From NCBI RefSeq assembly GCF_001457795.1, contig NZ_LN898211.1, forward strand, positions 372,001 to 436,000: a DNA stretch of 64,000 nt, read 5' to 3'. Position numbers and translations under genes: made by a program. The stretch is from Olsenella massiliensis (GTDB lineage Bacteria; Actinomycetota; Coriobacteriia; Coriobacteriales; Atopobiaceae). The notes below the pieces were generated by a model. That model saw only the letters and a list, made by a program, of their open reading frames with translations, did not search any database and was not told the DNA's origin. Position 1 is the stretch's first letter, and every line of letters starts with the position of its first letter. Of this stretch, positions 1 to 64,000 are shown piece by piece.

Positions 1-652
1 AGTCCTCCACGAACTCCGCCGCCGTGCGATACACGCAGACGCGCGACGGGTCGTTGGTGACCACGTAGTTTTGGATGGCCCGCAGAAGATGCGTCTTTCC
101 CAGGCCGCTCTTCCCATAGATGAACAGCGGGTTGTATCCCTTGTTCTCTCCGTTGGCGACCTGCTTTGCCGCCTCGAAGGCCAGCATGTTCTCCTCGCCC
201 GCGACGAAGCGCTCAAAGGTGAGCTTTGAGTCGGCGAGGTCGCTGGCGGTGTCCGCGAGCGGGCTGGCGTTTGCCGCCGCGCCGTCAGCCGGCGAGTGTG
301 CCTCGGCGGGCGCCTGCGCGCGGGCCTCGGAGGTGATGCGCCTCAGCTCGCTGCTGGAAAGATGCGAGCTGGTGTCAATCTCCATCGACTCGCTCGGTTG
401 CGCAAGGAGCACCCTCAGCTTTACCGGCTGGAAGGCCGCCTCGTTAAGGCAGGCCTCTATGAGCTGCGTGCACTGACGAATCTTCCTCTGGGCAAAGCCC
501 AGGTTGGTGGAGATGGACAGCGCCGAGCCGTCAAAGCTGATGACGTCGCAGCTCTTAAGCATGGCGAGAACCGAAGGTGCCAGGCTCTTGGTGCCCAGCA
601 TGACCAGCACGTCATGCCAGAGAAGCTTTGCGTCGTCCTGCGTCGAGTCCAT
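1..652 (-). CDS. dnaA: Chromosomal replication initiator protein DnaA (3' end outside window)
   Basis: DnaA binds boxes at oriC, oligomerises with ATP and opens the origin. Only the first 217 codons are here; the gene runs off the left edge. I chose the ATG at 652-650 because an AGGTGG ribosome site lies just upstream. An N-terminal domain I-like segment and a variable Ala/Ser/Asp-rich linker (roughly residues 95-140) lead into the AAA+ domain. That domain has the conserved entry LTFERFVAGEEN, the phrase GYNPLFIYG and Walker A GKSGLGKTH near residue 180. The gene is transcribed away from the origin and lies downstream of the ATPase/winged-helix gene in the same direction, 112 bp away. The rest of the ATPase and the DNA-binding domain IV cannot be seen. 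Confidence 0.96.
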   Translation of the reverse strand, partial: MDSTQDDAKLLWHDVLVMLGTKSLAPSVLAMLKSCDVISFDGSALSISTNLGFAQRKIRQCTQLIEACLNEAAFQPVKLRVLLAQPSESMEIDTSSHLSSSELRRITSEARAQAPAEAHSPADGAAANASPLADTASDLADSKLTFERFVAGEENMLAFEAAKQVANGENKGYNPLFIYGKSGLGKTHLLRAIQNYVVTNDPSRVCVYRTAAEFVED

Positions 653-764
653 GTGGTCCACCTGACGCCCATGCGGGGCTGCGAGATTGTAGAAAAGTGA
701 GCGCTCGTGGCGCGCAGTTCCCTAGTATATGATGAAAACTCGCTCAGGTGAGGGAAAGTCGGCC
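653..764 (-). promoter_or_regulatory. dnaA upstream region with a possible divergent DnaA box
   Basis: This short gap between the ATPase/winged-helix gene and dnaA holds the dnaA ribosome site. It also holds TTTTCTACA on the minus strand at 688-696, the same 9-mer as at 2021-2029 in the oriC candidate. It may be an autoregulatory DnaA site. No clear promoter was recognised. Confidence 0.4.
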
Positions 765-1922
765 TCATGCAGGATGAGCGTCGCCATCTGTCGCCGCGAG
801 AAACGCCCTTCCCGCCGCGGAGAGGCGACGCTTCTGTTCGCCGCGCCGCTTGTTGACAAGCCCCAGGTCCTCCAATGACGAGAGCTCGCGCGACCAGGTG
901 GGCTGAGAGCTCCCGTACGCCCTCATGAGGTCCGTGGGACCGACGCTCTCATGGTCGCGGAGAAACGAGAGGACGAGGTGGCCCCGCTCACTGATCTCAA
1001 GGGCGTGAGCTCCCGCCTCGTCGGCGGATGCGGCGCCAGGCACGGACGGCCACGGCGGCGCCGTGGGGTACGTCGCGGCGGGCAGGGGGGCTGATGGCGC
1101 CGATCCCCAGACCACCGAGCCCTGACTTTGGGTCGCGACGCCTGGCATGATGGACGGCATGGCGCCCGGCGTCGCCTGCGGCCATCCCGCCTGAGACTGC
1201 GCCTGATAGGAGGCGGCCGGGTGTGCGAGCGGCCATGAGACCGCCGTCCCAAACGGCGCGCTCGCCGCGGGTACGACCGTCGCCGCGGCCCCTGCGCCCA
1301 TGAGACCTGACGGCTGGGCGGGCCACGACGCCGTGGAGGGCTGCCCCGCCGCCTGAGGGGCGCACCCTGCCGTCCTCGTATCCGCATGTGGCGCCCTCAC
1401 GGCGGAGATGGTCACGACCGTGCCGGTGGAGATGTTGTCCTCGATGGTGAGGGCACCGCCCTTGTCCTGCATGTACTGCTGCACGTAGGGCAGCCCCGAC
1501 CCGACGCCTCGGATGTAGCGGCGCATCTCCTCCGTGGCCGAGCTGGTGCCAAACTGCAACGCCCGGTCCTTCTCCTTGATGCCGGGGCCCTGGTCTGAAA
1601 AGCGCAGGGTGTTGCCGTCGTCCAGGATGCTGATGGTCGGCTGGCGGAAGAAGGAGTGAATGAAGTTCTCCACGATCTCGCGAATGACCATGAAGGGCAC
1701 CGTGCTGCCCTGCTCCCTGGCGAGGCGGGACACCGTCGCCGTGATCTCGTCCAGATAGGGCCGGACGTCCTGGGGCTCTATGACGACGACGCGCGGCGCC
1801 GCGGAGACGTCGTCATAGACGGCGATGCGCGCGGGATACCTGACCACGAGCGTGTGCGTCTCGGATGGTGGGCCCTCGCCGGGATCGTCGTCTCCCACAA
1901 AGGGGAAGAAATCCCTGGCCAT
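765..1922 (-). CDS. HATPase_c-fold protein with C-terminal winged helix, between oriC and dnaA
   Basis: A 385-residue protein of unknown role. Residues about 55-170 look like a GHKL/HATPase domain: the N-box REIVENFIHS, a G1-like DQGPGI and a G2-like GVGSGLPY. There is no phospho-acceptor histidine domain, so it resembles anti-sigma or serine-kinase ATPases more than a sensor kinase. A Pro/Ala/Ser-rich low-complexity linker (about 175-300) follows. The last 70 residues look like a winged helix (LSFLRDHESVGPTDLMRAYG region). The ATG at 1922 has a strong GGGGAGGTGAGG ribosome site. It reads towards dnaA, 112 bp away, so the two may be co-transcribed. Its position between the origin and dnaA suggests a link to replication control, but that is inference. 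Confidence 0.7.
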   Translation of the reverse strand: MARDFFPFVGDDDPGEGPPSETHTLVVRYPARIAVYDDVSAAPRVVVIEPQDVRPYLDEITATVSRLAREQGSTVPFMVIREIVENFIHSFFRQPTISILDDGNTLRFSDQGPGIKEKDRALQFGTSSATEEMRRYIRGVGSGLPYVQQYMQDKGGALTIEDNISTGTVVTISAVRAPHADTRTAGCAPQAAGQPSTASWPAQPSGLMGAGAAATVVPAASAPFGTAVSWPLAHPAASYQAQSQAGWPQATPGAMPSIMPGVATQSQGSVVWGSAPSAPLPAATYPTAPPWPSVPGAASADEAGAHALEISERGHLVLSFLRDHESVGPTDLMRAYGSSQPTWSRELSSLEDLGLVNKRRGEQKRRLSAAGRAFLAATDGDAHPA

Positions 1923-2269
1923 GGCCCCTCACCTCCCCTTTCGATATCCATTCGTCATTGTTGAAAACTTTCATCCAAAGTGCGATACGTGAATGGAATA
2001 TTTCAACAATGGTGCAATGTTGTAGAAAACCACAGTTACAAAGCAGTCATGCAAGAAAAATAGTACCACGCCATAGATGAAAGAAGTGCGCGCCTGACGT
2101 AGGTCATTCATCATGCGTCAGCGCCCGCCGCGCACCATCATGGTCGTGGGGGTGATTGGCGGTTATTTTATGTGTGGTGTGCAGGGAATGTTTGACAGCG
2201 TCCAGGTATGACTCATACAATCTTAGGGCTTGCTCACATTAGTTTTTTGGTATCCCAGGAGGGTTTGCA
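1923..2269. other. Candidate replication origin (oriC) between the ATPase gene and rpmH
   Basis: This 347-bp gap is much richer in A+T than its surroundings. It is flanked by dnaA-side genes on the minus strand and rpmH on the plus strand, the usual bacterial origin setting. Canonical TTATCCACA boxes are absent. A related 9-mer recurs: TTTTCAACA on the minus strand at 1959-1967, ATTTCAACA on the plus strand at 2000-2008, and TTTTCTACA on the minus strand at 2021-2029. A further copy lies upstream of dnaA at 688-696. These could be divergent DnaA boxes. The block about 1985-2065 is the most AT-rich and could be the unwinding element. Origin identity rests mainly on gene context. Confidence 0.6.
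2192..2221 (+). promoter_or_regulatory. Probable sigma-70 type promoter for rpmH-rnpA
   Basis: A perfect -35 TTGACA (2192-2197) is followed, after 18 bp, by TACAAT (2216-2221). The rpmH start is 49 bp downstream of the -10. It probably drives the ribosomal protein and RNase P genes out of the origin. Confidence 0.65.
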
Positions 2270-2404
2270 ATGAAGCGTACGTATCAGCCCAACAAGCGGA
2301 AGCGTGCCAAGACGCATGGCTTCCGTGCTCGCATGGCCACCAAGGGCGGTCGTGCCGTACTCGCCCGTCGCCGCGCCAAGGGGCGCAAGGAGCTGACCGT
2401 CTAA
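2270..2404 (+). CDS. rpmH: Large ribosomal subunit protein bL34
   Basis: A 44-residue basic protein that begins [18 protein letters not shown], the near-invariant start of L34. It is a structural component of the 50S subunit that contacts 23S rRNA. The ATG at 2270 follows an AGGAGGG ribosome site, and the length equals the family's usual size. It lies seven bases before rnpA, the standard bacterial arrangement, so the two are very likely co-transcribed from the promoter at 2192-2221. Confidence 0.98.
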
Positions 2405-2411
2405 GCTCGTC

Positions 2412-2735
2412 ATGAAGACCATCAAGTCCAAGCGCGATTTTGAGAGGGTCTACGCGACGGGACGACGAGTCAATCACAGGCTTGTGCGTATGACAGCTCT
2501 TGTGGGTGATGAAGGCGACTTTGGAAGGGTCGCCTTTGTTGCACCTAGACGCCTGGGAAACGCCGTCCTCAGGAACAGATGCAAGAGACTGCTCAGGGAG
2601 GCCGCTCGCCAATGTGGGCTTCCGCGCCGGGGGTGCGACCTCATCCTGTTTGCGACGCGTCAGACGCACATAAGCGACCCGACCGAACTTGCGCGGGCCC
2701 TTGAGGTCGTACTTGGCAAAGCGGGAATCAGGTGA
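2412..2735 (+). CDS. rnpA: Ribonuclease P protein component
   Basis: A 107-residue basic protein that assists the RNase P RNA in 5' processing of tRNA precursors. The N-terminal KSKRDFERVYATGRRVNH region and the family RNR signature (NAVLRNRCKRLLREAAR, about residues 53-69) are intact. It follows rpmH by seven bases and precedes yidD by seven bases. The length is typical. The partner RNA gene (rnpB) was not seen in this window. Confidence 0.96.
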   Translation: MKTIKSKRDFERVYATGRRVNHRLVRMTALVGDEGDFGRVAFVAPRRLGNAVLRNRCKRLLREAARQCGLPRRGCDLILFATRQTHISDPTELARALEVVLGKAGIR

Positions 2736-2742
2736 GCGCGCC

Positions 2743-2967
2743 ATGTGCCGCATAGATGCGGGGAAGCTGATCGTTCGCGCCATCCGCTGGTATCAACGGG
2801 TGATCTCCCCCCTCTTCAGGGGTCACTGCATCTATGTGCCCACCTGCTCCCAGTACGCGGTCGAGGCCATCTCGACCTATGGCACCGCACGGGGGAGCCT
2901 CCTTGCGGTGAGAAGAGTCCTTAGATGCAATCCCTTGCACAGGGGCGGGTTCGACCCCGTACCCTAG
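2743..2967 (+). CDS. yidD: Membrane protein insertion efficiency factor YidD
   Basis: A 74-residue protein with the family signature RGHCIYVPTCSQYAVEAI and the later RCNPLHRGGFDPVP end. YidD associates with the inner membrane and helps YidC/Sec insert proteins. I chose the ATG at 2743 because it starts the conserved region just after rnpA stops. An in-frame ATG at 2689 would add 18 residues that overlap rnpA and resemble nothing in the family. The gene is followed 20 bases later by yidC, its functional partner. Confidence 0.93.
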   Translation: MCRIDAGKLIVRAIRWYQRVISPLFRGHCIYVPTCSQYAVEAISTYGTARGSLLAVRRVLRCNPLHRGGFDPVP

Positions 2968-2987
2968 CTGCCTTACCTGGAGGAACC

Positions 2988-3746
2988 ATGTGGGAATGGA
3001 TATGTAATCTTCTGACCAGCATCCTTGCTGCGATTCAGGGCGTCTGTGGTGACTGGGGCCTTGCCATCATCATCCTGACCCTCTTCATCCGTCTGCTCAT
3101 CACGCCGCTTATGACGCGTTCGACGGCCTCGTCCGCGCGCATGCAGGCGCTCCAGCCCAAGATCAAGGAGATTCAGGAGCGCTACGCCGACGACCCTCAG
3201 CGCATGAACGAGGAGATGCAGAAGTTCTACTCGGAGCATAAGTTCAACCCGCTTGGCGGATGTTTGCCCGTGCTGCTCCAGGCTCCCATCTTCTTTGCCC
3301 TCTTTACCGTCGCCCGCCAGGTGGGCGGCGATGCTCATTTTTACAACATCATTCCCTCGCTCTCGCAGTCCGCGTCGGGGGCCATGGCAGAGCTGGGATT
3401 TGCGGGCGGCTGGGTGTATGCGGCCCTCGTTGCGGCGTTTGGCGTCCTGACGCTCATCCCCATGGTCATGAACATGAAGAACATGCAGGAGGAGCAGCGC
3501 TCGCAGTCGCTCATCATGGGCGCCGTCATGTCCGTCATGATGCTCTGGGTCGGATGGGGCCTGCCCGCCGCCGTCATCCTGTACTATGACACCTCCGCCG
3601 TCTGGCAGGTCATTCAGCAGATAGTCGTCACGCAGCGCGTCATGGACAAGGTCAAGGCCGAGACGGAGGCAAAGTTGGCCAACCAGCCCGTCCAGCTTGA
3701 CGTCGTCCGCAAGGAGCGCAAGCCCCGGCCCAAGAAGACGAAGTAA
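2988..3746 (+). CDS. yidC: Membrane protein insertase YidC/Oxa1
   Basis: A 252-residue membrane insertase of the short Gram-positive type, without the large periplasmic domain of proteobacterial YidC. The ATG at 2988 has a GGAGG ribosome site five bases upstream. The N-terminal membrane segment (WGLAIIILTLFIRLLITPLM, about residues 24-43) carries the conserved groove arginine. A cytoplasmic amphipathic hairpin follows (QALQPKIKEIQERYADD). Further membrane segments lie near 95-110, 140-160 and 180-200, and the tail is Lys/Arg-rich as in ribosome-binding YidC. It acts with YidD, encoded just upstream. Confidence 0.95.
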   Translation: MWEWICNLLTSILAAIQGVCGDWGLAIIILTLFIRLLITPLMTRSTASSARMQALQPKIKEIQERYADDPQRMNEEMQKFYSEHKFNPLGGCLPVLLQAPIFFALFTVARQVGGDAHFYNIIPSLSQSASGAMAELGFAGGWVYAALVAAFGVLTLIPMVMNMKNMQEEQRSQSLIMGAVMSVMMLWVGWGLPAAVILYYDTSAVWQVIQQIVVTQRVMDKVKAETEAKLANQPVQLDVVRKERKPRPKKTK

Positions 3747-3781
3747 ATATTCAGAAAGTTTTCAGTATAAGGGAGGTCAGC

Positions 3782-4387
3782 GTGGATTCGGATGAGATGA
3801 GTTCCTCCACCACCGGCGCTCTAGAAGAAGGTGCGACGGCTGCTGTAGTCTCTGACGTCTCGTCGCAGGACCGTTTTGCCGACATCAGGGAACGCTTTGA
3901 GTCCGGCAGCGATCTGAGTGATGCAGACGTTGACGCCATCGCGGACGTGGCCCTTACCTATGTCAGACAGCTCATGACGTTCTTTGGCGAGGAGCATGTC
4001 ACGATAGACGAATATGATGGTGACGATGGTGAGCTGATTCTTGACGTGAGTGGTGACGATCTTGCCGTGTTCATCGGAAGGCATGGACGCACCCTTGATG
4101 CCCTCCAAATGCTCGTCACCTCATACATGAGCAACGTCATGCGCTTTCATTACCCCATCGTCATTGACATAGAGGGGTATAAGGCCCGCCGCCGGCAGAA
4201 GCTCGTCTCCCTTGCCACGCAGGCCGAGGCTCGCGCCATCAGGCAGCGCGGTGAGGTTCGTCTGGCGCCGATGAATGCCTACGAGCGGCGTATCGTGCAT
4301 CTGACGCTCGCCAACAGCGAACGGGTCAGCACGCACTCAGAAGGCGTTGACCCGCAGAGGAAGGTCGTCGTGACCTTCGTGCGCTGA
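3782..4387 (+). CDS. jag: Jag/KhpB-family KH-R3H RNA-binding protein
   Basis: A 201-residue protein. An acidic N-terminal segment is followed by a KH domain with the GxxG loop in AVFIGRHGRTLDAL (about residues 95-112). The C-terminal R3H domain contains RRIVHLTLAN and ERVSTHSEG. In Gram-positive bacteria this protein binds RNA with KhpA and affects cell elongation and division. The start is GTG at 3782, with a GGGAGG site upstream. It follows yidC by 35 bases in the conserved origin-proximal order. A strong terminator follows at 4461. Confidence 0.93.
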   Translation: MDSDEMSSSTTGALEEGATAAVVSDVSSQDRFADIRERFESGSDLSDADVDAIADVALTYVRQLMTFFGEEHVTIDEYDGDDGELILDVSGDDLAVFIGRHGRTLDALQMLVTSYMSNVMRFHYPIVIDIEGYKARRRQKLVSLATQAEARAIRQRGEVRLAPMNAYERRIVHLTLANSERVSTHSEGVDPQRKVVVTFVR

Positions 4388-4460
4388 CCGTTTGACGCAT
4401 AGTTCGTAGCTGTTCGTCATGACAGCTTCTGCTGTCGTATAACATGCTGTCGTACACTAT

Positions 4461-4488
4461 GGGGAGAGATATGATCTCTCCCCTTTTT
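4461..4488 (+). terminator. Intrinsic terminator after jag
   Basis: A perfect 10-bp stem (GGGGAGAGAT / ATCTCTCCCC) with a three-base loop is followed by five T residues. It ends the rpmH-to-jag transcription unit. Confidence 0.9.
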
Positions 4489-4523
4489 CTGTCAATTGTT
4501 CTTGAATCAAGGAGTTCTGTCAC

Positions 4524-5324
4524 ATGGCCGTTTCAGATGCAATCGTAGCTGACATGGGACATTCGGATTCAGCGCATAGTCTTCCCGACGCTGACAAGAT
4601 TGAGGTCTTGATGTCCTATGCGTCTTCATACGGTCTCTCTCTCACTCCCGAGCAAGCCAAACTCCTCATCCAACATATCCTGCTTGTCATTGAAAAAAAC
4701 AAGCAGCTCAATCTCACGAGAATTACCAGCATGGAATCAGCATTGGTTCTGCACGCGCTTGACTCACTTCTTGTCGTCAACATATATGATGCATCCCGCG
4801 TCCTAACGTGTTGCTCCGCTGAGCAGGAGCGCTTTCTTGACATTGGAACAGGGGCAGGATTTCCTGGCATTCCTTTTGGCATCGTCACAGGCATGAACGG
4901 CCTTCTTCTTGACTCCGTCAACAAGAAGGTCATGGCTGTCAGAGAGTTCATTGGTGAGCTTGGTTTGACATCACAGCTCACAACAAGCTCGCTCAGGGCT
5001 GAGGCTCTCGCAAAAACGGAAGGGCAGTCCTTTTCTCTCGTCATGGCACGCGCTGTCGCAAGTATGAATGTGCTCGTCGAGTATGCGTCGCCTCTCTTAC
5101 AACAGCATGGTCTTCTGATTTGCTCGAAGGCCCGCATTTCTGATGATGAGGTACAACACGCTCTCCATACGGCTCGCCTGTGCGGCATGAAGCTTGTTTC
5201 ACGTGAAACATTCGATCTTCCTCACGACCTTGGGCATCGTGAGCTTTTTACGTTTGAGAAATCATCATACCCTCGTCTTCACCTTCCACGAGCTATTGGA
5301 ATGGCAAAAAATAAACCTCTTTAA
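4524..5324 (+). CDS. rsmG: 16S rRNA (guanine-527-N7)-methyltransferase RsmG
   Basis: A 266-residue SAM-dependent methyltransferase that modifies G527 of 16S rRNA; its loss gives low-level streptomycin resistance in other bacteria. The AdoMet motif FLDIGTGAGFPGIP sits near residues 109-122, and the ARAVA motif follows. The ATG at 4524 has an AAGGAG site. Codon use here and in parA is less GC-rich than in most of the window. The 3' part carries a perfect parS site in frame (5195-5210), read as LVSRETF. The gene lies just before parA, as in many origin regions. Confidence 0.95.
   Translation: MAVSDAIVADMGHSDSAHSLPDADKIEVLMSYASSYGLSLTPEQAKLLIQHILLVIEKNKQLNLTRITSMESALVLHALDSLLVVNIYDASRVLTCCSAEQERFLDIGTGAGFPGIPFGIVTGMNGLLLDSVNKKVMAVREFIGELGLTSQLTTSSLRAEALAKTEGQSFSLVMARAVASMNVLVEYASPLLQQHGLLICSKARISDDEVQHALHTARLCGMKLVSRETFDLPHDLGHRELFTFEKSSYPRLHLPRAIGMAKNKPL
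5195..5210. promoter_or_regulatory. parS centromere site inside rsmG
   Basis: TGTTTCACGTGAAACA is a perfect 16-bp palindrome identical to the Bacillus Spo0J/ParB consensus. It loads ParB clamps for origin segregation and SMC recruitment. It lies about 3 kb from the oriC candidate. Confidence 0.95.
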
Positions 5325-5444
5325 ACGTATGTGTCATGACGAGAGTCAAAAAAATAGGCGAAGTAAGAGCTACTATGTCATACAGGTAGCAAGGTACATT
5401 CTATCAACGTATCCAAGGCTCGTATCATACGTCAATGAGAGTAA

Positions 5445-6287
5445 ATGGCGCTGGTAAGCTTCTATGATGGAACCATGGGAGGATATGTGGAGTACAAGGA
5501 CATAAAGCGTGCCTTTCCCGATAAAGAGACACGCATTATCGCCATCATCAATCAAAAAGGTGGTGTGGGAAAGTCAACGACGGCCGTCAATCTTGCGTCA
5601 GCCTTAGGAGAAAACAAGAAGAAGGTTCTCCTCATTGATTTTGATCCTCAAGGAAACAGCTCAAGCGGTTTTGGCATCCAGAAGGACGAACTACCACATG
5701 ACATCTATGATGCCCTGCTTAAGGACGTGCCTGTTGAGGAAATGGTGCTTCCAACCATAGAAAAATCCGTCTTTGTGGTTCCGGCGACCATCCAGCTCGC
5801 TGGAGCAGAAATTGAGCTTGTCGCTCATGTTTCACGTGAAACAATACTCAAGGAGATTCTTGAGCCCATAGCCAAGGAGTTTGACTATGTCTTCATAGAC
5901 TGTCCTCCGTCTCTGGGATTATTGACAATGAACGCACTTGTGGCGGCAGATTCAATCCTAATTCCCATCCAATGTGAGTTCTATGCGCTGGAGGGATTGA
6001 GCAAGCTTCTTGAGACCATGAAGATGGTAAAAAAACGCCTTAATCCCAATCTTGACGTATTTGGCGTCGTTATGACGATGTTTGACGCGCGCACAACGCT
6101 TTCGCGAGAAGTGGTCAACGAGGTACGAAAGTACTTTGGAACGAAGGTGTTCAAGTCAATCATCCCACGCAGCGTAAAGCTGTCAGAGGCGCCGTCGCAT
6201 GGGTTGCCGATTAACCATTATTCGCGTGTGAACAAGGGCGCCTTGGCCTATCAACGGCTTGCTCGAGAGGTGGTGCGTCGTGGCTAG
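5445..6287 (+). CDS. parA: Chromosome-partitioning ATPase ParA/Soj
   Basis: A Walker-type ATPase of up to 280 residues that forms the nucleoid-bound gradient moving ParB-parS complexes and modulates DnaA. The deviant Walker A KGGVGKSTTAVNLASAL lies near residue 39, Walker A' is LLIDFDPQGNSSSG, and Walker B is YVFIDCPPSLGLLT. The start is uncertain: ATG 5445, ATG 5475 and GTG 5487 are in frame, and GGGAGG lies four bases before the GTG. The extra N-terminal residues are not needed for the fold. It carries an internal parS at 5828-5843 and overlaps parB by eight bases. Confidence 0.95.
   Translation: MALVSFYDGTMGGYVEYKDIKRAFPDKETRIIAIINQKGGVGKSTTAVNLASALGENKKKVLLIDFDPQGNSSSGFGIQKDELPHDIYDALLKDVPVEEMVLPTIEKSVFVVPATIQLAGAEIELVAHVSRETILKEILEPIAKEFDYVFIDCPPSLGLLTMNALVAADSILIPIQCEFYALEGLSKLLETMKMVKKRLNPNLDVFGVVMTMFDARTTLSREVVNEVRKYFGTKVFKSIIPRSVKLSEAPSHGLPINHYSRVNKGALAYQRLAREVVRRG
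5828..5843. promoter_or_regulatory. parS centromere site inside parA
   Basis: A second exact copy of TGTTTCACGTGAAACA, read in frame as HVSRET within ParA. Two perfect parS sites 633 bp apart make this a ParB-loading cluster. Confidence 0.95.
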
Positions 6288-7146
6288 AAAAAGTGGATTG
6301 GGAAAGGGCCTTGAATCGCTTATGGGCGTGGCCGACGCTGAGGTAGGTGCCATAACGGCAGACTCGACGATTCCCATCGAACAGATCATGCCAAACAAGG
6401 ATCAGCCGCGCAAGGAGTTTGATGAGGACAAGCTTCATGAGCTTGCTGACTCCATACAAAAGAATGGCGTCCTCCAGCCTATCCTCGTACGAAAAAAGGG
6501 TCAACGATACGAGATTGTTGCTGGCGAGCGAAGATATCAGGCGGCGAGGCTGGCTGGTCTCACGGAACTTCCTGCCGTCGTACGCGATATCTCCGACGAC
6601 GAAGTGTTTCAGCTTGCCCTCATTGAAAATCTTCAACGAGCAGACCTCAATCCCATTGAAGAGGCACAAGGGTATGCCAGGCTGCTCAAGGAGAACGGCT
6701 TTACGCAGGAGCAGCTTGGCCAAGTCCTATCAAAGTCACGGTCAGCAATAGCGAACACGCTGCGCCTGCTTGACCTGCCCCGAGAAGTGCAGGAGATGAT
6801 GGCGTCAGGAAAGATAACAGCCGGCCATGCTCGTGCCATCCTATCCGTGGCGGGTGAAAATCAACGGCTGCTCCTTGCCCAAAAGGTTATTGATGACAAT
6901 TTGACAGTACGTCAGACAGAACATCTCGCTCCATTGATATCTGTCAATACGGAGACGTCACACCATCGTGAGCCGACGCCCCAGGCATTCAAGCGGGCGG
7001 CGCGCCAGCTGCGCATCAGTCTTGGCACAGGCGTACGCGTCAAACGCGTGAGAAACAGGAACAAGATTGAGATCGAGTTTGCTGACGAGGAAGAGCTTGC
7101 CCGTTTGACGGAGCTCATCGTTGCCGCGCAGTCGGGAAGTGAGTAG
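6280..7146 (+). CDS. parB: Chromosome-partitioning protein ParB/Spo0J
   Basis: A 288-residue CTP-dependent DNA clamp that loads at parS and spreads. It begins with the ParA-stimulating basic peptide VARKSGLGKGLESLMG. The ParB/Srx domain contains ENLQRADLNPIEEA and GERRYQAARLAG. A helix-turn-helix follows (EQLGQVLSKSRSAIANTLRL), then a C-terminal dimer domain. I chose GTG at 6280 over the upstream TTG at 6259 because it gives the conserved N-terminus and has a GAGAGG site. It overlaps parA by eight bases, indicating translational coupling. Confidence 0.95.
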   Translation: MARKSGLGKGLESLMGVADAEVGAITADSTIPIEQIMPNKDQPRKEFDEDKLHELADSIQKNGVLQPILVRKKGQRYEIVAGERRYQAARLAGLTELPAVVRDISDDEVFQLALIENLQRADLNPIEEAQGYARLLKENGFTQEQLGQVLSKSRSAIANTLRLLDLPREVQEMMASGKITAGHARAILSVAGENQRLLLAQKVIDDNLTVRQTEHLAPLISVNTETSHHREPTPQAFKRAARQLRISLGTGVRVKRVRNRNKIEIEFADEEELARLTELIVAAQSGSE

Positions 7147-7147
7147 C

Positions 7148-7393
7148 ATGAGACAAAGGCACAGGCTTGTTGGAATTGTGGTTGCGGTTGCGGCCGTCTA
7201 CGGCGCCTCGCGGATTCTGCTGACGCCCGAGGCACGCAGGCATGTGACGGACGCAGGCAAAGACATGCTCAACCTTGCGCGCACCTGCCTTGACCAGAGC
7301 CTGTCAGTGGCAGCTCCGAGCGTTGACGTACAAGAGCTCGAACGACGTCGCAAGGACATAGAGAGGCAGTGGGAGCAGCTCATCCAGGCGTAA
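7148..7393 (+). CDS. Small single-span membrane protein, function unknown
   Basis: An 81-residue protein starting MRQRHRLVGIVVAVAAVYGAS, one hydrophobic segment near the N-terminus. A helical, charged tail follows with a possible coiled coil (VDVQELERRRKDIERQWEQL). The ATG at 7148 lies one base after the parB stop, so it is probably the last gene of the parAB unit. No family was recognised. Its position may suggest a membrane link for the partition or origin complex, but nothing in the sequence proves this. Confidence 0.6.
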   Translation: MRQRHRLVGIVVAVAAVYGASRILLTPEARRHVTDAGKDMLNLARTCLDQSLSVAAPSVDVQELERRRKDIERQWEQLIQA

Positions 7394-7405
7394 GAGGAGT
7401 GACGT

Positions 7406-7434
7406 TTCAAATATAAGAACATATGTTCTATAAT
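7406..7434 (+). promoter_or_regulatory. SOS-box promoter in the gap between convergent genes
   Basis: AGAACATATGTTCT (7416-7429) is a perfect palindrome that fits the Gram-positive LexA box core GAAC-N4-GTTC. It lies in the 17-bp spacer between TTCAAA (7406-7411) and a perfect -10 TATAAT (7429-7434), so LexA binding would block the promoter. A transcript starting near 7441 would run into the 3' end of rlmN in antisense. The same 14-mer controls the gene at 45381. Confidence 0.6.
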
Positions 7435-7436
7435 CA

Positions 7437-7466
7437 CGGGGCGCCGCTACGGCTAGGGGCGTCCCG
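7437..7466. terminator. Hairpin between convergent genes
   Basis: A 9-bp GC stem with one G-U pair (7437-7445 with 7458-7466) and a 12-base loop. There is no T-run on either strand, so terminator function is only likely. Confidence 0.4.
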
Positions 7467-7471
7467 TTACG

Positions 7472-8578
7472 CTAGCGAATGGACCTGCGTCCCACGTTCT
7501 GCCTGAGCTGCCCGCAGGCAGCATCGATGTCGGCGCCGCGAGAGTTGCGCACGGTGGCCACGACGCCGACGGAGGAGAGGCGCCTCACAAACTCCTGGGC
7601 CCGTGCGTCCGAGGAAGGCTGAAACCTGGATCCCTTGACGTCATTGAGCTTGATCAGGTTGACGTGGGCAAGGTTGTCGCGACAGAAGTCGCACAGCGCG
7701 CCCAGCTCATCGTCCGTGTCGTTGACGCCCTTGATCAGAGCATATTCGTACGTGGGGCGACGTCCGGTCTTGTCGACGTAGTCGCCCATGGCGTCATACA
7801 GATGTATGAGCGAGAACTTCTTAACGCCCGGCATGAGGGCGTCACGGGTTCGCTGCACGGCGGAGTGAAGCGAGACCGCGAGCGAGAACTGCTCGGGCTC
7901 GTTTGCGAAGCGCATGATCATGGGAATGATGCCGCAGGTTGACACCGTAAGATGACGCGCCCCGATGCCCGCGCCGTCGGGGGAGTTGAGCTTGCGCAGG
8001 GCGCCAACGGATGCGTCGTAATTTGCGAAGGGCTCCCCCTGTCCCATGAGCACGACGCTCGTCACGCGCCGGCCAAAGTCGTCACGTACATGCATGACCT
8101 GCTCATATATCTCGGCCATGGAAAGTGACCGCGTAAGCCCGGAGGCTCCCGTGGCGCAGAAGGCACACCCCATGCCGCAGCCGGCCTGCGTGGAGGCGCA
8201 GACGGCGAGCCTGTCGCGCGAGGGCATGCCCACGCACTCCACGGTGACGCCGTCGGCAAGGCGCAGCAGGTACTTTCTGCTTCCGTCCGCGGACGCCTGC
8301 CGCACGACCTCCGTAGGGACGTCCAGGTACAGGCGCTCCTCAAGCTGTGCGCGCAACGTCTTGGGAAGGTTGGTCATCTCGTCAAAGGAGGAGGCGTTCT
8401 TGGCCCAGACCCACTCCTCGATCTGCCGCGCCCTGAAGGCGGGCTGCCCCAGCTGCCTCAAAAGCTCCCTCAGTCCCGCGTCGTCCAGGTCGCGCAGGTC
8501 CTGCCTGCGCACGGCCGCCTCGTCCGTCAGAGAGGAGGTCGGGCGGTCTCGAGTGATGTCGCTCGTGTCATTCTGCAT
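7472..8578 (-). CDS. rlmN: Dual-specificity 23S rRNA/tRNA adenosine-C2 methyltransferase RlmN
   Basis: A 368-residue radical-SAM enzyme that methylates C2 of A2503 in 23S rRNA and A37 of some tRNAs. The iron-sulfur motif CGMGCAFC is intact. The N-terminal helical domain (RQIEEWVWAKNASSFDEMTNLPK) and the C-terminal methyl-carrier cysteine region (SRGADIDAACGQLRQ) are present. I chose the ATG at 8578 (MQNDTSDITRD). The frame stays open up to 8734, but the extra 52 residues are Arg/Pro-rich, unlike the family, and would overlap ddl. It diverges from ddl. Confidence 0.95.
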   Translation of the reverse strand: MQNDTSDITRDRPTSSLTDEAAVRRQDLRDLDDAGLRELLRQLGQPAFRARQIEEWVWAKNASSFDEMTNLPKTLRAQLEERLYLDVPTEVVRQASADGSRKYLLRLADGVTVECVGMPSRDRLAVCASTQAGCGMGCAFCATGASGLTRSLSMAEIYEQVMHVRDDFGRRVTSVVLMGQGEPFANYDASVGALRKLNSPDGAGIGARHLTVSTCGIIPMIMRFANEPEQFSLAVSLHSAVQRTRDALMPGVKKFSLIHLYDAMGDYVDKTGRRPTYEYALIKGVNDTDDELGALCDFCRDNLAHVNLIKLNDVKGSRFQPSSDARAQEFVRRLSSVGVVATVRNSRGADIDAACGQLRQNVGRRSIR

Positions 8579-8712
8579 GATTCGCAGGTCCCATTCTGTG
8601 TATGTCTCCCAAGGTGGAGTATCCTCGACTGAGCCACCGGGACCATCCCGGCGGCAGACGCCTCGCGCGTGTGATTCTACGCTAGCATGCTGCGCCAAAA
8701 GGAGAGCCCTCA

Positions 8713-9690
8713 ATGGAGAAGACCGAGCTAACACACTATAAGGTCATAGTCCTCGGCGGCGGCTGGTCTGACGAGAGGGACATCTCGATGGCCTCGGCCC
8801 GCGCCTGTAGGGACGCCCTTGAGCAGGCAGGCTTTGGCACGGTTGACCTTGTCGACGTGGCCGACGCGTCGTTCATCGACACGATCGCCCACGGCGGCTA
8901 CGACGTGGCCTTCGTCGCCATGCACGGGAGGTACGGCGAGGACGGTAGCATCCAGGGACTTCTGGAGATCCTGCACCTGCCGTACACCTTCTCGGGGGTG
9001 CTGGCGTCGGCCCTCTCGACCGAGAAGGAGAAGGCCAAGGACGTCTGTCGCGCGGCGGGCATCCCCGTGCCCCGGGGCAGGGTCGTCGAGGCGGGCTGCT
9101 CCGTCACGGCCGATCAGGCCGCCGCGCTCGTGGAGGAGCTACGCCTTCCGCTCTTCGTGAAGCCCGCCGCAAATGGCTCTAGCTTTGGCGTGTCGCGCGT
9201 GACCGCGACCGACCGGCTTCCGGAGGCGGTGCGCGCGGCGGGGGCGCAGGGGGGGCGCGTCCTTGTCGAGGAGTGCGTCGAGGGGACGGAAATAACCGTG
9301 CCCGTCATCGGCAACGACGAGCCCACGGCCCTTCCCGTCATCGAGATCGCGTTTGACTCCGCGTTTTACGACTGCACGGTGAAGTATGAACCCGCCGAGC
9401 TACACCACATCATACCCGCCCGCCTGCCGAGGGACGTCTATGAGCGGGCGCAGGGGTTTGCCGTGAGGGCGCACGTAGCCCTGGGCTGCCGGGGCGCCTC
9501 TCGCACCGACTTCATCGTCCGGGCCGACGGCACGCCCGTGATGCTCGAGACCAACTCCATTCCGGGCATGACCGAGCAGAGCCTCTTTCCCGACGCCGCG
9601 CGCCGCGCGGGAATCGAGTTTCCGGAGCTGTGCCGGCGCCTGGTCATGTGGGCCCTTGAGGACGCGGCCTCCGGCCGCGAGATCGCCTGA
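8713..9690 (+). CDS. ddl: D-alanine--D-alanine ligase
   Basis: A 325-residue ATP-grasp enzyme that makes the D-Ala-D-Ala dipeptide for peptidoglycan. It shows GGWSDERDISMASA near the N-terminus, the substrate loop HGRYGEDGSIQGLLE, ATP-grasp residues in FVKPAANGSSFGVS, and the metal-binding end MLETNSIPGMTEQSLFP. The ATG at 8713 follows AGGAG. The stop codon shares a base with the start of the following helicase gene, so the two are coupled although their roles differ. Confidence 0.95.
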   Translation: MEKTELTHYKVIVLGGGWSDERDISMASARACRDALEQAGFGTVDLVDVADASFIDTIAHGGYDVAFVAMHGRYGEDGSIQGLLEILHLPYTFSGVLASALSTEKEKAKDVCRAAGIPVPRGRVVEAGCSVTADQAAALVEELRLPLFVKPAANGSSFGVSRVTATDRLPEAVRAAGAQGGRVLVEECVEGTEITVPVIGNDEPTALPVIEIAFDSAFYDCTVKYEPAELHHIIPARLPRDVYERAQGFAVRAHVALGCRGASRTDFIVRADGTPVMLETNSIPGMTEQSLFPDAARRAGIEFPELCRRLVMWALEDAASGREIA

Positions 9691-12641
9691 TGGGCCCTGA
9701 CAAGCGGCGCGAGGAGGGCGATGCGGGGCAGGGGGCCCTTGCGCGCCTGATGACGCCCGGGTGTCCCGAGGGGACGCTCCGGCGCTACGCGAGCCTTGCC
9801 GCCGTCGCCCGCACGCGCGACTTTGGCCCGCTCGAGGACGGCGTGGTGGCGCTTGACACCGAGACCACGGGCCTCTCGTTTAAGAGCTGCGAGCTCATCG
9901 AGATCGCGGCCGCGCGCATTCAGGGCAAGGAGGTCGTGGAGCGCTTTGAGACCTTCGTTGACCCCGGGCGGCCCATTCCGAGCGAGATAAGCGCCCTCAC
10001 TCACATTCGCGACATAGACGTGGCCGGCGCGCCGACGAGCGAGGAGGCCGTCGCTCGTCTGGCGGACTTCGTCGGCGGCATGCCCGTCCTCGCGCACAAC
10101 GCGGCCTTCGACCGCACCTTCGTCGAGAAGGTGCGAGGCGGGCGGCAGGTGAGCGACTACTGGGTCGACACGCTCTCGCTCTCGCGCATCGCCCTGCCGC
10201 TGCTGACGTCCCATCGCCTCTCCGACATGGCGGCTGCCTTTGGCTGCGACTCGGTGACGCACCGCGCCATGGACGATGTCGACGCGTTGTGCGGCATGTG
10301 GCCCGTCATCCTCGCCGGCCTCCTTGAGCTGCCGCAGGGCCTCGTGGCCAAGCTGGCCGCCATGCACGGAGACGTCGCCTGGCAGTTTCGCCCCATCCTC
10401 TCCCATATAGCGAGCATGAACGATCCCGCGCCCTTCTCGCTGAAGGCGGCGCGCGCCGCCCTGCGCCGCCCTGCCGACGATGCGCCCAGGGTTGACGCGG
10501 CGGAGCTCATGGACCTGCGAGCGCCCGACGCCGGCGACATCAGGCGCGCGTTTGGCCCCGACGGCCTGGCGGCGGCGCTCTACGACAGCTTCGAGGAGCG
10601 TCCCGAGCAGCTCGCCATGGCTCTGGAGGTGCGCGACGCCCTTGAGGAAGGCTCCCATCGCGCCATCGAGGCGGGAACCGGCGTGGGCAAGTCGTTGGCA
10701 TATCTGCTCCCCGAGATACTCTTTGCCCAGGGGAACGACGTGAGCGTGGGCGTGGCGACCAAGACGAACGCCTTGGCCGACCAGCTCGTCACCAGGGAGC
10801 TTCCCGCGCTTTCGCGCGTCCTTCCACGGGGCGTGAGCTTTACGAGCCTCAAGGGCTACGAGCACTACCTCTGCCTGAGCCGTCTTGACGCCGCGTCGCT
10901 CGTGGAGCTGCCGTCGCCTCCGGAGGGCGGGACGTCAAAGAACACGGCCCGCTCCGAGATGCTCACGGCCATGGCCGTGAGCTACGCCTTTGCCTGCCAG
11001 GCGCAGGACGGCGACCTTGACGCCCTGGGCATCCGCTGGCGGCACGTGCCCCGCACGATGCTCACCACGACGCCGCAGGAATGCCTGCGCGCGGCATGCC
11101 CCTACTTTCCCAACGAGTGCCTCGTTCACGGAGCCCGCCGCCGCGCCGCGCAGAGCGACGTCGTGGTGACCAACCACGCGCTGCTGCTGAGGGACATCGA
11201 CATGGAGGGGCGCATCCTGCCCCCCATCCGCCACTGGGTCATCGACGAGGCCCACGGCCTCGAGGCTGAGGCGCGCCGTCAATGGGCCCGCGAGGTGTCG
11301 GGCCGCGTCGCGCAGGAGGGCTTCGAGCGCCTGGGCGACACCAAGGGCGGGACGATCAGGTCGCTGCTCGACCGCCTGGTTGCCGTTTCCGGCTCGACGC
11401 TCCAGGTGCGCCTCCTCACGAAGCTCTCCGCTACCTCCGCGGCCGCCGCGCAGGCCATGGGGACGCTCGTCGACGCCATCCACGAGCTGGGCGGGCTGGG
11501 AAGGACGGGCGGCTATGACACCATGGAGCTCTGGATTGACGAGACCGTCCGCGCGACGCAGGAGTGGCGGCTTGTCGCGGAGGCTCTGACCTGCGCCAAG
11601 GAGCGTATGGACGAGCTGGACAAGGACCTTCGACACGGTGCGGACGCGCTGGCGGAGCTTGACGCGGGATTTGCCGCCGACCTTCGCGCCGCGGCCGCCT
11701 TCGTGCCCGACCTGTCCGCGTCGCTGGGGCTCATGGCGCGCGGCGACGACAAGAGCTTCGTGTACTCGGCCGAGCTGTCCTGCCGTCGGCGCGACCGCAG
11801 GGGCGACGCCCTTATGGCCCGCAAGATCGACGTGGGGGCCGACCTGGGGGAGCGCTGGCTGTCTCAGGAGTGCAGCGTGGTGTTCACGTCGGCGACCATG
11901 ACGGTGAGCGGCAGCTTTGACCACTTTGACCATGCGGTGGGTCTTGACGTCGAGGGGGCGGGGCGCCATGCGGGGCTGAGCCTGGGCTCGTCCTATGACT
12001 TTGAGCGCAACATGTCCGTCGTCATCGCCCAAGACATGCCCGTCCCCGGCGACGCCGCCTACCTGCCTGCCCTTGAGGAGCTTCTGTTTGACGTGCATCG
12101 TGCCATGGGAGGCTCCACGCTCACGCTCTTCACCAATCGCCGTGACATGGAGCGGCTGCACGAGTCCTTGCGCCCGCGTCTGGCCAAGGAGGGGCTTGAG
12201 CTGCTGTGTCAGGAGCGTGGTTCCTCGCCGCGCCGCCTGAGGGAGCGCTTTCTTGCCGACGAGGGCTGCTCGCTCATGGCGCTCAAGTCGTTCTGGGAGG
12301 GGTTTGACGCCGCCGGCGACACGCTGCGCTGCGTGGTGATTCCCAAGCTGCCCTTTGCGAGTCCCCATGACCCTCTGGTTCGGGAACGTGAGCTGAGGGA
12401 GGATCGCGCCTGGTGGCGCCACTCGCTGCCCGAGGCGGTCCTCTCGACGAAGCAGGCGGCCGGCCGCCTCATCCGCACGAAGAGCGACGTTGGCGTCCTG
12501 GTGCTGGCAGACTCGCGCCTGGTGTCAAAGCGCTACGGCAGCCAGTTCGTCAGGTCGCTTCCCAACCCGAACGCCATCCGGATCGAGAGGGCGCACATGG
12601 CCCGCTACCTGGAGACCTGGCGCCGCTCGCGCGAGGGTTAG
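9690..12641 (+). CDS. dinG: DnaQ-DinG fusion: 3'-5' exonuclease plus superfamily 2 DEAH helicase
   Basis: A 983-residue protein. The N-terminal third is a DEDD exonuclease, with ALDTETTGLS near residue 55 and later HNAAFDRTFVEK. The helicase has Walker A EAGTGVGKSLAYLLP near residue 330 and the DEAH box VIDEAHGLE near residue 517. Cysteines at CLRAACPYFPNECL are consistent with the XPD/DinG iron-sulfur cluster. The motif VI region reads STKQAAGRLIRTKSD. This domain order is the Gram-positive type DinG, linked to DNA-damage repair. The ATG overlaps the ddl stop by one base (TGATG). Confidence 0.92.
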   Translation: MGPDKRREEGDAGQGALARLMTPGCPEGTLRRYASLAAVARTRDFGPLEDGVVALDTETTGLSFKSCELIEIAAARIQGKEVVERFETFVDPGRPIPSEISALTHIRDIDVAGAPTSEEAVARLADFVGGMPVLAHNAAFDRTFVEKVRGGRQVSDYWVDTLSLSRIALPLLTSHRLSDMAAAFGCDSVTHRAMDDVDALCGMWPVILAGLLELPQGLVAKLAAMHGDVAWQFRPILSHIASMNDPAPFSLKAARAALRRPADDAPRVDAAELMDLRAPDAGDIRRAFGPDGLAAALYDSFEERPEQLAMALEVRDALEEGSHRAIEAGTGVGKSLAYLLPEILFAQGNDVSVGVATKTNALADQLVTRELPALSRVLPRGVSFTSLKGYEHYLCLSRLDAASLVELPSPPEGGTSKNTARSEMLTAMAVSYAFACQAQDGDLDALGIRWRHVPRTMLTTTPQECLRAACPYFPNECLVHGARRRAAQSDVVVTNHALLLRDIDMEGRILPPIRHWVIDEAHGLEAEARRQWAREVSGRVAQEGFERLGDTKGGTIRSLLDRLVAVSGSTLQVRLLTKLSATSAAAAQAMGTLVDAIHELGGLGRTGGYDTMELWIDETVRATQEWRLVAEALTCAKERMDELDKDLRHGADALAELDAGFAADLRAAAAFVPDLSASLGLMARGDDKSFVYSAELSCRRRDRRGDALMARKIDVGADLGERWLSQECSVVFTSATMTVSGSFDHFDHAVGLDVEGAGRHAGLSLGSSYDFERNMSVVIAQDMPVPGDAAYLPALEELLFDVHRAMGGSTLTLFTNRRDMERLHESLRPRLAKEGLELLCQERGSSPRRLRERFLADEGCSLMALKSFWEGFDAAGDTLRCVVIPKLPFASPHDPLVRERELREDRAWWRHSLPEAVLSTKQAAGRLIRTKSDVGVLVLADSRLVSKRYGSQFVRSLPNPNAIRIERAHMARYLETWRRSREG

Positions 12642-12698
12642 GAAATCGGGGCCTGGCGACTCCCGAGCCTGTGTGCCCGGGCGTCCTCCGATCGAGAA

Positions 12699-13670
12699 TC
12701 AGGGGCGCCCCTCTGGCGCGAACGCCCCTCCGTCCTGGTTCGGCAGGGCCCCGAGCAGGGCGGCGGCATGGTCCTGGACCTCGCGCCGCAGCGCCTCGTC
12801 GCGCACGATGACGCCCGCCCCGCAGGAGCACAGCCGCCGCACGAGCCAGCTGCCGCCAAAGTAGGGGACGGTTGCCTCGACGACTCCCGCGCCCGTCGAG
12901 CACACGCGCAGGCCGGGCCAGGGGGCCTCGTCAAGGAGGGCAGGCTCGCGAAAGACCAGGCGCACCTCCCTGCCGTCTCCCTTGCGCGGCTCCAGGGGCG
13001 GCGTCTCGTCTCCCTCCGCAAGCGCGAGCTCGCCCATCCGGTCGATGCGGAAGCTGCGTCGGGCGTCGCGGGCGCAGTCGGCCGCGTCAAGATACCAGTG
13101 GCCTCCCTCGCTGCGCACCTCCAGCGGCCAAACGACGCGCCTCTGGGGCCTCTCGTCGAGCCGTCCCTGGTATGAGAAGGCCAGGCGCCTTTCGGCCACA
13201 AGCGCGAGCGAGCAGCGCAGCAGCCCTGTCACGTCGGACGTTCCGGCGATGGACCCCAGCGTGCGCAGCACCTCGCCCCCGCGCACCGCAAGGTCTCCCG
13301 CCGAGCTGCGCAGCTTGACGACGAGGGGGTCGTCCTGGCTCATGCCCAGCCGTGTCAGCGCTGCCAGCACCGCCTCCGTCTCGCCGCGGCTCAGGCGTAG
13401 CGCGCGCCCCCTGATGCCATGGCCAAAGGAGAAGAGGGTGACGGCGTCAGGCTCGTCTCCCTCGACGACGAGCGGCAGCGGGGTGCCTCCCTCGTCCTCA
13501 AGCTGGAGGAGGAGGGTCATGAGATGACGGGCGTGCTCGCGGTCGCAGCCCAGCCGTCCCGAGATGCCCGCAACGTCTATGGCGTCGCCTTCGTGCGCGA
13601 GGGCCCCCAGGAGCAGGGCGAGCTCGCGCGCCTCGTCGGTCCCGCCCCGTCGTCCCCTGGCGGCGCTCAT
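12699..13670 (-). CDS. WYL-domain transcriptional regulator (PafC-like, second of a pair)
   Basis: A 323-residue protein. An N-terminal winged-helix-like region (ELALLLGALAHEGDAIDVAG) is followed by a WYL domain with GHWYLDAADCARDARRSFRID near residues 180-200, and a C-terminal extension. It overlaps the upstream WYL gene by four bases (ATGA). In actinobacteria, tandem WYL genes of this kind encode PafB and PafC, which together activate DNA-damage genes without LexA. That assignment is by layout and family; a proteasome locus is not nearby. It is convergent with dinG. Confidence 0.75.
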   Translation of the reverse strand: MSAARGRRGGTDEARELALLLGALAHEGDAIDVAGISGRLGCDREHARHLMTLLLQLEDEGGTPLPLVVEGDEPDAVTLFSFGHGIRGRALRLSRGETEAVLAALTRLGMSQDDPLVVKLRSSAGDLAVRGGEVLRTLGSIAGTSDVTGLLRCSLALVAERRLAFSYQGRLDERPQRRVVWPLEVRSEGGHWYLDAADCARDARRSFRIDRMGELALAEGDETPPLEPRKGDGREVRLVFREPALLDEAPWPGLRVCSTGAGVVEATVPYFGGSWLVRRLCSCGAGVIVRDEALRREVQDHAAALLGALPNQDGGAFAPEGRP

Positions 13671-14665
13671 GCGAGGGCCTCCCGCAGCACGGCGCGGTAG
13701 GCCTCCAGCAGCGACGGCGGATCAAGGGGGGTCATGCCGGCCCCGATGAGCCAGCGCGCCGCGCCCCTGAGATCCGCCACGTCGACGAGCCACACCTCCC
13801 CCTCCTCGCGTCGGCCGTCCCGTCGTCCCGCCCCGGCCTCAAGCTGGCCGCGGGCGTCCTGGTCGCAGGACGGGGGGACGACGACGCGCGCCTGGGCGCG
13901 ACGAGGCCCCATCTGGAAGGGAAGCTTGCAGAAGGCGTTGACGACGAAGTCGGCGGGAATCTCATAGGCGCCCGCATCGCCGCCCGCCCGCAGCTCAAGG
14001 AAGCGGTCGGCGCGAAAGGTCCGCGCCCGCTCGCGCCACGGCGCGCCCGCGGCCAGCTCGGCGCTGTCCTGCGCCACGACATAGATGCAGCCGTGCAGTC
14101 CAAAGGCACCGAGAAGCGCGAGCGAGCGGCGGCTCGTCTCTCCTCGGGCGTCCTGGTAGAGCGCCTCAACGGGGCGTCGCTCCGACAGCGCTCGGAGGAG
14201 CCCCGCCGTCAGGCCCCCGTCATCCCTCGCCGTCCTTCGCCGCACGGCGCCCCCCATGTATCGGCGGTCCACCTTCTCGAGCGCCCGCGCAAGCTCATGG
14301 CGCAGGGCAAACTCGGGGTCATCCAGGAGGGGCTGGCAGACGAGGTCAACGAGCAGGGCCTCCTCGTCGGATAGCCCCTGCTCGCCGGCAAAGCTCTCGT
14401 CGGGGTCCGCCCTCCATCCCGCCTGCCCTCCGCCGAGCGAAACGGGGCGAAGCACCAGGCCCAACGCCCCAAGACGTCGTCGGTCGCGTTTGAAGGCGGT
14501 GTCGAAGCTGTCCTTGACCAGGCTCCCGTAGTAGCGCCGATGCAGCTCCGAGCCGGCAAGGGGCCCTCTGGCGTTGGAGAACGCGACAATGAGGCTCGCG
14601 AGGCGCCGGGCCTGCTCGTCATCCTTCGTCATGCACCCGCCGCCCTCCTGGCGCGTCTCGCTCAT
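13667..14665 (-). CDS. WYL-domain transcriptional regulator (PafB-like, first of a pair)
   Basis: A 332-residue protein with an N-terminal DNA-binding region (SLIVAFSNARGPLAGSELHR, then DTAFKRDRRRLGALGL). A WYL-type domain follows (VEALYQDARGETSRRSLALLGA, then LHGCIYVVAQD and RTFRADRFLELR). I chose the ATG at 14665 because GGGAGG lies four bases upstream. ATG 14632 with AGGAGG further away is an alternative, and the longest frame from 14770 adds an Arg/Gly-rich stretch with no support. The pair is co-translated and probably forms a heterodimeric regulator. Confidence 0.75.
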   Translation of the reverse strand: MSETRQEGGGCMTKDDEQARRLASLIVAFSNARGPLAGSELHRRYYGSLVKDSFDTAFKRDRRRLGALGLVLRPVSLGGGQAGWRADPDESFAGEQGLSDEEALLVDLVCQPLLDDPEFALRHELARALEKVDRRYMGGAVRRRTARDDGGLTAGLLRALSERRPVEALYQDARGETSRRSLALLGAFGLHGCIYVVAQDSAELAAGAPWRERARTFRADRFLELRAGGDAGAYEIPADFVVNAFCKLPFQMGPRRAQARVVVPPSCDQDARGQLEAGAGRRDGRREEGEVWLVDVADLRGAARWLIGAGMTPLDPPSLLEAYRAVLREALA

Positions 14666-14779
14666 GCGACCTCCCTTGCCCACGCCGCGCCTCGCCTTCC
14701 GTCGCCCGAGCGCGGGCCCCGGCGGGCTCCCGTTGCCCGTTTGGAGCGCGCCGCGTCGGCGAACGTGCACCTTTAGACG

Positions 14780-14803
14780 TATACTCTATCGTTGAATCGA
14801 TAG
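14780..14803 (+). promoter_or_regulatory. Probable promoter -10 and small inverted repeat before the M28-like gene
   Basis: TATACT (14780-14785) is followed directly by CTATCG-TTGAAT-CGATAG, a 6-bp inverted repeat. No good -35 is seen. It could be an operator or a short 5' hairpin. Confidence 0.35.
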
Positions 14804-14834
14804 TCGAGACAGCCTTCGGCAAGGGGAACACAGC

Positions 14835-17800
14835 ATGGCTTCCACGCGCGACTACACAGACTACCTCAACGACCGCGTTGACATCGCCCCGGCCAACAGC
14901 CAGGAGGAGCTGGATGCGGCACAGCTCATCCACGCGATCATGGACGAGCACGGCCTTGACGCCACCATCCAGGAGTTTGACGCGCCCGCCCAGGGTGACC
15001 TGGCACACGACCTGACCTACCTGCTCCTCGTCGTCGGCATGGTCATGTCCGGCATCCTCGGCACGCCCGCCGGCGTCATCGGCCGGCTGCTCGTGCTTCT
15101 GTGCACGGGCGTCCTTGCCGCGCGCTTTGGCGGCTATGACCTGCTGGGCGGCCTGGGTCCCAAGGCCCGCAGCCAAAACGTCATCGGCGTCCATCGCGCC
15201 GAGGGTCCGCTGGTGGTCAAGGGCAACCGTCCCATCGTCGTGGTGGCCCACTACGACACGCCCAACGAGGGGCTGCTCCACAAGCCCCAGACCGCCGGGT
15301 TCCTTCCCGTCATCCGCCGCTCGTCTCTCTGGATCGTCGCCGGCATCGCCCTGTGCGCCTTCGTCCAGCTGCTCGGCTTCATCCCCGACGCCGCGCGGCA
15401 CCTCTTCTGGATCGTGGGCATGCTCGCCGGCGTTCCCCTCCTGGCCGTCGCCGCCGCAGGGGTGTACGAGAGGTTCGCCCCCTGCACGGCCGGCGCCAAC
15501 GACAACAAGTCCTCCGTCGCGGCGCTCCTTGGCGTCCTTGACCTCGTCCGCCCTGCGGACGACGCGGCCAAGCGCTGGGCGGCGTCGCACCCGCGCACCG
15601 CGCCCGCCAAACAGGACGGAACCGCTCCCGCACCGGCGACCCACGACGGCGAGGACGCCGCGCCTGCGGCGCCCGACGGGCCCTATGGGCGGGACGCCGA
15701 CGAGGATGCCGCCGGGGGCGTCGCTGCCGTCTCCGCCCGTCTGGGCGGGCTGGCCGCCTCGCTTCGCACGGGCGCCCTCGACCTCGTCGGGCGCGCGCGC
15801 GGCGCCGTCCTGCATGACGAGGGCGCTCCCGACGGTCGGGACGTTCAGGACGATGCGTCGGACGCCCCCACGGTCGTGGCGACGACGCGCACGGCAACGC
15901 CGGCCTCGTCGGAGTGGGGCTCGGTCGAGCTGGCCCAGCCGACGCTCCGGCTGGACGGCGAGGCGCCCCATGCCGACGAGAACGACGCGGAGAGCCCTCA
16001 AGAGGGCGCGCCTGAGGATTTGATCGAGCAGGCCCACGATGTGCAGGCCGCAGATGACGACCTGCGGCCAGGCCGGGAGCAGGCCGCATCCGCCGCGGCA
16101 CCCGCGCCCGCGACGTCGTCTCAGGCCCGCATGCGTACCGCAAACGAAAAGCCGCTGGATGCGACCGGGCGGGCGGGGGCTGTCTCTTATACACATCTAG
16201 AGGTGTATAAGAGCCAGGCGCCGGAGACCGTCGCGACCGAGGAGGCCTTCCACGGCGTCGTCCGTCGCGGTGCGGGGTTCGTCGAGAGCCTCCAGATTCT
16301 CCCGTCCGACTGCGAGATCGTGTATGAGCGCCCGCCGCGCCCCAAGATCGACCTCTCGCGCCTGCCGGAAGTTCCTGCGATGCCGGAGTTTCGCGTGGAG
16401 GACTTCTACCTTCCGCCGACCGAGGGCCAACAGGAGGGCCCGGAGGTCGATGACGAGACGGGGACCGGCTACATCCCACCCTTCATCAACCCGCACCGTC
16501 GCAGCGTGACGTCCTCCGTCACCGCCGATGTCGCCGCATCCGCCGACGACCAGGCTACCGCTCGCTACGCCCCGCACGTCGATGACGCCTACAGGGCCGA
16601 CGACGGCTCGTGTGCTGGGGCGTCGTACCCTCCCACGACCCAGGATCTGCTTGACCGGGTTCCCATCCCGGAGTATCAGGTGGTCGGCGTCGACGACGCC
16701 GGGCACGACGGTCAGGCGCCCGCCCGTCGCGGCGAGACCCTAGACGACTTTAACGCCACCGAGGGCGTCGAAGCCACGGCGGAGCCGTCGTCCGACGTCC
16801 CTAACGACAATGACGCCCCTGCTTCCGCGTCCGACGGTGACGTTCGCTCGGAGGACTCCTACGACGACGAGCGGCCCTATGACGCCTATTACGATGACGA
16901 CCTCGACGACTATGACGTCGAGCCTGCCGGGATCCTCGACAAGATTCGTTTTGCGCTCGCTGACATAGGGGGGCGCCTCTCAAAGCGAGACAAGATGTCG
17001 GGAAACACCGAGACCTTCATGCCGTTGCCCGACACGTCGCGCACGGCCGAGGTGGCAAGGCCGGCGCCGGCCGCCGCGACGGACGAGGCGCATCCGACCC
17101 AGACCGGCGGCGTGGAGCCCGCCGGCCGCGCCGCCGCCGATTCCACCTTGCCTCAGGAGCAGGGCGACGCCGACAGCACGGCGCAGGCAGAGCCTCCGAC
17201 AAAGGAGTCAGGCGCCACCGTCACGCCCGACTCCAGCGAGGAAGACGCCTCGCCATCCTCGCTGGTCAAAGGCAACTTTGATACCGGGGATGACACCCGC
17301 AGCCTCGTCGAGGGCGACATGGCGGGACTCGACCTTGCCGAGGAGGAGCCTCAGCCCGAGGAGCGTCCCGCCCCGCGTCCCATCGACGACCCGCAATGGG
17401 GCACGCCCGACTATGCCCCCGCCTCGCCCGTCGCTCAGCGCGCCGCCCTCTTTGACCTGCCGGATCCGTCGGTCATGCCCAAGGACCCCTTTGCCCCGGA
17501 CGACCTGGCCCCTGTCGACATCCAGGACGCGCAGTCTCCGTCGGATGACGGCGCGGCGCAGGCGCGTGGCCAGCGCCAGCCCATCGGTCTCGTGCGCCCC
17601 CAGCATACCGAGCCCGCAGCGGCCCCGGCGTCCTCGAAGCGACCTCGGTCAGAGCGCTTTGGGAGCTTTGGGCGCCTTGGCAGGAAGAGGCGCGAGGAGA
17701 AGGAGCAACCGGACTCCATGAGCGAGTGGTTGGGCGTTGACGAGGACTACGACGCAAAGAAGAACGGCCGCGCCATCGGGTCCTGGGACAAGTTCAAGGA

Positions 17801-18428
17801 CGAGGAAGGCGGCAACGGACGACGCCGCCCGTGGAAGGGCGGTGCCACCGAGCGCTTTGACCTGCGGGACGAGGAGGCGCCGCAGGCGGGGGAGGCGTCA
17901 CCCGACGTCAATTCGCCCGACGCGGGGGAGCGCCCCTCGGAGGAGGACCTGCGCGAGTCGATTCTGGGCATGAGCGACGACGAGCTTCTCTCACACGACA
18001 TCTGGTTCGTCGCGCTTGGCGCCTCGACCCTGCGCCACGCCGGCATGCGGGAGTTCCTGGCGGACTACCGAAAGTCCATACGCGGCGCGTTCGTCATCAA
18101 CCTCGACTCCGTGGGTGCCGGCGACCTTACGCTTCTGACCAAGGAGGGTGTCAGCTCGGCGCACAGGGCGGACCGCCGCCTGGCAAAGCTTCTCGCCGCC
18201 GTCGCCAAGGACCTGCACATCCCGCTGGGCAGGATGCGCTTTGACTGGACCGACACGGACGCGACGCCCGCCATGGAAGCCTCCCTGCGCGCGGCGACCA
18301 TCATGGGCGTGTCGTCGCAGGGCGTGCCCGCGCTCTCGCGCACGGCGGACGACGTGGCAGAGAACGTGAACGACCGGCAGGTCGGTCAGGTCACGGAACT
18401 GGTGGCGGAGCTCATCCGTCGTTCGTAG
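14835..18428 (+). CDS. Membrane protein with a split M28-peptidase-like fold and long acidic insertion (contains an artefact)
   Basis: A 1197-codon frame. The N-terminal 240 residues contain hydrophobic segments (about 55-100 and 160-215), the M28-like zinc motif VVVAHYDTP and GANDNKSSVAALLGVLDL. The M28 fold resumes only near residue 1050 (DIWFVALGASTLRHAG, AFVINLDSVGAGDL, DWTDTDATPAMEA). The roughly 800 residues between are Asp/Glu/Pro/Ala-rich and probably disordered. The Glu-Glu pair that M28 enzymes carry in the third motif is not seen (ALGAST instead), so activity is doubtful. Codons for 16128-16217 derive from sequencing adapters and copied DNA, so the true protein is probably about 30 residues shorter or otherwise different there. 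Confidence 0.6.
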   Translation: MASTRDYTDYLNDRVDIAPANSQEELDAAQLIHAIMDEHGLDATIQEFDAPAQGDLAHDLTYLLLVVGMVMSGILGTPAGVIGRLLVLLCTGVLAARFGGYDLLGGLGPKARSQNVIGVHRAEGPLVVKGNRPIVVVAHYDTPNEGLLHKPQTAGFLPVIRRSSLWIVAGIALCAFVQLLGFIPDAARHLFWIVGMLAGVPLLAVAAAGVYERFAPCTAGANDNKSSVAALLGVLDLVRPADDAAKRWAASHPRTAPAKQDGTAPAPATHDGEDAAPAAPDGPYGRDADEDAAGGVAAVSARLGGLAASLRTGALDLVGRARGAVLHDEGAPDGRDVQDDASDAPTVVATTRTATPASSEWGSVELAQPTLRLDGEAPHADENDAESPQEGAPEDLIEQAHDVQAADDDLRPGREQAASAAAPAPATSSQARMRTANEKPLDATGRAGAVSYTHLEVYKSQAPETVATEEAFHGVVRRGAGFVESLQILPSDCEIVYERPPRPKIDLSRLPEVPAMPEFRVEDFYLPPTEGQQEGPEVDDETGTGYIPPFINPHRRSVTSSVTADVAASADDQATARYAPHVDDAYRADDGSCAGASYPPTTQDLLDRVPIPEYQVVGVDDAGHDGQAPARRGETLDDFNATEGVEATAEPSSDVPNDNDAPASASDGDVRSEDSYDDERPYDAYYDDDLDDYDVEPAGILDKIRFALADIGGRLSKRDKMSGNTETFMPLPDTSRTAEVARPAPAAATDEAHPTQTGGVEPAGRAAADSTLPQEQGDADSTAQAEPPTKESGATVTPDSSEEDASPSSLVKGNFDTGDDTRSLVEGDMAGLDLAEEEPQPEERPAPRPIDDPQWGTPDYAPASPVAQRAALFDLPDPSVMPKDPFAPDDLAPVDIQDAQSPSDDGAAQARGQRQPIGLVRPQHTEPAAAPASSKRPRSERFGSFGRLGRKRREEKEQPDSMSEWLGVDEDYDAKKNGRAIGSWDKFKDEEGGNGRRRPWKGGATERFDLRDEEAPQAGEASPDVNSPDAGERPSEEDLRESILGMSDDELLSHDIWFVALGASTLRHAGMREFLADYRKSIRGAFVINLDSVGAGDLTLLTKEGVSSAHRADRRLAKLLAAVAKDLHIPLGRMRFDWTDTDATPAMEASLRAATIMGVSSQGVPALSRTADDVAENVNDRQVGQVTELVAELIRRS
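16128..16217. other. Assembly artefact: Nextera mosaic ends plus a copied fragment
   Basis: Bases 16128-16167 repeat 20293-20332 exactly (40 bp). They lead into CTGTCTCTTATACACATCT (16180-16198), which is exactly the 19-bp Tn5 mosaic end used in Nextera libraries. An inverted second mosaic end with two mismatches follows directly at 16199-16217. The 90 bp keep the frame open and encode SYTHLEVYKSQ, a peptide of the kind known from adapter contamination. This is not a natural transposon. Confidence 0.95.
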
Positions 18429-18446
18429 CCAGCACAACAAGCTGTC

Positions 18447-18482
18447 GGGCCGGGGTCGCCTCAAGGCGGCCCCGGCCCTTTT
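18447..18482 (+). terminator. Intrinsic terminator after the M28-like gene
   Basis: A 14-bp GC-rich stem with one mismatch (18447-18460 with 18465-18478), loop TCAA, is followed by four T residues. Confidence 0.85.
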
Positions 18483-18630
18483 GCGTAGGGTCCGTTCTGC
18501 GGCAAGGCAAAGATTGGCGCCGCGGTTTTTGTCCGTCGGTCCTGTTAGCTGTAGTGGCTCCCTCTTGCACCACATATAATCAAATCAATGGTACTTGAGT
18601 GCTTGACGGCAGAGGAGAGGAGGCTGCGAG

Positions 18631-19779
18631 ATGGCGATGTTGAATCCCGAGGTGCTTGAATGGGCCGTTCGCCGCAGCGGCCTTTCCGGCGAGCAGGTCG
18701 TCAAGGCTTTCCCCAAGTACCGTGCGTGGCTCGACGGCTCCTGGAAGCCGACCGTCAAACAGCTGCGCGACTTCGCGAGCAAGACCCATGTGAGCGTAAG
18801 TGAGCTCTTTGGCAGCGAGTTGCCCGATTATGCGCTACAGATCGCAGACTTCCGCACAGTGAATGACACGCCGTCCCAAGACCCGAGCCCCGAGCTCTTC
18901 GACACAATCGACGCCATGATGGGCAGACAGGACTGGCTGCGGGACTATTTCCTGCATGAGGGATACGATCCCGTCGGATTTGTGGGCTCTTACCGATGGG
19001 CCGACCGCAGCGATGAGACGGGGGAGAGGATCGTCAGCGACCTGCGCGGGCTTCTGAAGCTCAATGAGGGCTGGGCCGCCTCCTGCAAGACGGTTGCGGA
19101 GGCGCTCAGGATGCTTAAAGACCGCGTGGAGACGGCGAACATCTCTGTGGTCATCAATGGTGTGGTGAACGACAACACGCATCGCGCACTGGATGTGGAC
19201 GAGTTCAGAGGCTTTGTGTTGGCGGACGACATGGCCCCGATTATTTTTATCAATGGGCGCGACGCCAAGAGCGCGCAGGTCTTCACGCTCGTGCACGAGC
19301 TATGCCACCTGGCCTTTGCCCAGACGGGCGTGAGTAACGCGCCCGACGACGAGGATAGCGACGTCACCTTGGAGCGGTTCTGCAACGCCGTTGCCGCCGA
19401 CTTCCTTGTGCCGACGAGCATCCTGGCGAGCAGGTTCGATGGCGGTGCCACGGACGCCTATCCTGCGCTTAAGGCCATCGCCCATACGTGCAAGGTCAAC
19501 TTTGTCGTTGTCGCGCGGAAAGCCAAGGACATGGGGCTCATCGACGAGGACACCTTCTTCGCTGCCTGGCGGAGCTACAAGGATGACGTGCCCGAGGCCG
19601 CCAAGCCTGACAAGGTCGGAGGCAACTACTTCCTCAGCAAGCAGTACAAGCTCGGATCTGTGTTCTCCGAGGCCGTGCTCAACGCCGTGAACTCCGACTA
19701 TCTGAGCTATCGTGACGCCTACGACCTGACCGGCCTGAGCGCACCAAGCTTCAAGACCTACTTCGAAAAGGTGGCGTGA
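18631..19779 (+). CDS. XRE-type helix-turn-helix protein with ImmA/IrrE (COG2856) metallopeptidase domain
   Basis: A 382-residue protein. Residues 1-60 form an XRE-like DNA-binding region (EWAVRRSGLSGEQVVKAF, then TVKQLRDFASKTHVSVSELF). The central domain has the zinc-protease motif VHELCHLAF (HExxH) near residue 225 and a downstream CNAVAADFLVP helix typical of ImmA/IrrE. GAGGAGG lies upstream of the ATG at 18631. It overlaps the next gene by four bases (GTGA). COG2856 proteins next to a DUF4411 gene are a recurrent, probably toxin-antitoxin-like, pair. A possible -10 TATAAT lies at 18575-18580. Confidence 0.85.
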   Translation: MAMLNPEVLEWAVRRSGLSGEQVVKAFPKYRAWLDGSWKPTVKQLRDFASKTHVSVSELFGSELPDYALQIADFRTVNDTPSQDPSPELFDTIDAMMGRQDWLRDYFLHEGYDPVGFVGSYRWADRSDETGERIVSDLRGLLKLNEGWAASCKTVAEALRMLKDRVETANISVVINGVVNDNTHRALDVDEFRGFVLADDMAPIIFINGRDAKSAQVFTLVHELCHLAFAQTGVSNAPDDEDSDVTLERFCNAVAADFLVPTSILASRFDGGATDAYPALKAIAHTCKVNFVVVARKAKDMGLIDEDTFFAAWRSYKDDVPEAAKPDKVGGNYFLSKQYKLGSVFSEAVLNAVNSDYLSYRDAYDLTGLSAPSFKTYFEKVA

Positions 19780-20264
19780 CGTTGGAACGCTACCTCCTCG
19801 ACGCGAACATCTTCATAACGAGCGAGCATCACATCCCGCAGGACATCTTCGAGAGCTTTTGGCTTGAGTTGGGCAACACGCTTGAGTCGGGCGTTGCAGT
19901 GCTGCATCAGACGGTGGTAGACGAGCTGAAACGCAAAAAAGACCCTCTTGTCGATTGGATTGGGAGTCTGGACGGCGTTGAGGCGATGCCTGCGTCCGAC
20001 AAGACGTTGGAGAAATACCTCGAGGTGTGCGCCTGGGCCGACGGGCAGAGCTATGAGCCGCGGGCACTTCGCGAGTTCAAGGATGAGACCCGCGCCGATG
20101 CATGGCTGTGCGCCGAGGCACTGGCGAGCAACTTGACACTAGTGACCTATGAGACTCCGTCGAACAGCCTGAAGAGGGTGAAGATCCCTAACGTCTGTGA
20201 GGGTCTTGGCGCTCGTCACGTCGACGGCTTTGACTTCATGCGGGCGCAGGGCTTTCGGTTCTAG
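19776..20264 (+). CDS. DUF4411 family PIN-like protein, partner of the ImmA/IrrE gene
   Basis: A 162-residue protein starting at GTG 19776, which overlaps the upstream stop. The N-terminus ERYLLDANIFITSEHHIP matches the DUF4411 pattern (LLDANxFI), with a PIN-type first aspartate. Later acidic positions fall in VVDELKRKKDP and DETRADAWLCAEA, and LTLVTYET fits the fourth PIN strand. PIN-like nucleases are common toxins, and the coupled upstream gene would be the regulator or antitoxin. The function is inferred from family and coupling. Confidence 0.8.
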   Translation: MTLERYLLDANIFITSEHHIPQDIFESFWLELGNTLESGVAVLHQTVVDELKRKKDPLVDWIGSLDGVEAMPASDKTLEKYLEVCAWADGQSYEPRALREFKDETRADAWLCAEALASNLTLVTYETPSNSLKRVKIPNVCEGLGARHVDGFDFMRAQGFRF

Positions 20265-20435
20265 GCGAAATGCCGTTACCGTTATGTGTATGCGCATGCG
20301 TACCGCAAACGAAAAGCCGCTGGATGCGACCGTGACGGCGGGGGAGGCCGTCTCTGGGCTTTGCGTGTACGCCTGCCAATTAGGCAAATCAAAGACGGGC
20401 TTTCCGACCGCCGTTGTGCTAAGATTTCGCGTTGC

Positions 20436-20510
20436 GCGGGCGTCGCCAAGTGGTACGGCACGAGCTTCCCAAGCTCGCATTCGCGGGTTCGAGTCCCGTC
20501 GCCCGCTCCA
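20436..20510 (+). tRNA. tRNA-Gly (anticodon CCC)
   Basis: A 75-nt cloverleaf: acceptor GCGGGCG/CGCCCGC, anticodon arm CGAGC-TTCCCAA-GCTCG giving anticodon CCC, TψC loop GTTCGAG, and an encoded CCA end. It reads GGG codons. It is followed by a strong terminator. Confidence 0.96.
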
Positions 20511-20520
20511 GAACCGTGAT

Positions 20521-20546
20521 GGGCGGACCTTCGGGTCCGCCCTTTT
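20521..20546 (+). terminator. Intrinsic terminator after tRNA-Gly
   Basis: A 9-bp stem GGGCGGACC/GGTCCGCCC with a UUCG tetraloop is followed by TTTT. Confidence 0.93.
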
Positions 20547-20606
20547 CATATGAGTGCGTCATATGGACAGGCCAAAGACGCGTGCCTGTGAGAACGGAGG
20601 TCGCCC

Positions 20607-21887
20607 ATGAGCGAGCTGGAAGCCATCCCCGGACCGTCAGGCGAGGCCCTTGCGACGCAAAAGCGACGCTATGCGCGTTTGCTCGTGCGTACGGGCGTGG
20701 CCATCAAGAAGGGACAGGAGCTGGTGCTCCAGGCGCCGGTGGAGCGGGCGGACTTTGCCCGCATGGTGGTGGGCGAGGCGTATGCCGCCGGCGCCGCCCG
20801 CGTGACCGTCCTGTGGCGTGACGACCAGGTTGACCTCCTTGACTACCAGCACGTCGCTCTCGAGCGCTTCATGCACACCGCCGGATGGAAGCGCGAGCAG
20901 CTCGACTCGCTGGCGGAGGCCGGGGCGGCCTTCCTGTTTCTGACGGGTTCCGACCCCTCGCTGCTCGCAGACGTCGATCCGGCGAAGCCTGCCGCCGCGA
21001 TAAAGGCGCGCAACACCGAATGCCGCGCCTATCGTGAGGGCATGGACTTTGGCCGCAACGCCTGGTGCATCGCCGGCGTGCCGGTCGAGGCCTGGGCGCG
21101 AAGGGTGTTTGGCCAGCTCGCGCCGCACGAGGCCGTCGACAGGCTCTGGCGGACCATCCTTGTGGTGGCGCGCAGCGACGGAGACGACCCAGAGAGCGCC
21201 TGGGCGAGCCATGACGCCACGCTCAACGACCGCAAGCGGCTGCTTAGCGAGGCGGCGTTCACGTCCCTGCGCTATCTTTCGTCAAACGGCACCGACCTGA
21301 CCGTTGGCCTCAATCCCGACCACGTCTGGGAGGGCGGGTCGATGTCAACCCAGGCCGGGCGCACGTTCTTTCCCAACATGCCGACCGAGGAGGTGTTTAC
21401 CACTCCCGATCGCCTGCGCGCGGAGGGCGTGGTCCACTCGGCTTTGCCCCTCGTCCATGCCGGTCAGGTGGTCGACGACTTCTGGCTGCGCTTCTCTGAG
21501 GGACGCGTCGTCGAGTTTGACGCCGCGCGAGGCAAGGACGTCCTTGAGCAGGTCCTTGCGACGGACGAGGGCGCCCGTCGTCTGGGGGAATGCGCGCTCA
21601 TCTCAAAGGACACGCCCATCAGGCAAAGCGGCCTATTGTTCTACAACACGCTGTACGACGAGAACGCGAGCTGCCACCTTGCGCTTGGCATGGGATTTCC
21701 CGAATGCCTTCGCGGCGGCTCGTCCCTGGGCACGGACGACCTCCTCAGGCGCGGCGTCAACCAGTCCGCCACTCACGTTGACTTCATGATGGGCGCCGAC
21801 GACCTCGCCGTCTGGGGCGTCGACGCCACGGGAGCCCAGACGCCCCTGTTTGAGCGGGGCAGGTGGGCGACGTCCTGGGCAGGCTAG
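20607..21887 (+). CDS. M29 family aminopeptidase (AmpS/AmpT type)
   Basis: A 426-residue metallo-aminopeptidase that removes N-terminal residues from peptides in the cytoplasm. Family landmarks are present: GVAIKKGQELVLQAPVE near the N-terminus, LSSNGTDLTVGL, the zinc-ligand segment FFPNMPTEEVFTTP, EGRVVEFDA and NQSATHVDFMMG at the C-terminus. The ATG at 20607 has GGAGG upstream. It stands alone between two tRNA genes. The length is usual for the family. Confidence 0.93.
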   Translation: MSELEAIPGPSGEALATQKRRYARLLVRTGVAIKKGQELVLQAPVERADFARMVVGEAYAAGAARVTVLWRDDQVDLLDYQHVALERFMHTAGWKREQLDSLAEAGAAFLFLTGSDPSLLADVDPAKPAAAIKARNTECRAYREGMDFGRNAWCIAGVPVEAWARRVFGQLAPHEAVDRLWRTILVVARSDGDDPESAWASHDATLNDRKRLLSEAAFTSLRYLSSNGTDLTVGLNPDHVWEGGSMSTQAGRTFFPNMPTEEVFTTPDRLRAEGVVHSALPLVHAGQVVDDFWLRFSEGRVVEFDAARGKDVLEQVLATDEGARRLGECALISKDTPIRQSGLLFYNTLYDENASCHLALGMGFPECLRGGSSLGTDDLLRRGVNQSATHVDFMMGADDLAVWGVDATGAQTPLFERGRWATSWAG

Positions 21888-21922
21888 GCGTCGGGGCGCG
21901 CAAGCGTGCTACACTATGCCGG

Positions 21923-21998
21923 GGGCCGTTAGCTCAGTTGGTAGAGCAGAGGACTTTTAATCCTAAGGTCGAGGGTTCGAGACCCTCACGGCCCACCA
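21923..21998 (+). tRNA. tRNA-Lys (anticodon TTT)
   Basis: A 76-nt cloverleaf: acceptor GGGCCGT/ACGGCCC, D arm GCTCAGTTGGTAGAGC, anticodon loop CTTTTAA giving TTT, TψC loop TTCGAGA, and an encoded CCA. A TACACT hexamer 14-20 bases upstream may be its -10. Confidence 0.97.
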
Positions 21999-22009
21999 TT
22001 CCATACCGC

Positions 22010-22031
22010 TCGCCGCCTTTTTCGGCGGCGA
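22010..22031 (+). terminator. Hairpin after tRNA-Lys
   Basis: A perfect 8-bp stem TCGCCGCC/GGCGGCGA with loop TTTTTC. No T-run follows, so termination is only likely. Confidence 0.45.
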
Positions 22032-22381
22032 CCTGCCCGCCGGCGGCTCATGCATCAAACCCACGCAATTCCGAAAGCCGGGCAGCTGCCCGGCGCGGCC
22101 GCCCGCTCGCCAACAGGGACACCTTCGCCAAGGTGAAAGAATGTGCGTGCGCCTCCGCCCTCATGGGCCGCCCGGGGCGCGACAGTAGTGCTATGTGTAT
22201 AGATTAACGAATAATAGTATTAAATTTAGCTTGTATGGCATAAAAAACGACACATCTATTGTTTCAATATGACTACCGTATGACATTTTTGGCCTTTCGC
22301 GGGCGCAGATTGGCTACAGTACTCTAGCAACAGGCGCCTCATGCCTAGGGTGCAACGCGAGCAAGACGAGAGGAGAGTCCC

Positions 22382-22468
22382 ATGGCACGGTTCCAGAATG
22401 CCCTGCTCGCACAGGGCTCCCTCCGACGCCAGGACCGACGAATCTCGCTGCGACGCCCCCGCGTGTAG
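22382..22468 (+). CDS. Putative Arg-rich leader peptide of argG
   Basis: A 28-codon frame too short for routine gene finding. The ATG at 22382 has AGGAGAG (22371-22377) at good spacing and ends in TAG. Eight of 28 residues are Arg (positions 3, 15, 16, 19, 20, 24, 25, 27), seven of them in the second half. Four are CGA codons, which appear uncommon in neighbouring genes. Three hairpins (22480-22493, 22519-22542, 22553-22567) follow before argG. In known attenuators, a ribosome stalling on scarce cognate tRNA changes downstream folding. That role is inferred from codon content and position upstream of an arginine-biosynthesis gene. Confidence 0.6.
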   Translation: MARFQNALLAQGSLRRQDRRISLRRPRV

Positions 22469-22479
22469 CTTCGGTCCCC

Positions 22480-22567
22480 TGAGGAACGCCTCACCTCACT
22501 TCACATACGGACTGAACCAGCGCCCGGCATCGCCCGGGCGCTCGTGCGCACCGGCGCTCGCAGCGCC
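22480..22567 (+). promoter_or_regulatory. Hairpin series between leader peptide and argG
   Basis: Three stem-loops are visible: TGAGG-AACG-CCTCA (22480-22493), a strong 9-bp AGCGCCCGG/CCGGGCGCT (22519-22542), and GGCGCT-CGC-AGCGCC (22553-22567). None has a following T-run, so if they act it may be by Rho-dependent termination or translational sequestration. Alternative pairings were not computed. Confidence 0.45.
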
Positions 22568-22626
22568 AAGCCGAGTGGCTGACATCTCCCGACAGACATC
22601 CCTCTCACGAAACGACGGTGATACGC

Positions 22627-23913
<1,287 letters not shown>

Positions 23914-23949
23914 GCCCTCGTGACGTCGTCTCATATGAAGGGAGTGCGC

Positions 23950-25377
23950 ATGGCGCTCTGGTCCGGACGCTTTGAGCAGGGCGTGAGCGAGGGCGCTCAG
24001 CGCTTTGGAGCCTCGCTGCCCGTTGACCGGGCGATGTACGCGCAGGACATCGCCGGGTCCATCGCTCATGCGCGGATGCTGGGCCGGCAGGGGATTCTTG
24101 ATGCCGCGGACGTCGAGCGCATCGAGAAGGGCCTGCTCAACATCAAGCGCCAGATGGACGAAGGCACGTTCGTGTGGGACCTCAACGACGAGGACATCCA
24201 CATGGCGGTGGAGTCACAGCTCATCAGGGACGTCGGCGCGGCGGGCGCCCGCCTGCACACCGGGCGTTCGCGCAACGACCAGGTGGCCACGGACACGAGG
24301 CTGTATGCCAAGGAGCTGCTGCTGTCGCTCGTTGACGGCAACGATGCGCTGCGAAAGGTCATCCTCACGTCCGCACGCACGAACTTTGGCGTCATCATGC
24401 CGGGCTACACCCACCTGCAGCACGCGCAGCCCGTGCTCTTCTCCCACCACCTGCTGGCGTACTTCTGGATGCTCACGCGCGATCACGTGAGGCTCGTGGC
24501 GGCCTGGCGATCCGCCGACGCAAACCCGCTGGGCTCGGCGGCCCTTGCGGGCACGACCTACCCTTTGGACCGCGCCTACACGACGGAACTTCTGGGCTTC
24601 AGCCATCCCATCCCCAACTCCATGGACGCCGTGAGCGACCGCGACTACCTGCTTGACCTGCTGTATGCCTGCAGCGTGTCCATGATGCACCTCTCGCGTC
24701 TCTGCGAGGAGATCATCACCTGGTCAACGACGGAGTTTGGCTTCATCACGCTGTCGGACGCCTACTCAACGGGCTCGTCCATCATGCCCCAGAAGAAGAA
24801 CCCCGACTTTGCCGAGCTCACGCGGGGCAAGACGGGCAGGGTCTACGGGGACCTCATGGGTCTTCTGACCACCCTCAAGTCGTTGCCGCTGGCCTACGAC
24901 AAGGACCTTCAGGAGTGCAAGGAGGGGGCCATCGACGCCGCCGGCACCCTGCAAGATGCCATGGCCTGCGTGGGAGGCATGGTCGCAACCTGGCAGGTGA
25001 ACGCCGACGCCATGCGCGCGCAGGCGTCGCGGGGCTTCACGGCGGCCACCGACGTCGCGGATTATCTCGCCCGGCGGGGCCTGCCGTTTCGTGACGCCCA
25101 CGAGGTCGTGGGCGAGCTGGTGCTGTACTGCGAGAGGCGCCGCAAGGGCCTCGAGGACCTCACCCTCAAGGAGCTCCGGTCGTTCTCGCCGCTCTTTGAC
25201 GACGACGTTCTCGAGGGACTCGACCCCGAGGGCATCGCCCGGGCGCGCACGACGTACGGCGGCACGGGGCACGAGGCGGTCAAGACCCAGCTGCGCGAGG
25301 CGGCCCGTCAGCTCGGGCGCGACCGGCGACAGGCGTCCTCGCTCAGGGGCCGCATGCCAAACGTGACGGGGGACTAG
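23950..25377 (+). CDS. argH: Argininosuccinate lyase
   Basis: A 475-residue member of the fumarase/aspartase superfamily that splits argininosuccinate into arginine and fumarate. It has LWSGRFEQGVSEGAQRFGAS at the N-terminus, TGRSRNDQVATDTRLY, THLQHAQPV and the signature GSSIMPQKKNPD with the mobile catalytic loop. The ATG at 23950 has AAGGGAG upstream and gives the conserved start; two earlier in-frame starts add ten or five unconserved residues. It is coupled to argG. Other arg biosynthesis genes are not in the window. Confidence 0.96.
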   Translation: MALWSGRFEQGVSEGAQRFGASLPVDRAMYAQDIAGSIAHARMLGRQGILDAADVERIEKGLLNIKRQMDEGTFVWDLNDEDIHMAVESQLIRDVGAAGARLHTGRSRNDQVATDTRLYAKELLLSLVDGNDALRKVILTSARTNFGVIMPGYTHLQHAQPVLFSHHLLAYFWMLTRDHVRLVAAWRSADANPLGSAALAGTTYPLDRAYTTELLGFSHPIPNSMDAVSDRDYLLDLLYACSVSMMHLSRLCEEIITWSTTEFGFITLSDAYSTGSSIMPQKKNPDFAELTRGKTGRVYGDLMGLLTTLKSLPLAYDKDLQECKEGAIDAAGTLQDAMACVGGMVATWQVNADAMRAQASRGFTAATDVADYLARRGLPFRDAHEVVGELVLYCERRRKGLEDLTLKELRSFSPLFDDDVLEGLDPEGIARARTTYGGTGHEAVKTQLREAARQLGRDRRQASSLRGRMPNVTGD

Positions 25378-25425
25378 GGCGTCTTGCCTCGTCTTTGTGA
25401 CGAGGGACCAGGGCGTCTTGCCTCG
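25371..25425. repeat. Short tandem repeat after argH
   Basis: Two 21-bp copies (25371-25391 and 25405-25425) differ at one base, with a 34-bp period. The first copy includes the argH stop codon. Probably a local duplication; the rest of the 189-bp gap to purB shows only GC-rich inverted segments. Confidence 0.7.
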
Positions 25426-25566
25426 CCCCGCGGTGGGACGGGGACGCCCGGCGCGTCGTGGCGCCCCCCGTCATGAGGCCTCCGTCTGCCGCAGCGCACT
25501 GCGCGCGGTAGAATGGAGGGGCATGCGAACTTCCGCCCCTGTGGGCGCCCCGCCGAAAGGATCCCC

Positions 25567-26913
25567 ATGATCGACCGATACACCCGCCCCGAGATGGGGC
25601 GCATCTTCTCGCTTGAGAACAAGTATGCCATCTGGCAGGAGATAGAGGTCCTTGCCTGCGAGGCTCACGCCGAGCTGGGACAGAGCGGCATCACGCGCGA
25701 CGAGGCGCGCTGGATTCGCGACCACGCCGACTTCTGCCGCGAGGAGGTTGACGCGATCGAGGCCGTGACCAACCATGACGTCATCGCCTTCCTCACCAAC
25801 ATGGGCAGTTACGTCGACAAGGGCGTGGCGCCTGGCGCACCCAAGCCCAGCCGGTGGGTGCACTACGGGATGACGAGCTCGGATTTGGGCGACACGGCCC
25901 TGTGCTATCAGCTGACCCAGGCCTGCGACCTCATCATCGAGGACGTGCGCGCGCTCGGCGAGATCTGCAGGCGCCGCGCCTTCGAGGAGCGTGACACCCT
26001 CTGCGTGGGGCGCACGCACGGCATCCATGCGGAGCCCATGACCTTTGGGATGAAGTTTGGGTCGTGGGCCTGGGAGCTCAGGCGCGACCTTGACCGTCTT
26101 ATCGACGCCCGCGCCTCCGTGAGCTTCGGCGCCATCTCCGGCGCCGTGGGCACCTACTCGAGCATCGACCCGCGCGTCGAGGCGTACGTCTGCGAGCACC
26201 TGGGGATCACAGCCGACCCGCTTTCGACCCAGGTCATCAGTCGCGACCACCATGCCTATCTGGCAGGCGTGCTCGCCACGACGGCGGCCACCTGCGAGCG
26301 CATCGCCACCGAGGTGCGCAACCTCCAGAAGACGGACACCCTCGAGGCCGAGGAGCCCTTCAGGAAGGGACAGAAGGGCTCAAGCGCCATGCCCCACAAG
26401 CGCAACCCTATCACCATGGAGAAGGTCTGCGGCCTCGCGCGGGTCGTCAAGGCAAACGCGCAGGTCGCCTTTGACAACGTGGCACTCTGGCACGAGCGCG
26501 ACATCAGCCACAGCTCCGCCGAGCGCGTGGCCCAGGCCGACAGCTTCATCGCCCTTGACCACATGTTCCAGTGCCTCATCCGCGTCATCGACGGCCTGCA
26601 GCTCTATCGCGAGCAGATGCTGGCCAACCTCGACAGGACGCGGGGGCTCATCTACTCGTCCAAGGTGCTTCTGGCCCTGGTGGACACCGGCATGACCCGC
26701 GAGGAGGCCTACCAGGTGGTCCAGCGCAACGCCATGGCGACCTGGCATGAGGTGCAGGCCTGCGTGCCGGGGACGAGCTTTCTTGAGAGGCTCGAGGCCG
26801 ACCCGGACTGTGCGCTCTCGTCCGAGCAGCTCAAGGGCATCTTTGACCCGCGCAGCTTCCTGACTCGGACGGACGTCGTCTTTGAACGCCTGGAGCGGCT
26901 GAGCTTTGCGTAG
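25567..26913 (+). CDS. purB: Adenylosuccinate lyase
   Basis: A 448-residue fumarase-superfamily enzyme that acts twice in purine synthesis: SAICAR to AICAR and adenylosuccinate to AMP. It starts MIDRYTRPEMGRIFSLENK at the ATG of 25567 with an AAAGGA site; the frame is open to 25513 without support. It shows HYGMTSSDLGDTA, GRTHGIHAEPMTFGMKF and the signature GSSAMPHKRNPI. purC lies about 4 kb downstream in the same direction with unrelated genes between. Confidence 0.96.
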   Translation: MIDRYTRPEMGRIFSLENKYAIWQEIEVLACEAHAELGQSGITRDEARWIRDHADFCREEVDAIEAVTNHDVIAFLTNMGSYVDKGVAPGAPKPSRWVHYGMTSSDLGDTALCYQLTQACDLIIEDVRALGEICRRRAFEERDTLCVGRTHGIHAEPMTFGMKFGSWAWELRRDLDRLIDARASVSFGAISGAVGTYSSIDPRVEAYVCEHLGITADPLSTQVISRDHHAYLAGVLATTAATCERIATEVRNLQKTDTLEAEEPFRKGQKGSSAMPHKRNPITMEKVCGLARVVKANAQVAFDNVALWHERDISHSSAERVAQADSFIALDHMFQCLIRVIDGLQLYREQMLANLDRTRGLIYSSKVLLALVDTGMTREEAYQVVQRNAMATWHEVQACVPGTSFLERLEADPDCALSSEQLKGIFDPRSFLTRTDVVFERLERLSFA

Positions 26914-26976
26914 GCGTCCCGCCCGACCCGTCCGCGTCGTCCCGGCGCGTCAGGGTCGTGCCAGCCAGGAGGTACC

Positions 26977-28305
26977 GTGGCCATGAAGCTTCCAGACCAG
27001 ACGCGTCGTCCCACGTCTCGGGAACCTCTGCCGACGCGCTGCGCCGACGCGCCCCGGCCGCGCCTCGCCCTGCCGCAGCTTCCCGTCATCCGCCGCTCGG
27101 CCCTCAGGGTCGCCGCCGGCGCTGGCGTCGTGGCGGCGACGGCGGGAACGGTCAGCATCGTCAGGGGCTGCTCCGCTCCGGGCGGAAACGATGGCTCACC
27201 CACCGTCGTGGACGCGACCCGCGCCGACTACGTCATCGACCCCAAGACGAACGAGAGTCGTTACGACGTGGTTGATCTGCCGCTCGCGGAGAGGTCGTCC
27301 TGGACGCTGGGGCTGGGCAACGTCCTGCACCCCGGGGAGGGAACCTGGCTTCCCGTGACGACGGCGGGCTCCTCGGCGGCGCCCATGGTCAAGGGCTCTG
27401 CCCTCTCGACGGCAGACGGCACGCTCAGGGAGGTCGTCGCCGAGCCCCTCTCAAGCGACAAGACCAGCTTCGTCATATATGACGTGCGCTGCTCGGACGC
27501 AGTCTACGCCTGGGTCGAGCTCGACCTCCTCACGCACGCCTGGGTGCTGTACGCCTCGGCGTTTGCGGGCGGGGCTCTTGCGGGCAGCCCCACCAAGCTG
27601 TGGGAGGCGGGGGCCGACTACGATCCCGCGCCCTTCGCGGTCGCGGGCACCAAGGTCATCTGGCAGGTCATGCCCGCGCTGTCCGGATCCAAGACCACCG
27701 AGCACTCCTACTGCTACGTCTGGAGCCTGGGGTCCGGCGAGGCGAAATCCGTCGTCGAGTCCCCGGGCCGCTTTGCGACCGAACCGCTCGCGTCGGGCGG
27801 CACCGTGACCCTCGTCCCGCGCGTCAACGCGGAGGCGGGCGTCTATTACGGCATCACGGCCTACACGCTCTCGGATGACCTCGCCACGCAGGTGGACCGC
27901 CTCGTGCTGCCCGCCACCGTGAGGCCCCTCAACGCCGTGCGCATCGGGGACGAGTTCGCGTTCTCCATCGAGGCCACCTACGCCTCCGGGGGGCTCCTTG
28001 GCACCATGGGAACCTACGTGGGCCATGGTGACGGCCCCTTCGTGGCGCTGTCCCGCGAGCCCGCCGCGGCGGTCGCGGGACGGGGGAGGACCTACGTCAT
28101 CAGGGCCAGTTCCTCGTACTTCGTGGTTGACGCCGGCAGCAGGACCTACTCGACCCTCTCGGCGGCCAACCGCTGCATCAACTACGGGGAGTATCCCGCG
28201 CGGGCGGGGGAGTGCGACAGCTTTGTGACCTTCTCCACCATCAAGGCTCAGGACACCGGGTATCCTGAGTCCGTGAACGTGCGGAGCTTCTCGTTTGGCT
28301 CCTGA
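26977..28305 (+). CDS. Exported protein with twin-arginine/lipobox-like signal, function unknown
   Basis: A 442-residue protein. A basic, Pro-rich cytoplasmic leader ends in IRRSALRVAAGAGVVAATAG, a twin-arginine motif before a hydrophobic core. VRGCSAPGG follows and may act as a lipobox. The exported part is rich in Ser, Thr, Gly and aromatic residues, with repeated short strand-like segments (SYCYVWSLGSGE, VYYGITAYTLSDD) that suggest a beta-propeller. Start GTG 26977 or ATG 26983; AGGAGG precedes both. No family with known function was recognised. It lies directly upstream of a two-component system. Confidence 0.7.
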   Translation: MAMKLPDQTRRPTSREPLPTRCADAPRPRLALPQLPVIRRSALRVAAGAGVVAATAGTVSIVRGCSAPGGNDGSPTVVDATRADYVIDPKTNESRYDVVDLPLAERSSWTLGLGNVLHPGEGTWLPVTTAGSSAAPMVKGSALSTADGTLREVVAEPLSSDKTSFVIYDVRCSDAVYAWVELDLLTHAWVLYASAFAGGALAGSPTKLWEAGADYDPAPFAVAGTKVIWQVMPALSGSKTTEHSYCYVWSLGSGEAKSVVESPGRFATEPLASGGTVTLVPRVNAEAGVYYGITAYTLSDDLATQVDRLVLPATVRPLNAVRIGDEFAFSIEATYASGGLLGTMGTYVGHGDGPFVALSREPAAAVAGRGRTYVIRASSSYFVVDAGSRTYSTLSAANRCINYGEYPARAGECDSFVTFSTIKAQDTGYPESVNVRSFSFGS

Positions 28306-28401
28306 TGCCAAACGCGCCCGACTGCGCTAAGATGTGTAGAGATTAGTGATATTTTGTGTGCCTGCGCGCCGCGAGCGCTGCCGACGACGGAGGGGGATCA
28401 C

Positions 28402-29136
28402 ATGACGGAAGAGAAGAAGATCCTTCTGGTGGAGGACGAGAAGACAATCCGCGACGCCGTCGCGGCCTACCTCGAGCGCGAGGGATACATGGTGCGGGGC
28501 GTGGGCGACGGCCAGAGCGCGCTCGAGGAGTTCGAGAAGCACAGCTTTGACCTCATCGTGCTCGACCTCATGCTTCCCAAGCTGTCGGGCGAGCGCGTCT
28601 GCCGCGCCGTGCGCGAGACGTCCAACGTGCCCATCATCATGCTGACCGCAAAGGGCGAGGTCGAGGACCGCATCATCGGCCTGGAGCTCGGCGCGGACGA
28701 CTACCTTGTCAAGCCGTTCTCGCCGCGCGAGCTCGTGGCGCGCGTGCGCGCCCTGCTGCGCCGCGCCCATGCCGAGGCGGAGCCCCAGCTTGAGGTGCTC
28801 GACTTTGGCGACCTGGTCATTGACATCTCGGGCCATAAGGTGCTGGTCGAGAACGAGGAGGTTGACCTCACGGCCTCCGAGTTCAAGCTGCTCACCACCC
28901 TGGCGCGTTACCCCGGGCGCGTCTATAACCGCATGGAGCTGGTCGAGAAGGTCCTGGGATACGACTTCGAGGGCTATGAGCGCACGATCGACTCCCACGT
29001 CAAGAACCTCCGCGCCAAGCTGGGTGACGACCCGCGCCACCCGCGCTGGCTCTATACCGTCCACGGCGTGGGCTATCGCTTTGAGGCCAAGGACAAGCCG
29101 ATGGACTCCACGGACGCCCGCTCCCCCAGGAAGTAG
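28402..29136 (+). CDS. OmpR/PhoB-family response regulator
   Basis: A 244-residue regulator. The receiver domain begins KKILLVEDEKTIRDAV, the phospho-acceptor Asp is in DLIVLDLMLP near residue 54, and LTAKGE and DDYLVKPF carry the conserved Thr and Lys. The C-terminal winged helix contains DLTASEFKLLTTLARYPGR and RTIDSHVKNLRAKLGDD. The ATG at 28402 has GGAGGGGG upstream; an in-frame ATG at 28354 has no such site. It is followed directly by its histidine kinase. The target genes are unknown, and the upstream exported protein is a candidate. Confidence 0.93.
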   Translation: MTEEKKILLVEDEKTIRDAVAAYLEREGYMVRGVGDGQSALEEFEKHSFDLIVLDLMLPKLSGERVCRAVRETSNVPIIMLTAKGEVEDRIIGLELGADDYLVKPFSPRELVARVRALLRRAHAEAEPQLEVLDFGDLVIDISGHKVLVENEEVDLTASEFKLLTTLARYPGRVYNRMELVEKVLGYDFEGYERTIDSHVKNLRAKLGDDPRHPRWLYTVHGVGYRFEAKDKPMDSTDARSPRK

Positions 29137-30744
29137 GTGCCAGCCGTCGTGGCAGACTCACCCGACGACCTCAAGCGTCGTCGCGACGACGCGTCCCCCT
29201 GTCGCATGGACGTGGAAAAGGCCAGCTACAGCACCGTCTCGCGCAAGGTGAGGCCGCCACGCGCCACCAAGACCTTCGGCGGCAGGATGGCGTTCTTCTT
29301 TGTCCTCACGACGCTGACGACCGTGCTGGTCCTCACGCTCGTGCTGGCGGTGACCTGGGAGGGGCAGTTCCAGAGCTACACCCGCCAGAACATGCAGAAC
29401 CTCGTCGAGCAGACCGCGGAGAGCATCGCCGCCAAGTACGACGCCGACGGCTCCTGGACCCCTGACGTCCTCAGCTATGCCGCCGACGTGTCGCTCTCCT
29501 CGTCTGACGTGGGCATTCAGGTCCTCGACGCGGACGGCACCGTCGTCTACGACGACACCTGGCACAGCTCCCGTCGCTCCGGCGGCATGACGTCCACCGG
29601 GACGCACGTGCCGGCAGGTGCGGTGCCGGCCGGGGCCGACTCCGTGGTCACGGCCGACGTGGTCGCCTCGGGCGGTGAGGTCGTGGGCACGGTCCGCATG
29701 TGGGCGTTCGGCTCGGACGCGCTGCTCACCAAGAACGACAGCGCCTTTCGCGTCAGCTCGTATCAGGCGATCGCGGTGGCGGCCGCCATCGCCATAGGCA
29801 CCACCATCGTCATCGGCTACCAGTTCTCGCGCTCGCTCGCCAAGCCCATCCAGAAGATAACCAATACGGCGGCGCGCATCAGGAGCGGCGACCTCACGGC
29901 GCGAACGGGATTCTCGGGCGACGACGAGTTCGGCAGGCTCGGCGAGACCTTTGACGGCATGGCGAGCGAGATCGAGCACGACATCAAGTTTGAGCATCGT
30001 CTCACGAGCGACGTGGCCCATGAGCTCAGGACGCCGCTCATGGCGACGCTCGCCACGGTCGAGGCCATGCAGGACGGGGTGCTCCCCGCCGACGACGAGC
30101 ACTTCGAGATCGTCGCCGCCGAGGTCAGGCGCCTCTCGCGCCTGGTTGACGCCATGCTGCACCTCTCACGCATCGAAAACGACAGCAGCGACCTTGCCGT
30201 CGAGGACACCGACCTCGTGTATCTGTGCCGCAGCCTGGTGTCCATGCAGGAGCAGCTCTTTGACGAGAAGGGCCTGCGGCTGCACTTTGACGACCAGACG
30301 CCCTCCCACGAGCTCTTTGCGGAGGTCAACCCCGATCTCATCCGCGAGGCAATCACCAACCTCATGTCCAACGCCCTTCGCTACACGCCCGAGGGCGGCA
30401 GGACCCTCGTGAGCGTGGCCCGAGAGCGCGGCGTGGCGCGCATCAGCGTGCAGGACACCGGCATTGGCATCGCCAAGGAGGACGTCGCGCGCGTCTTCTC
30501 GCGCTTCTGGCGCTCCGACGCCAGCCGCGAGCGCGTCTCGGGGGGGCTGGGCGTGGGACTGGCGCTCACCAAGGAGATCATCGACCGCCACAACGGGAGC
30601 ATCAGCGTGGAGTCCGAGCTGGGAAGGGGCACCACCTTCACGCTCAGGATCCCCCTCGTGCGCGAGAAGGGCGGCCCGCGCTCCCGCGAGCCACGCCCGG
30701 CCCCTGTGGCGATGCCGCCCGGGCGGGCGCCTGACGGCTCATAG
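29137..30744 (+). CDS. Membrane sensor histidine kinase, partner of the upstream regulator
   Basis: A protein of up to 535 residues. A cytoplasmic N-tail leads to a membrane segment (MAFFFVLTTLTTVLVLTLVL, about 51-70), an extracytoplasmic sensor of about 135 residues, and a second membrane segment near 205-228. HAMP follows, then HisKA with the phospho-site DVAHELRTPL near residue 292. HATPase_c has NLMSNALRYTPEGG, DTGIGIAKED and GLGVGLALTKEI. The start GTG 29137 directly follows the regulator's stop; GTG 29149 and ATG 29206 are alternatives. The signal sensed is not apparent. Confidence 0.92.
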   Translation: MPAVVADSPDDLKRRRDDASPCRMDVEKASYSTVSRKVRPPRATKTFGGRMAFFFVLTTLTTVLVLTLVLAVTWEGQFQSYTRQNMQNLVEQTAESIAAKYDADGSWTPDVLSYAADVSLSSSDVGIQVLDADGTVVYDDTWHSSRRSGGMTSTGTHVPAGAVPAGADSVVTADVVASGGEVVGTVRMWAFGSDALLTKNDSAFRVSSYQAIAVAAAIAIGTTIVIGYQFSRSLAKPIQKITNTAARIRSGDLTARTGFSGDDEFGRLGETFDGMASEIEHDIKFEHRLTSDVAHELRTPLMATLATVEAMQDGVLPADDEHFEIVAAEVRRLSRLVDAMLHLSRIENDSSDLAVEDTDLVYLCRSLVSMQEQLFDEKGLRLHFDDQTPSHELFAEVNPDLIREAITNLMSNALRYTPEGGRTLVSVARERGVARISVQDTGIGIAKEDVARVFSRFWRSDASRERVSGGLGVGLALTKEIIDRHNGSISVESELGRGTTFTLRIPLVREKGGPRSREPRPAPVAMPPGRAPDGS

Positions 30745-30879
30745 CGAGCCGCGTCGACGGCAGTGCGCCTTCTTGTGGGTATGCATGCGCTGGTTCGGGA
30801 GGGGGCATACAGTACAATCGGGTGTGGGCGCCGCCGCGCGGCGGCTCAGACAGACAAGCACGTTGCGTGAGGAGAGAAC

Positions 30880-31776
30880 ATGGGAGCTATGGAGCTTCGA
30901 CCGGACTCGCACGGCAAGGTCCGCGACATCTACGACTGCGGCGACAGCCTGCTGATGGTTGCCAGCGACCGCATCAGCGCGTTTGACTTCATCCTACCGG
31001 ACGAGATTCCCCATAAGGGAGAGGTGCTGTCGCGCATCTCGGCATTCTGGTTCGACATGTTCAAGGACCTCATACCCAACCATCTCATCTCGATGGACGT
31101 GGCGGACTTCCCCAAGGGGTACCAGGCGTACGCCGACTACCTGACCGGCAGGTCCATGCTGGTCAAGAAGGCCCAGACCGTTCCGATCGAGTGCATCGTG
31201 CGCGGCTACCTGACCGGGTCGGGCAAGAAGACCTACGACGAGGACCAGACCGTCTGCGGCATCAAGCTCCCGGCCGGTCTCACCGAGGCCTCCAAGCTTC
31301 CCGAGCCCATCTTTACGCCCTCGACCAAGGCCGAGCTCGGCGACCATGACGAGAACATCTCCTTTGAGCGCTGCGCCCAGATCGTGGGCGATGACGTGGC
31401 GCGCCAGCTTCGCGACGCCTCGCTCAAGATCTACACGGCGGCGTCTGAGTATGCCGCCGAACGCGGCGTGATCATCGCCGACACGAAGTTCGAGTTTGGC
31501 TTCATCGACGGCGAGCTCACGCTCATCGACGAGGCGCTCACGCCCGACTCGAGCCGCTTCTGGCCCGCCGACGCCTTTGAGCCCGGCAAGGTCCAGCCCA
31601 GCTATGACAAGCAGTACGTCCGTGACTGGCTCAAGGCCAACTGGGACATGACCGGCGAGCCCCCGCACCTGCCCCAGGAGGTCATCGAGGGAACGTCCAG
31701 GCGCTACGAGGAGGCCTTCCGCATCATCACGGGCGCACCGTTCGAGTCCATGAGGAGCTCACATGTCTCTGCGTGA
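30880..31776 (+). CDS. purC: Phosphoribosylaminoimidazole-succinocarboxamide synthase (SAICAR synthase)
   Basis: A 298-residue ATP-dependent ligase joining CAIR and aspartate in purine synthesis; PurB acts on the product. It shows GKVRDIYDCGDSLLMVASDR, SAFDFILPDEIPHKG, ECIVRGYLTGSGKKTY and the second half IADTKFEFGFIDGELTLIDE. The ATG at 30880 has a GAGGAGAG site; ATG 30889 is a possible alternative. The length is that of the longer family branch. A -10-like TACAAT lies about 60 bp upstream. It overlaps the next start by 14 bases. Confidence 0.96.
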   Translation: MGAMELRPDSHGKVRDIYDCGDSLLMVASDRISAFDFILPDEIPHKGEVLSRISAFWFDMFKDLIPNHLISMDVADFPKGYQAYADYLTGRSMLVKKAQTVPIECIVRGYLTGSGKKTYDEDQTVCGIKLPAGLTEASKLPEPIFTPSTKAELGDHDENISFERCAQIVGDDVARQLRDASLKIYTAASEYAAERGVIIADTKFEFGFIDGELTLIDEALTPDSSRFWPADAFEPGKVQPSYDKQYVRDWLKANWDMTGEPPHLPQEVIEGTSRRYEEAFRIITGAPFESMRSSHVSA

Positions 31777-32378
31777 CACCATCGAGGCCGCCCGCAAGGA
31801 GGCCCAGGAAGCCGGCGTCCTGCCCAAGGCGGGCGCCGAGGACGCCAACGACAAGGCCGAGAGCGACGAGGAGCGCGCGGGCTTCACGCGTCGCTCGGTC
31901 GCTGTGTCTGATACACATCTTGAGGTCGGTTCCTCGCAGGTATTCCATCACGATGTAGTCCCTGTCTCTTATACCCATCTAGATGTGTAGAGGAGAGCTG
32001 CTCAAGGACGACCCCGCCTACAGGCGCGGTCAGCGCGTCTGGTGGATTCTGCTGGGCGCGGGATTCGGCGCCACGGTCATATCCACGATCCTGATGACCT
32101 ACTATCCTGACGCGCAGGCAGACCCCCTCTCGGTGCCGGGGCTGCTGTCCATCGCCCTCATCGTGCTCGCCTACGGCGGCATCGTCAGCGCCCTGATCTA
32201 TGACTGGCGCAAGGTCAAGCCGCTCCGCACGGCCGCGGAGGCGGCGGTCAGCGGCATGAGCGACAAGAAGGTGGCGCAGATCCTGCGGCAGGACGCCGAG
32301 AAGGAGGCCCGCAGGAAGGCGCAAAAGGCCGAGGCGCGCGCCGCAAGGAGGGGCGTTCGCAACACGCGTCACGAGTAG
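31763..32378 (+). pseudogene. Small membrane protein gene broken by an assembly artefact
   Basis: The N-terminal part (31763-31901, SD GAGGAGC) encodes an acidic segment starting MSLRDTIEAARKEAQEAG. The C-terminal part (about 32001-32378) encodes DDPAYRRGQRVWWILLG, two membrane segments and a Lys/Arg/Ala-rich tail (KVAQILRQDAEKEARRKAQ). The two parts are in different frames and are separated by 98 bp of adapter and copied sequence. The living strain very probably has one intact gene, and real codons are probably missing here. Function unknown; coupling to purC is by a 14-base overlap. Confidence 0.75.
31902..31999. other. Assembly artefact: degenerate Nextera mosaic ends around a pknB fragment
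   Basis: A mosaic end with two mismatches (31902-31920) is followed by 39 bp identical to 34330-34368 of the pknB gene (copy at 31921-31959). Next comes a mosaic end with one mismatch (31962-31980), then a degenerate inverted end (31981-31999). The copied segment encodes part of a kinase on the minus strand and has no reason to be here. The mismatches look like low-quality read ends. Confidence 0.95.
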
Positions 32379-32474
32379 CGACGCGCCGGGTCCTGCCTGG
32401 GGGCGGGCGTGCCGCCCGACGGTCCCAAACTGTGGCGCACCGTCCGCCCAAGTGATGCTAGAATGCTAACGCAC

Positions 32475-32550
32475 GGCCCCGTAGCTCAGGGGATAGAGCA
32501 CAGGTTTCCTAAACCTGGTGTCGTTGGTTCGAATCCGACCGGGGTCACCA
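32475..32550 (+). tRNA. tRNA-Arg (anticodon CCT)
   Basis: A 76-nt cloverleaf: acceptor GGCCCCG with CGGGGTC (one G-U pair), anticodon arm CAGGT-TTCCTAA-ACCTG giving CCT, TψC loop TTCGAAT, encoded CCA. It reads AGG. A terminator follows. Confidence 0.96.
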
Positions 32551-32560
32551 CGCAACATGA

Positions 32561-32589
32561 GGCCACAGCCCTAGGGCTGTGGCCTTTTT
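32561..32589 (+). terminator. Intrinsic terminator after tRNA-Arg
   Basis: A long perfect stem GGCCACAGCC/GGCTGTGGCC with a short loop is followed by TTTTT. Strong. Confidence 0.95.
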
Positions 32590-32656
32590 GTCACGGGTCA
32601 CCCGCCTGGGGCCCCGTGACGGGGAGCGCGCGCGTGCGCCCCCGTCTGACGGGGGG

Positions 32657-34615
32657 CTAGTTGCCGCCCGACCCCGCCGAACCCGCGCCGCCCGCGTTCG
32701 CGGAGGCTCCGGACGACACGCTGATGGCGATCGTGGAGCCCCGGGTGGCGCTGCCGGTGACGGACTGGCTGATGACCGTGCCCTTGTCCACGGTCGAGCT
32801 GGCCTCATAGCTCGTCGACGCCGTGAATCCCGCCGCCTTCAGGGCGCTCACCGCCGCGCCTTCGCTCATGCCCACCACCGAGGGGACGGTCGCCTTCGTC
32901 GATCCGGAGGAGACGGTGATGGTGATGGTGGAGCCCTTGGCGGCCTTGTCGGTGCTTGACTGCCTGATGACGTGACCCTTGTCAACCTCGTCGCTCTCGG
33001 CCGACTTGGTGCTCACCGAGAACCCCGCCGCCTCCAGGGCGCTCGTGGCCTCCTGCGCCGACATGCCGACCACGTTAGGAACGTCCACGTTCTCGGCGCC
33101 CTTCGAGAGCTGGTAGGTGACGGTGTCGCCCGCCTTTGCCGAGGCGTCCTTGCCGGGGCTCTGGGACGCGACGGTCCCCACCTCGACGTCGGAGCTGTAG
33201 ACGGAGTCCCCCGCCTGGCCCACGAGGCCCACGGCCTTGAGCGCCGCCTCGGCCTCGGACGGCGTCATGTGCGTAAGGTCGGGAACCGTGACCGTGGCGG
33301 CGGGCTCCTCCCCCTTGGAGACGACGAGGTTGATCTGGGTGCCCTTGGGCTTGCGCAGCCCGGCGTCGGGGTCCTGGTCAATGACGAGGCCCTTCTGCAC
33401 GGTGGAGCTGTACTCCTCCTTCACGCTGCCCTTTTGGAAGTAGCCGGCCTCGGAGATCTCCCGTAGGGCCTGCTCCTGCGTGAGGCCTATGAAGTTGGGG
33501 ACGGGCTGGGTCTGCGAGCCGTTGCCGAGCATGCTCACCACGGCGACGATGGCGCCGACGAGCAGGATGGTGGCCACGATGGTGCCGGCCACGAGGCGAC
33601 GTCGATGGGACCGGCGCCGGTCGGCCTCATCCTGGAGCGCCCTCTGCGTGGCCATCTGCGGGCGCAGATGTCCCGTGGCGTCCACGCGGCGGAAGGACGC
33701 GGTGTTGCCCGCGGGCGCGGCCGCCTGGGTTGGGCTCGTGACGGGCAGGGGGGTCGTGACGTTTTGGATCGTGGCCGTCGCGCTGTTGACGGCGCGCAGG
33801 CGGCCGGCAAGATAGTCCCTGAGCACGCGCGCCAGCTCGTCTGCCGACTGGAAGCGGTCGGACGGGCTCTTCTGCATGCACTTGAGGATGATGCTCTCCA
33901 GCGAGGGGTCGATTTGGGGGTTGCGCTGGCTGGGCGGCATCGGCTGCTCGTTCACCTGCTTGAGCGCCACCGAGATGGCGTCGTCGCCGTCAAAGGGAAC
34001 CGATCCCGTGGCCGCCTCGTACATGACGACGCCCAGCGAGTAGATGTCCGTGGTGGGTCCGAGCACCTTGCCCTGGGTCTGCTCGGGCGAGACGTAGTGG
34101 GCGGTCCCCAGCACCGAGTTGTCCGTGGTCAGGTGGCTGTTCTTGGCCCGCGCGATGCCAAAGTCCATGACTTTGACGTTGCCGTCGGGCTGGACCATGA
34201 TGTTTTGGGGCTTGATGTCGCGATGGATGATCTCGTGGGCGTGCGCCACCGAGAGCGCCTGGGCGATCTGTGACCCGATCTGGGCGACCTTCTTGCAGTC
34301 GAGCGCCCCGTGACGCCGTATGCCGCTCTTGAGGTCGGTTCCTCGCAGGTATTCCATCACGATGTAGTACGTCTCGCCGTCCTTGCCCCAGTCATAGACC
34401 GAGACGATGTAGGGACTCTGGAGCGCCGCCGCCGCCTGGGCCTCCTGCTTGAAGCGTGCCGCGAAGGAGGGGTCGGCGGCAAACTGGGGCAGCATCGTCT
34501 TGATGGCCACCGTACGCCCGAGCACCTGGTCGATGCCGCGATACACGACGGCCATGCCGCCTGTGCCGATCTTGTCCTGGACCGCGTATCGTCCGCCGAG
34601 CAGCTTGTCTGACAT
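32657..34615 (-). CDS. pknB: PknB-type Ser/Thr protein kinase with four PASTA domains
   Basis: A 652-residue kinase. The catalytic domain has the glycine loop IGTGGMAVVYRG, VAIK lysine, HRDIKPQN and DFG (VKVMDFGIA). Activation-loop threonines are visible (LTTDNSVLGTAHYVSPEQ). A juxtamembrane linker leads to one membrane segment (LVAGTIVATILLVGAIVAVV, about 345-365). Four PASTA repeats (starting near VPNFIGL, VPDLTHM, VPNVVGM and VPSVVGM) and a Gly/Ser tail follow. PASTA domains bind peptidoglycan fragments and lipid II. It is the last gene of the envelope-growth cluster. A 39-bp piece of it is wrongly duplicated at 31921. Confidence 0.96.
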   Translation of the reverse strand: MSDKLLGGRYAVQDKIGTGGMAVVYRGIDQVLGRTVAIKTMLPQFAADPSFAARFKQEAQAAAALQSPYIVSVYDWGKDGETYYIVMEYLRGTDLKSGIRRHGALDCKKVAQIGSQIAQALSVAHAHEIIHRDIKPQNIMVQPDGNVKVMDFGIARAKNSHLTTDNSVLGTAHYVSPEQTQGKVLGPTTDIYSLGVVMYEAATGSVPFDGDDAISVALKQVNEQPMPPSQRNPQIDPSLESIILKCMQKSPSDRFQSADELARVLRDYLAGRLRAVNSATATIQNVTTPLPVTSPTQAAAPAGNTASFRRVDATGHLRPQMATQRALQDEADRRRSHRRRLVAGTIVATILLVGAIVAVVSMLGNGSQTQPVPNFIGLTQEQALREISEAGYFQKGSVKEEYSSTVQKGLVIDQDPDAGLRKPKGTQINLVVSKGEEPAATVTVPDLTHMTPSEAEAALKAVGLVGQAGDSVYSSDVEVGTVASQSPGKDASAKAGDTVTYQLSKGAENVDVPNVVGMSAQEATSALEAAGFSVSTKSAESDEVDKGHVIRQSSTDKAAKGSTITITVSSGSTKATVPSVVGMSEGAAVSALKAAGFTASTSYEASSTVDKGTVISQSVTGSATRGSTIAISVSSGASANAGGAGSAGSGGN

Positions 34616-34678
34616 CGTCTCTCCTATCCGTTGGCGACCGCGTCGCCCTCACGCATGCTCATGGTACAACGCACACCC

Positions 34679-37552
34679 CTACTTGCTCGCCCCCAGGGCC
34701 TGGACCTTGAGGCACGCCGCGAGCACCTCGCTCGCGACCGCCGACGCCTCGCCGCTGACGTCGTTGACCTCGGACCCCTCGATGCAGACCGAGATGGCGA
34801 CGGTCGGCTGGTCATAGGGGGCAAAGCCGACAAAGAGCGAGTTTGAGACCGTCGAGGTCACCTGGGCCGTGCCGGTCTTGCCCGCCACCTTGACGCCCGG
34901 GACCTTGGCCCTCGCGCCCGTGCCCTCCTCCACGACGCCCAGCATGGCCTCCTTGAGGCTCTGCGCGACCTGTGACGAGACGGCCTGACCGAGCGCCTTG
35001 GGCTGCGTCGTCGAGGTCGTGGCGCCCTCGGGCGAGAGGATGTGGTCTATGACGTAGGGGTTCATGGCGATGCCGTTGTTGGCGACGGCCGCCGCGACGA
35101 CCGCGTTCTGCATGACCGTGGTCTGCGGCCCCGCGGGGCTCGCGTGCTGGCCCACGGGCTGGCCCACGGCGGCCCAGGCGGTCTCCCATTGGGTCATCTC
35201 CGCAGGGTCGGGCATGACGGAGGGCATCGTGGCAAAGTCCTGGCCCAGCCCCGTCCCGTAGCCGAAGGCCCTGGCGTAGCCGACGAGCGCCTTGGCGCCT
35301 ATCATGTCGCCCAGCTGGCCAAAGACGGTGTTGGCGGAATAGGCGAGCGCCTCGGAGAGCGTGAGCCTCGGCCAGGACTCGTCGTGGATGTTGGTGATGG
35401 CGGCGCCGCCGACGTCAAGGGAGGCCGGCGCGCCAAAGCTCGTGTCCAGGTTGGCGACGCCGCTGTCAAGGGCGGCGGCGAGAGTGACCACCTTGAAGGT
35501 GGAGCCGGGGGCGTAGAGCGTCCGGGTGGCACGGTCAACCAGCTCGCCGTTCGAGTCGTTCCCGGTGATGACGTCAGAGATGTTCGCGTGGTCGTAGGTG
35601 GGGGAGGACGCCTTGGCGAGCACCTCTCCCGTCGTGGGGTCGAGCACGACGACGGAGCCCGTCCTGCCCCTGAGCGCCGCCTCGGCGGCCTTCTGCATCT
35701 GGGAGTTGATGGTGAGCACGACGGATGATCCCGACGTCTGCATGCCCGCCATGGAGTAGAGGGCCCCCATCCAGCTCGAGTAGTCCGACTTGCCCGTCAG
35801 CGCGTCGTTGAAGGACGACTCGACGCCCGTGGCCCCGTACTGGGTCGACACGTACCCCACGGTGTGCGCGGCGAGCGAGCCTTGGGGATAGGAGCGCTCG
35901 TAGGTGCCGTCGGCCTGCTCGACGGACTCGGCGAGGGTGACGCCGTCGGAGGTGATGATGGCCCCGCGCTGCACGCGCGCCGTCTTGGCGATCGTGTGGT
36001 TGTTGTTGGGAAGCCGCTGATAGTCCTGGGCCCTGACGACCTGGATGTAGGTGAGGTTGACCACAAGCGCGCCGATCATGAGCGAGAAGAGCCCGACGAG
36101 CCGCACGAGTCGGTTGCCCAGGGCGACGCGCCCCAGCACGCCCGACTCGGGCGTGAGCATTCCGTAGCGGCGGCGCAGATGCGAGCCGGCCGTGCTGCCG
36201 GACGTCACGTCGGCGGCCCGCCTGCCGCCGGCGAGCAGCGAGGAGCCTCCCGCCTCGCGCATCTGCATCTCGGCGCCGCGGCCCGTGCCCTCGTCGCCGG
36301 TCTTGAGCAGCAGGCCCAGGATGACGAAGCTGGCCAAAAGCGAGCTGCCGCCCTGGCTCATGAAGGGCAGCGTGACGCCCGTGAGGGGAAGGAGCCTGGT
36401 GACGCCGCCGGTGATGACGAAGGCCTGGAACACGATGGCGGACGTGAGGCCGACGGCCGTGAAGGCGGCGACGTCAGACTTGGCGCGCGCCGCCGTCGCA
36501 AGGCCGCGGACGGCAAAGAGCAAGTAGCAGATCAAGACGGCGGAGGCGCCCAGGAGTCCCATCTCCTCCCCGATGGCGGAGAAGATGAAGTCGGACTCGA
36601 CGACGGGGATGAGCGTGGGGAGCCCCTTGCCGATGCCCGTGCCCACAAGGCCGCCGTCGGCCAGCGAGAAGAGCGACTGGACGATTTGCAGTCCCTTGTT
36701 GGAGGGGTCCGAGAAGGGGTCGAGCCACATCTGGACGCGCACCTGCACATGGGCAAAGAGGTGATAGCACAGCACGCCGGCCACGGCGAGCAGTGCGACG
36801 GAAACGACGACGTAGCCCACGCGCCCCGTGCACACGTACAGCATGATCACGAAGAAGGAGAAGAACAAGAGGGCGCTGCCCAGGTCCGTCTCGAAGATGA
36901 CGACGAGCAGCGAGATGCCCCACATGGCCAGCAATGGCGCGAGCATGCGCGGGCGAGGCAGGCTGAACGGGCCCACGTGGCGCGTGGAGGCCGAGAGCAG
37001 CTCGCGGTTCTCGGCCAGGTAGGCAGCGAGGAAGAGCACGATCAGTATCTTCGCCAGCTCGCCCGGCTGGAACGAGAAGGGCCCCAGGACCAGCCACAGC
37101 TTTGAGCCGCCACGCGAGGTGCCCACGAGCATGGGCAGAAGCAGCAGGGCGATGCCCGCGACGCCGATGGTGAACTTGTACTCGGCCAGCAGGTCGATGC
37201 TCCTGACGGCCACGAGGGTGGCCACCATGGCGCCCACGGAGACAAAGAGCCAGAGCGTCTGGCTGACGGCAAGGGCGGGCGCGAGCCGCGTCACGAAGGC
37301 GAGCCCGACGCCTGACAGAAGGAAGGTGATGGGCAGAAGCGCCGGGTCCGCCCCGGGGGCGCAGCGCCTGACGGCAAGGTGGGCCACGGCGAAGGCGCCG
37401 AAGAGCCCCAGGGGCACGGACAGGGAGCCGGCCGTCACGGCGAGCTGGTCGTCCATGACGTACATGGCCCAGAGCAGCAGCACGGGGACGGCCGCCAGGA
37501 CCAGAAGGCCGAGCTCCACGTTGCGCCGCGTGTTGAGCTGAAGGGTCTCCAT
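34679..37552 (-). CDS. Fused SEDS glycosyltransferase (RodA/FtsW) and class B penicillin-binding protein
   Basis: A single 957-residue frame. Residues 1 to about 415 are a polytopic SEDS protein ([53 protein letters not shown]), which polymerises lipid II. After a linker, a membrane segment near 487 starts a class B PBP. Its transpeptidase has SxxK in APGSTFKVV near 683, SxN in YSANTVFG and KTG in AGKTGTAQV near 890. Separate rodA and pbpA genes occupy this place in most actinobacteria; here they are one. I chose ATG 37552, one base after the pstP stop; an earlier start at 37600 would overlap it. Confidence 0.93.
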
Positions 37553-37553
37553 C

Positions 37554-38819
37554 CTAGTCACCCGATCCCGTCGCGGCGCCGCTCGCGGTCGCTTCGGCAA
37601 GGTCGGTGCCGGAGGTGGAGCGGTCGGCGGTCACGGCCGCGGTGCTCTTGTCGGCGTCAATCTGGTCGCGGTAGCTCTCGACCGTGTCGTGCGCCTCCCG
37701 CTCGCTGCTGACGCGCAGGCCGCGCCTGAGGTTGTCCTGCACCGCCGTGGGCAGGTCGGACGTCCTAACCGAGCTGGTCTCGGAGAGGTGCGAGAGCGAG
37801 ACGCCAAACAGGCGCCCCGTCACGCCCTGGTAGATGCCGACGGTTCCGCCGTTGTCGCCAAGGTACCAGGAGTTTGTGATGACGGCGGCGCCAAGGCCCA
37901 CGACGATGAGGAGCGCGGCGAGGATGCCGATGATGCCCCCCAGGACCCATCTGCGTCGCACATTGCGATGATGCTCGAGCGAGCCGTCGTCCACGACGTC
38001 CACCACGACCACGGTGACGTTGTCGTGCCCCCCGCCCGCCAGCGCCGCCGCCACGAGGCTGTCGGCCGCTGCCTGAGGCGTGGCCGTGGAGCACGCGACG
38101 GCCTCGATCTGGGAGTCGTCAACCATGGACGAGAGACCGTCCGAGCAGAGTATGATCCTGTCGCCCAGGACCACGTCGAGCGTGAAGTGGTCCGCGTACA
38201 TGTCGGGGTCGGAGCCGAGCGCCCGCGTGATCACGGAGCGCGAGGGGTGGACGCGCGCCTCGTCGGCGGTGATTTCGCCGGCGTCCACGAGCTCCTCCAC
38301 GTAGGAATGGTCGTGGGTCAGGCGCACGAGGGCACCCTGATGAAGCAGGTAGATGCGGGAGTCGCCCACATGGGCGATGGCCATCTTGTCCTTTTCGATA
38401 AGGACGCACGAGGCGGTGCAGCCCATGCCGGGCTTGCCGGCCCCTCGCACGACCCCCTCGATGACCGCCGCGTTGGCGGCCTCGACGGCAACGCCCAGCA
38501 GCACGTCGTTGGCGTGCTCCGGTGCGTGCGAGGCGATGGTCTCGACGGCGATGGAGCTCGCAACCTCTCCCGCCGCGTGGCCGCCCATGCCGTCGCAGAC
38601 GGCGAAGGTGGGGGGTTGGATGAGGAACGAGTCTTCGTTGTGCGAGCGCACGAGCCCGACGTCCGTGCGCGCCCCCCAGGCCAGCGTCGTGGAGCTGCCG
38701 CTCTTGGACTCCCCGCCCTCGCGGAGCTGAACGGGCAGCTCCTCGTGGCCGGGGCTCATCGCGGGCTCGGGGCTCCTCGCGGGCTCGCCCTGGTCCCTAT
38801 GCGGAGGCGTCGCGCTCAT
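37554..38819 (-). CDS. pstP: PP2C-type Ser/Thr phosphatase (PstP/Stp)
   Basis: A 421-residue membrane-anchored phosphatase that opposes the kinases encoded in the cluster. PP2C motifs are intact: [59 protein letters not shown] and [13 protein letters not shown] membrane segment near residue 300 ([18 protein letters not shown]) is followed by an extracytoplasmic tail of about 100 residues with no recognised domain. Its ATG overlaps the stop of the FHA gene by four bases. An acidic, Pro-rich N-extension of about 45 residues precedes the domain. Confidence 0.95.
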
Positions 38820-39229
38820 CGGCGGCTCACTCGCATGATGGCATCGCCCACCTGCACCTCGTCGCCGTCGCGCAGGGTGACGGGCTGGTTGATGGGATGA
38901 CCGTTGACAAGGGTTCCGTTGGTGGAGTCGAGGTCCTCGAGCACGAGCGCCGGCCCCTGCAGCGTGAACCTGGCATGCGTCGCCGACACGTAGGGCTCGT
39001 CCACGACGATGTCCGACGAGGGGGAACGGCCGACGACGACGGGCCCCAGCATGTCAACATGCAGTCCGCGCAGGCCCCGGGTGCCCTTCTCCACGTCAAC
39101 GGACCAGATGGCGGCGTCGCGACGCTGTCCTCGCACGAGCCCGATGCCGGTGCGCATGACGGCGAAGAGGAAGAGGAAGAGGAAGACGACGAGGACGACC
39201 CTGCCGGCGAACAGCACGAGGTCGATCAT
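38816..39229 (-). CDS. fhaB: Membrane-anchored FHA protein (FhaB/FipA type)
   Basis: A 137-residue protein: one N-terminal membrane segment (LVLFAGRVVLVVFLFLFLFA) and a C-terminal FHA domain. The domain has VVGRSPSSDIVV, SATHARF and DSTNGTLVNG, the phosphothreonine-binding residues. FHA proteins of this size bind phosphorylated partners at sites of peptidoglycan synthesis. It overlaps both neighbours by four bases, so it is translated with fhaA and pstP. Confidence 0.93.
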   Translation of the reverse strand: MIDLVLFAGRVVLVVFLFLFLFAVMRTGIGLVRGQRRDAAIWSVDVEKGTRGLRGLHVDMLGPVVVGRSPSSDIVVDEPYVSATHARFTLQGPALVLEDLDSTNGTLVNGHPINQPVTLRDGDEVQVGDAIMRVSRR

Positions 39230-40389
39230 GACGCATGCTCCCTGAAGACGAGATTTGTGAGGCCGACGGTCACGACGTCGCCTTCGCAGAGGGTGGCGAC
39301 GCGCACGTCCACGTCGTTGACGAGCGTGCCGTTCGTGGACCCGAGGTCGGCGATGTGCCAGCTGCGACCGTCAAAGCTCAGCTCGGCGTGACGCCGGGAG
39401 ACGTTGGGGTCCCTGAGCACGATGCCGCCGGGGACGCCCTCGCGCCCTATGACGGTGGCGGGGGCGCGCCCCACGTAGACGGCGCCGGTCTGGCGGTCAG
39501 TGAGCTGGCAGCTGACGCTCTCCTGCGAGACCGCGCCGTGCCTTGGGGCGACCGGCGGCGCCGGCTCCACGCGACGCCGCGTTGCGGGGACGCCGACAGG
39601 TCCCACGTGGGAGTCGTCCGGGTTGGGAATGAGGGGCTCCTGCATCTGGGGAATCACCTCGGACAGAGGCGCCGCCGCCGCGGCGGGCCGGCTGATGCCG
39701 GCCTGGGCGTAGATGTCGCTCAATGCCTCGTCAACGGCCTGGTCGGGAATGACCTCGAGGCCCACGGAGTCCTCGGAGAGGCCTGCCGCGCCCTGGGCTC
39801 CGACGACCTTGCCACCCGCCGGGGGCTGGGGCGGCACGTCGGCGCCGGGCTCATGCCCGGCGAGGTCGGGCATCTGCTGGGGGGTGTATGAGCTGGCGCG
39901 ACGGCGCAGATGGCTTGAGTGGCCCTCCACCGGCGTGACCTGCGCCGCCCCGGGCGTCCCGAGGGAGCCGGAGAGAAAGGCGAGCTCCTCCTCGCGCAGA
40001 CGCGCCAGGGTGCCGCCGTCGACGTTCTCGGCGAAGACGGCAAAGCGGCCGCTTTTGAGCGAGGGATCAACCATGAAGCGGGCCAGGGGCCTGCCGACGA
40101 ACACGTAGCCCCTCTCGGAGGCCTGCGCCTCGACGAAGGAGACCACCTCGCGCGTGATCTGGGGATACAGGGGCCTCATCAGGGCGTCGTCCTCGGACGA
40201 GACGAGGATGGTGTACAGGGCGGGGGCCGTGTCGATCCCGTCGATCTCGAACGTCTCGTTCTCCATCTCGCGCGCGGCCCTGCGGGCGAGCTTCCTGAAC
40301 GAGAAGGGCGCGACGAACCCCTCGGGGGCCGCGCCGAAGGCGTCGCCGATGCGGCTCTCGAACGTCTTAAGCAGCTTCATCGAACTCAT
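39226..40389 (-). CDS. fhaA: DUF3662-FHA protein (FhaA type)
   Basis: A 387-residue cytoplasmic protein. The N-terminal DUF3662 domain (about 1-115: KTFESRIGDAFGAAPEGF, then ISRPL-like FVGRPLARFMVD) is followed by a Pro/Gly-rich linker of about 170 residues. The C-terminal FHA domain has VIGREGVPGGIVL, SRRHAELSF and GSTNGTLVNDV. In mycobacteria FhaA controls the lipid II flippase at the pole. Start ATG 40389 or ATG 40380. The start lies inside the 3' end of the upstream kinase gene, and the stop overlaps fhaB. Confidence 0.93.
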   Translation of the reverse strand: MSSMKLLKTFESRIGDAFGAAPEGFVAPFSFRKLARRAAREMENETFEIDGIDTAPALYTILVSSEDDALMRPLYPQITREVVSFVEAQASERGYVFVGRPLARFMVDPSLKSGRFAVFAENVDGGTLARLREEELAFLSGSLGTPGAAQVTPVEGHSSHLRRRASSYTPQQMPDLAGHEPGADVPPQPPAGGKVVGAQGAAGLSEDSVGLEVIPDQAVDEALSDIYAQAGISRPAAAAAPLSEVIPQMQEPLIPNPDDSHVGPVGVPATRRRVEPAPPVAPRHGAVSQESVSCQLTDRQTGAVYVGRAPATVIGREGVPGGIVLRDPNVSRRHAELSFDGRSWHIADLGSTNGTLVNDVDVRVATLCEGDVVTVGLTNLVFREHAS

Positions 40390-42163
40390 CTACCTTACGA
40401 TCGGTGGACAGAGGGCCCCGGACGAAGACCCAGAGGCACAGAACCACCCCTAAGAGTAGCGCAACGAGCGGATTGACCCAGCTGGCGGGGGTCCAGATGC
40501 CCCCATTCTCCACTCGTGCGGCGAGAAGCTGCGTCCCCACGACCACGCCGGCGCAGACGACCTGCCCCATGACGCCGCCCCTCACGCTTGGCCAGCGGCG
40601 CGAGATCCCGGACGAGAGCGCCGCAGCCACGATGCAGCCGGCGCAGGACGTCAGCGCGGAAAGGGAGCCAAGGCGCTCCAGCAGGGCCGCCACGCCGCCG
40701 GTCGCGTCAAAGCCCGTCGGCGCCAGAACGGTCACGACCCAGGAGAGCAGCCACGAGACCGCCGCCGTGACGCCGGCCCCCCACGGGCGTTCGGCCAGCG
40801 ACGCCAGTGGGGCGCCCAACAGGGGGTTGCGGGCGCACGACCCCAGCAGCAAAGCGCAGCTTGACAGGCCATCGCCCCTTCCCGTCGTGACCCACCACGT
40901 CAGGACGACCGCAAAGACGACCAGGGAGAGCAGCATGCCCTCCGCGCCGGTGGAGGCCGTCAGGACGGCGGTTGCCAGCGACGCCGTGGCCAGGACGGAG
41001 CCCGCGGGGGGCCACGCCGCCGTCGCGGCCGCCGCCAGGACGCAGACGACGGGGCGGCTAACGCCCAAGGCGGACGCGTAGGCCCCCGAGGTCATGGCGA
41101 CCGCCCAGAGCACGACGAGAGCGCTCGCCAGGCGCGTGAGGCTCCCCAGGAGCCAGGGGTAGCGGTACGCGAGCGGAAGCCATGCCCTGAGAAGGGTCTC
41201 GTCGCCCGCCCCCTCGTCGGTTGACTGGGCCATGAGCCCGCGAATGGACTCGGCGCCCGCGTCGGGGTCGCCCAGGCCAAAGGCCACGCAGTGGGCAAAT
41301 GACTCCACCGAGGGCGGTCGCGAGGCGGGGGAGGGGGAAACGGCCTGCATGATGGCCTCCGCCGCCATGCCGCCTATGGAGCCGTCGATCTTGGCTATGT
41401 CCCGCTTGGGCCCGCGCTCTATCTTCGTGAGGGACTCCTCTGCCGTCGCGGCGGCAAAGGGGTTCTGGCCCTCAAGCGCCTGCCAGCACACGACCGCCAG
41501 CGAGAAGACGTCGGAACGCTCGTCCACCAGGTCTCCGACGATCTGCTCGGGGGGCATGTAGCCCACCGTGCCGCCGCGCGCCCCGCCGTACCCCGCGGCG
41601 GAGGCGAGGGTCGCCATGCCAAAGTCGCAGATCTTGACGGCTCCGTTGCGCTCGAACATGATGTTGGAGGGCTTGACGTCAAGGTGGAGCACGCCGTTCT
41701 CATGGGCGTACCCCAGCGCGTCGCCCACGTGTTCCACGAGGTAGGCGACTTCGTCGTTGGTGAGCGTGCCGCCCTCAACCCGGCCCAGCAGCTCGGTGAG
41801 CGTCAGCCCGTCCACAAACTCCATGACGAGATAGGCCCACTGATGGTCAACCTCAAAGTCGTACATGGTGACGATGTTGGGGTTGGCAAGCATGCTGGAG
41901 GTCCGCGCCTCCGCGAGTGCCTCGTCGATGATCTGACGGGAGGTGAAGGACCCCGGCTGCGAGAGGGGCATGCGCTTGATGGCGACGCGGCGCTGCAGGC
42001 GCGTGTCCCAGCAGATGAGGACCGCGCCGAAGCCCCCCGTGCCGCAGGCGCCCATGACGCGATAGCGCCCCAACAGAAGGTCGGCGGCGCTCGGCGTCGC
42101 GGAGGCGCAGGGCGGCTGCCAGGCCCCCTGCGTCTCGGTCGTATGTGGCGCGACGTCCCTCAC
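40367..42163 (-). CDS. Ser/Thr protein kinase with a multi-span membrane C-terminus
   Basis: A 598-residue protein heading the kinase/FHA cluster. The kinase domain starts LLGRYRVMGACGTGGFGAV, with VAIKRM and ICDFGMA. The catalytic loop reads HLDVKPSNIM, so the usual HRD arginine is Leu (a non-RD kinase). The C-terminal 250 residues hold several hydrophobic spans, then a short basic and acidic tail; PASTA domains are absent. I chose GTG 42163 because GAGGAG precedes it; the frame is open to 42301 with an unsupported Arg-rich extension. It overlaps fhaA. The order differs from the mycobacterial cluster, where pknA sits next to pknB. Confidence 0.88.
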   Translation of the reverse strand: MRDVAPHTTETQGAWQPPCASATPSAADLLLGRYRVMGACGTGGFGAVLICWDTRLQRRVAIKRMPLSQPGSFTSRQIIDEALAEARTSSMLANPNIVTMYDFEVDHQWAYLVMEFVDGLTLTELLGRVEGGTLTNDEVAYLVEHVGDALGYAHENGVLHLDVKPSNIMFERNGAVKICDFGMATLASAAGYGGARGGTVGYMPPEQIVGDLVDERSDVFSLAVVCWQALEGQNPFAAATAEESLTKIERGPKRDIAKIDGSIGGMAAEAIMQAVSPSPASRPPSVESFAHCVAFGLGDPDAGAESIRGLMAQSTDEGAGDETLLRAWLPLAYRYPWLLGSLTRLASALVVLWAVAMTSGAYASALGVSRPVVCVLAAAATAAWPPAGSVLATASLATAVLTASTGAEGMLLSLVVFAVVLTWWVTTGRGDGLSSCALLLGSCARNPLLGAPLASLAERPWGAGVTAAVSWLLSWVVTVLAPTGFDATGGVAALLERLGSLSALTSCAGCIVAAALSSGISRRWPSVRGGVMGQVVCAGVVVGTQLLAARVENGGIWTPASWVNPLVALLLGVVLCLWVFVRGPLSTDRKVDEFDEAA

Positions 42164-42297
42164 GGCGGCTCCTCGTGTGATTAAGCGTCCTGTCCGTCTG
42201 CCGTGACGATGCCCACATTCTAGCGCGACTTGACGGATGTCGCAGGTGGGGAGGCTGGCGCCCGCCCTCTCCCTCCATGGGGCGCCCCGAGGGTTCG

Positions 42298-43140
42298 TCA
42301 CGCGGAAGCAAAGGAGGGCAGGGCGCCCTTGTAGTTGATGGTGTGTCCCTTGGCGGCGTTGTACACCTCGAGCCGCTCGTCGATCGCCCCGTCCGACGAC
42401 AGGACGTCCACGACCACCGAGCGCGGGATGGGCTCGTCTCCCTCGTAGACGGGGGTGGCCACATACTGCACCGTCACGTCGGGATAGCTCCTGAGCCAGC
42501 TGCGGATGGCGCTCTCAAAGACGTCCATGCCCCCCTGCCCGTCGTTAGCCCCCACGTTGAGCATGCGCGTGCCCGTTACCAGGTTGACAAGGTCGTCCGA
42601 GCCGCCCAGGGACTTTGCCAGAAGATGGCAGCGGTTCCACAGCCATCCGTGGTAGGTCGCACCCGTGGGCAGGTCGATGTCGACCTCCTCGTTGCGCGAC
42701 GGCCACCCGGCGGGGTTGGGAAGGCTCTGCGCGCGCCTGCGAGAGCTGCCCCGCTCGACCATCTGCGAGGTGATGCAGGCGCGTACGGCCCCCGCCCGCA
42801 GGTTGTCGTCAAGGGGGGCGTAGACGACCTGTCCGGCGGGCAGGGGGTCGGCTATGTCCGCCCTGCCCACAAGGCGGACGTAGTTGGGACTTTCCCGCTC
42901 GTCCCAACTGGTGGAAAGCGGCATGGCGTCCGGACGTCCCAGGTCGTCGGCGGCTCCGGGGAGCATGCCGTCAGCGGGTTGCGAAGGGGCGAAAGACGCG
43001 GGTGAGGGGGCGCTGACGGCCAGGGAAAGGCCTAGGCAGGCGAGTGCGGCGACCAGGGCAAAAAGACACGCGTTCTTGCGCCGTGGCGACCGCCGCGCTC
43101 GTCTCGCGAACAAGCGTCTGCGCCAGACCCTGGTCGTCAT
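42298..43140 (-). CDS. Exported DNA/RNA non-specific endonuclease-like protein
   Basis: A 280-residue protein. A very basic N-tail and one hydrophobic segment (ACLFALVAALACLGLSLAVS) suggest export or anchoring. The C-terminal domain resembles streptococcal-type surface nucleases: GWLWNRCHLLAKSLGG, then NLVTGTRMLNVG and YVATPVYEGDE. The position of the usual DRGH catalytic motif reads NRCH here, as in a known subgroup. Start ATG 43140; the frame is open to 43179. Such nucleases serve DNA uptake, nutrition or defence against extracellular DNA; which applies is not clear. Confidence 0.8.
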   Translation of the reverse strand: MTTRVWRRRLFARRARRSPRRKNACLFALVAALACLGLSLAVSAPSPASFAPSQPADGMLPGAADDLGRPDAMPLSTSWDERESPNYVRLVGRADIADPLPAGQVVYAPLDDNLRAGAVRACITSQMVERGSSRRRAQSLPNPAGWPSRNEEVDIDLPTGATYHGWLWNRCHLLAKSLGGSDDLVNLVTGTRMLNVGANDGQGGMDVFESAIRSWLRSYPDVTVQYVATPVYEGDEPIPRSVVVDVLSSDGAIDERLEVYNAAKGHTINYKGALPSFASA

Positions 43141-43380
43141 GCGTCTCTCGTCTCTCTTTGTGCACAGAACGTTTTTCACGTCATTCTATCAGCGGCATCC
43201 TGGAGGCGCCCTCTGCGGCGCGGGTCCCGTACGTCCGCGCTCCCTTCGTGCCGCCGGCTCGTGCGGTCAGGCTCACGGCGCGTACGCCCAAGGACTCACG
43301 ATTGCCGGCTCGCCGCGACGCCCGATTTTTTTAACTTGGCATTGCCCCGGTCAGGGCGTTGGGGTATTATCTCTTCTCAC

Positions 43381-43467
43381 GCGGGCGTGGCGGAATTGGC
43401 AGACGCGTACGGTTCAGGTCCGTATGAGAGCAATCTCATGAAGGTTCAAGTCCTTTCGCCCGCACCA
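43381..43467 (+). tRNA. tRNA-Leu (anticodon CAG)
   Basis: An 87-nt class II tRNA with a long variable arm: acceptor GCGGGCG/CGCCCGC, anticodon arm TACGG-TTCAGGT-CCGTA giving CAG, TψC loop TTCAAGT, encoded CCA. It reads CTG, a codon used often in this GC-rich genome. Confidence 0.96.
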
Positions 43468-43622
43468 GCACACACAGGAGCGTTTCCGCCGGCAGATGGC
43501 TCATGGGCCAAGGCGGGAACGCTCTTTTCGTGTAACGGGACACGACTTTTGCGCGAGCGGTCCGAGGTCGGCGCACGAGACAAGGGTCATGTCGCGCAGC
43601 GCCGAGGGCGCCGCGTCGCACC

Positions 43623-43826
43623 TCACTTCTCGGCGTCGTCGTCATCCTGGTCGAAGAAATCCCAGTCATCGTCGCTGCGCTCATGGTTCTTGTACAGGGC
43701 GCGCGTACGGCGCTCGAGCACCAACGAGATGAGCAGAAAGAGCACGATGCCGCCGACGACGAGGGAGAGCACGCCGGGGCGTGTGCCAAAGAGCCAGTCA
43801 AAGAAGCCGGAGACCTGTTCCATCAT
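43623..43826 (-). CDS. Small single-span membrane protein, function unknown
   Basis: A 67-residue protein: an amphipathic start (MMEQVSGFFDWLFGTRPG), one membrane segment (SLVVGGIVLFLLISLVL) and an acidic tail (SDDDWDFFDQDDDDAEK). A GGAAGG site precedes ATG 43826. The frame is open to 44039, but that part overlaps serS and is not supported. It diverges from serS across a 22-bp palindrome. No family was recognised. Confidence 0.6.
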   Translation of the reverse strand: MMEQVSGFFDWLFGTRPGVLSLVVGGIVLFLLISLVLERRTRALYKNHERSDDDWDFFDQDDDDAEK

Positions 43827-43878
43827 CGAACCTTCCGCAGGGTGGCGCCCCGGGGACGAGGGGCGCCGCGTGTCAAGC

Positions 43879-43900
43879 GTGTCAAGTATATACTTGACAC
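43879..43900. promoter_or_regulatory. 22-bp perfect palindrome between serS and a divergent small gene
   Basis: GTGTCAAGTAT is followed immediately by its exact reverse complement. The palindrome includes TATACT (a -10-like hexamer on both strands) and TTGACA on both strands. A further partial half-site GTGTCAAG lies at 43870-43877. This looks like an operator overlapping a promoter. Confidence 0.6.
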
Positions 43901-43964
43901 GATCAAAGGCAGGCCGCGCCCCACAAGACGGCCTGCGCAAGACGACATACGGAGAGGTGCCTTC

Positions 43965-45251
43965 ATGCTCGACATCAAGTTCGTCAGAGAGAATCCCGAC
44001 GTCGTGGACACGTCCTGCGCCTCGAGACAGAACGCCCACTGGGATCGCGAGCGCTTCTTCGAGCTGGACGAGGCGCGCCGCGCCACCATCGGCGAAGTCG
44101 AGCGGCTTCAGGCGGAGCGTAACGCCACGTCAAAGATGATCGGCCAGCTCATGCGCGACGGCCGGCAGGATGAGGCCAACGCCGCCAAGGAACGGGTCGC
44201 GGCCAACAAGGGGCGCATCTCCTCGCTCGAGGGGCGGCGCTCCGACATCGACAAGGAGCTCTTTGACCTTGTCGCCGCCATTCCCAACATTCCCCACGAG
44301 TCCGTGCCCTACGGCAGGGACGACTCGGACAACCCGGTCGTGCGCAGCTGGGGCGAGCCCACCGCGTTTGACTTTGCGGCGCTGGCGCACTGGGACCTCG
44401 GCCCCGCCACCGGCATGATCGACTTCGACCGCGGCGTCAAGCTGGCGGGCACGCGCTTTTACCTGCTGGGGGGCGCCGGCGCCCTCATGGAGCGCGCCCT
44501 CATCGGCTTCTTCCTCGACCAGCACGTCAAGGCGGGGTTCAAGGAGTGGTGGCCACCCGTCATCGCCAACGCCGACTCGCTCTTTGGCACGGGCCAGCTG
44601 CCGAAGTTTGACGAGGACCTCTTCCACGTGAGCGGCGGGATGTACCTCATCCCCACGGCCGAGGTCATGCTCACCAACATCCATCGTGACGAGATCCTTG
44701 ACGGCGACGCGCTTCCCCTTCTCTACACGGCCTTCACCCCATGCTTCCGCGAGGAGGCGGGATCTGCGGGCCGGGACACGCGCGGCATCATCCGCGTCCA
44801 CGAGTTTGACAAGGTCGAGATGGTCAAGTTCGCCAAGCCGGAGGACTCCATGGACCAGCTTGAGTCCATGGTGGTCGAGGCGGAGAAGTGCCTCAGGCTC
44901 CTGGGCCTGCCCTATCGCGTCGTTACGCTCTGCACGGGCGACCTCGGCTTCTCGGCGACCAAGTGCTACGACATAGAGGTGTGGATGCCCAGCTACGACA
45001 ATTACAAGGAGATCTCCTCCTGCTCGAACTGCTGGGACTTCCAGGCGCGTCGCGCCAACATTCGCTATCGCGACCCCAAGGAGTTCAAGGGCTCTCGTCT
45101 GGTGCACACCCTCAACGGCTCGGGCCTTGCGGTGGGGCGCACCATGGCAGCCATCATGGAAAACTATCAGCAGGCGGACGGCTCCATCGTGGTGCCCGAG
45201 GCCCTGCGCCCCTACATGCGAGGCATGGAGGTCATCAGGCCCCTCTCGTGA
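43965..45251 (+). CDS. serS: Seryl-tRNA synthetase
   Basis: A 428-residue class II synthetase that charges tRNA-Ser; tRNA-Ser(GCT) is encoded 0.8 kb downstream. The N-terminal coiled-coil arm (about 25-105) is followed by the core: motif 2 FREEAGSAGRDTRGIIRVHEF and motif 3 GSGLAVGRTMAAIMENYQ near the end. It starts MLDIKFVRENPDVV at ATG 43965 with GGAGAGG upstream. The leader is too short for a T-box. A terminator follows at 45284. Confidence 0.97.
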   Translation: MLDIKFVRENPDVVDTSCASRQNAHWDRERFFELDEARRATIGEVERLQAERNATSKMIGQLMRDGRQDEANAAKERVAANKGRISSLEGRRSDIDKELFDLVAAIPNIPHESVPYGRDDSDNPVVRSWGEPTAFDFAALAHWDLGPATGMIDFDRGVKLAGTRFYLLGGAGALMERALIGFFLDQHVKAGFKEWWPPVIANADSLFGTGQLPKFDEDLFHVSGGMYLIPTAEVMLTNIHRDEILDGDALPLLYTAFTPCFREEAGSAGRDTRGIIRVHEFDKVEMVKFAKPEDSMDQLESMVVEAEKCLRLLGLPYRVVTLCTGDLGFSATKCYDIEVWMPSYDNYKEISSCSNCWDFQARRANIRYRDPKEFKGSRLVHTLNGSGLAVGRTMAAIMENYQQADGSIVVPEALRPYMRGMEVIRPLS

Positions 45252-45283
45252 CGACGTCAGGCGGCGCGTCAATGACCCAGAGC

Positions 45284-45310
45284 GGCGCCCGGTTTCCGGG
45301 CGCCTTTTTT
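45284..45310 (+). terminator. Intrinsic terminator after serS
   Basis: A perfect 9-bp stem GGCGCCCGG/CCGGGCGCC with loop TTT is followed by six T residues. Confidence 0.95.
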
Positions 45311-45323
45311 AGGCAGGTCCCTC

Positions 45324-45352
45324 TTGCGAGTATAGAACATATGTTCTATACT
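45324..45352 (+). promoter_or_regulatory. Promoter with embedded SOS (LexA-type) operator
   Basis: TATAGAACATATGTTCTATA (45331-45350) is a perfect 20-bp palindrome with the GAAC-N4-GTTC core of Gram-positive LexA boxes. TTGCGA (45324-45329) and TATACT (45347-45352) flank it with exactly 17 bp between, so the operator fills the promoter. The ATG of the next gene is 29 bp after the -10. The 14-bp core is identical to that at 7416-7429. Confidence 0.75.
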
Positions 45353-45380
45353 CGGGGCAGGTCACAAGAAGGGGGGTCAC

Positions 45381-45719
45381 ATGGCACGGCGGCAGGTGTT
45401 CTGGCACGAGGCGGAGGGTGACGAGGTCAGGGAGGCGGCGCTCATCGAGGGCGACGGCCTGGTCGTCATTGAGGAGTGCAGCAGCGGCCGATTGACTGAG
45501 GGGGTGTTTGGCGCTTTGAGCTACCGGAGGTCAGTGACGCTCGCGGACGATGAGGTGCGCCTCCGGGCCTGTCGCGCGCCCCGGCGTGGCAGCGCGCCGT
45601 CAGCGCTGATTCGGCTGCTTGCATGGTTCTATGCCACCTGCGCAGGGCGGCTCGTTGACATCGAGGACATTCTGGACGAGGCGGGCGTCGAGTATGCCTA
45701 CACGGCCTGCCCCGTATGA
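45381..45719 (+). CDS. Predicted SOS-inducible 112-residue protein, function unknown
   Basis: The ATG at 45381 has an AAGGGGGG site and lies 29 bp after the promoter's -10. The protein starts ARRQVFWHEAEGDEVREAAL and has short strand-like segments in its first half. A helical stretch (SALIRLLAWFYATCAGRLVD) and an acidic end (IEDILDEAGVEYAYTACPV) follow. There is no signal peptide and no domain I recognise. The LexA-type operator suggests a DNA-damage response role such as a division inhibitor or repair accessory, which is inference. It is a single-gene unit between serS and a convergent tRNA gene. Confidence 0.65.
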   Translation: MARRQVFWHEAEGDEVREAALIEGDGLVVIEECSSGRLTEGVFGALSYRRSVTLADDEVRLRACRAPRRGSAPSALIRLLAWFYATCAGRLVDIEDILDEAGVEYAYTACPV

Positions 45720-45738
45720 CGCCCCGCCACGTGCGTAA

Positions 45739-45764
45739 TAAAAAAGAGCCCCAAAAAGGGGCTC
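45739..45764 (-). terminator. Intrinsic terminator of tRNA-Arg(ACG), probably bidirectional
   Basis: The stem GAGCCCC/GGGGCTC with a five-base loop is followed, on the minus strand, by a run of T residues. It lies 12 bases after the tRNA end and also just after the stop of the plus-strand SOS gene. Confidence 0.9.
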
Positions 45765-45775
45765 CAGCTCTCGAG

Positions 45776-45852
45776 TGGTGCGGCGTACAGGATTCGAACC
45801 TGTGACGTTCTGATTCGTAGTCAGACCCTCTATCCAGCTGAGGTAACGCCGC
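45776..45852 (-). tRNA. tRNA-Arg (anticodon ACG)
   Basis: A 77-nt cloverleaf on the minus strand: acceptor GCGGCGT/ACGCCGC, anticodon arm TCTGA-CTACGAA-TCAGA giving ACG (A34 expected to become inosine), TψC loop TTCGAAT, encoded CCA. Confidence 0.96.
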
Positions 45853-45971
45853 GTGCAAGAAGTAGGATGCCATCCTGGAGGGAGGATGTCAAGCATGAAC
45901 AAAAAATAAATGACCCCGCATCGACCCGATCCCGTCGCAGGGCGCCTGCGGGTGGCCGGGCGTGGGGCACA

Positions 45972-46001
45972 GCGCCCGCAAGACGGTTAGCTTGCGGGCG
46001 C
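45972..46001 (-). terminator. Hairpin downstream of tRNA-Ser
   Basis: A perfect 11-bp stem GCGCCCGCAAG/CTTGCGGGCGC with an 8-base loop, 11 bases after the tRNA end. No T-run, so a processing or termination role is only likely. Confidence 0.5.
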
Positions 46002-46011
46002 CTAAGCTGTC

Positions 46012-46102
46012 TGGCGGAGAGCTGGGGATTCGAACCCCAGATAGTCTTGAGGACTATACTCGCTTAGCAGGCGAGCACCTTCGGCCTCTCGGTCAGCTCT
46101 CC
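46012..46102 (-). tRNA. tRNA-Ser (anticodon GCT)
   Basis: A 91-nt class II tRNA on the minus strand with a long variable arm: acceptor GGAGAGC/GCTCTCC, anticodon arm CTCGC-CTGCTAA-GCGAG giving GCT, TψC loop TTCGAAT, encoded CCA. It reads AGC/AGT. Confidence 0.96.
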
Positions 46103-46177
46103 AACGTGATGCTTGTGCATGATACCCCACAACGAAGTGGGCCACAACACCCACATGGCAGCGGGGCAAAAAGTCCC

Positions 46178-47191
46178 TCAGGCCATCAGGGTCTCGCGCA
46201 CCGTCACCTGGGGCGGGCAACGCCGCACGACATCCCAGTCAAAGCGACTCACGAGGTCGGCCGGCGCAAGCTCCTCGCCCGGCGAGGCCAGGCCGGCAAG
46301 GGACGCCAGCGCGCCCGTGACGCGGCGAGGGCTGACGCCCGCCGCGCGCAGCGAGTCCAGGCCCAGGGCGCGGTCTCGCTTGGAGAGCCTCCGACCGTCA
46401 GGGGCGACGAGCAGGGGCACGTGCGCGTAGCGCGGCGGCTCAAGCCCCAGAAGACGGGCTATGTACATCTGGCGAGCGGTTGATCCCAGCAGGTCATGCC
46501 CGCGCACGACCTCGCTGACGCCCATCAGGCCGTCATCCACCGTGACGGCCAGCTGATAGGCCACGATGCCGTCGCTGCGCCGCACGAGCACGTCGCCGCA
46601 GTCGCGCGAGAGCAGCTCGTGGCATGCGCCGCAGCAGAGGTCAACGAACTCGACCCTGTCGCCGGGGCTCCCCTCGTCAGGAACGCGCAGTCGCAGGGCA
46701 GGGGGCCTTTGCGCCTGCCTGCGCGCCACCTCCTGCGCGCTCAGGTGTCGGCAGGTTCCACGATAGACGTACGTGCCGTCGGAGGCGTGCGGCGCACTTG
46801 CCGCATGGAGCTCGCTGCGGCTGCAGAAGCAGGGATAGGTCAGACCGTCCCTCTCGAGCCTGTCGATGGCGTCTCGGTAGAGCTCGCCCCTCTCGCTCTG
46901 ATAGAAGGGACCCTCGTCCCAGCACAGCCCCAGCCAGTCAAGGTCGCGCATGAGGAGCTCGGCGGCGTCGGCCTGACGGGTGCGCGGGTCAAGGTCCTCG
47001 ACGCGCAGGACGAGGGTGCCTCCCTGGGAGCGGACGGAAAGCCAGGACAGGAGCGCCACGAAGGCGTTTCCCAGATGCATCCTCCCCGAGGGGGTGGGGG
47101 CAAAGCGCCCACGGCAGGGACCGCCCGCGGACGCCTTGGCGTCGGCCGTGGCGCTCGCGTGCGGTGACCTTTTGCGGCTGCTCGCATCCAT
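46178..47191 (-). CDS. gluQ: Glutamyl-queuosine tRNA(Asp) synthetase
   Basis: A 337-residue truncated relative of glutamyl-tRNA synthetase that lacks the anticodon-binding domain and attaches Glu to queuosine in tRNA-Asp. It has RFAPTPSGRMHLGNAFVA (HIGH-like), RVEDLDPRT and LSKRDRALGLDSLRAAG (KMSKS-like). Cysteines CFC and CC-type pairs near CFCSRSEL and CCGACHELL fit a zinc site. ATG 47191; the first 25 residues are low complexity. A queT transporter gene lies 3.3 kb away, consistent with queuosine use. Confidence 0.92.
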   Translation of the reverse strand: MDASSRKRSPHASATADAKASAGGPCRGRFAPTPSGRMHLGNAFVALLSWLSVRSQGGTLVLRVEDLDPRTRQADAAELLMRDLDWLGLCWDEGPFYQSERGELYRDAIDRLERDGLTYPCFCSRSELHAASAPHASDGTYVYRGTCRHLSAQEVARRQAQRPPALRLRVPDEGSPGDRVEFVDLCCGACHELLSRDCGDVLVRRSDGIVAYQLAVTVDDGLMGVSEVVRGHDLLGSTARQMYIARLLGLEPPRYAHVPLLVAPDGRRLSKRDRALGLDSLRAAGVSPRRVTGALASLAGLASPGEELAPADLVSRFDWDVVRRCPPQVTVRETLMA

Positions 47192-47254
47192 GCGTCCATG
47201 GTAGCGCGCCCTCGGCGATGGCCGTTGTGGCGCGAGATATGCAAATGACGTGCA

Positions 47255-47449
47255 AAATGTAGCATTATATTGGAAATTAATTTAAATATATACAGTAAAA
47301 TATCAATTTACCTTTGGAAACGCGAAACGTGCCGTTTGGAGAATCCAATAAAATCACGAATACAAGCGCCTGCTTTGGCGCTACTGTCAATCCGTATCGA
47401 TACCGTCTATGTGGCCCGGCTGGGGTCACGGCACATGAAGGAGCGCCCT
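47255..47449 (+). promoter_or_regulatory. AT-rich promoter/leader of the carbamate kinase gene
   Basis: About 130 bp (47255-47385) are strikingly A+T-rich compared with the surroundings, then the sequence returns to GC-rich. The coding frame is open through it from 47270, but the composition is not that of coding DNA. I see no clear riboswitch or repressor site. It probably holds a regulated promoter. Confidence 0.45.
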
Positions 47450-48418
47450 ATGTCAAAGCCCTACGGCAAGCCCAACCGCGTCGTCATCGCCCTGGGGGGC
47501 AACGCTCTCGGCAACACGCCCGAGGAGCAGATCGAGAAGGTCCGCGCGGCTGCCCCCACGCTGCTCCGCGTCATCGAGCAGGGCAACGAGATCATCATCA
47601 CCCACGGCAACGGCCCCCAGGTCGGCATGATTCAGAACGCCTTCGCCGCCGCCCACAAGGACGAGCCCGGCAAGATCCCGGCCATGGATCTCCCCGAGTG
47701 CGGCGCCATGTCCCAGGGCTACATCGGCTATCACCTCCAGCAGGCAATCGGCGCCGCCATGCACAAGGAGTACAAGCGCTGGCACGTGGCGACCGTCGTG
47801 ACGCAGATCGAGGTCGACCCCGACGACGAGGCGTTCAAGAACCCCACCAAGCCCATCGGCGCCTTCATGTCACGCGAGGAGGCCGACGCCGAGCTCGCCA
47901 AGCACCCCGACTGGAGCGTTGTCGAGGACTCCGGTCGCGGCTGGAGGCGCGTCGTGGCCTCTCCCGAGCCCAAGAAGATCGTCGAGGCCACGAGCATCCT
48001 GAACCTCCTCGACAACGAGTTCATCGTCATCGCCTGCGGCGGCGGTGGCATCCCCGTCGTGCGCGACTACGCGGACAAGGGCGCCTACAAGGGCGTCGCC
48101 GCCGTCATCGACAAGGACATGGGCGGCGAGCTCCTCGCCGAGGACTGCTCCGCCGACACCCTCGTCCTGCTCACGGCTGTCGACCACGTGGCCGTCAACT
48201 TTGGCAAGCCCGACCAGAGGGACCTCGAGGACCTCACGGTCGAGGAGGCCAAGGCCTACGTCGCCGAGGGCCAGTTTGGCAAGGGGTCCATGGAGCCCAA
48301 GGTGAAGGCGGGCATCAAGTTCGCCGAGAGCCGCCCCGGCCGCGTCTGCATCATCGGCTCGCTTGAGAAGGCCGCGGAGGCCATGGCGGGCATCTCGGGA
48401 ACGCGCATTCACGACTAG
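47450..48418 (+). CDS. arcC: Carbamate kinase
   Basis: A 322-residue amino-acid kinase that makes ATP and carbamate from carbamoyl phosphate, usually the last step of arginine or citrulline fermentation. It has RVVIALGGNALGNTPEEQ, ITHGNGPQVGMIQNA, ACGGGGIPVVRD and AVIDKDMGGELLAEDCSADT. I chose ATG 47450 because AAGGAG lies six bases upstream and the family start follows (MSKPYGK). No arcA or arcB lies next to it, so its carbamoyl phosphate source is elsewhere. argG and argH are 22 kb away. Confidence 0.95.
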   Translation: MSKPYGKPNRVVIALGGNALGNTPEEQIEKVRAAAPTLLRVIEQGNEIIITHGNGPQVGMIQNAFAAAHKDEPGKIPAMDLPECGAMSQGYIGYHLQQAIGAAMHKEYKRWHVATVVTQIEVDPDDEAFKNPTKPIGAFMSREEADAELAKHPDWSVVEDSGRGWRRVVASPEPKKIVEATSILNLLDNEFIVIACGGGGIPVVRDYADKGAYKGVAAVIDKDMGGELLAEDCSADTLVLLTAVDHVAVNFGKPDQRDLEDLTVEEAKAYVAEGQFGKGSMEPKVKAGIKFAESRPGRVCIIGSLEKAAEAMAGISGTRIHD

Positions 48419-48512
48419 ACGTCTGCACGCGCATGCGCGACTAGGCGTCTGTGCGCAGGCATGGGGGACGTCCGCGCGGCGACTCGGACTGGGTCGTGCG
48501 GAGCGTCTCGGG

Positions 48513-48541
48513 GACGGGGCCCGCTAGGCGGGCCCCGTCTT
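48513..48541 (+). terminator. Intrinsic terminator after carbamate kinase
   Basis: A perfect 12-bp stem GACGGGGCCCGC/GCGGGCCCCGTC with loop TAG and a short T-containing tail. Confidence 0.7.
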
Positions 48542-48629
48542 GCGCCTGCGGTCCGTTCTTGAGCGGGCGTGTGGGGCGTGGCAGCTGCTACCATACGGTT
48601 CACGGACACCACGACCCCAGGAGGCCCGG

Positions 48630-49289
48630 ATGGTCGATGACATGCAGACTGCCGCCTCGTTTGAGCTGGGCGAGCCCGCGCTCGTGTGCCGCTGGCGCCT
48701 CGCCGGTGGCCGCCTTCCGCTGGAGAACCGCCACCTGCGCGCCCTGCGCCGTCGAGAGGTCGGCGGCGAGCCCGTTGACGTCGCCCTCGTCGCCTGGGCC
48801 AAGCAGCATGTGGAATGGACGCTCCCCGCGGGCGCGGCGCGCCACCCGGACGGCGTGCTGATGCTCGTCGTTGACACGAACGGCCAGGCCGCCATGACCG
48901 TGGGCCCCTACGAGGGGCTCCCTGACGTGACGCTTCGCGCGCTCGGGCGCCGGGCGCGCCGCGCGGAGCTCGAGGGGGTCGAGACGGGCATCAGCCCCGA
49001 GAGCCTCTGGGTCGTCTTTGAGGGGACCCTGCTCTGGAACGTGGCGCCCGGTGCCATGCCCTCGGGCGCCACGTCCCTCGTCGAGGACCTGGCGCACTCG
49101 GTCGGGCTTGTCGTCCGTCGCCGCGAAGGCCTGCTCGCCGACCTCCGTGACGGGGAGGTCGTGCCCTCGGAGGCCTTTCTCGTCTCGGACGAGCACGGCG
49201 TGGTCGTGGCGAGCGACTTCGCGGGGTCTGAGGGGCGGCGCTTCAGGGAGGGTCTCGAGAGGTTGTGGGAGCAGACGCGCAAGGAGTGA
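48630..49289 (+). CDS. Protein resembling class IV aminotransferases, probably divergent
   Basis: A 219-residue protein, shorter than class IV aminotransferases (about 280). FELGEPALVCRWRLAGGRLPLENRHLRAL resembles the N-terminal part, and the second half (SLWVVFEGTLLWNVAPGAMPSG, then SVGLVVRRREGLLADLRDGE, SEAFLVSDEHGVV) follows the class IV strand pattern. The PLP lysine region is not clearly present, so it may not be catalytic. ATG 48630 follows AGGAGG; the frame is open to 48540 without support. Assignment is tentative. Confidence 0.45.
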   Translation: MVDDMQTAASFELGEPALVCRWRLAGGRLPLENRHLRALRRREVGGEPVDVALVAWAKQHVEWTLPAGAARHPDGVLMLVVDTNGQAAMTVGPYEGLPDVTLRALGRRARRAELEGVETGISPESLWVVFEGTLLWNVAPGAMPSGATSLVEDLAHSVGLVVRRREGLLADLRDGEVVPSEAFLVSDEHGVVVASDFAGSEGRRFREGLERLWEQTRKE

Positions 49290-49371
49290 CGGCGCCGCGC
49301 GCGGCGAGGGCGTCCGTCCGTGCGGCGATGGGAGGGGGCGGAGCCCCCCGCAGGCGCCCGTGACCCCCTTC

Positions 49372-50289
49372 TCACACGCCCCGGAACCCCCGTCCCACGA
49401 TCTCGGAGCTGTTGACCATGGTGAGAAACGCCTCGCGGTCGTAGTCCTGCAGGAAGAGCCGCAGCTTCGTTGCCTCGCGTCGCGTGAGCACCGTGACCAC
49501 CACCTCGTACCGTTGACCCTTGAAGGCGCCGGTCTCGGTGCGCAGGGTCGCGGTGCGGTGCAGCCCGTGCACGATGAAGCGGACGAGCCTGCGGGGGTCC
49601 CTGCACAGGACGGTGCATACCTTACGCTGGTTGATGCTCTCGATGGCCCCGTCAATGAAGAGCGTCTTACAGACGAGGCCCAGCACGCAGTACAGGCCGG
49701 TGCGCGGCCCATAGAGCCAAAACGCCGCGAGGACGATGAGGGCGTCCGACACCATGAGGGCCTTGCCGATCTCCAGCGACGTGTGACGCTTGAGAATCAT
49801 GGCGAGGATGTCGGTCCCGCCCGTCGAGGCGCCTATGTTGAACACGATGGCGCTGCCCACGGCAGGAAGGAGCACGGCAAAGATCAGCTCGAGCATGGTG
49901 TCGCCGGTCAGGGGGGCCGCCAGGGGCAGGGCCCATTCCACGGCGGAGACGTAGGCCGAGAGGGCAAAGGACGAGAAGACGGTCCACCCCATGGTCGTGC
50001 GGTCGAGGAAGACGAGGCCCAAGAGGACGAGGCCGGCGTTGACGATCCACATGAACGACCCCACGTGCAGCGCCGGGAAGAGCGTCGAGAGGATGATCGA
50101 GATGCCCGAGGTGCCGCCGAGCGCAAAGTGGTTGGGCGCCTTGAATAGGGCGATGCCGATCGCGGTGATGGCCAGCCCAAGGTTGATCTCGGCAAAGAAC
50201 ACGATGCCCCGGGGACGCTCCCGTCGCTGCGACAGGCGCAGGGACTCGGCTCGCTCTGCGGGTGTCGTCTCATTCTCCAGGCGTTCCAC
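49372..50289 (-). CDS. YitT family membrane protein
   Basis: A 305-residue protein with five or six membrane segments in residues 30-205, containing FKAPNHFALGGTSGISIIL and GSAIVFNIGASTGGTDILAMIL, typical of the YitT/DUF161 domain. The C-terminal soluble DUF2179 domain follows (YEVVVTVLTRREATKLRLFL). The start is GTG 50289 with GGGAGAGAG upstream. The biochemical function of the family is not established. Confidence 0.88.
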   Translation of the reverse strand: MERLENETTPAERAESLRLSQRRERPRGIVFFAEINLGLAITAIGIALFKAPNHFALGGTSGISIILSTLFPALHVGSFMWIVNAGLVLLGLVFLDRTTMGWTVFSSFALSAYVSAVEWALPLAAPLTGDTMLELIFAVLLPAVGSAIVFNIGASTGGTDILAMILKRHTSLEIGKALMVSDALIVLAAFWLYGPRTGLYCVLGLVCKTLFIDGAIESINQRKVCTVLCRDPRRLVRFIVHGLHRTATLRTETGAFKGQRYEVVVTVLTRREATKLRLFLQDYDREAFLTMVNSSEIVGRGFRGV

Positions 50290-50470
50290 GAGGCAGTCCC
50301 TCTCTCCCGTTGAAGTTGCGACCCCCCGCCGCGACAGGGGGCATCGCTCGTGACGTCACCATGCGACCATACAGGCTAGAATACAGAAGGCTGTCCCGCA
50401 ACTTGTCAAGGGGTGTCACGGCGGGCGGCGGCGCTCGCCGGTCGCTTGTTCCACAAGGAGGTGGCAAAAC

Positions 50471-51127
50471 GTGAATCGTTCCGCTGAAGCCAGACGGGAG
50501 GTGGGCTGCGCCCCTGACGCGGCCGCCGCCGACGCGCTCGCGCGCCACATGACGCGCATCGCCGCGATTGCGGCGCTCTACGCGGCCCTCACCCTGGTGT
50601 GCCTGCTCTTCTTGGGGGGGCTCGCCTGGGGTCCCGTGCAGTTTCGCCTCTCGGAGGCCGTCTGCGCCCTTGCCCTGCTCACGGCGGATGCCGTGCCGGG
50701 CCTGACGTTGGGCTGCGCCCTTGCCAACCTCATCAACATCGCGCTGTCGGGCACGGGCATGCTCGGCATGTTGGACGTGGTCTTTGGTTCGGCGGCAACC
50801 CTCGTAGGCGCCTGGGCGAGCTGGCGCCTGCGCCGCAGGCCACGCCTCGCGCTGGCGGGCCCCGTCCTCGCCAACGCCCTCATCGTGCCGGCCTATCTGC
50901 CCCTGCTCCTTCAGGGCGTGGGCTTCTACACCATTCCCTTCACGTCCATCCCGCTCGACGGCAGCTACCCGCTGATGTACCTCTTTGGCCTTGTCGCCAC
51001 GGGAGTCGGCGAGGCCGTCGTGCTCTATGCCCTGGGACTGCCGCTCGCCCGCGCCCTGCGCGAGTCCCCGCTCTTTGCCGGGCGATACGACGACGCCCGC
51101 GGCGACAAGACGGGTGCGGCCGCGTGA
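50471..51127 (+). CDS. queT: QueT family transporter (predicted queuosine-precursor uptake)
   Basis: A 218-residue protein with five or six membrane segments. The motif block ALYAALTLVCLLFLGGLAWG-PVQFRLSEA-CALALLTADAVPGLTLGCALAN matches QueT, a substrate component of ECF-type uptake systems for queuosine precursors. The start is GTG 50471 with AAGGAGG upstream. A preQ1 riboswitch was looked for in the 90 bp before the start and not recognised. Its stop overlaps the next gene (GTGA). gluQ at 46.2 kb uses queuosine-modified tRNA. Confidence 0.88.
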   Translation: MNRSAEARREVGCAPDAAAADALARHMTRIAAIAALYAALTLVCLLFLGGLAWGPVQFRLSEAVCALALLTADAVPGLTLGCALANLINIALSGTGMLGMLDVVFGSAATLVGAWASWRLRRRPRLALAGPVLANALIVPAYLPLLLQGVGFYTIPFTSIPLDGSYPLMYLFGLVATGVGEAVVLYALGLPLARALRESPLFAGRYDDARGDKTGAAA

Positions 51128-52368
51128 ACCCTGCGATCGTCATACCGTCGTACTGGACCGAGAGGGACGCCCCTCCCGTCATCGGGCAGGTGGTGTCATA
51201 TGATCACGCCACGCCCATCGACAAGCCCCTGCCCGAGCTCGAGCTCTGCCTTGACTCGCTCGACGCGGTTCGCGGCGTCCTGCGCGTCATCGTCCTGCTC
51301 GTGTCCCCGCCTGAGTGCGCCGAGGCGGCCCGTGCCCGCATCGAGGGCATCTGTCGCATGCATCCCGCGCTGAACCCGCTCATCGTCGGTCCCGACGAGG
51401 GCAAGGAGATTCTGCGCGTGGTGGCGCGCGTCGCGCCGCGCCTTTCGGGCGAGCCCGTCGCCCTCAGGGGATATGGCGCCATCAGGAACATGGGAATCGC
51501 GGTGTGCGCGGCCCTCGGGCACGACGTCGCGGTGTTTTTGGATGACGACGAGGTGGCGGCAGACGAGAACTTCCTGATTGACGCGGTCCACGGTCTGGGC
51601 ATGGAGACCCGCCAGAGGCTCCCCATCTATGCAAAGAGCGGCTTCTTCCTGCGCAAGGACGAGTCGCCGTTCGCCCCGGTGGACACCGTCGCGTCCCGCA
51701 CTCACTTTTGGCCGAAGAACGCCGAGTTCAATTTGTGGATGCGCCGCGCGCTCACGGCCACGCGCATCTCTCGCTCAAACACGCTCTGTGGCAGCTGCTT
51801 CGCCCTGTCGGCGCAGGCGTTCGGGCGCGTTGCCTTTGACCCCTTCATCACGCGCGGCGAGGACCTCGACTACCTCCTCAACCTGCGCATGCGGGGCATG
51901 GACGTCTGGTTTGACAACGCCTGGCGCGTGCGCCACACGGCGGCGAGGCAGCCGTCCTGCGCGGCTTCCTTCCTGCAGGACGTCCATCGCTGGGAGTACG
52001 AGCTTGCCAAGCTCGCCGCGGGCAACGCCACCATCGGGCTGCGCCAGGTCCGCCCCGAGTCGCTCGAGCCCTATCCGTCGGCGTGGCTGTCGCCCACCGT
52101 GCAGAGGCGCATATTCCTCACGGCGCTGCTGCGGGTCGTGCGCGGCCCCGAACGTCGCGCTTATCTGGGCATCCTGCTCATGGGACAGCTGCGCGCCCGC
52201 CGTTGGGCGCGTCGCGAGGTCGAGCGCTACTTTGAGCTTCAGACCTATTGGCCGCGCATCGTGGCCGAGCTGTGGGACAATCGCCCCCTCGCGCTGCGGC
52301 TTCAGCGACTCGGCCAGCCCGCCGAGGCGCCCTTTGCCCCCTCGTTGACGGACGACGACGATGAGTAG
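51124..52368 (+). CDS. Family 2-like glycosyltransferase
   Basis: A 414-residue protein starting at GTG 51124 (NPAIVIPSYWTERDAPP), overlapping the queT stop by four bases. The GT-A nucleotide-sugar motif is HDVAVFLDDDEVAADENFL near residue 140. Later segments SNTLCGSCFALSAQAFG and ITRGEDLDYLLNLRMRG (acidic catalytic ED) complete the GT-A pattern. There is no membrane segment. Acceptor and sugar are unknown. The stop overlaps the start of the sensor kinase by eight bases, so a cell-surface polymer made by this enzyme may be linked to that regulator. Confidence 0.8.
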   Translation: MNPAIVIPSYWTERDAPPVIGQVVSYDHATPIDKPLPELELCLDSLDAVRGVLRVIVLLVSPPECAEAARARIEGICRMHPALNPLIVGPDEGKEILRVVARVAPRLSGEPVALRGYGAIRNMGIAVCAALGHDVAVFLDDDEVAADENFLIDAVHGLGMETRQRLPIYAKSGFFLRKDESPFAPVDTVASRTHFWPKNAEFNLWMRRALTATRISRSNTLCGSCFALSAQAFGRVAFDPFITRGEDLDYLLNLRMRGMDVWFDNAWRVRHTAARQPSCAASFLQDVHRWEYELAKLAAGNATIGLRQVRPESLEPYPSAWLSPTVQRRIFLTALLRVVRGPERRAYLGILLMGQLRARRWARREVERYFELQTYWPRIVAELWDNRPLALRLQRLGQPAEAPFAPSLTDDDDE

Positions 52369-53710
52369 CGTTCGCAGGTGGTCCGTCGCACAGGCCTCCC
52401 TCGCGCTCCTGGCGCTCCTGATGGCGGGAAGCGTCCTGCTGTTGGGGCTGTTGTCCTGGGGCATCATGACGGGCAGCATCCTTGCCGCCGTCATGGCCGG
52501 CGCCGGGTTCGCCGCGATCATCGTCGTGGCCGGGGCGGCCTTCCTTGCCCCCGAGGACCTCAGGTCTCAGTCCGCCGAGCGGACCCTGGGCGTCGCCTCG
52601 GCCACCCTGCGCCACATGTCGGGCGGCCTCACCAAGGAAAACGCCGCCGCCGTGTGCCAGCTCCTCCTCTCCGAGACCAACGCCGCCGCCATCGCCCTGA
52701 CCGACACCGAGCAGACGCTCGCCTACGTGGGCGACGGCGTCCTGGGGTATCAGAGCGACACGCCCAATTCGGCGGCGACGAGGGAGGTCTTGGTCTCAAA
52801 GCGGGTCCAGACCTTCTCCGACCTGGGGCAGTCGGAGTGGGTGGGCGTCGCGCCCGACGAGAGCGGACGGGGGCTTCCGGCGGGCATCTTTGCCCCTCTC
52901 ACGGTGGCCGACCGGAGCGTGGGGACGCTGAAGCTCTTCTATCGGCGCGGCGGCGAGGTTGACCGCACGCAGCTCGCCATCGTGCGCGGCCTCGCCGAGC
53001 TGCTCTCCACCCAGCTTTCGACCCATGAGCTTGAGGTGCAGGCGGAGTTGACGGCGCGTGCCGAGGTCAAGGCCCTGCAGGCGCAGATCAACCCCCACTT
53101 CCTCTTCAACGCGCTCAACACGATGGCGGCGCTGACGCGCACCGACCCCGTGCGCGCCCGCGACCTCCTGCGCGAGTTCTCGGTGTACTACCGCCGCACG
53201 CTCGAGAGCTCGGAGGCGCCCTTCTCGCTGAGGGAGGAACTCGCCCAGACGCGACGCTACCTCAAGATCGAGCGCGCGCGCTTTGGCGAGGAGCGCATCG
53301 TCGAGGCGGAGGTGGTGGAGCCCGGTCTCGAGCGCGTCCTGGTTCCGGGCTTCATCGTGCAGCCCCTCGTGGAGAACGCCGTCCGTCACGGGCTGCGCGA
53401 CGAGGGCACCCTGCACATTGACGTGCAGGCGACCACCGACGGCGACGACGTCCTCATCGCCGTGGCCGACGACGGCGTCGGCATGAGCGAGGAGTCCGCC
53501 CGTCGGCTCCTCTCCGACGCGCCGCAGGACCGTGGGGCGCGCGGCCGCGGGAAGGGGGCGGGCATCGCCATTCGCAACGTCGCCGAGCGCATCGAACGCC
53601 GCTACGGCACCGGCTCGGGCGTCGAGGTCATGTCAAAGGTGGGCACGGGCACCGTCGTCACGCTCAGGCTGGTGGGGGCGGTTCCTGACGTGACCGAAGT
53701 CAAGGAGTAG
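52361..53710 (+). CDS. LytS/YehU-type sensor histidine kinase
   Basis: A 449-residue kinase. Two adjacent membrane segments (about 10-33 and 38-62) are followed by a GAF-like sensor domain (about 90-220). The His_kinase domain has the phospho-site region LQAQINPHFLFNALNTMA near residue 245. HATPase_c has PLVENAVRHGL, ADDGVGMSEES and GAGIAIRNVAERIERRYG. It starts inside the 3' end of the glycosyltransferase gene and is followed by a LytTR regulator, its obvious partner. Such pairs often answer to cell-envelope or nutrient signals. Confidence 0.92.
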   Translation: MSSVRRWSVAQASLALLALLMAGSVLLLGLLSWGIMTGSILAAVMAGAGFAAIIVVAGAAFLAPEDLRSQSAERTLGVASATLRHMSGGLTKENAAAVCQLLLSETNAAAIALTDTEQTLAYVGDGVLGYQSDTPNSAATREVLVSKRVQTFSDLGQSEWVGVAPDESGRGLPAGIFAPLTVADRSVGTLKLFYRRGGEVDRTQLAIVRGLAELLSTQLSTHELEVQAELTARAEVKALQAQINPHFLFNALNTMAALTRTDPVRARDLLREFSVYYRRTLESSEAPFSLREELAQTRRYLKIERARFGEERIVEAEVVEPGLERVLVPGFIVQPLVENAVRHGLRDEGTLHIDVQATTDGDDVLIAVADDGVGMSEESARRLLSDAPQDRGARGRGKGAGIAIRNVAERIERRYGTGSGVEVMSKVGTGTVVTLRLVGAVPDVTEVKE

Positions 53711-53805
53711 AATAGATGGTCGTGGTCCGCCGGTCTGGCCCCAGGCACACGCGGCGTCCGGTCAGTGGTCTTCCGCCCAAGGCGGAGAAGGTTGGTGAAA
53801 ACGGC

Positions 53806-54549
53806 ATGTTGAACGCGCTAATCGTGGATGACGAGGCACCCGCCCGCTCCGAGCTGAGGTTCCTGCTCGAGGAGACGGGGCGCATCGGGCTCATCGAGGA
53901 GGCATCCAACGCCCGCGAGGCCGTCGAGACGCTGGTCCGCCACAAGGAGGGCGGCAGCGGGCACAAGGGGACCGACGTCCTGTTCTTGGACATCTCCATG
54001 CCCAAGACCTCGGGCATGCAGCTCGCCGAGGCGCTCCATCAGCTCAAGAACCCCCCCGCCGTCGTCTTCGTGACGGCCTATAGCGAGTATGCCCTCGACG
54101 CCTTCAACGTCGACGCGATCGACTACCTCATGAAGCCCGTCGAGACGGACCGTCTGCTTCATGCGCTTGACAAGGTCGAGGCGCGCAGCAAGCCCGTTCA
54201 GCCCGTTCGCACGTCGGTGGAGCGCATCCCCGTCGAGAAGGGCGGGCGCAAGGTGCTCGTGCCGGTTGACCAGATTCGCTACATCGAGGCGAAGGACGAC
54301 TATTCCTGCATCTACACCGACGCCGACCGCTTCCTCTCCACGATCTCGCTCGCCAAGCTCGAGCAGAAGCTCACGCCGCACGGCTTCTTCCGCGTGCATC
54401 GGGGCTACATCGTCAACCTCGAGCACGTGGAGGACGTCGAGGTCATCTCCAGCGGCATCCTCCAGCTGGGCATCAAGGACGTCGCGGAAAAGAAGATCCC
54501 GGTCTCGCGCCGGCGCGTCGTCTCGCTCAAGCGCGCCCTGGGCATCTGA
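53806..54549 (+). CDS. LytTR-family response regulator
   Basis: A 247-residue regulator. The receiver domain starts MLNALIVDDEAPARSEL, with the phospho-acceptor in LFLDISMPKTSG and VTAYSEYALDAF; KPVE supplies the conserved Lys. The C-terminal LytTR DNA-binding domain has RYIEAKDDYSCIYTDADR and GFFRVHRGYIVNLEHVEDV. I chose ATG 53806 because it begins the conserved domain; the frame is open to 53716 and the ribosome site is weak. It is the partner of the preceding kinase. Confidence 0.92.
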   Translation: MLNALIVDDEAPARSELRFLLEETGRIGLIEEASNAREAVETLVRHKEGGSGHKGTDVLFLDISMPKTSGMQLAEALHQLKNPPAVVFVTAYSEYALDAFNVDAIDYLMKPVETDRLLHALDKVEARSKPVQPVRTSVERIPVEKGGRKVLVPVDQIRYIEAKDDYSCIYTDADRFLSTISLAKLEQKLTPHGFFRVHRGYIVNLEHVEDVEVISSGILQLGIKDVAEKKIPVSRRRVVSLKRALGI

Positions 54550-54559
54550 CGGGCCGCTC

Positions 54560-55012
54560 ATGCGCTACGACGTCGTCTCGGACACCCACGGGTTCCTCTC
54601 CGACGAGCTGCTCCGCGCCCTTGAGGGGGCGGACGTCATCATCCATGCGGGCGACATCTGCTCGACGCACGACCTGCGGCGCCTGGAGCGGATAGCCCCC
54701 GTCAAGCTGTGTCTGGGCAACAACGACTACGGGTATGACTTTGGCCCCTTCGTGACGCGCACCTGCCGCTTCTTCTCGGACGAGCTGCGCTGGCAGGTCA
54801 ACCACTATCGCGAGCGTCTTGACCTGGATGTCTGCGACGTCGCCGTCTGCGGCCACACGCACAGGCCCCTCATCGAGACGGACCGTCGGACGGGCGTGCT
54901 GGTCATGAACCCCGGCAGCCCCACCTATCCGCGGGCCGTGGGGCCCAGCATGGGACGGATCGTCGTCAAGGACCGCCGGATCATCTCGGCCGACATCGTG
55001 CGGCTGGGGTAG
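54560..55012 (+). CDS. YfcE/MJ0936-type metallophosphoesterase
   Basis: A 150-residue protein with the compact calcineurin-like fold: VVSDTHGFLSDELL (Asp-x-His), IIHAGDICSTHD, LGNNDYGYDF, VCGHTHRPL and MNPGSPTYPR. Family members hydrolyse phosphodiesters in vitro; physiological substrates are mostly unknown. ATG 54560 lies ten bases after the LytTR stop, so it is probably the last gene of that operon. Its 3' end overlaps the convergent PAP2 gene by 32 bases. Confidence 0.9.
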   Translation: MRYDVVSDTHGFLSDELLRALEGADVIIHAGDICSTHDLRRLERIAPVKLCLGNNDYGYDFGPFVTRTCRFFSDELRWQVNHYRERLDLDVCDVAVCGHTHRPLIETDRRTGVLVMNPGSPTYPRAVGPSMGRIVVKDRRIISADIVRLG

Positions 55013-55706
55013 GCTTGCACGAGTCGGCGGGGGCCTCGCCCATGAAGACGGGCACGAAGACCTTGGTATAGAGGGCCAGCCAGGCCAGCGACACGCAGAA
55101 TCCGGCGATGACGTCCGTGGCGTAATGGACCCCCAGGTACACCCTGCTCAACCCTATCGCGACGACCACGAGCGAGAAGCCGAGGCAGCAGACCCACCTG
55201 ACGACGCGATCCTTCTCGTAGTGCCAGACCATCCAGGCCAACAGGCCGTAGAATGCCATGGCGACCATGGAATGTCCCGAGGGAAAGCTGTAGCCGGACT
55301 CGGCGATGAGCCTGAAGCCCTCGGGGCGCGGACGATGCACGATCTGCTTGAGCACCTGGTTGAGGGCGAGCACCAGCGTCAGGTTGACGGCGGCGCAGAC
55401 GCCCGGGCGCCGTCCGGGGGCAAAGGCCTCCACGGCAAGGAGCAGCACCACCAGAACGACCGGAAGCGCCAGCTCCGAGATCGACTGCATGACGGGCGTG
55501 AGCCAGGCGCTCCTCATACGAACGACCACCAGCTGATAGGCCATGGCGTCCAGGCGAATCGCCTCCCCCTCGAGGACCTCCTGGAGCAGCCCGACGAAGA
55601 CGACGACGGCCACGAGGATGACGACGGTCCAGGCGTTGTGCCTGACGAGGCCGGCAAGGCTTCGGCCGGCGTGACGCATGTGCGAGGCGGTGCGTGAGTG
55701 ATCCAA
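54981..55706 (-). CDS. PAP2 family membrane phosphatase
   Basis: A 241-residue protein with about six membrane segments. The three PAP2 motifs are complete: KQIVHRPRP, SFPSGHSMVA and SRVYLGVHYATD. Bacterial members dephosphorylate undecaprenyl pyrophosphate or phosphatidylglycerol phosphate; the substrate here cannot be told. I chose TTG 55706 because AAGGAG lies five bases upstream; ATG 55679 is the alternative. Confidence 0.9.
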   Translation of the reverse strand: MDHSRTASHMRHAGRSLAGLVRHNAWTVVILVAVVVFVGLLQEVLEGEAIRLDAMAYQLVVVRMRSAWLTPVMQSISELALPVVLVVLLLAVEAFAPGRRPGVCAAVNLTLVLALNQVLKQIVHRPRPEGFRLIAESGYSFPSGHSMVAMAFYGLLAWMVWHYEKDRVVRWVCCLGFSLVVVAIGLSRVYLGVHYATDVIAGFCVSLAWLALYTKVFVPVFMGEAPADSCKPTPAARCRPR

Positions 55707-55774
55707 TCCTGCTCCTTACGAAGTCGGGCGCATGAGGCGCTCAGGCCGGGCGGGCGCGCCCCCAGCATAGCAAA

Positions 55775-55798
55775 GGGGACGTCCCGAAGGCCGTCCCC
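55775..55798 (-). terminator. Hairpin downstream of trxA
   Basis: A 7-bp stem GGGGACG/CGTCCCC with a 10-base loop; on the minus strand a short TTT follows. Probably the end of the trxA transcript. Confidence 0.45.
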
Positions 55799-55897
55799 TG
55801 GGCGTGCGCACGACTCCCCGCGCGGGGCCGTCATGAGGCCAGCGCACGCGACTGCCGCCGCCCACCGCATACGTCGCGGGCCTGGACGGCACCTTTC

Positions 55898-56215
55898 CTA
55901 GATGTTGGCCTCGATCTCCTTGATGAGGTCCGCCTTGGGCATGTTGCCCACCATCACATGGACGGGCTTGCCGCCCTTGAACAGGATGAGCGTGGGAATC
56001 GACACGATCTGGAACTTCTGGGCGAGCTCCGACTCGTCATCGACGTTGCACTTATAGACGGCGAGCTTGTCGGCCATCTGCTCGGCGACCTCCTCCACCA
56101 CGGGGCCCAGGGCGCGGCAGGGGCCGCACCAGGAGGCCCAGAAGTCCACGAGCACGGGCTTGTCAGCCTGGACGACGAGCTGGTCAAAGTCAGAAGCGGT
56201 CAGTGCGTTTGCCAT
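55898..56215 (-). CDS. trxA: Thioredoxin
   Basis: A 105-residue protein with the active site DFWASWCGPCRALGP, the cis-proline segment VSIPTLILFKGG and the usual length. It reduces disulfides with thioredoxin reductase, which is not in this window. A GGAGAG site precedes ATG 56215. It diverges from the UDG-like gene. Confidence 0.97.
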   Translation of the reverse strand: MANALTASDFDQLVVQADKPVLVDFWASWCGPCRALGPVVEEVAEQMADKLAVYKCNVDDESELAQKFQIVSIPTLILFKGGKPVHVMVGNMPKADLIKEIEANI

Positions 56216-56349
56216 TGGTCTCTCCTCCTTGCGACGTCACAGGGTCCTGTGCGTCAGTTGCAGTTGCTGCGTATATACCCACAACACGCGGACACCTCAG
56301 CGGTAGAATCAAGAACGTGGCAGGGGAGTCGGCAGGACGGGAGCGACAC

Positions 56350-56904
56350 ATGGCGCCAAGCAGCCCTCAGGAGAGGCAGGCCTACGTCAACAAGGTCGCT
56401 GCGGAAGTCGCCGGCCTCGAGCGAGAGGGCGTCGTCCTCGCGGGCAACGCCTTCTCGGGCGCATGCCTGCTCAAGGGCTCCCTCTCGCCAGAGGAGCGAG
56501 CCGGCGGCCCCCTTCTGGGCGGGCCCGACGGGACGGCCCTGCGCGCCTCGCTCACCGCCTTGGGCTATGACCCCGCAAACTGGTGCGCCGCGGCGAGCTG
56601 CCGGCGCGACGGGACGCCCCTGGGGCCGGACGAGCTACGCCTGACGCTGGCCGTGCTCGACCCCGACACCCTCATCATCTGCGACGACGACGCCGCCGCG
56701 GCGGTGCGGGGGGCATACGGCGCGGAGCTTGCCGGGCAGGACGACCCTCACCAGGCACGTCTGGACCCCGGCTGGGTCGCTCACGTCCTGGGCGTGCGCG
56801 TCATGAGTCTCGGGGGCTTCGCGGAGGCCCTGGGAGACGATCGCGCCAAGCAGCGCATGTGGGCCTATCTCAAGCAGCTGCCCCCGTTGGGCGAGCCGTA
56901 CTGA
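56350..56904 (+). CDS. Uracil-DNA-glycosylase-superfamily-like protein, possibly inactive
   Basis: A 184-residue protein. The pattern GGPLLGGPDGTALRASLTALG, then ANWCAAASC, then TLAVLDPDTLIICDDDAAAAV follows the order of the UDG fold (PFVG-AG-LL, NxxKCRP-like, IKPKxIVxLG-like). The catalytic GEAPG loop is not present; NAFSGACLLKG stands there. It may be a binding-only or repurposed member. ATG 56350 has GGGAGCG upstream; the frame is open to 56203 but that part overlaps trxA. Tentative. Confidence 0.5.
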   Translation: MAPSSPQERQAYVNKVAAEVAGLEREGVVLAGNAFSGACLLKGSLSPEERAGGPLLGGPDGTALRASLTALGYDPANWCAAASCRRDGTPLGPDELRLTLAVLDPDTLIICDDDAAAAVRGAYGAELAGQDDPHQARLDPGWVAHVLGVRVMSLGGFAEALGDDRAKQRMWAYLKQLPPLGEPY

Positions 56905-57064
56905 CCTCGCCCGCAGGTTGGCGCCCCGGCGACGCACCCGCGCCATAACGTCGCCCGCCGAACCCCGTCACGACGGCCGTGAGCGTTCCCGCTGCGTTAC
57001 TATGTGAGTGTCAGGGCGCATCCGCCCGGGGGCGTGCGCCAGGTCCCAACTTGGAGGAGCAAAC

Positions 57065-58756
57065 ATGGAAGCTGTTCCCGCACCGATCGATGCGACGATG
57101 ACGACGACGTGGGGCGAGCTCAAGCGTCACTACGCCAAGCAGGAGACCCAGTTCACGCTCAAGAAGGCGTTCGCCAACGACCCCCAGCGCGTCAGGAAGC
57201 TGAGCTTTGACGCGGCGGGGCTGCACGTTGACCTCTCCAAGAACCTCGTGACCGACGAGACCATCGGACTTCTCGTGAACCTCGCCCGCGAGCTGGGCGT
57301 CGAGGAGCGTCGTGACGCCATGTACGCCGGCGCCCACATTAACACCACCGAGGACCGCGCCGTGCTGCACACGGCCCTGCGCCGTCCCGCCGCCGACGCC
57401 GGCACCCTGTTTGACGGCGACCAGGATTGCGTGAGGGACGTGCACGAGGTTCTCGACCGCATGTACGCGTTTGCCGAGAAGGTGCGCTCGGGCGCGTGGA
57501 CGGGCGTCACGGGCAAGAAGATACGGACGGTCGTGTCCATCGGCATCGGCGGCTCCGACCTTGGCCCGGTCATGGTCTACGAGGCGCTCAGGCCCCTCGC
57601 CGACGCCGGCATCACCGCCCGCTTCGTCTCGAACATAGATCCCAACGACGTGGCCGAGAAGACGCGCGGCCTTGACCCCGAGACGACGCTGGTCATCGTC
57701 GTGTCCAAGACGTTCACCACCCTCGAGACGCTGACGAACGCCCGCACGGCGCGCACCTGGCTCCTCGAGGCGCTCCAGGAGCAGGGCGCCATCGACGGCA
57801 GCGACGCCCAGACGGCCGACGCCATCAAGCGGCACTTTGCCGCCGTGTCGACCAACGCCGAGCTGGTCAAGGCGTTTGGCATCGACCCCCACAACATGTT
57901 CGGCTTCTGGAACTGGGTCGGCGGCCGCTACTCGGTTGACGCGGCCGTGGGCCTCTCGCTCATCATCGCCTTTGGCCCAAAGGTCTTTGCCGAGCTGCTC
58001 GAGGGCTTCCATGCCATGGACGTCTACTTTCGCGACACCCCGCTCGAGCAGAACGTCGTGGCGCTCATGGGCCTCATCAACGTCTGGTACGTCAACTTCT
58101 ACGGGGCCGAGAGCCATGCCGTCCTGCCGTACAACCAGTACCTGCATCGCTTCCCCGCCTACCTTCAGCAGCTGACGATGGAGTCAAACGGCAAGTCGAC
58201 GCGCTGGGACGGGACCCCCGTCACCACGAAGACGGGCGAGATCTTCTGGGGCGAGGCCGGAACCAACGGCCAGCACTCGTTCTACCAGCTCATCCATCAG
58301 GGCACACACCTCATCCCCGCGGACTTCATCGCCTTCGTCAACACGCCCCATCCCGCCAAGGACGGCGATCAGGACGTCCACGAGCTCTTCCTGGCCAACT
58401 TCCTGGCGCAGACCAAGGCGCTCGCCTTTGGCAAGACGGCCGACGAGGTCCGCGCGGAGGGCACGCAGGAGTGGATGGTCCCCGCGCGCGTGTTTGAGGG
58501 CAACCGCCCGACGACGTCCATCTTTGCCGACGAGCTCAACGCCCGCACCCTCGGGGCGCTCATCGCCCTCTACGAGCACGTCACCTTCGTCGAGGGGACG
58601 GTGTGGGGCGTCGACTCCTATGACCAGTGGGGCGTCGAGCTGGGCAAGCAGCTCGCCAAGCAGATCACGCCCGCCTTCCATGACGACGAGGTCCTCGCCA
58701 CCCAGGACGAGAGCACCAAGGCGCTCATCGCGTACTATCGCGAGCACCGCCGCTAG
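57065..58756 (+). CDS. pgi: Glucose-6-phosphate isomerase
   Basis: A 563-residue enzyme interconverting glucose-6-phosphate and fructose-6-phosphate. It has [50 protein letters not shown] and [16 protein letters not shown] with the catalytic residues of the PGI family, and [12 protein letters not shown] near the end. ATG 57065 has GGAGGAG upstream; the frame is open to 57008 without support. Single-gene unit. Confidence 0.97.
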
Positions 58757-58788
58757 GAAGTCCCGCTCGCTGTTCCGGCAGCGTCCTG

Positions 58789-58821
58789 CGCCCCCCGCCC
58801 GACGTCGTCAGGCGGGGGGCG
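58789..58821. terminator. Hairpin between pgi and the radical-SAM gene
   Basis: A perfect 11-bp stem CGCCCCCCGCC/GGCGGGGGGCG with an 11-base loop between two convergent genes. No T-run; a shared terminator is likely. Confidence 0.55.
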
Positions 58822-58898
58822 TCGCCATCTGGCGGGGGCCTCGACGCACCGGCACCGGCGTGTCTGCCGCCGGCACGCCCGCCCGCGCACCCTGACGG

Positions 58899-59777
58899 CT
58901 AGCAGTTTCCCACGAACACGCGCCTCAGCCACCGGCGGGCGACCCGTGCGAGGGCGCGGACCTCGCCTGTGGGGGTGGGCTCGCAATTCGTCATGCGCCA
59001 ACGCGGAAAGAAGCGCGACAGGTGATAGGGGATCTGGTCATCCAGGCTCGCGAGCCATCGGGCCATGGCCTCGATCTCGCAGGGGTCGTCGTTCTCGCCC
59101 GGGACCACCAGGGTCGTCACCTCAAGGTGGCAGTCGGGTGCGGCGGCGAGCCGCTCTATGGTCGCCCGCACGGCGTCCAGGCTTCCTGCGCCCCCATAGC
59201 GCTCGTACACGGTCGGCGAGAGGGACTTGAGGTCAATGTTGGCGGCGTCCACGAGGCCGTCGAGCCGATCCAGGACCCAGGGGCTCGCGCAGCCGTTTGA
59301 CACCAGGATGTTGAAGAGCCCCCGCTCGTGAGCGAGTCTCCCGACGTCGCGCACGAACTCCCATCCCACCAGCGGCTCGTTGTAGGTGTGGGCGACGCCC
59401 ACGACGCGGCGGTCATGAAGGTGCTCCCGGCACGCGGCCCCGACCAGCTCGTCGGCGTCCAGGCCGTGCCAGCGGACGTCCTGCTCGCCCGCCTGCGAGA
59501 TCTGCCAGTTCTGGCAGAAGGGACAGCGAAAGTTGCAGCCATAGCTGCCGTAGGACAGCAGCAACGATCTCGGCTTCCAGCAGGCGAGGGGCTTCTTCTC
59601 CACCGGGTCGAGGGCCAGCGAGGTGGCGCGCCCGTAGTTGGTGGCCACGACGGTGCCGTCCACGTTCTGACGGGCGCGACAGAAGCCGCGGCCTCCCGGG
59701 GCGATGCGGCAAAGGCGCGGGCAGCAGGCGCAGGTTCGCAGCTCCCTCGCGTCGGCGTCATGGGCGCTTTCGCTCAT
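58899..59777 (-). CDS. amrS: AmmeMemoRadiSam system radical SAM enzyme
   Basis: A 292-residue radical-SAM protein related to pyruvate formate-lyase activases. The cluster motif is CNFRCPFCQNWQIS near residue 85. An N-terminal Cys set (CACCPRLCRIAPGGRGFC) is typical of this family. Later LDRLDGLVDAANIDLKS and ITTLVVPGEND-like VTTLVVPGENDDP are characteristic. It overlaps the upstream Memo/AMMECR1 fusion by four bases. The system is widely conserved, but its reaction is not established to my knowledge. Confidence 0.9.
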   Translation of the reverse strand: MSESAHDADARELRTCACCPRLCRIAPGGRGFCRARQNVDGTVVATNYGRATSLALDPVEKKPLACWKPRSLLLSYGSYGCNFRCPFCQNWQISQAGEQDVRWHGLDADELVGAACREHLHDRRVVGVAHTYNEPLVGWEFVRDVGRLAHERGLFNILVSNGCASPWVLDRLDGLVDAANIDLKSLSPTVYERYGGAGSLDAVRATIERLAAAPDCHLEVTTLVVPGENDDPCEIEAMARWLASLDDQIPYHLSRFFPRWRMTNCEPTPTGEVRALARVARRWLRRVFVGNC

Positions 59778-61210
59778 CTATGGCGCACCACCTCAAAGCG
59801 CTGCAGGCGCCAGTCGTCCCGCTCAAGGTCGATGCCGCCCTTGCGCGCGGCGATCCTCACCTGCTCTTTCACGCCGTCCACGCCGTCAAGGTCGGGCAGA
59901 AGCAGGCCCCTGCGTCCGTCCTCGCAGCTCACGATGACGCCGTAGCGATGCGCGTCCAGCTGGTCCATGTCGCTGACGGTCTCAGGCCTCTGGAGCACGT
60001 CAACGTCGTAGACGAGCTCGTCGAGCTCCTCGGCGCGCACGGGCTCAAAGCGCGGGTCGCGCGCGCAGGCGCTGACGGCGTTGGAGCAGATCTCGTCGGC
60101 GAGGGTGGGCTGCGCGGGGGCGATGGTCCCCATGCAGCCCCTCAGCTCCCCGTCGAGGGAGAGCGAGACAAAGCATCCCGCCCGCTCGCCGGACATCTGC
60201 GGAAGAGGCGCCCCGCCGCCGTTCGTGCCATCCTCGCACGTCAGGCGGCGTCCCTCGCGCACGTACGTCTCCACGGCGCGTCGGGCCAGGCGAACGTAGG
60301 GGTCCTCGGCGCCGCGGGCCTCCCGCAGGCGCTCGGCGCGCAGCGACTCGTAGCGTGGCAGGAGGGCGCAGCGCTCGTCCGAGCCCTCCGGGCCCGTCGG
60401 CTCCAGGAGCGCCACGCCGTATCCCACGCCAAAGGGCCCCTCGTAGCTCAGCAGCCGGGAGCGCCGGGGCGTTCGGTCGAGCGTCCCCGCCATGATCTGG
60501 AAGCTGCGCAGGCCGCACTCCGCTGCCCGCAGGGCCAGACGCCGGTCCATGGCGAGCAGGGGAAGGAGGTCGCCCGACGCAAAGGCGTCGCAGACCCTCC
60601 GGTCAAAGACGGGGCCCTCGGGGGCAAAGCCGTACGGCCCGTCAGGGGCCAGCTTGTGCGAGAGGTCGCCCGACGCGACCATCACTACGCCCCTGCCCAG
60701 CGCGGCGGCGACGCGCTGGACGAGCCGGCCCAAACGATAGTGCCCCTGGGGGGAGAGGCCCGAGAGGCCCATCCTGACGACGCGAAAGTCCTCGTCGCGG
60801 CCGGCGTGACGGTAAGCCTCCTCGATGAAGTGCAGGGGGACCATCGTGGCATGGTCCAGCGACGGGTCCCTCTCGCCCGCGCCTCCCGCGTCGATGCCGT
60901 CCTTTCTGGCGGCGGCCGCCAGCGCCCGAGCGAACGGCTCGTCATAGCGCACGGCGTAGCGGGCCTCGGGAGCGCCAAACTCGGCGAAGCTTCCCCGCGC
61001 CCCCGTGCCGGGCGCAATGTGAACGTAGTCGCGATAGCACGGGGCGTGGGGAGACGAGATGACGATGGTCTGGGGGGCAAGCTCGACGATGCGCGCCGCG
61101 ACCTCGCGGCAGGCGCTGACGGTGCGGCTGATGTCCCTCTCTCGCCCCCTGCCCACCTGGGGAACGATCAGCGGGGGATGAGGCACGGCGCAGGCTGCGA
61201 GGATGGCCAT
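59774..61210 (-). CDS. AmmeMemoRadiSam proteins B and A fused (Memo-like + AMMECR1)
   Basis: A 478-residue fusion. Residues 1 to about 275 form a Memo-like/extradiol-dioxygenase fold domain, with AVPHPPLIVPQVGRG, ISSPHAPCYRDYVHI, DHATMVPLHFIEEAY and VASGDLSHKLAPDGPYG containing candidate metal-binding His/Asp residues. Residues about 300-478 form an AMMECR1 domain, with GCFVSLSLDGELRGCMGTI (the LRGCIG-like signature) and SNAVSACARDPRFEPV. In many organisms these are separate genes. Coupled to the radical-SAM gene downstream, it completes the three-domain system. Confidence 0.9.
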   Translation of the reverse strand: MAILAACAVPHPPLIVPQVGRGRERDISRTVSACREVAARIVELAPQTIVISSPHAPCYRDYVHIAPGTGARGSFAEFGAPEARYAVRYDEPFARALAAAARKDGIDAGGAGERDPSLDHATMVPLHFIEEAYRHAGRDEDFRVVRMGLSGLSPQGHYRLGRLVQRVAAALGRGVVMVASGDLSHKLAPDGPYGFAPEGPVFDRRVCDAFASGDLLPLLAMDRRLALRAAECGLRSFQIMAGTLDRTPRRSRLLSYEGPFGVGYGVALLEPTGPEGSDERCALLPRYESLRAERLREARGAEDPYVRLARRAVETYVREGRRLTCEDGTNGGGAPLPQMSGERAGCFVSLSLDGELRGCMGTIAPAQPTLADEICSNAVSACARDPRFEPVRAEELDELVYDVDVLQRPETVSDMDQLDAHRYGVIVSCEDGRRGLLLPDLDGVDGVKEQVRIAARKGGIDLERDDWRLQRFEVVRHR

Positions 61211-61326
61211 GACGCTCCCTTCGTCGGGACGATGGGCCTACGCCCAGGATATCTCACGCCCCCGGCGACCTCGCGGTCGTTTCGAGGAGCTGCGGGCACG
61301 CTCCCGCCAAGGGCGGCGCGCGACCG

Positions 61327-62181
61327 TCAGGACGCCCGCGCGCGCATCCACTCGAACACCATCAGCTGCTGCAGGCCGCCCAGCTCGGGATGCCAGACGA
61401 TGCCGTGGCGCTCCTCGGCCTTTCGAATCCAGGTGTCACGGGGAACGACCTCCTCGTGTCCCAGCCCGTACAGGCAGATGCAGTTGGCCACCTTGGGGCC
61501 GATGCCGTCCACCTCGCACAGGGCGCAAAAGTCGGCCTCGTAGCCCTCCCTGCGCCTCAGGCGAAGGGAGAGCGCGGGCCAGCGGCGGCAGAGGTCCATG
61601 AGGTACGGCAGGCGGTATCCCAGGCCCAGGCCCGCCCCCTTGCCGCGCACGAGCAGGTCGAGGAGGGCCTCGGAGGAGGGGAGGGGAGAGAGCCCCGACC
61701 CACAGATGGCCGCGAGCGAGCGCCTGATGCGCGCTATGTTGTTGTTCTGGCTGATCACGAACGAGACGCAGGTCTCCCACGCGTCCTGGCGCAGCACCCG
61801 CAGGCCGCCGTACGTGCGCACGACGCGCGGCATGGGGTCGGGCAGGCGGGCCAGCTCCTCGAGGGCGTCCTCGTGGGTCGCGGCGTCATGCGGGCCCAGC
61901 GCGAGGTAGTCGAGCCAGCGCCGCGCGTCGCCATGCGGTCCCAAGGACGCCGCCGCGCCTTTGCCCTCGGCGCCTCGGAGGCCCCGGGCGTCCGGCGCCC
62001 CCAGGTCAACGAGGATCCTGTCGCCGTGCTGGAGCAGCGTGGCGCACCCTCCCAGGGCGGGCACGCGCCACGACCCGGCGCCGGGTCCGCCCCCGACCCG
62101 TGCGAGCTGCCGCCAGCGAAACGACTGGCCGCTGCGCGCGATGAGGTCAACGTCGTAGGTTCCTGGGCAAAGCTCGATCAA
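61327..62181 (-). CDS. ogg: 8-oxoguanine DNA glycosylase (OGG1-type HhH-GPD)
   Basis: A 284-residue base-excision repair enzyme. The N-terminal OGG_N-like domain (GQSFRWRQLARVG) is followed by the helical core with SFVISQNNNIARIRRSL. The helix-hairpin-helix segment is EVDGIGPKVANCICLYGL, with the catalytic Lys in GPKVANCI, and the catalytic Asp follows in VVPRDTWIRKAEE. This matches the OGG1 family, including the NNN segment. ATG 62181 has GGGGG-rich upstream sequence but no ideal ribosome site. Confidence 0.88.
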   Translation of the reverse strand: MIELCPGTYDVDLIARSGQSFRWRQLARVGGGPGAGSWRVPALGGCATLLQHGDRILVDLGAPDARGLRGAEGKGAAASLGPHGDARRWLDYLALGPHDAATHEDALEELARLPDPMPRVVRTYGGLRVLRQDAWETCVSFVISQNNNIARIRRSLAAICGSGLSPLPSSEALLDLLVRGKGAGLGLGYRLPYLMDLCRRWPALSLRLRRREGYEADFCALCEVDGIGPKVANCICLYGLGHEEVVPRDTWIRKAEERHGIVWHPELGGLQQLMVFEWMRARAS

Positions 62182-62439
62182 GGGGGACCTCTCTGACCGT
62201 CGGGGCGTCGTGGCTCATGGTGTCCGGTCGGCTACAAAACGCGACTGGCCGCGTGCCTAAGCGTAGCGCACGCGCGCCGCAGGCGTTCCGCGAGGCCCAA
62301 GGCAAAGGGCGGGACTGTCGTCGTGCGCGGGCGCCGCCTCCCCGCGCGCCGGCTTGCGCCGCGCGCGTCTGGTGGCCGTTTGGTGAGCCGACGTGACGCC
62401 CGTGGCGCGCCAAGGCGCGCTTTGCTACAGTGGGTTGGT

Positions 62440-62546
<107 letters not shown>

Positions 62547-62617
62547 TGCGTGCATGTGCATACGCGCCGAGGCCGCCGCAGGCGCGGGGGCCACCCTCAG
62601 AAGGGGGCCCCAGGCTC

Positions 62618-63274
62618 ATGGGACTCATCAGCTTTTTGGTCAACCTGCTCAAGGACCCGCGCGGCGCCATCGCCGGCGCCATCGCCGCCGGCCCGCTCGC
62701 GGCCTATGGCCTTGTCTTCCTCGTCATCTTCGTCGAGACGGGCGTCGTGTTCTTCCCGTTTCTGCCCGGCGACTCGCTGCTCTTTGCCGCCGGCTTCTTT
62801 GCGCATGGCGGGGGCTTTCACATAGGGGTCCTGCTCGGCGTGGCCTGGACGGCCGCCATCGTGGGCGACCAGTGCAACTTCATGATCGGCCACTTCTTTG
62901 GCACGCGCATCGTCGCGTCCGGCAGGGTCAAGGCCATGACGCCCGAGCGCATGGCAAAGTCCAAGGCCTTCCTGGACAAGTGGGGCCACCTTGCCATCTT
63001 CCTGGGCCGGTTCTTCCCCTTCATCCGCACGTTCGTCCCGTTCATCGCGGGCATGGGGGGCATGCACTGGCGCAACTTCGTCATCTTCAACGTGCTGGGC
63101 GGCATCACCTGGTCCACGCTCTTCACGCTTCTGGGATACTTCTTTGGGGGCATCCCCTTCGTGCAGCGGCACTTCGAGTGGCTGATCGTCGGCATCGTGG
63201 TCGTCTCGCTCGTCCCCGCCGTGGCGGGGCTCGTTCGAGGCCGGATGCGCGCCGGCGCGCGCGAGGCGCGCTAG
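62618..63274 (+). CDS. DedA family membrane protein
   Basis: A 218-residue protein with about five membrane segments. It has FVETGVVFFPFLPGDSLLFAAG near the N-terminus and the signature FLGRFFPFIRTFVPFIAGMGGM, with the Arg residues conserved in DedA/DTT-type proteins. Members act as lipid scramblases or flippases for undecaprenyl phosphate or phospholipids. ATG 62618 lies 72 bases after the SRP RNA. Confidence 0.93.
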   Translation: MGLISFLVNLLKDPRGAIAGAIAAGPLAAYGLVFLVIFVETGVVFFPFLPGDSLLFAAGFFAHGGGFHIGVLLGVAWTAAIVGDQCNFMIGHFFGTRIVASGRVKAMTPERMAKSKAFLDKWGHLAIFLGRFFPFIRTFVPFIAGMGGMHWRNFVIFNVLGGITWSTLFTLLGYFFGGIPFVQRHFEWLIVGIVVVSLVPAVAGLVRGRMRAGAREAR

Positions 63275-63406
63275 TCAGGCTCCCTCAAAGCGGCGCGCCT
63301 GCGGTGACGCCTTGCCGCCGCCGTGTTCCCTGGCGCCCCCGCGCCCCATCGCGCCCCCGGTCGCCCCGACGCTCGAACCTGCCGGTCCCGGAAAGGCCCG
63401 TCGGCC

Positions 63407-64000
63407 CTAGACCTCGAACTTATCGACCGTGCCCGCGTTGTCCGCGCGCAGCTTGACGATCTCGTGGGGAATCTGGTCGAGCTCGTAGGGCGTCATCTGG
63501 TAGACCCAGTTGAGCCAGTTGCGGTACAGCAGGTTGGCATGGGCGCGCCAGGTGAAGACGGGCTGCCTCTCGGGATTGTCGTCGGGAAAGTAGCTCTCGG
63601 GCACGCGGATGGGCAGGCCGCGCCTGAAGTCACGCCAGAACTCGTCTGCCAGCGTGTCGCGTCCGTACTCAAAGTGTCCCGTCACGTAGACCTCGTGAAA
63701 GTCGCGTGTGGCGATGAGGGCGGGGCCCGACGAGAAGCCCTCGCTGAGCACGTGGAGCTCGGGATGCTTGACCAGCTCGCTCGTCTCTATGGCGGCGTGG
63801 CGCGAGTGCGGCATGTTGTGAACCTCGTCAAATCCGTTGGTGAGGAAGTTGTACTCGTCGCAGAGCCGCTGGGGAAAGACGCCAAAGAGCTTGGCGGGCA
63901 GAACCTTCTTGGGGATGTCGTACAGATGGTACAGACCGGCCAGCGCCCCCCAGCACAAGAACATCGTGCTGAGGACGTGCCCCTGTGACCAGTCGATGAT
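63407..64000 (-). CDS. metA: Homoserine O-acyltransferase MetA (5' end outside window)
   Basis: The C-terminal 197 codons of MetA, which acylates homoserine at the start of methionine synthesis; the frame continues past the right edge. The catalytic nucleophile region FLCWGALAGLYHLYDIPKK, FGVFPQRL, and the His/Glu segment YVTGHFEYGRDTLADEFWRD are visible. AHANLLYRNWLNWVYQMTPY and a short tail end the protein. Whether it uses acetyl- or succinyl-CoA cannot be told from this part. Confidence 0.95.
   Translation of the reverse strand: MIDWSQGHVLSTMFLCWGALAGLYHLYDIPKKVLPAKLFGVFPQRLCDEYNFLTNGFDEVHNMPHSRHAAIETSELVKHPELHVLSEGFSSGPALIATRDFHEVYVTGHFEYGRDTLADEFWRDFRRGLPIRVPESYFPDDNPERQPVFTWRAHANLLYRNWLNWVYQMTPYELDQIPHEIVKLRADNAGTVDKFEV

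Follow-up and report, generated by a model that had tools for sequence, protein, structure and literature searches.

A 90-bp insert in an M28 peptidase-like gene of Olsenella massiliensis is almost certainly an untrimmed mate-pair read fragment

In the Nextera mate-pair procedure, as outlined in excerpts of PMC4074385 and PMC6298255, genomic DNA is tagged with a junction adapter, circularised and sheared. The TruSeq adapters of mate-pair libraries are ligated after circularisation (excerpt of PMC6298255). The same 38 bases that form the junction linker are printed, in an excerpt of PMC7357533, as a biotin-labelled ring adapter that circularises fragments of ∼4 kb. In one bacterial genome paper based on mate pairs, the available part of the text gives a fragment range of 1.5–11 kb (PMC5552949). 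For the Nextera mosaic end, an excerpt of PMC11575248 prints the sequence with the tails CCGAGCCCACGAGAC or GACGCTGCCGACGA behind it.

The window analysed here is a stretch of 64,000 nucleotides (bases 372001–436000 of contig C13) from a genome of 1.82 Mb in 13 contigs. An M28-family peptidase-like ORF of 1197 aa (14835–18428, plus strand) contains, in its variable middle region, 90 bp that almost certainly do not belong there (16128–16217). The first-pass annotation had placed an exact mosaic end in this gene, and the 19-bp match is confirmed on the minus strand at 16180–16198. The inverted second copy that it described is also present, on the plus strand at 16199–16217, but with two mismatches. 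The two arms are adjacent and head to head with nothing between them, and together (16180–16217) they match the mate-pair junction linker at 36 of 38 bases. In 100 shuffled sequences, mosaic-end matches occurred at a mean of 0.00. The 40 bp on the left of the insert (16128–16167) are identical to 20293–20332, as had been noted earlier, and the match runs on to 52 bp, ending at 16179 and 20344 with 49 identical bases. The copy (16128–16179, plus strand) thus consists of 40 identical bases, three mismatches in the next four (positions 41, 43 and 44) and eight identical bases up to the adapter; because the match continues to 16179/20344, the copied piece extends right up to the adapter. Its native source (20293–20344, plus strand) is located on the same strand at an offset of +4165 bp, between a DUF4411 gene (19776–20264) and a tRNA-Gly gene (20436–20510). 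A promoter and terminator scan of this donor site added nothing. All 90 bp are in frame in the ORF, as the first-pass annotation had stated, and read RMRTANEKPLDATGRAGAVSYTHLEVYKSQ.

The first base past the adapter, 16218 (plus strand), is the presumed start of the circularised fragment and is followed by the conserved block VRRG..F.ESL.ILP.DCEIVYE. A fragment that runs from 16218 to 20344 measures 4127 bp in assembly coordinates, and the order observed in the insert (fragment end, linker, fragment start) is exactly what a 4127-bp circle gives. On the right side, the 150 bp from 16218 have a single 19-bp match elsewhere in the stretches searched.

Almost certainly, the 90 bp at 16128–16217 are part of a mate-pair read that escaped trimming and stayed in the assembly. 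Under this explanation, the mosaic-end adapter would have been placed on the ends of a genomic fragment of ∼4.1 kb (16218 to 20344), and closure of the circle would have made 20293–20344, the 38-bp junction adapter and the sequence from 16218 onward direct neighbours in a single molecule. A read across the joint could then have been used to extend into or close a gap in the M28-like gene, and the fragment end and adapter would thereby have been written into the middle of the gene. Untrimmed mate-pair reads were most likely used to close a gap between two contigs, presumably at a scaffolding or gap-filling step, and the native bases between 16127 and 16218 are probably missing or different. The mismatches of the focal copy cluster near the adapter, where they might be read errors; in the copies generally, mismatches suggest read ends of low quality.

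Of the 60 genomes searched, the source genome included, 58 have a match to the M28-like ORF. Its C-terminal part gives a modest match to Pfam PF04389 (Peptidase_M28; residues 1054–1193, 27.1 bits with a curated cut-off of 21.3), and an NCBIfam search returned no family. The N- and C-terminal parts of the protein are conserved and enclose a long variable middle, and the open frames of relatives differ in length, with 679 aa in one and 1802 aa in another as examples. Ten of the 11 relatives' loci returned were aligned using the longest open frame of each (L178 was left out). In the alignment, the artefact region corresponds to a linker that varies in both length and sequence and lies just before the conserved block. 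Since length and sequence vary in this region, the ten aligned relatives do not give the length of the hole or fix the native base count at the insert. The protein as assembled here carries ∼30 false residues. On the minus strand, the adapter creates the start codon of a probably spurious ORF (14619–16196, MCIRDS...).

A true genomic duplication, in which the 40–52-bp repeat belongs to the chromosome and the adapter alone is artificial, would account for 40 exactly matching bases in an otherwise open gene. Such a duplication is extremely unlikely. The copy directly adjoins the adapter, and its side and strand are those expected from a circle, a feature shared with eight other sites in the genome. 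Its source is intergenic DNA next to a tRNA gene. Moreover, the proteins of the ten relatives differ from the copied segment and are variable at its position. Upstream of the donor site, the window contains a gene pair (18631–20264) whose products are the DUF4411 protein and a protein that carries an IrrE-like (Peptidase_M78) domain (residues 197–298). The two genes overlap by 4 bases in an arrangement that resembles a toxin–antitoxin pair; an NCBIfam spr1629 antitoxin match is far under its cut-off.

The mosaic end recurs throughout the genome. At ≤3 mismatches, 34 matches were found and assigned to 23 sites, including three within the window; the reversed control pattern of the mosaic end gave no match in the genome. 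Eighteen stretches contain all 23 sites. The measurements cover 22 of them and exclude the one at the start of contig C9, a contig whose first base already lies within the linker. Of the 22 measured sites, 17 have both arms in head-to-head order (≤7 mismatches per arm) and five lack a recognisable second arm. Many sites carry differing single-base errors. One site adjoins an N (C13:764978), as expected of scaffolded contigs.

A flank copy was counted when it spanned ≥25 bp and abutted the site, a criterion set after flank matches had been seen. Abutting copies in the same stretch occur at 11 of 22 sites compared with 6 of 360 random places, and no abutting copy is present within the stretches searched at the other 11 sites. 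Two of the 11 cases, both left flanks copied from upstream, were set aside: at C13:764966 the copied segment is shared with the right flank of C13:764650, and the copy at C11:184952 is a repeat of 33 bp at a distance of only 96 bp. In the nine retained sites, the four left-flank copies all originate downstream (+2409, +3595, +4165 and +9642) and the five right-flank copies all originate upstream (−2588, −2887, −3944, −4382 and −4510). All nine thus lie 2.4–9.6 kb away on the side and strand predicted by a circle, a pattern with a chance probability of 3.8e-6 given random side and strand and independent cases. These offsets fall within the 1.5–11 kb range in the available part of PMC5552949, which serves as a comparison and not as evidence of origin. 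Some shorter or non-abutting matches, which were not counted, break the rule, for example a 21-bp left-flank match at −4589 in C9.

The mosaic end works as an end for the Tn5 transposase, and on that ground a real transposon scar, or a mini-Tn5 inserted by engineering into the strain that was sequenced, was weighed. This origin is vanishingly improbable. The mosaic end itself was built in the laboratory as a hybrid of natural Tn5 ends. The arms are adjacent, with no cargo or transposase, and a single genome contains 23 such sites, many of which differ in their single-base errors. At nine of them, the flank is a copy of DNA that lies kilobases away, and the 38-mer is also found in unrelated public genomes.

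The window contains a second artefact at 31902–31999, which includes two further mosaic-end matches (31902–31920 and 31962–31980) 60 bp apart. The first is a minus-strand arm with two mismatches and is directly followed by a misplaced plus-strand copy (31918–31959) of 34327–34368, with 42 of 42 bases identical and an offset of +2409. A junction adapter follows at 31962–31999, with one mismatch in its left arm and a degraded right arm (5 mismatches in 19). The mosaic arm that runs into the copy at 31902–31959 looks as if two extensions had met. In the opposite of the focal case, this linker gives a stop in the frame that opens at 31763 (...VSYTHLDV-stop; MSLRDTIEAARKEAQEAG...).

More complex arrangements are found elsewhere in the genome. 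At C13:764650–765003, 278 bases from 2588 bp upstream are inserted between two damaged mosaic-end arms, with the N at 764978, and this segment is a larger false insertion than the focal one. Two junction adapters stand 84 bases apart at C13:277065–277224. In a whole-genome search, the 84 bp between them (C13:277103–277186) resolved into two pieces, from C13:667140–667193 (minus strand, 87%) and C12:279415–279445 (97%). Further searches of this kind matched the right flank at C10:97653 to C12:63301–63349 at 90% and gave only a weak match for the left flank (C13:87211–87251, 85%). The sources of these three further pieces do not fit one simple circle, for which circles formed between molecules or misjoins made during assembly could be the reason.

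The adapter sequences around the junctions bear on the type of library. The linker at C12:193144 has no mismatch, and 22 bases to the left of it lies the sole exact occurrence in the genome of GCTCTTCCGATCT, which we take to be the TruSeq adapter end; five other occurrences carry one mismatch. The 22 bases between this end and the junction occur only once in the genome at ≤2 mismatches. A TruSeq-type end in place of paired-end tails is seen at one site only, which is not the focal site. The tails CCGAGCCCACGAGAC and GACGCTGCCGACGA were not found in the genome at ≤3 mismatches. The TruSeq end and the failure to find these paired-end tails favour a mate-pair library. A sheared-DNA library that used the ring adapter of PMC7357533 would look alike.

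Paired-end Nextera libraries contain the same 19-bp mosaic end (excerpt of PMC11575248), and read-through in such a library could have left untrimmed mosaic ends that overlapped and joined two unrelated contigs. Read-through of this kind is very unlikely here. The arms are joined directly, without either of the tails, and a TruSeq end stands beside one junction; read-through also makes no prediction that left copies lie downstream and right copies upstream. Paired-end read-through, a real Tn5-type insertion and a true duplication were all considered and all rejected. The adapter-derived chimera proposed in the first-pass annotation is borne out by the linker, the copied flank and the genome-wide recurrence. 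The direct joint of the arms, the negative search for paired-end tails (≤3 mismatches) and the mate-pair geometry of the flanks support a mate-pair circularisation junction, which is a more exact identification than a generic Nextera chimera.

At least 119 stretches of public genomes, represented by one genome per species, carry the exact 38-mer; the carriers include Collinsella ihumii GD8, Enterococcus sp. 10A9_DIV0425, Ideonella sp. MAG2 and Scytonema tolypothrichoides. In the related set, 2 of 100 genomes contain it, the source genome counted. An exact-word search located the 38-mer in five plasmid records and gave no match in phage or E. coli genome records. An abutting copy within the locus is found at 71 of 146 distinct public junctions compared with 9 of 139 control places. 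For copies on the same strand, left copies lie downstream in 33 cases and upstream in 13, and right copies lie upstream in 34 cases and downstream in 15; two more copies are on the other strand. The first-pass annotation had predicted that databases would take up the false peptide without anyone noticing. The plasmid records do not bear this out: no annotated feature lies under the best of the places in each of the five records (14 places in all), as judged from an incomplete gene table. A literature search for the peptides SYTHLDVYKRQ, MCIRDS and YTHLDVYKR found no paper. Among the papers listed by the literature search, no report of this adapter in deposited genomes was noticed either, a result that does not prove the absence of such reports.

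The linker is palindromic, and on either strand one of its three frames contains no stop (VSYTHLDVYKRQ). Given this stop-free frame, an open frame is expected in a fair share of cases, and the open frame across the focal 90 bp is unremarkable. Stop-free frames of ≥100 codons cross 45 of 146 exact public junctions and 15 of 17 head-to-head sites in this genome (either strand and no random-place control in both counts). The G+C content is 66.5%, and long chance frames are common in such DNA. Because the linker is self-complementary and has one stop-free frame, such inserts can pass gene callers.

The focal finding is a quality problem and not biology, and the 90 bp are a well-explained artefact of a known kind. 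To the first-pass annotation, this analysis adds the exact source of the 90 bp, the genome-wide recurrence and the second case in the window. Leftover junction adapters can probably be used as a record of mate-pair-read insertions inside assemblies. If so, each adapter flags inserted sequence, with 23 sites flagged in this genome, and the offset of the copied flank gives the fragment length of the library. As the adapters mark both places and fragment lengths, doubtful joins and invented gene segments could be listed without reads. With the 38-mer present in so many public stretches, a screen of assemblies for this one string would be cheap and useful.

Compared with the described systems, the public 38-mer junctions share with this genome the linker and an excess of circle geometry, and they differ in having many offsets <1 kb, some junction arrays and a geometry that is less clean than here. 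Nextera paired-end read-through shares the 19-bp mosaic end with the focal insert and differs from it in three respects: here, the tails are not found, the arms stand head to head and the flanks are ordered as on a circle. The Nextera Mate Pair junction adapter and the ring adapter in the excerpt of PMC7357533 have the 38 bases of the focal linker in the same order, with two mismatches here. The protocol in that excerpt uses ultrasound shearing and linker ligation, whereas the Nextera kit attaches the adapter by transposase, and the assembly cannot tell which was used. With a mate-pair junction, the focal site shares flanks from both ends of one kilobase-sized fragment, and a TruSeq end stands by one junction elsewhere in the genome; the difference is that the junction here sits in the assembly and not in a read.
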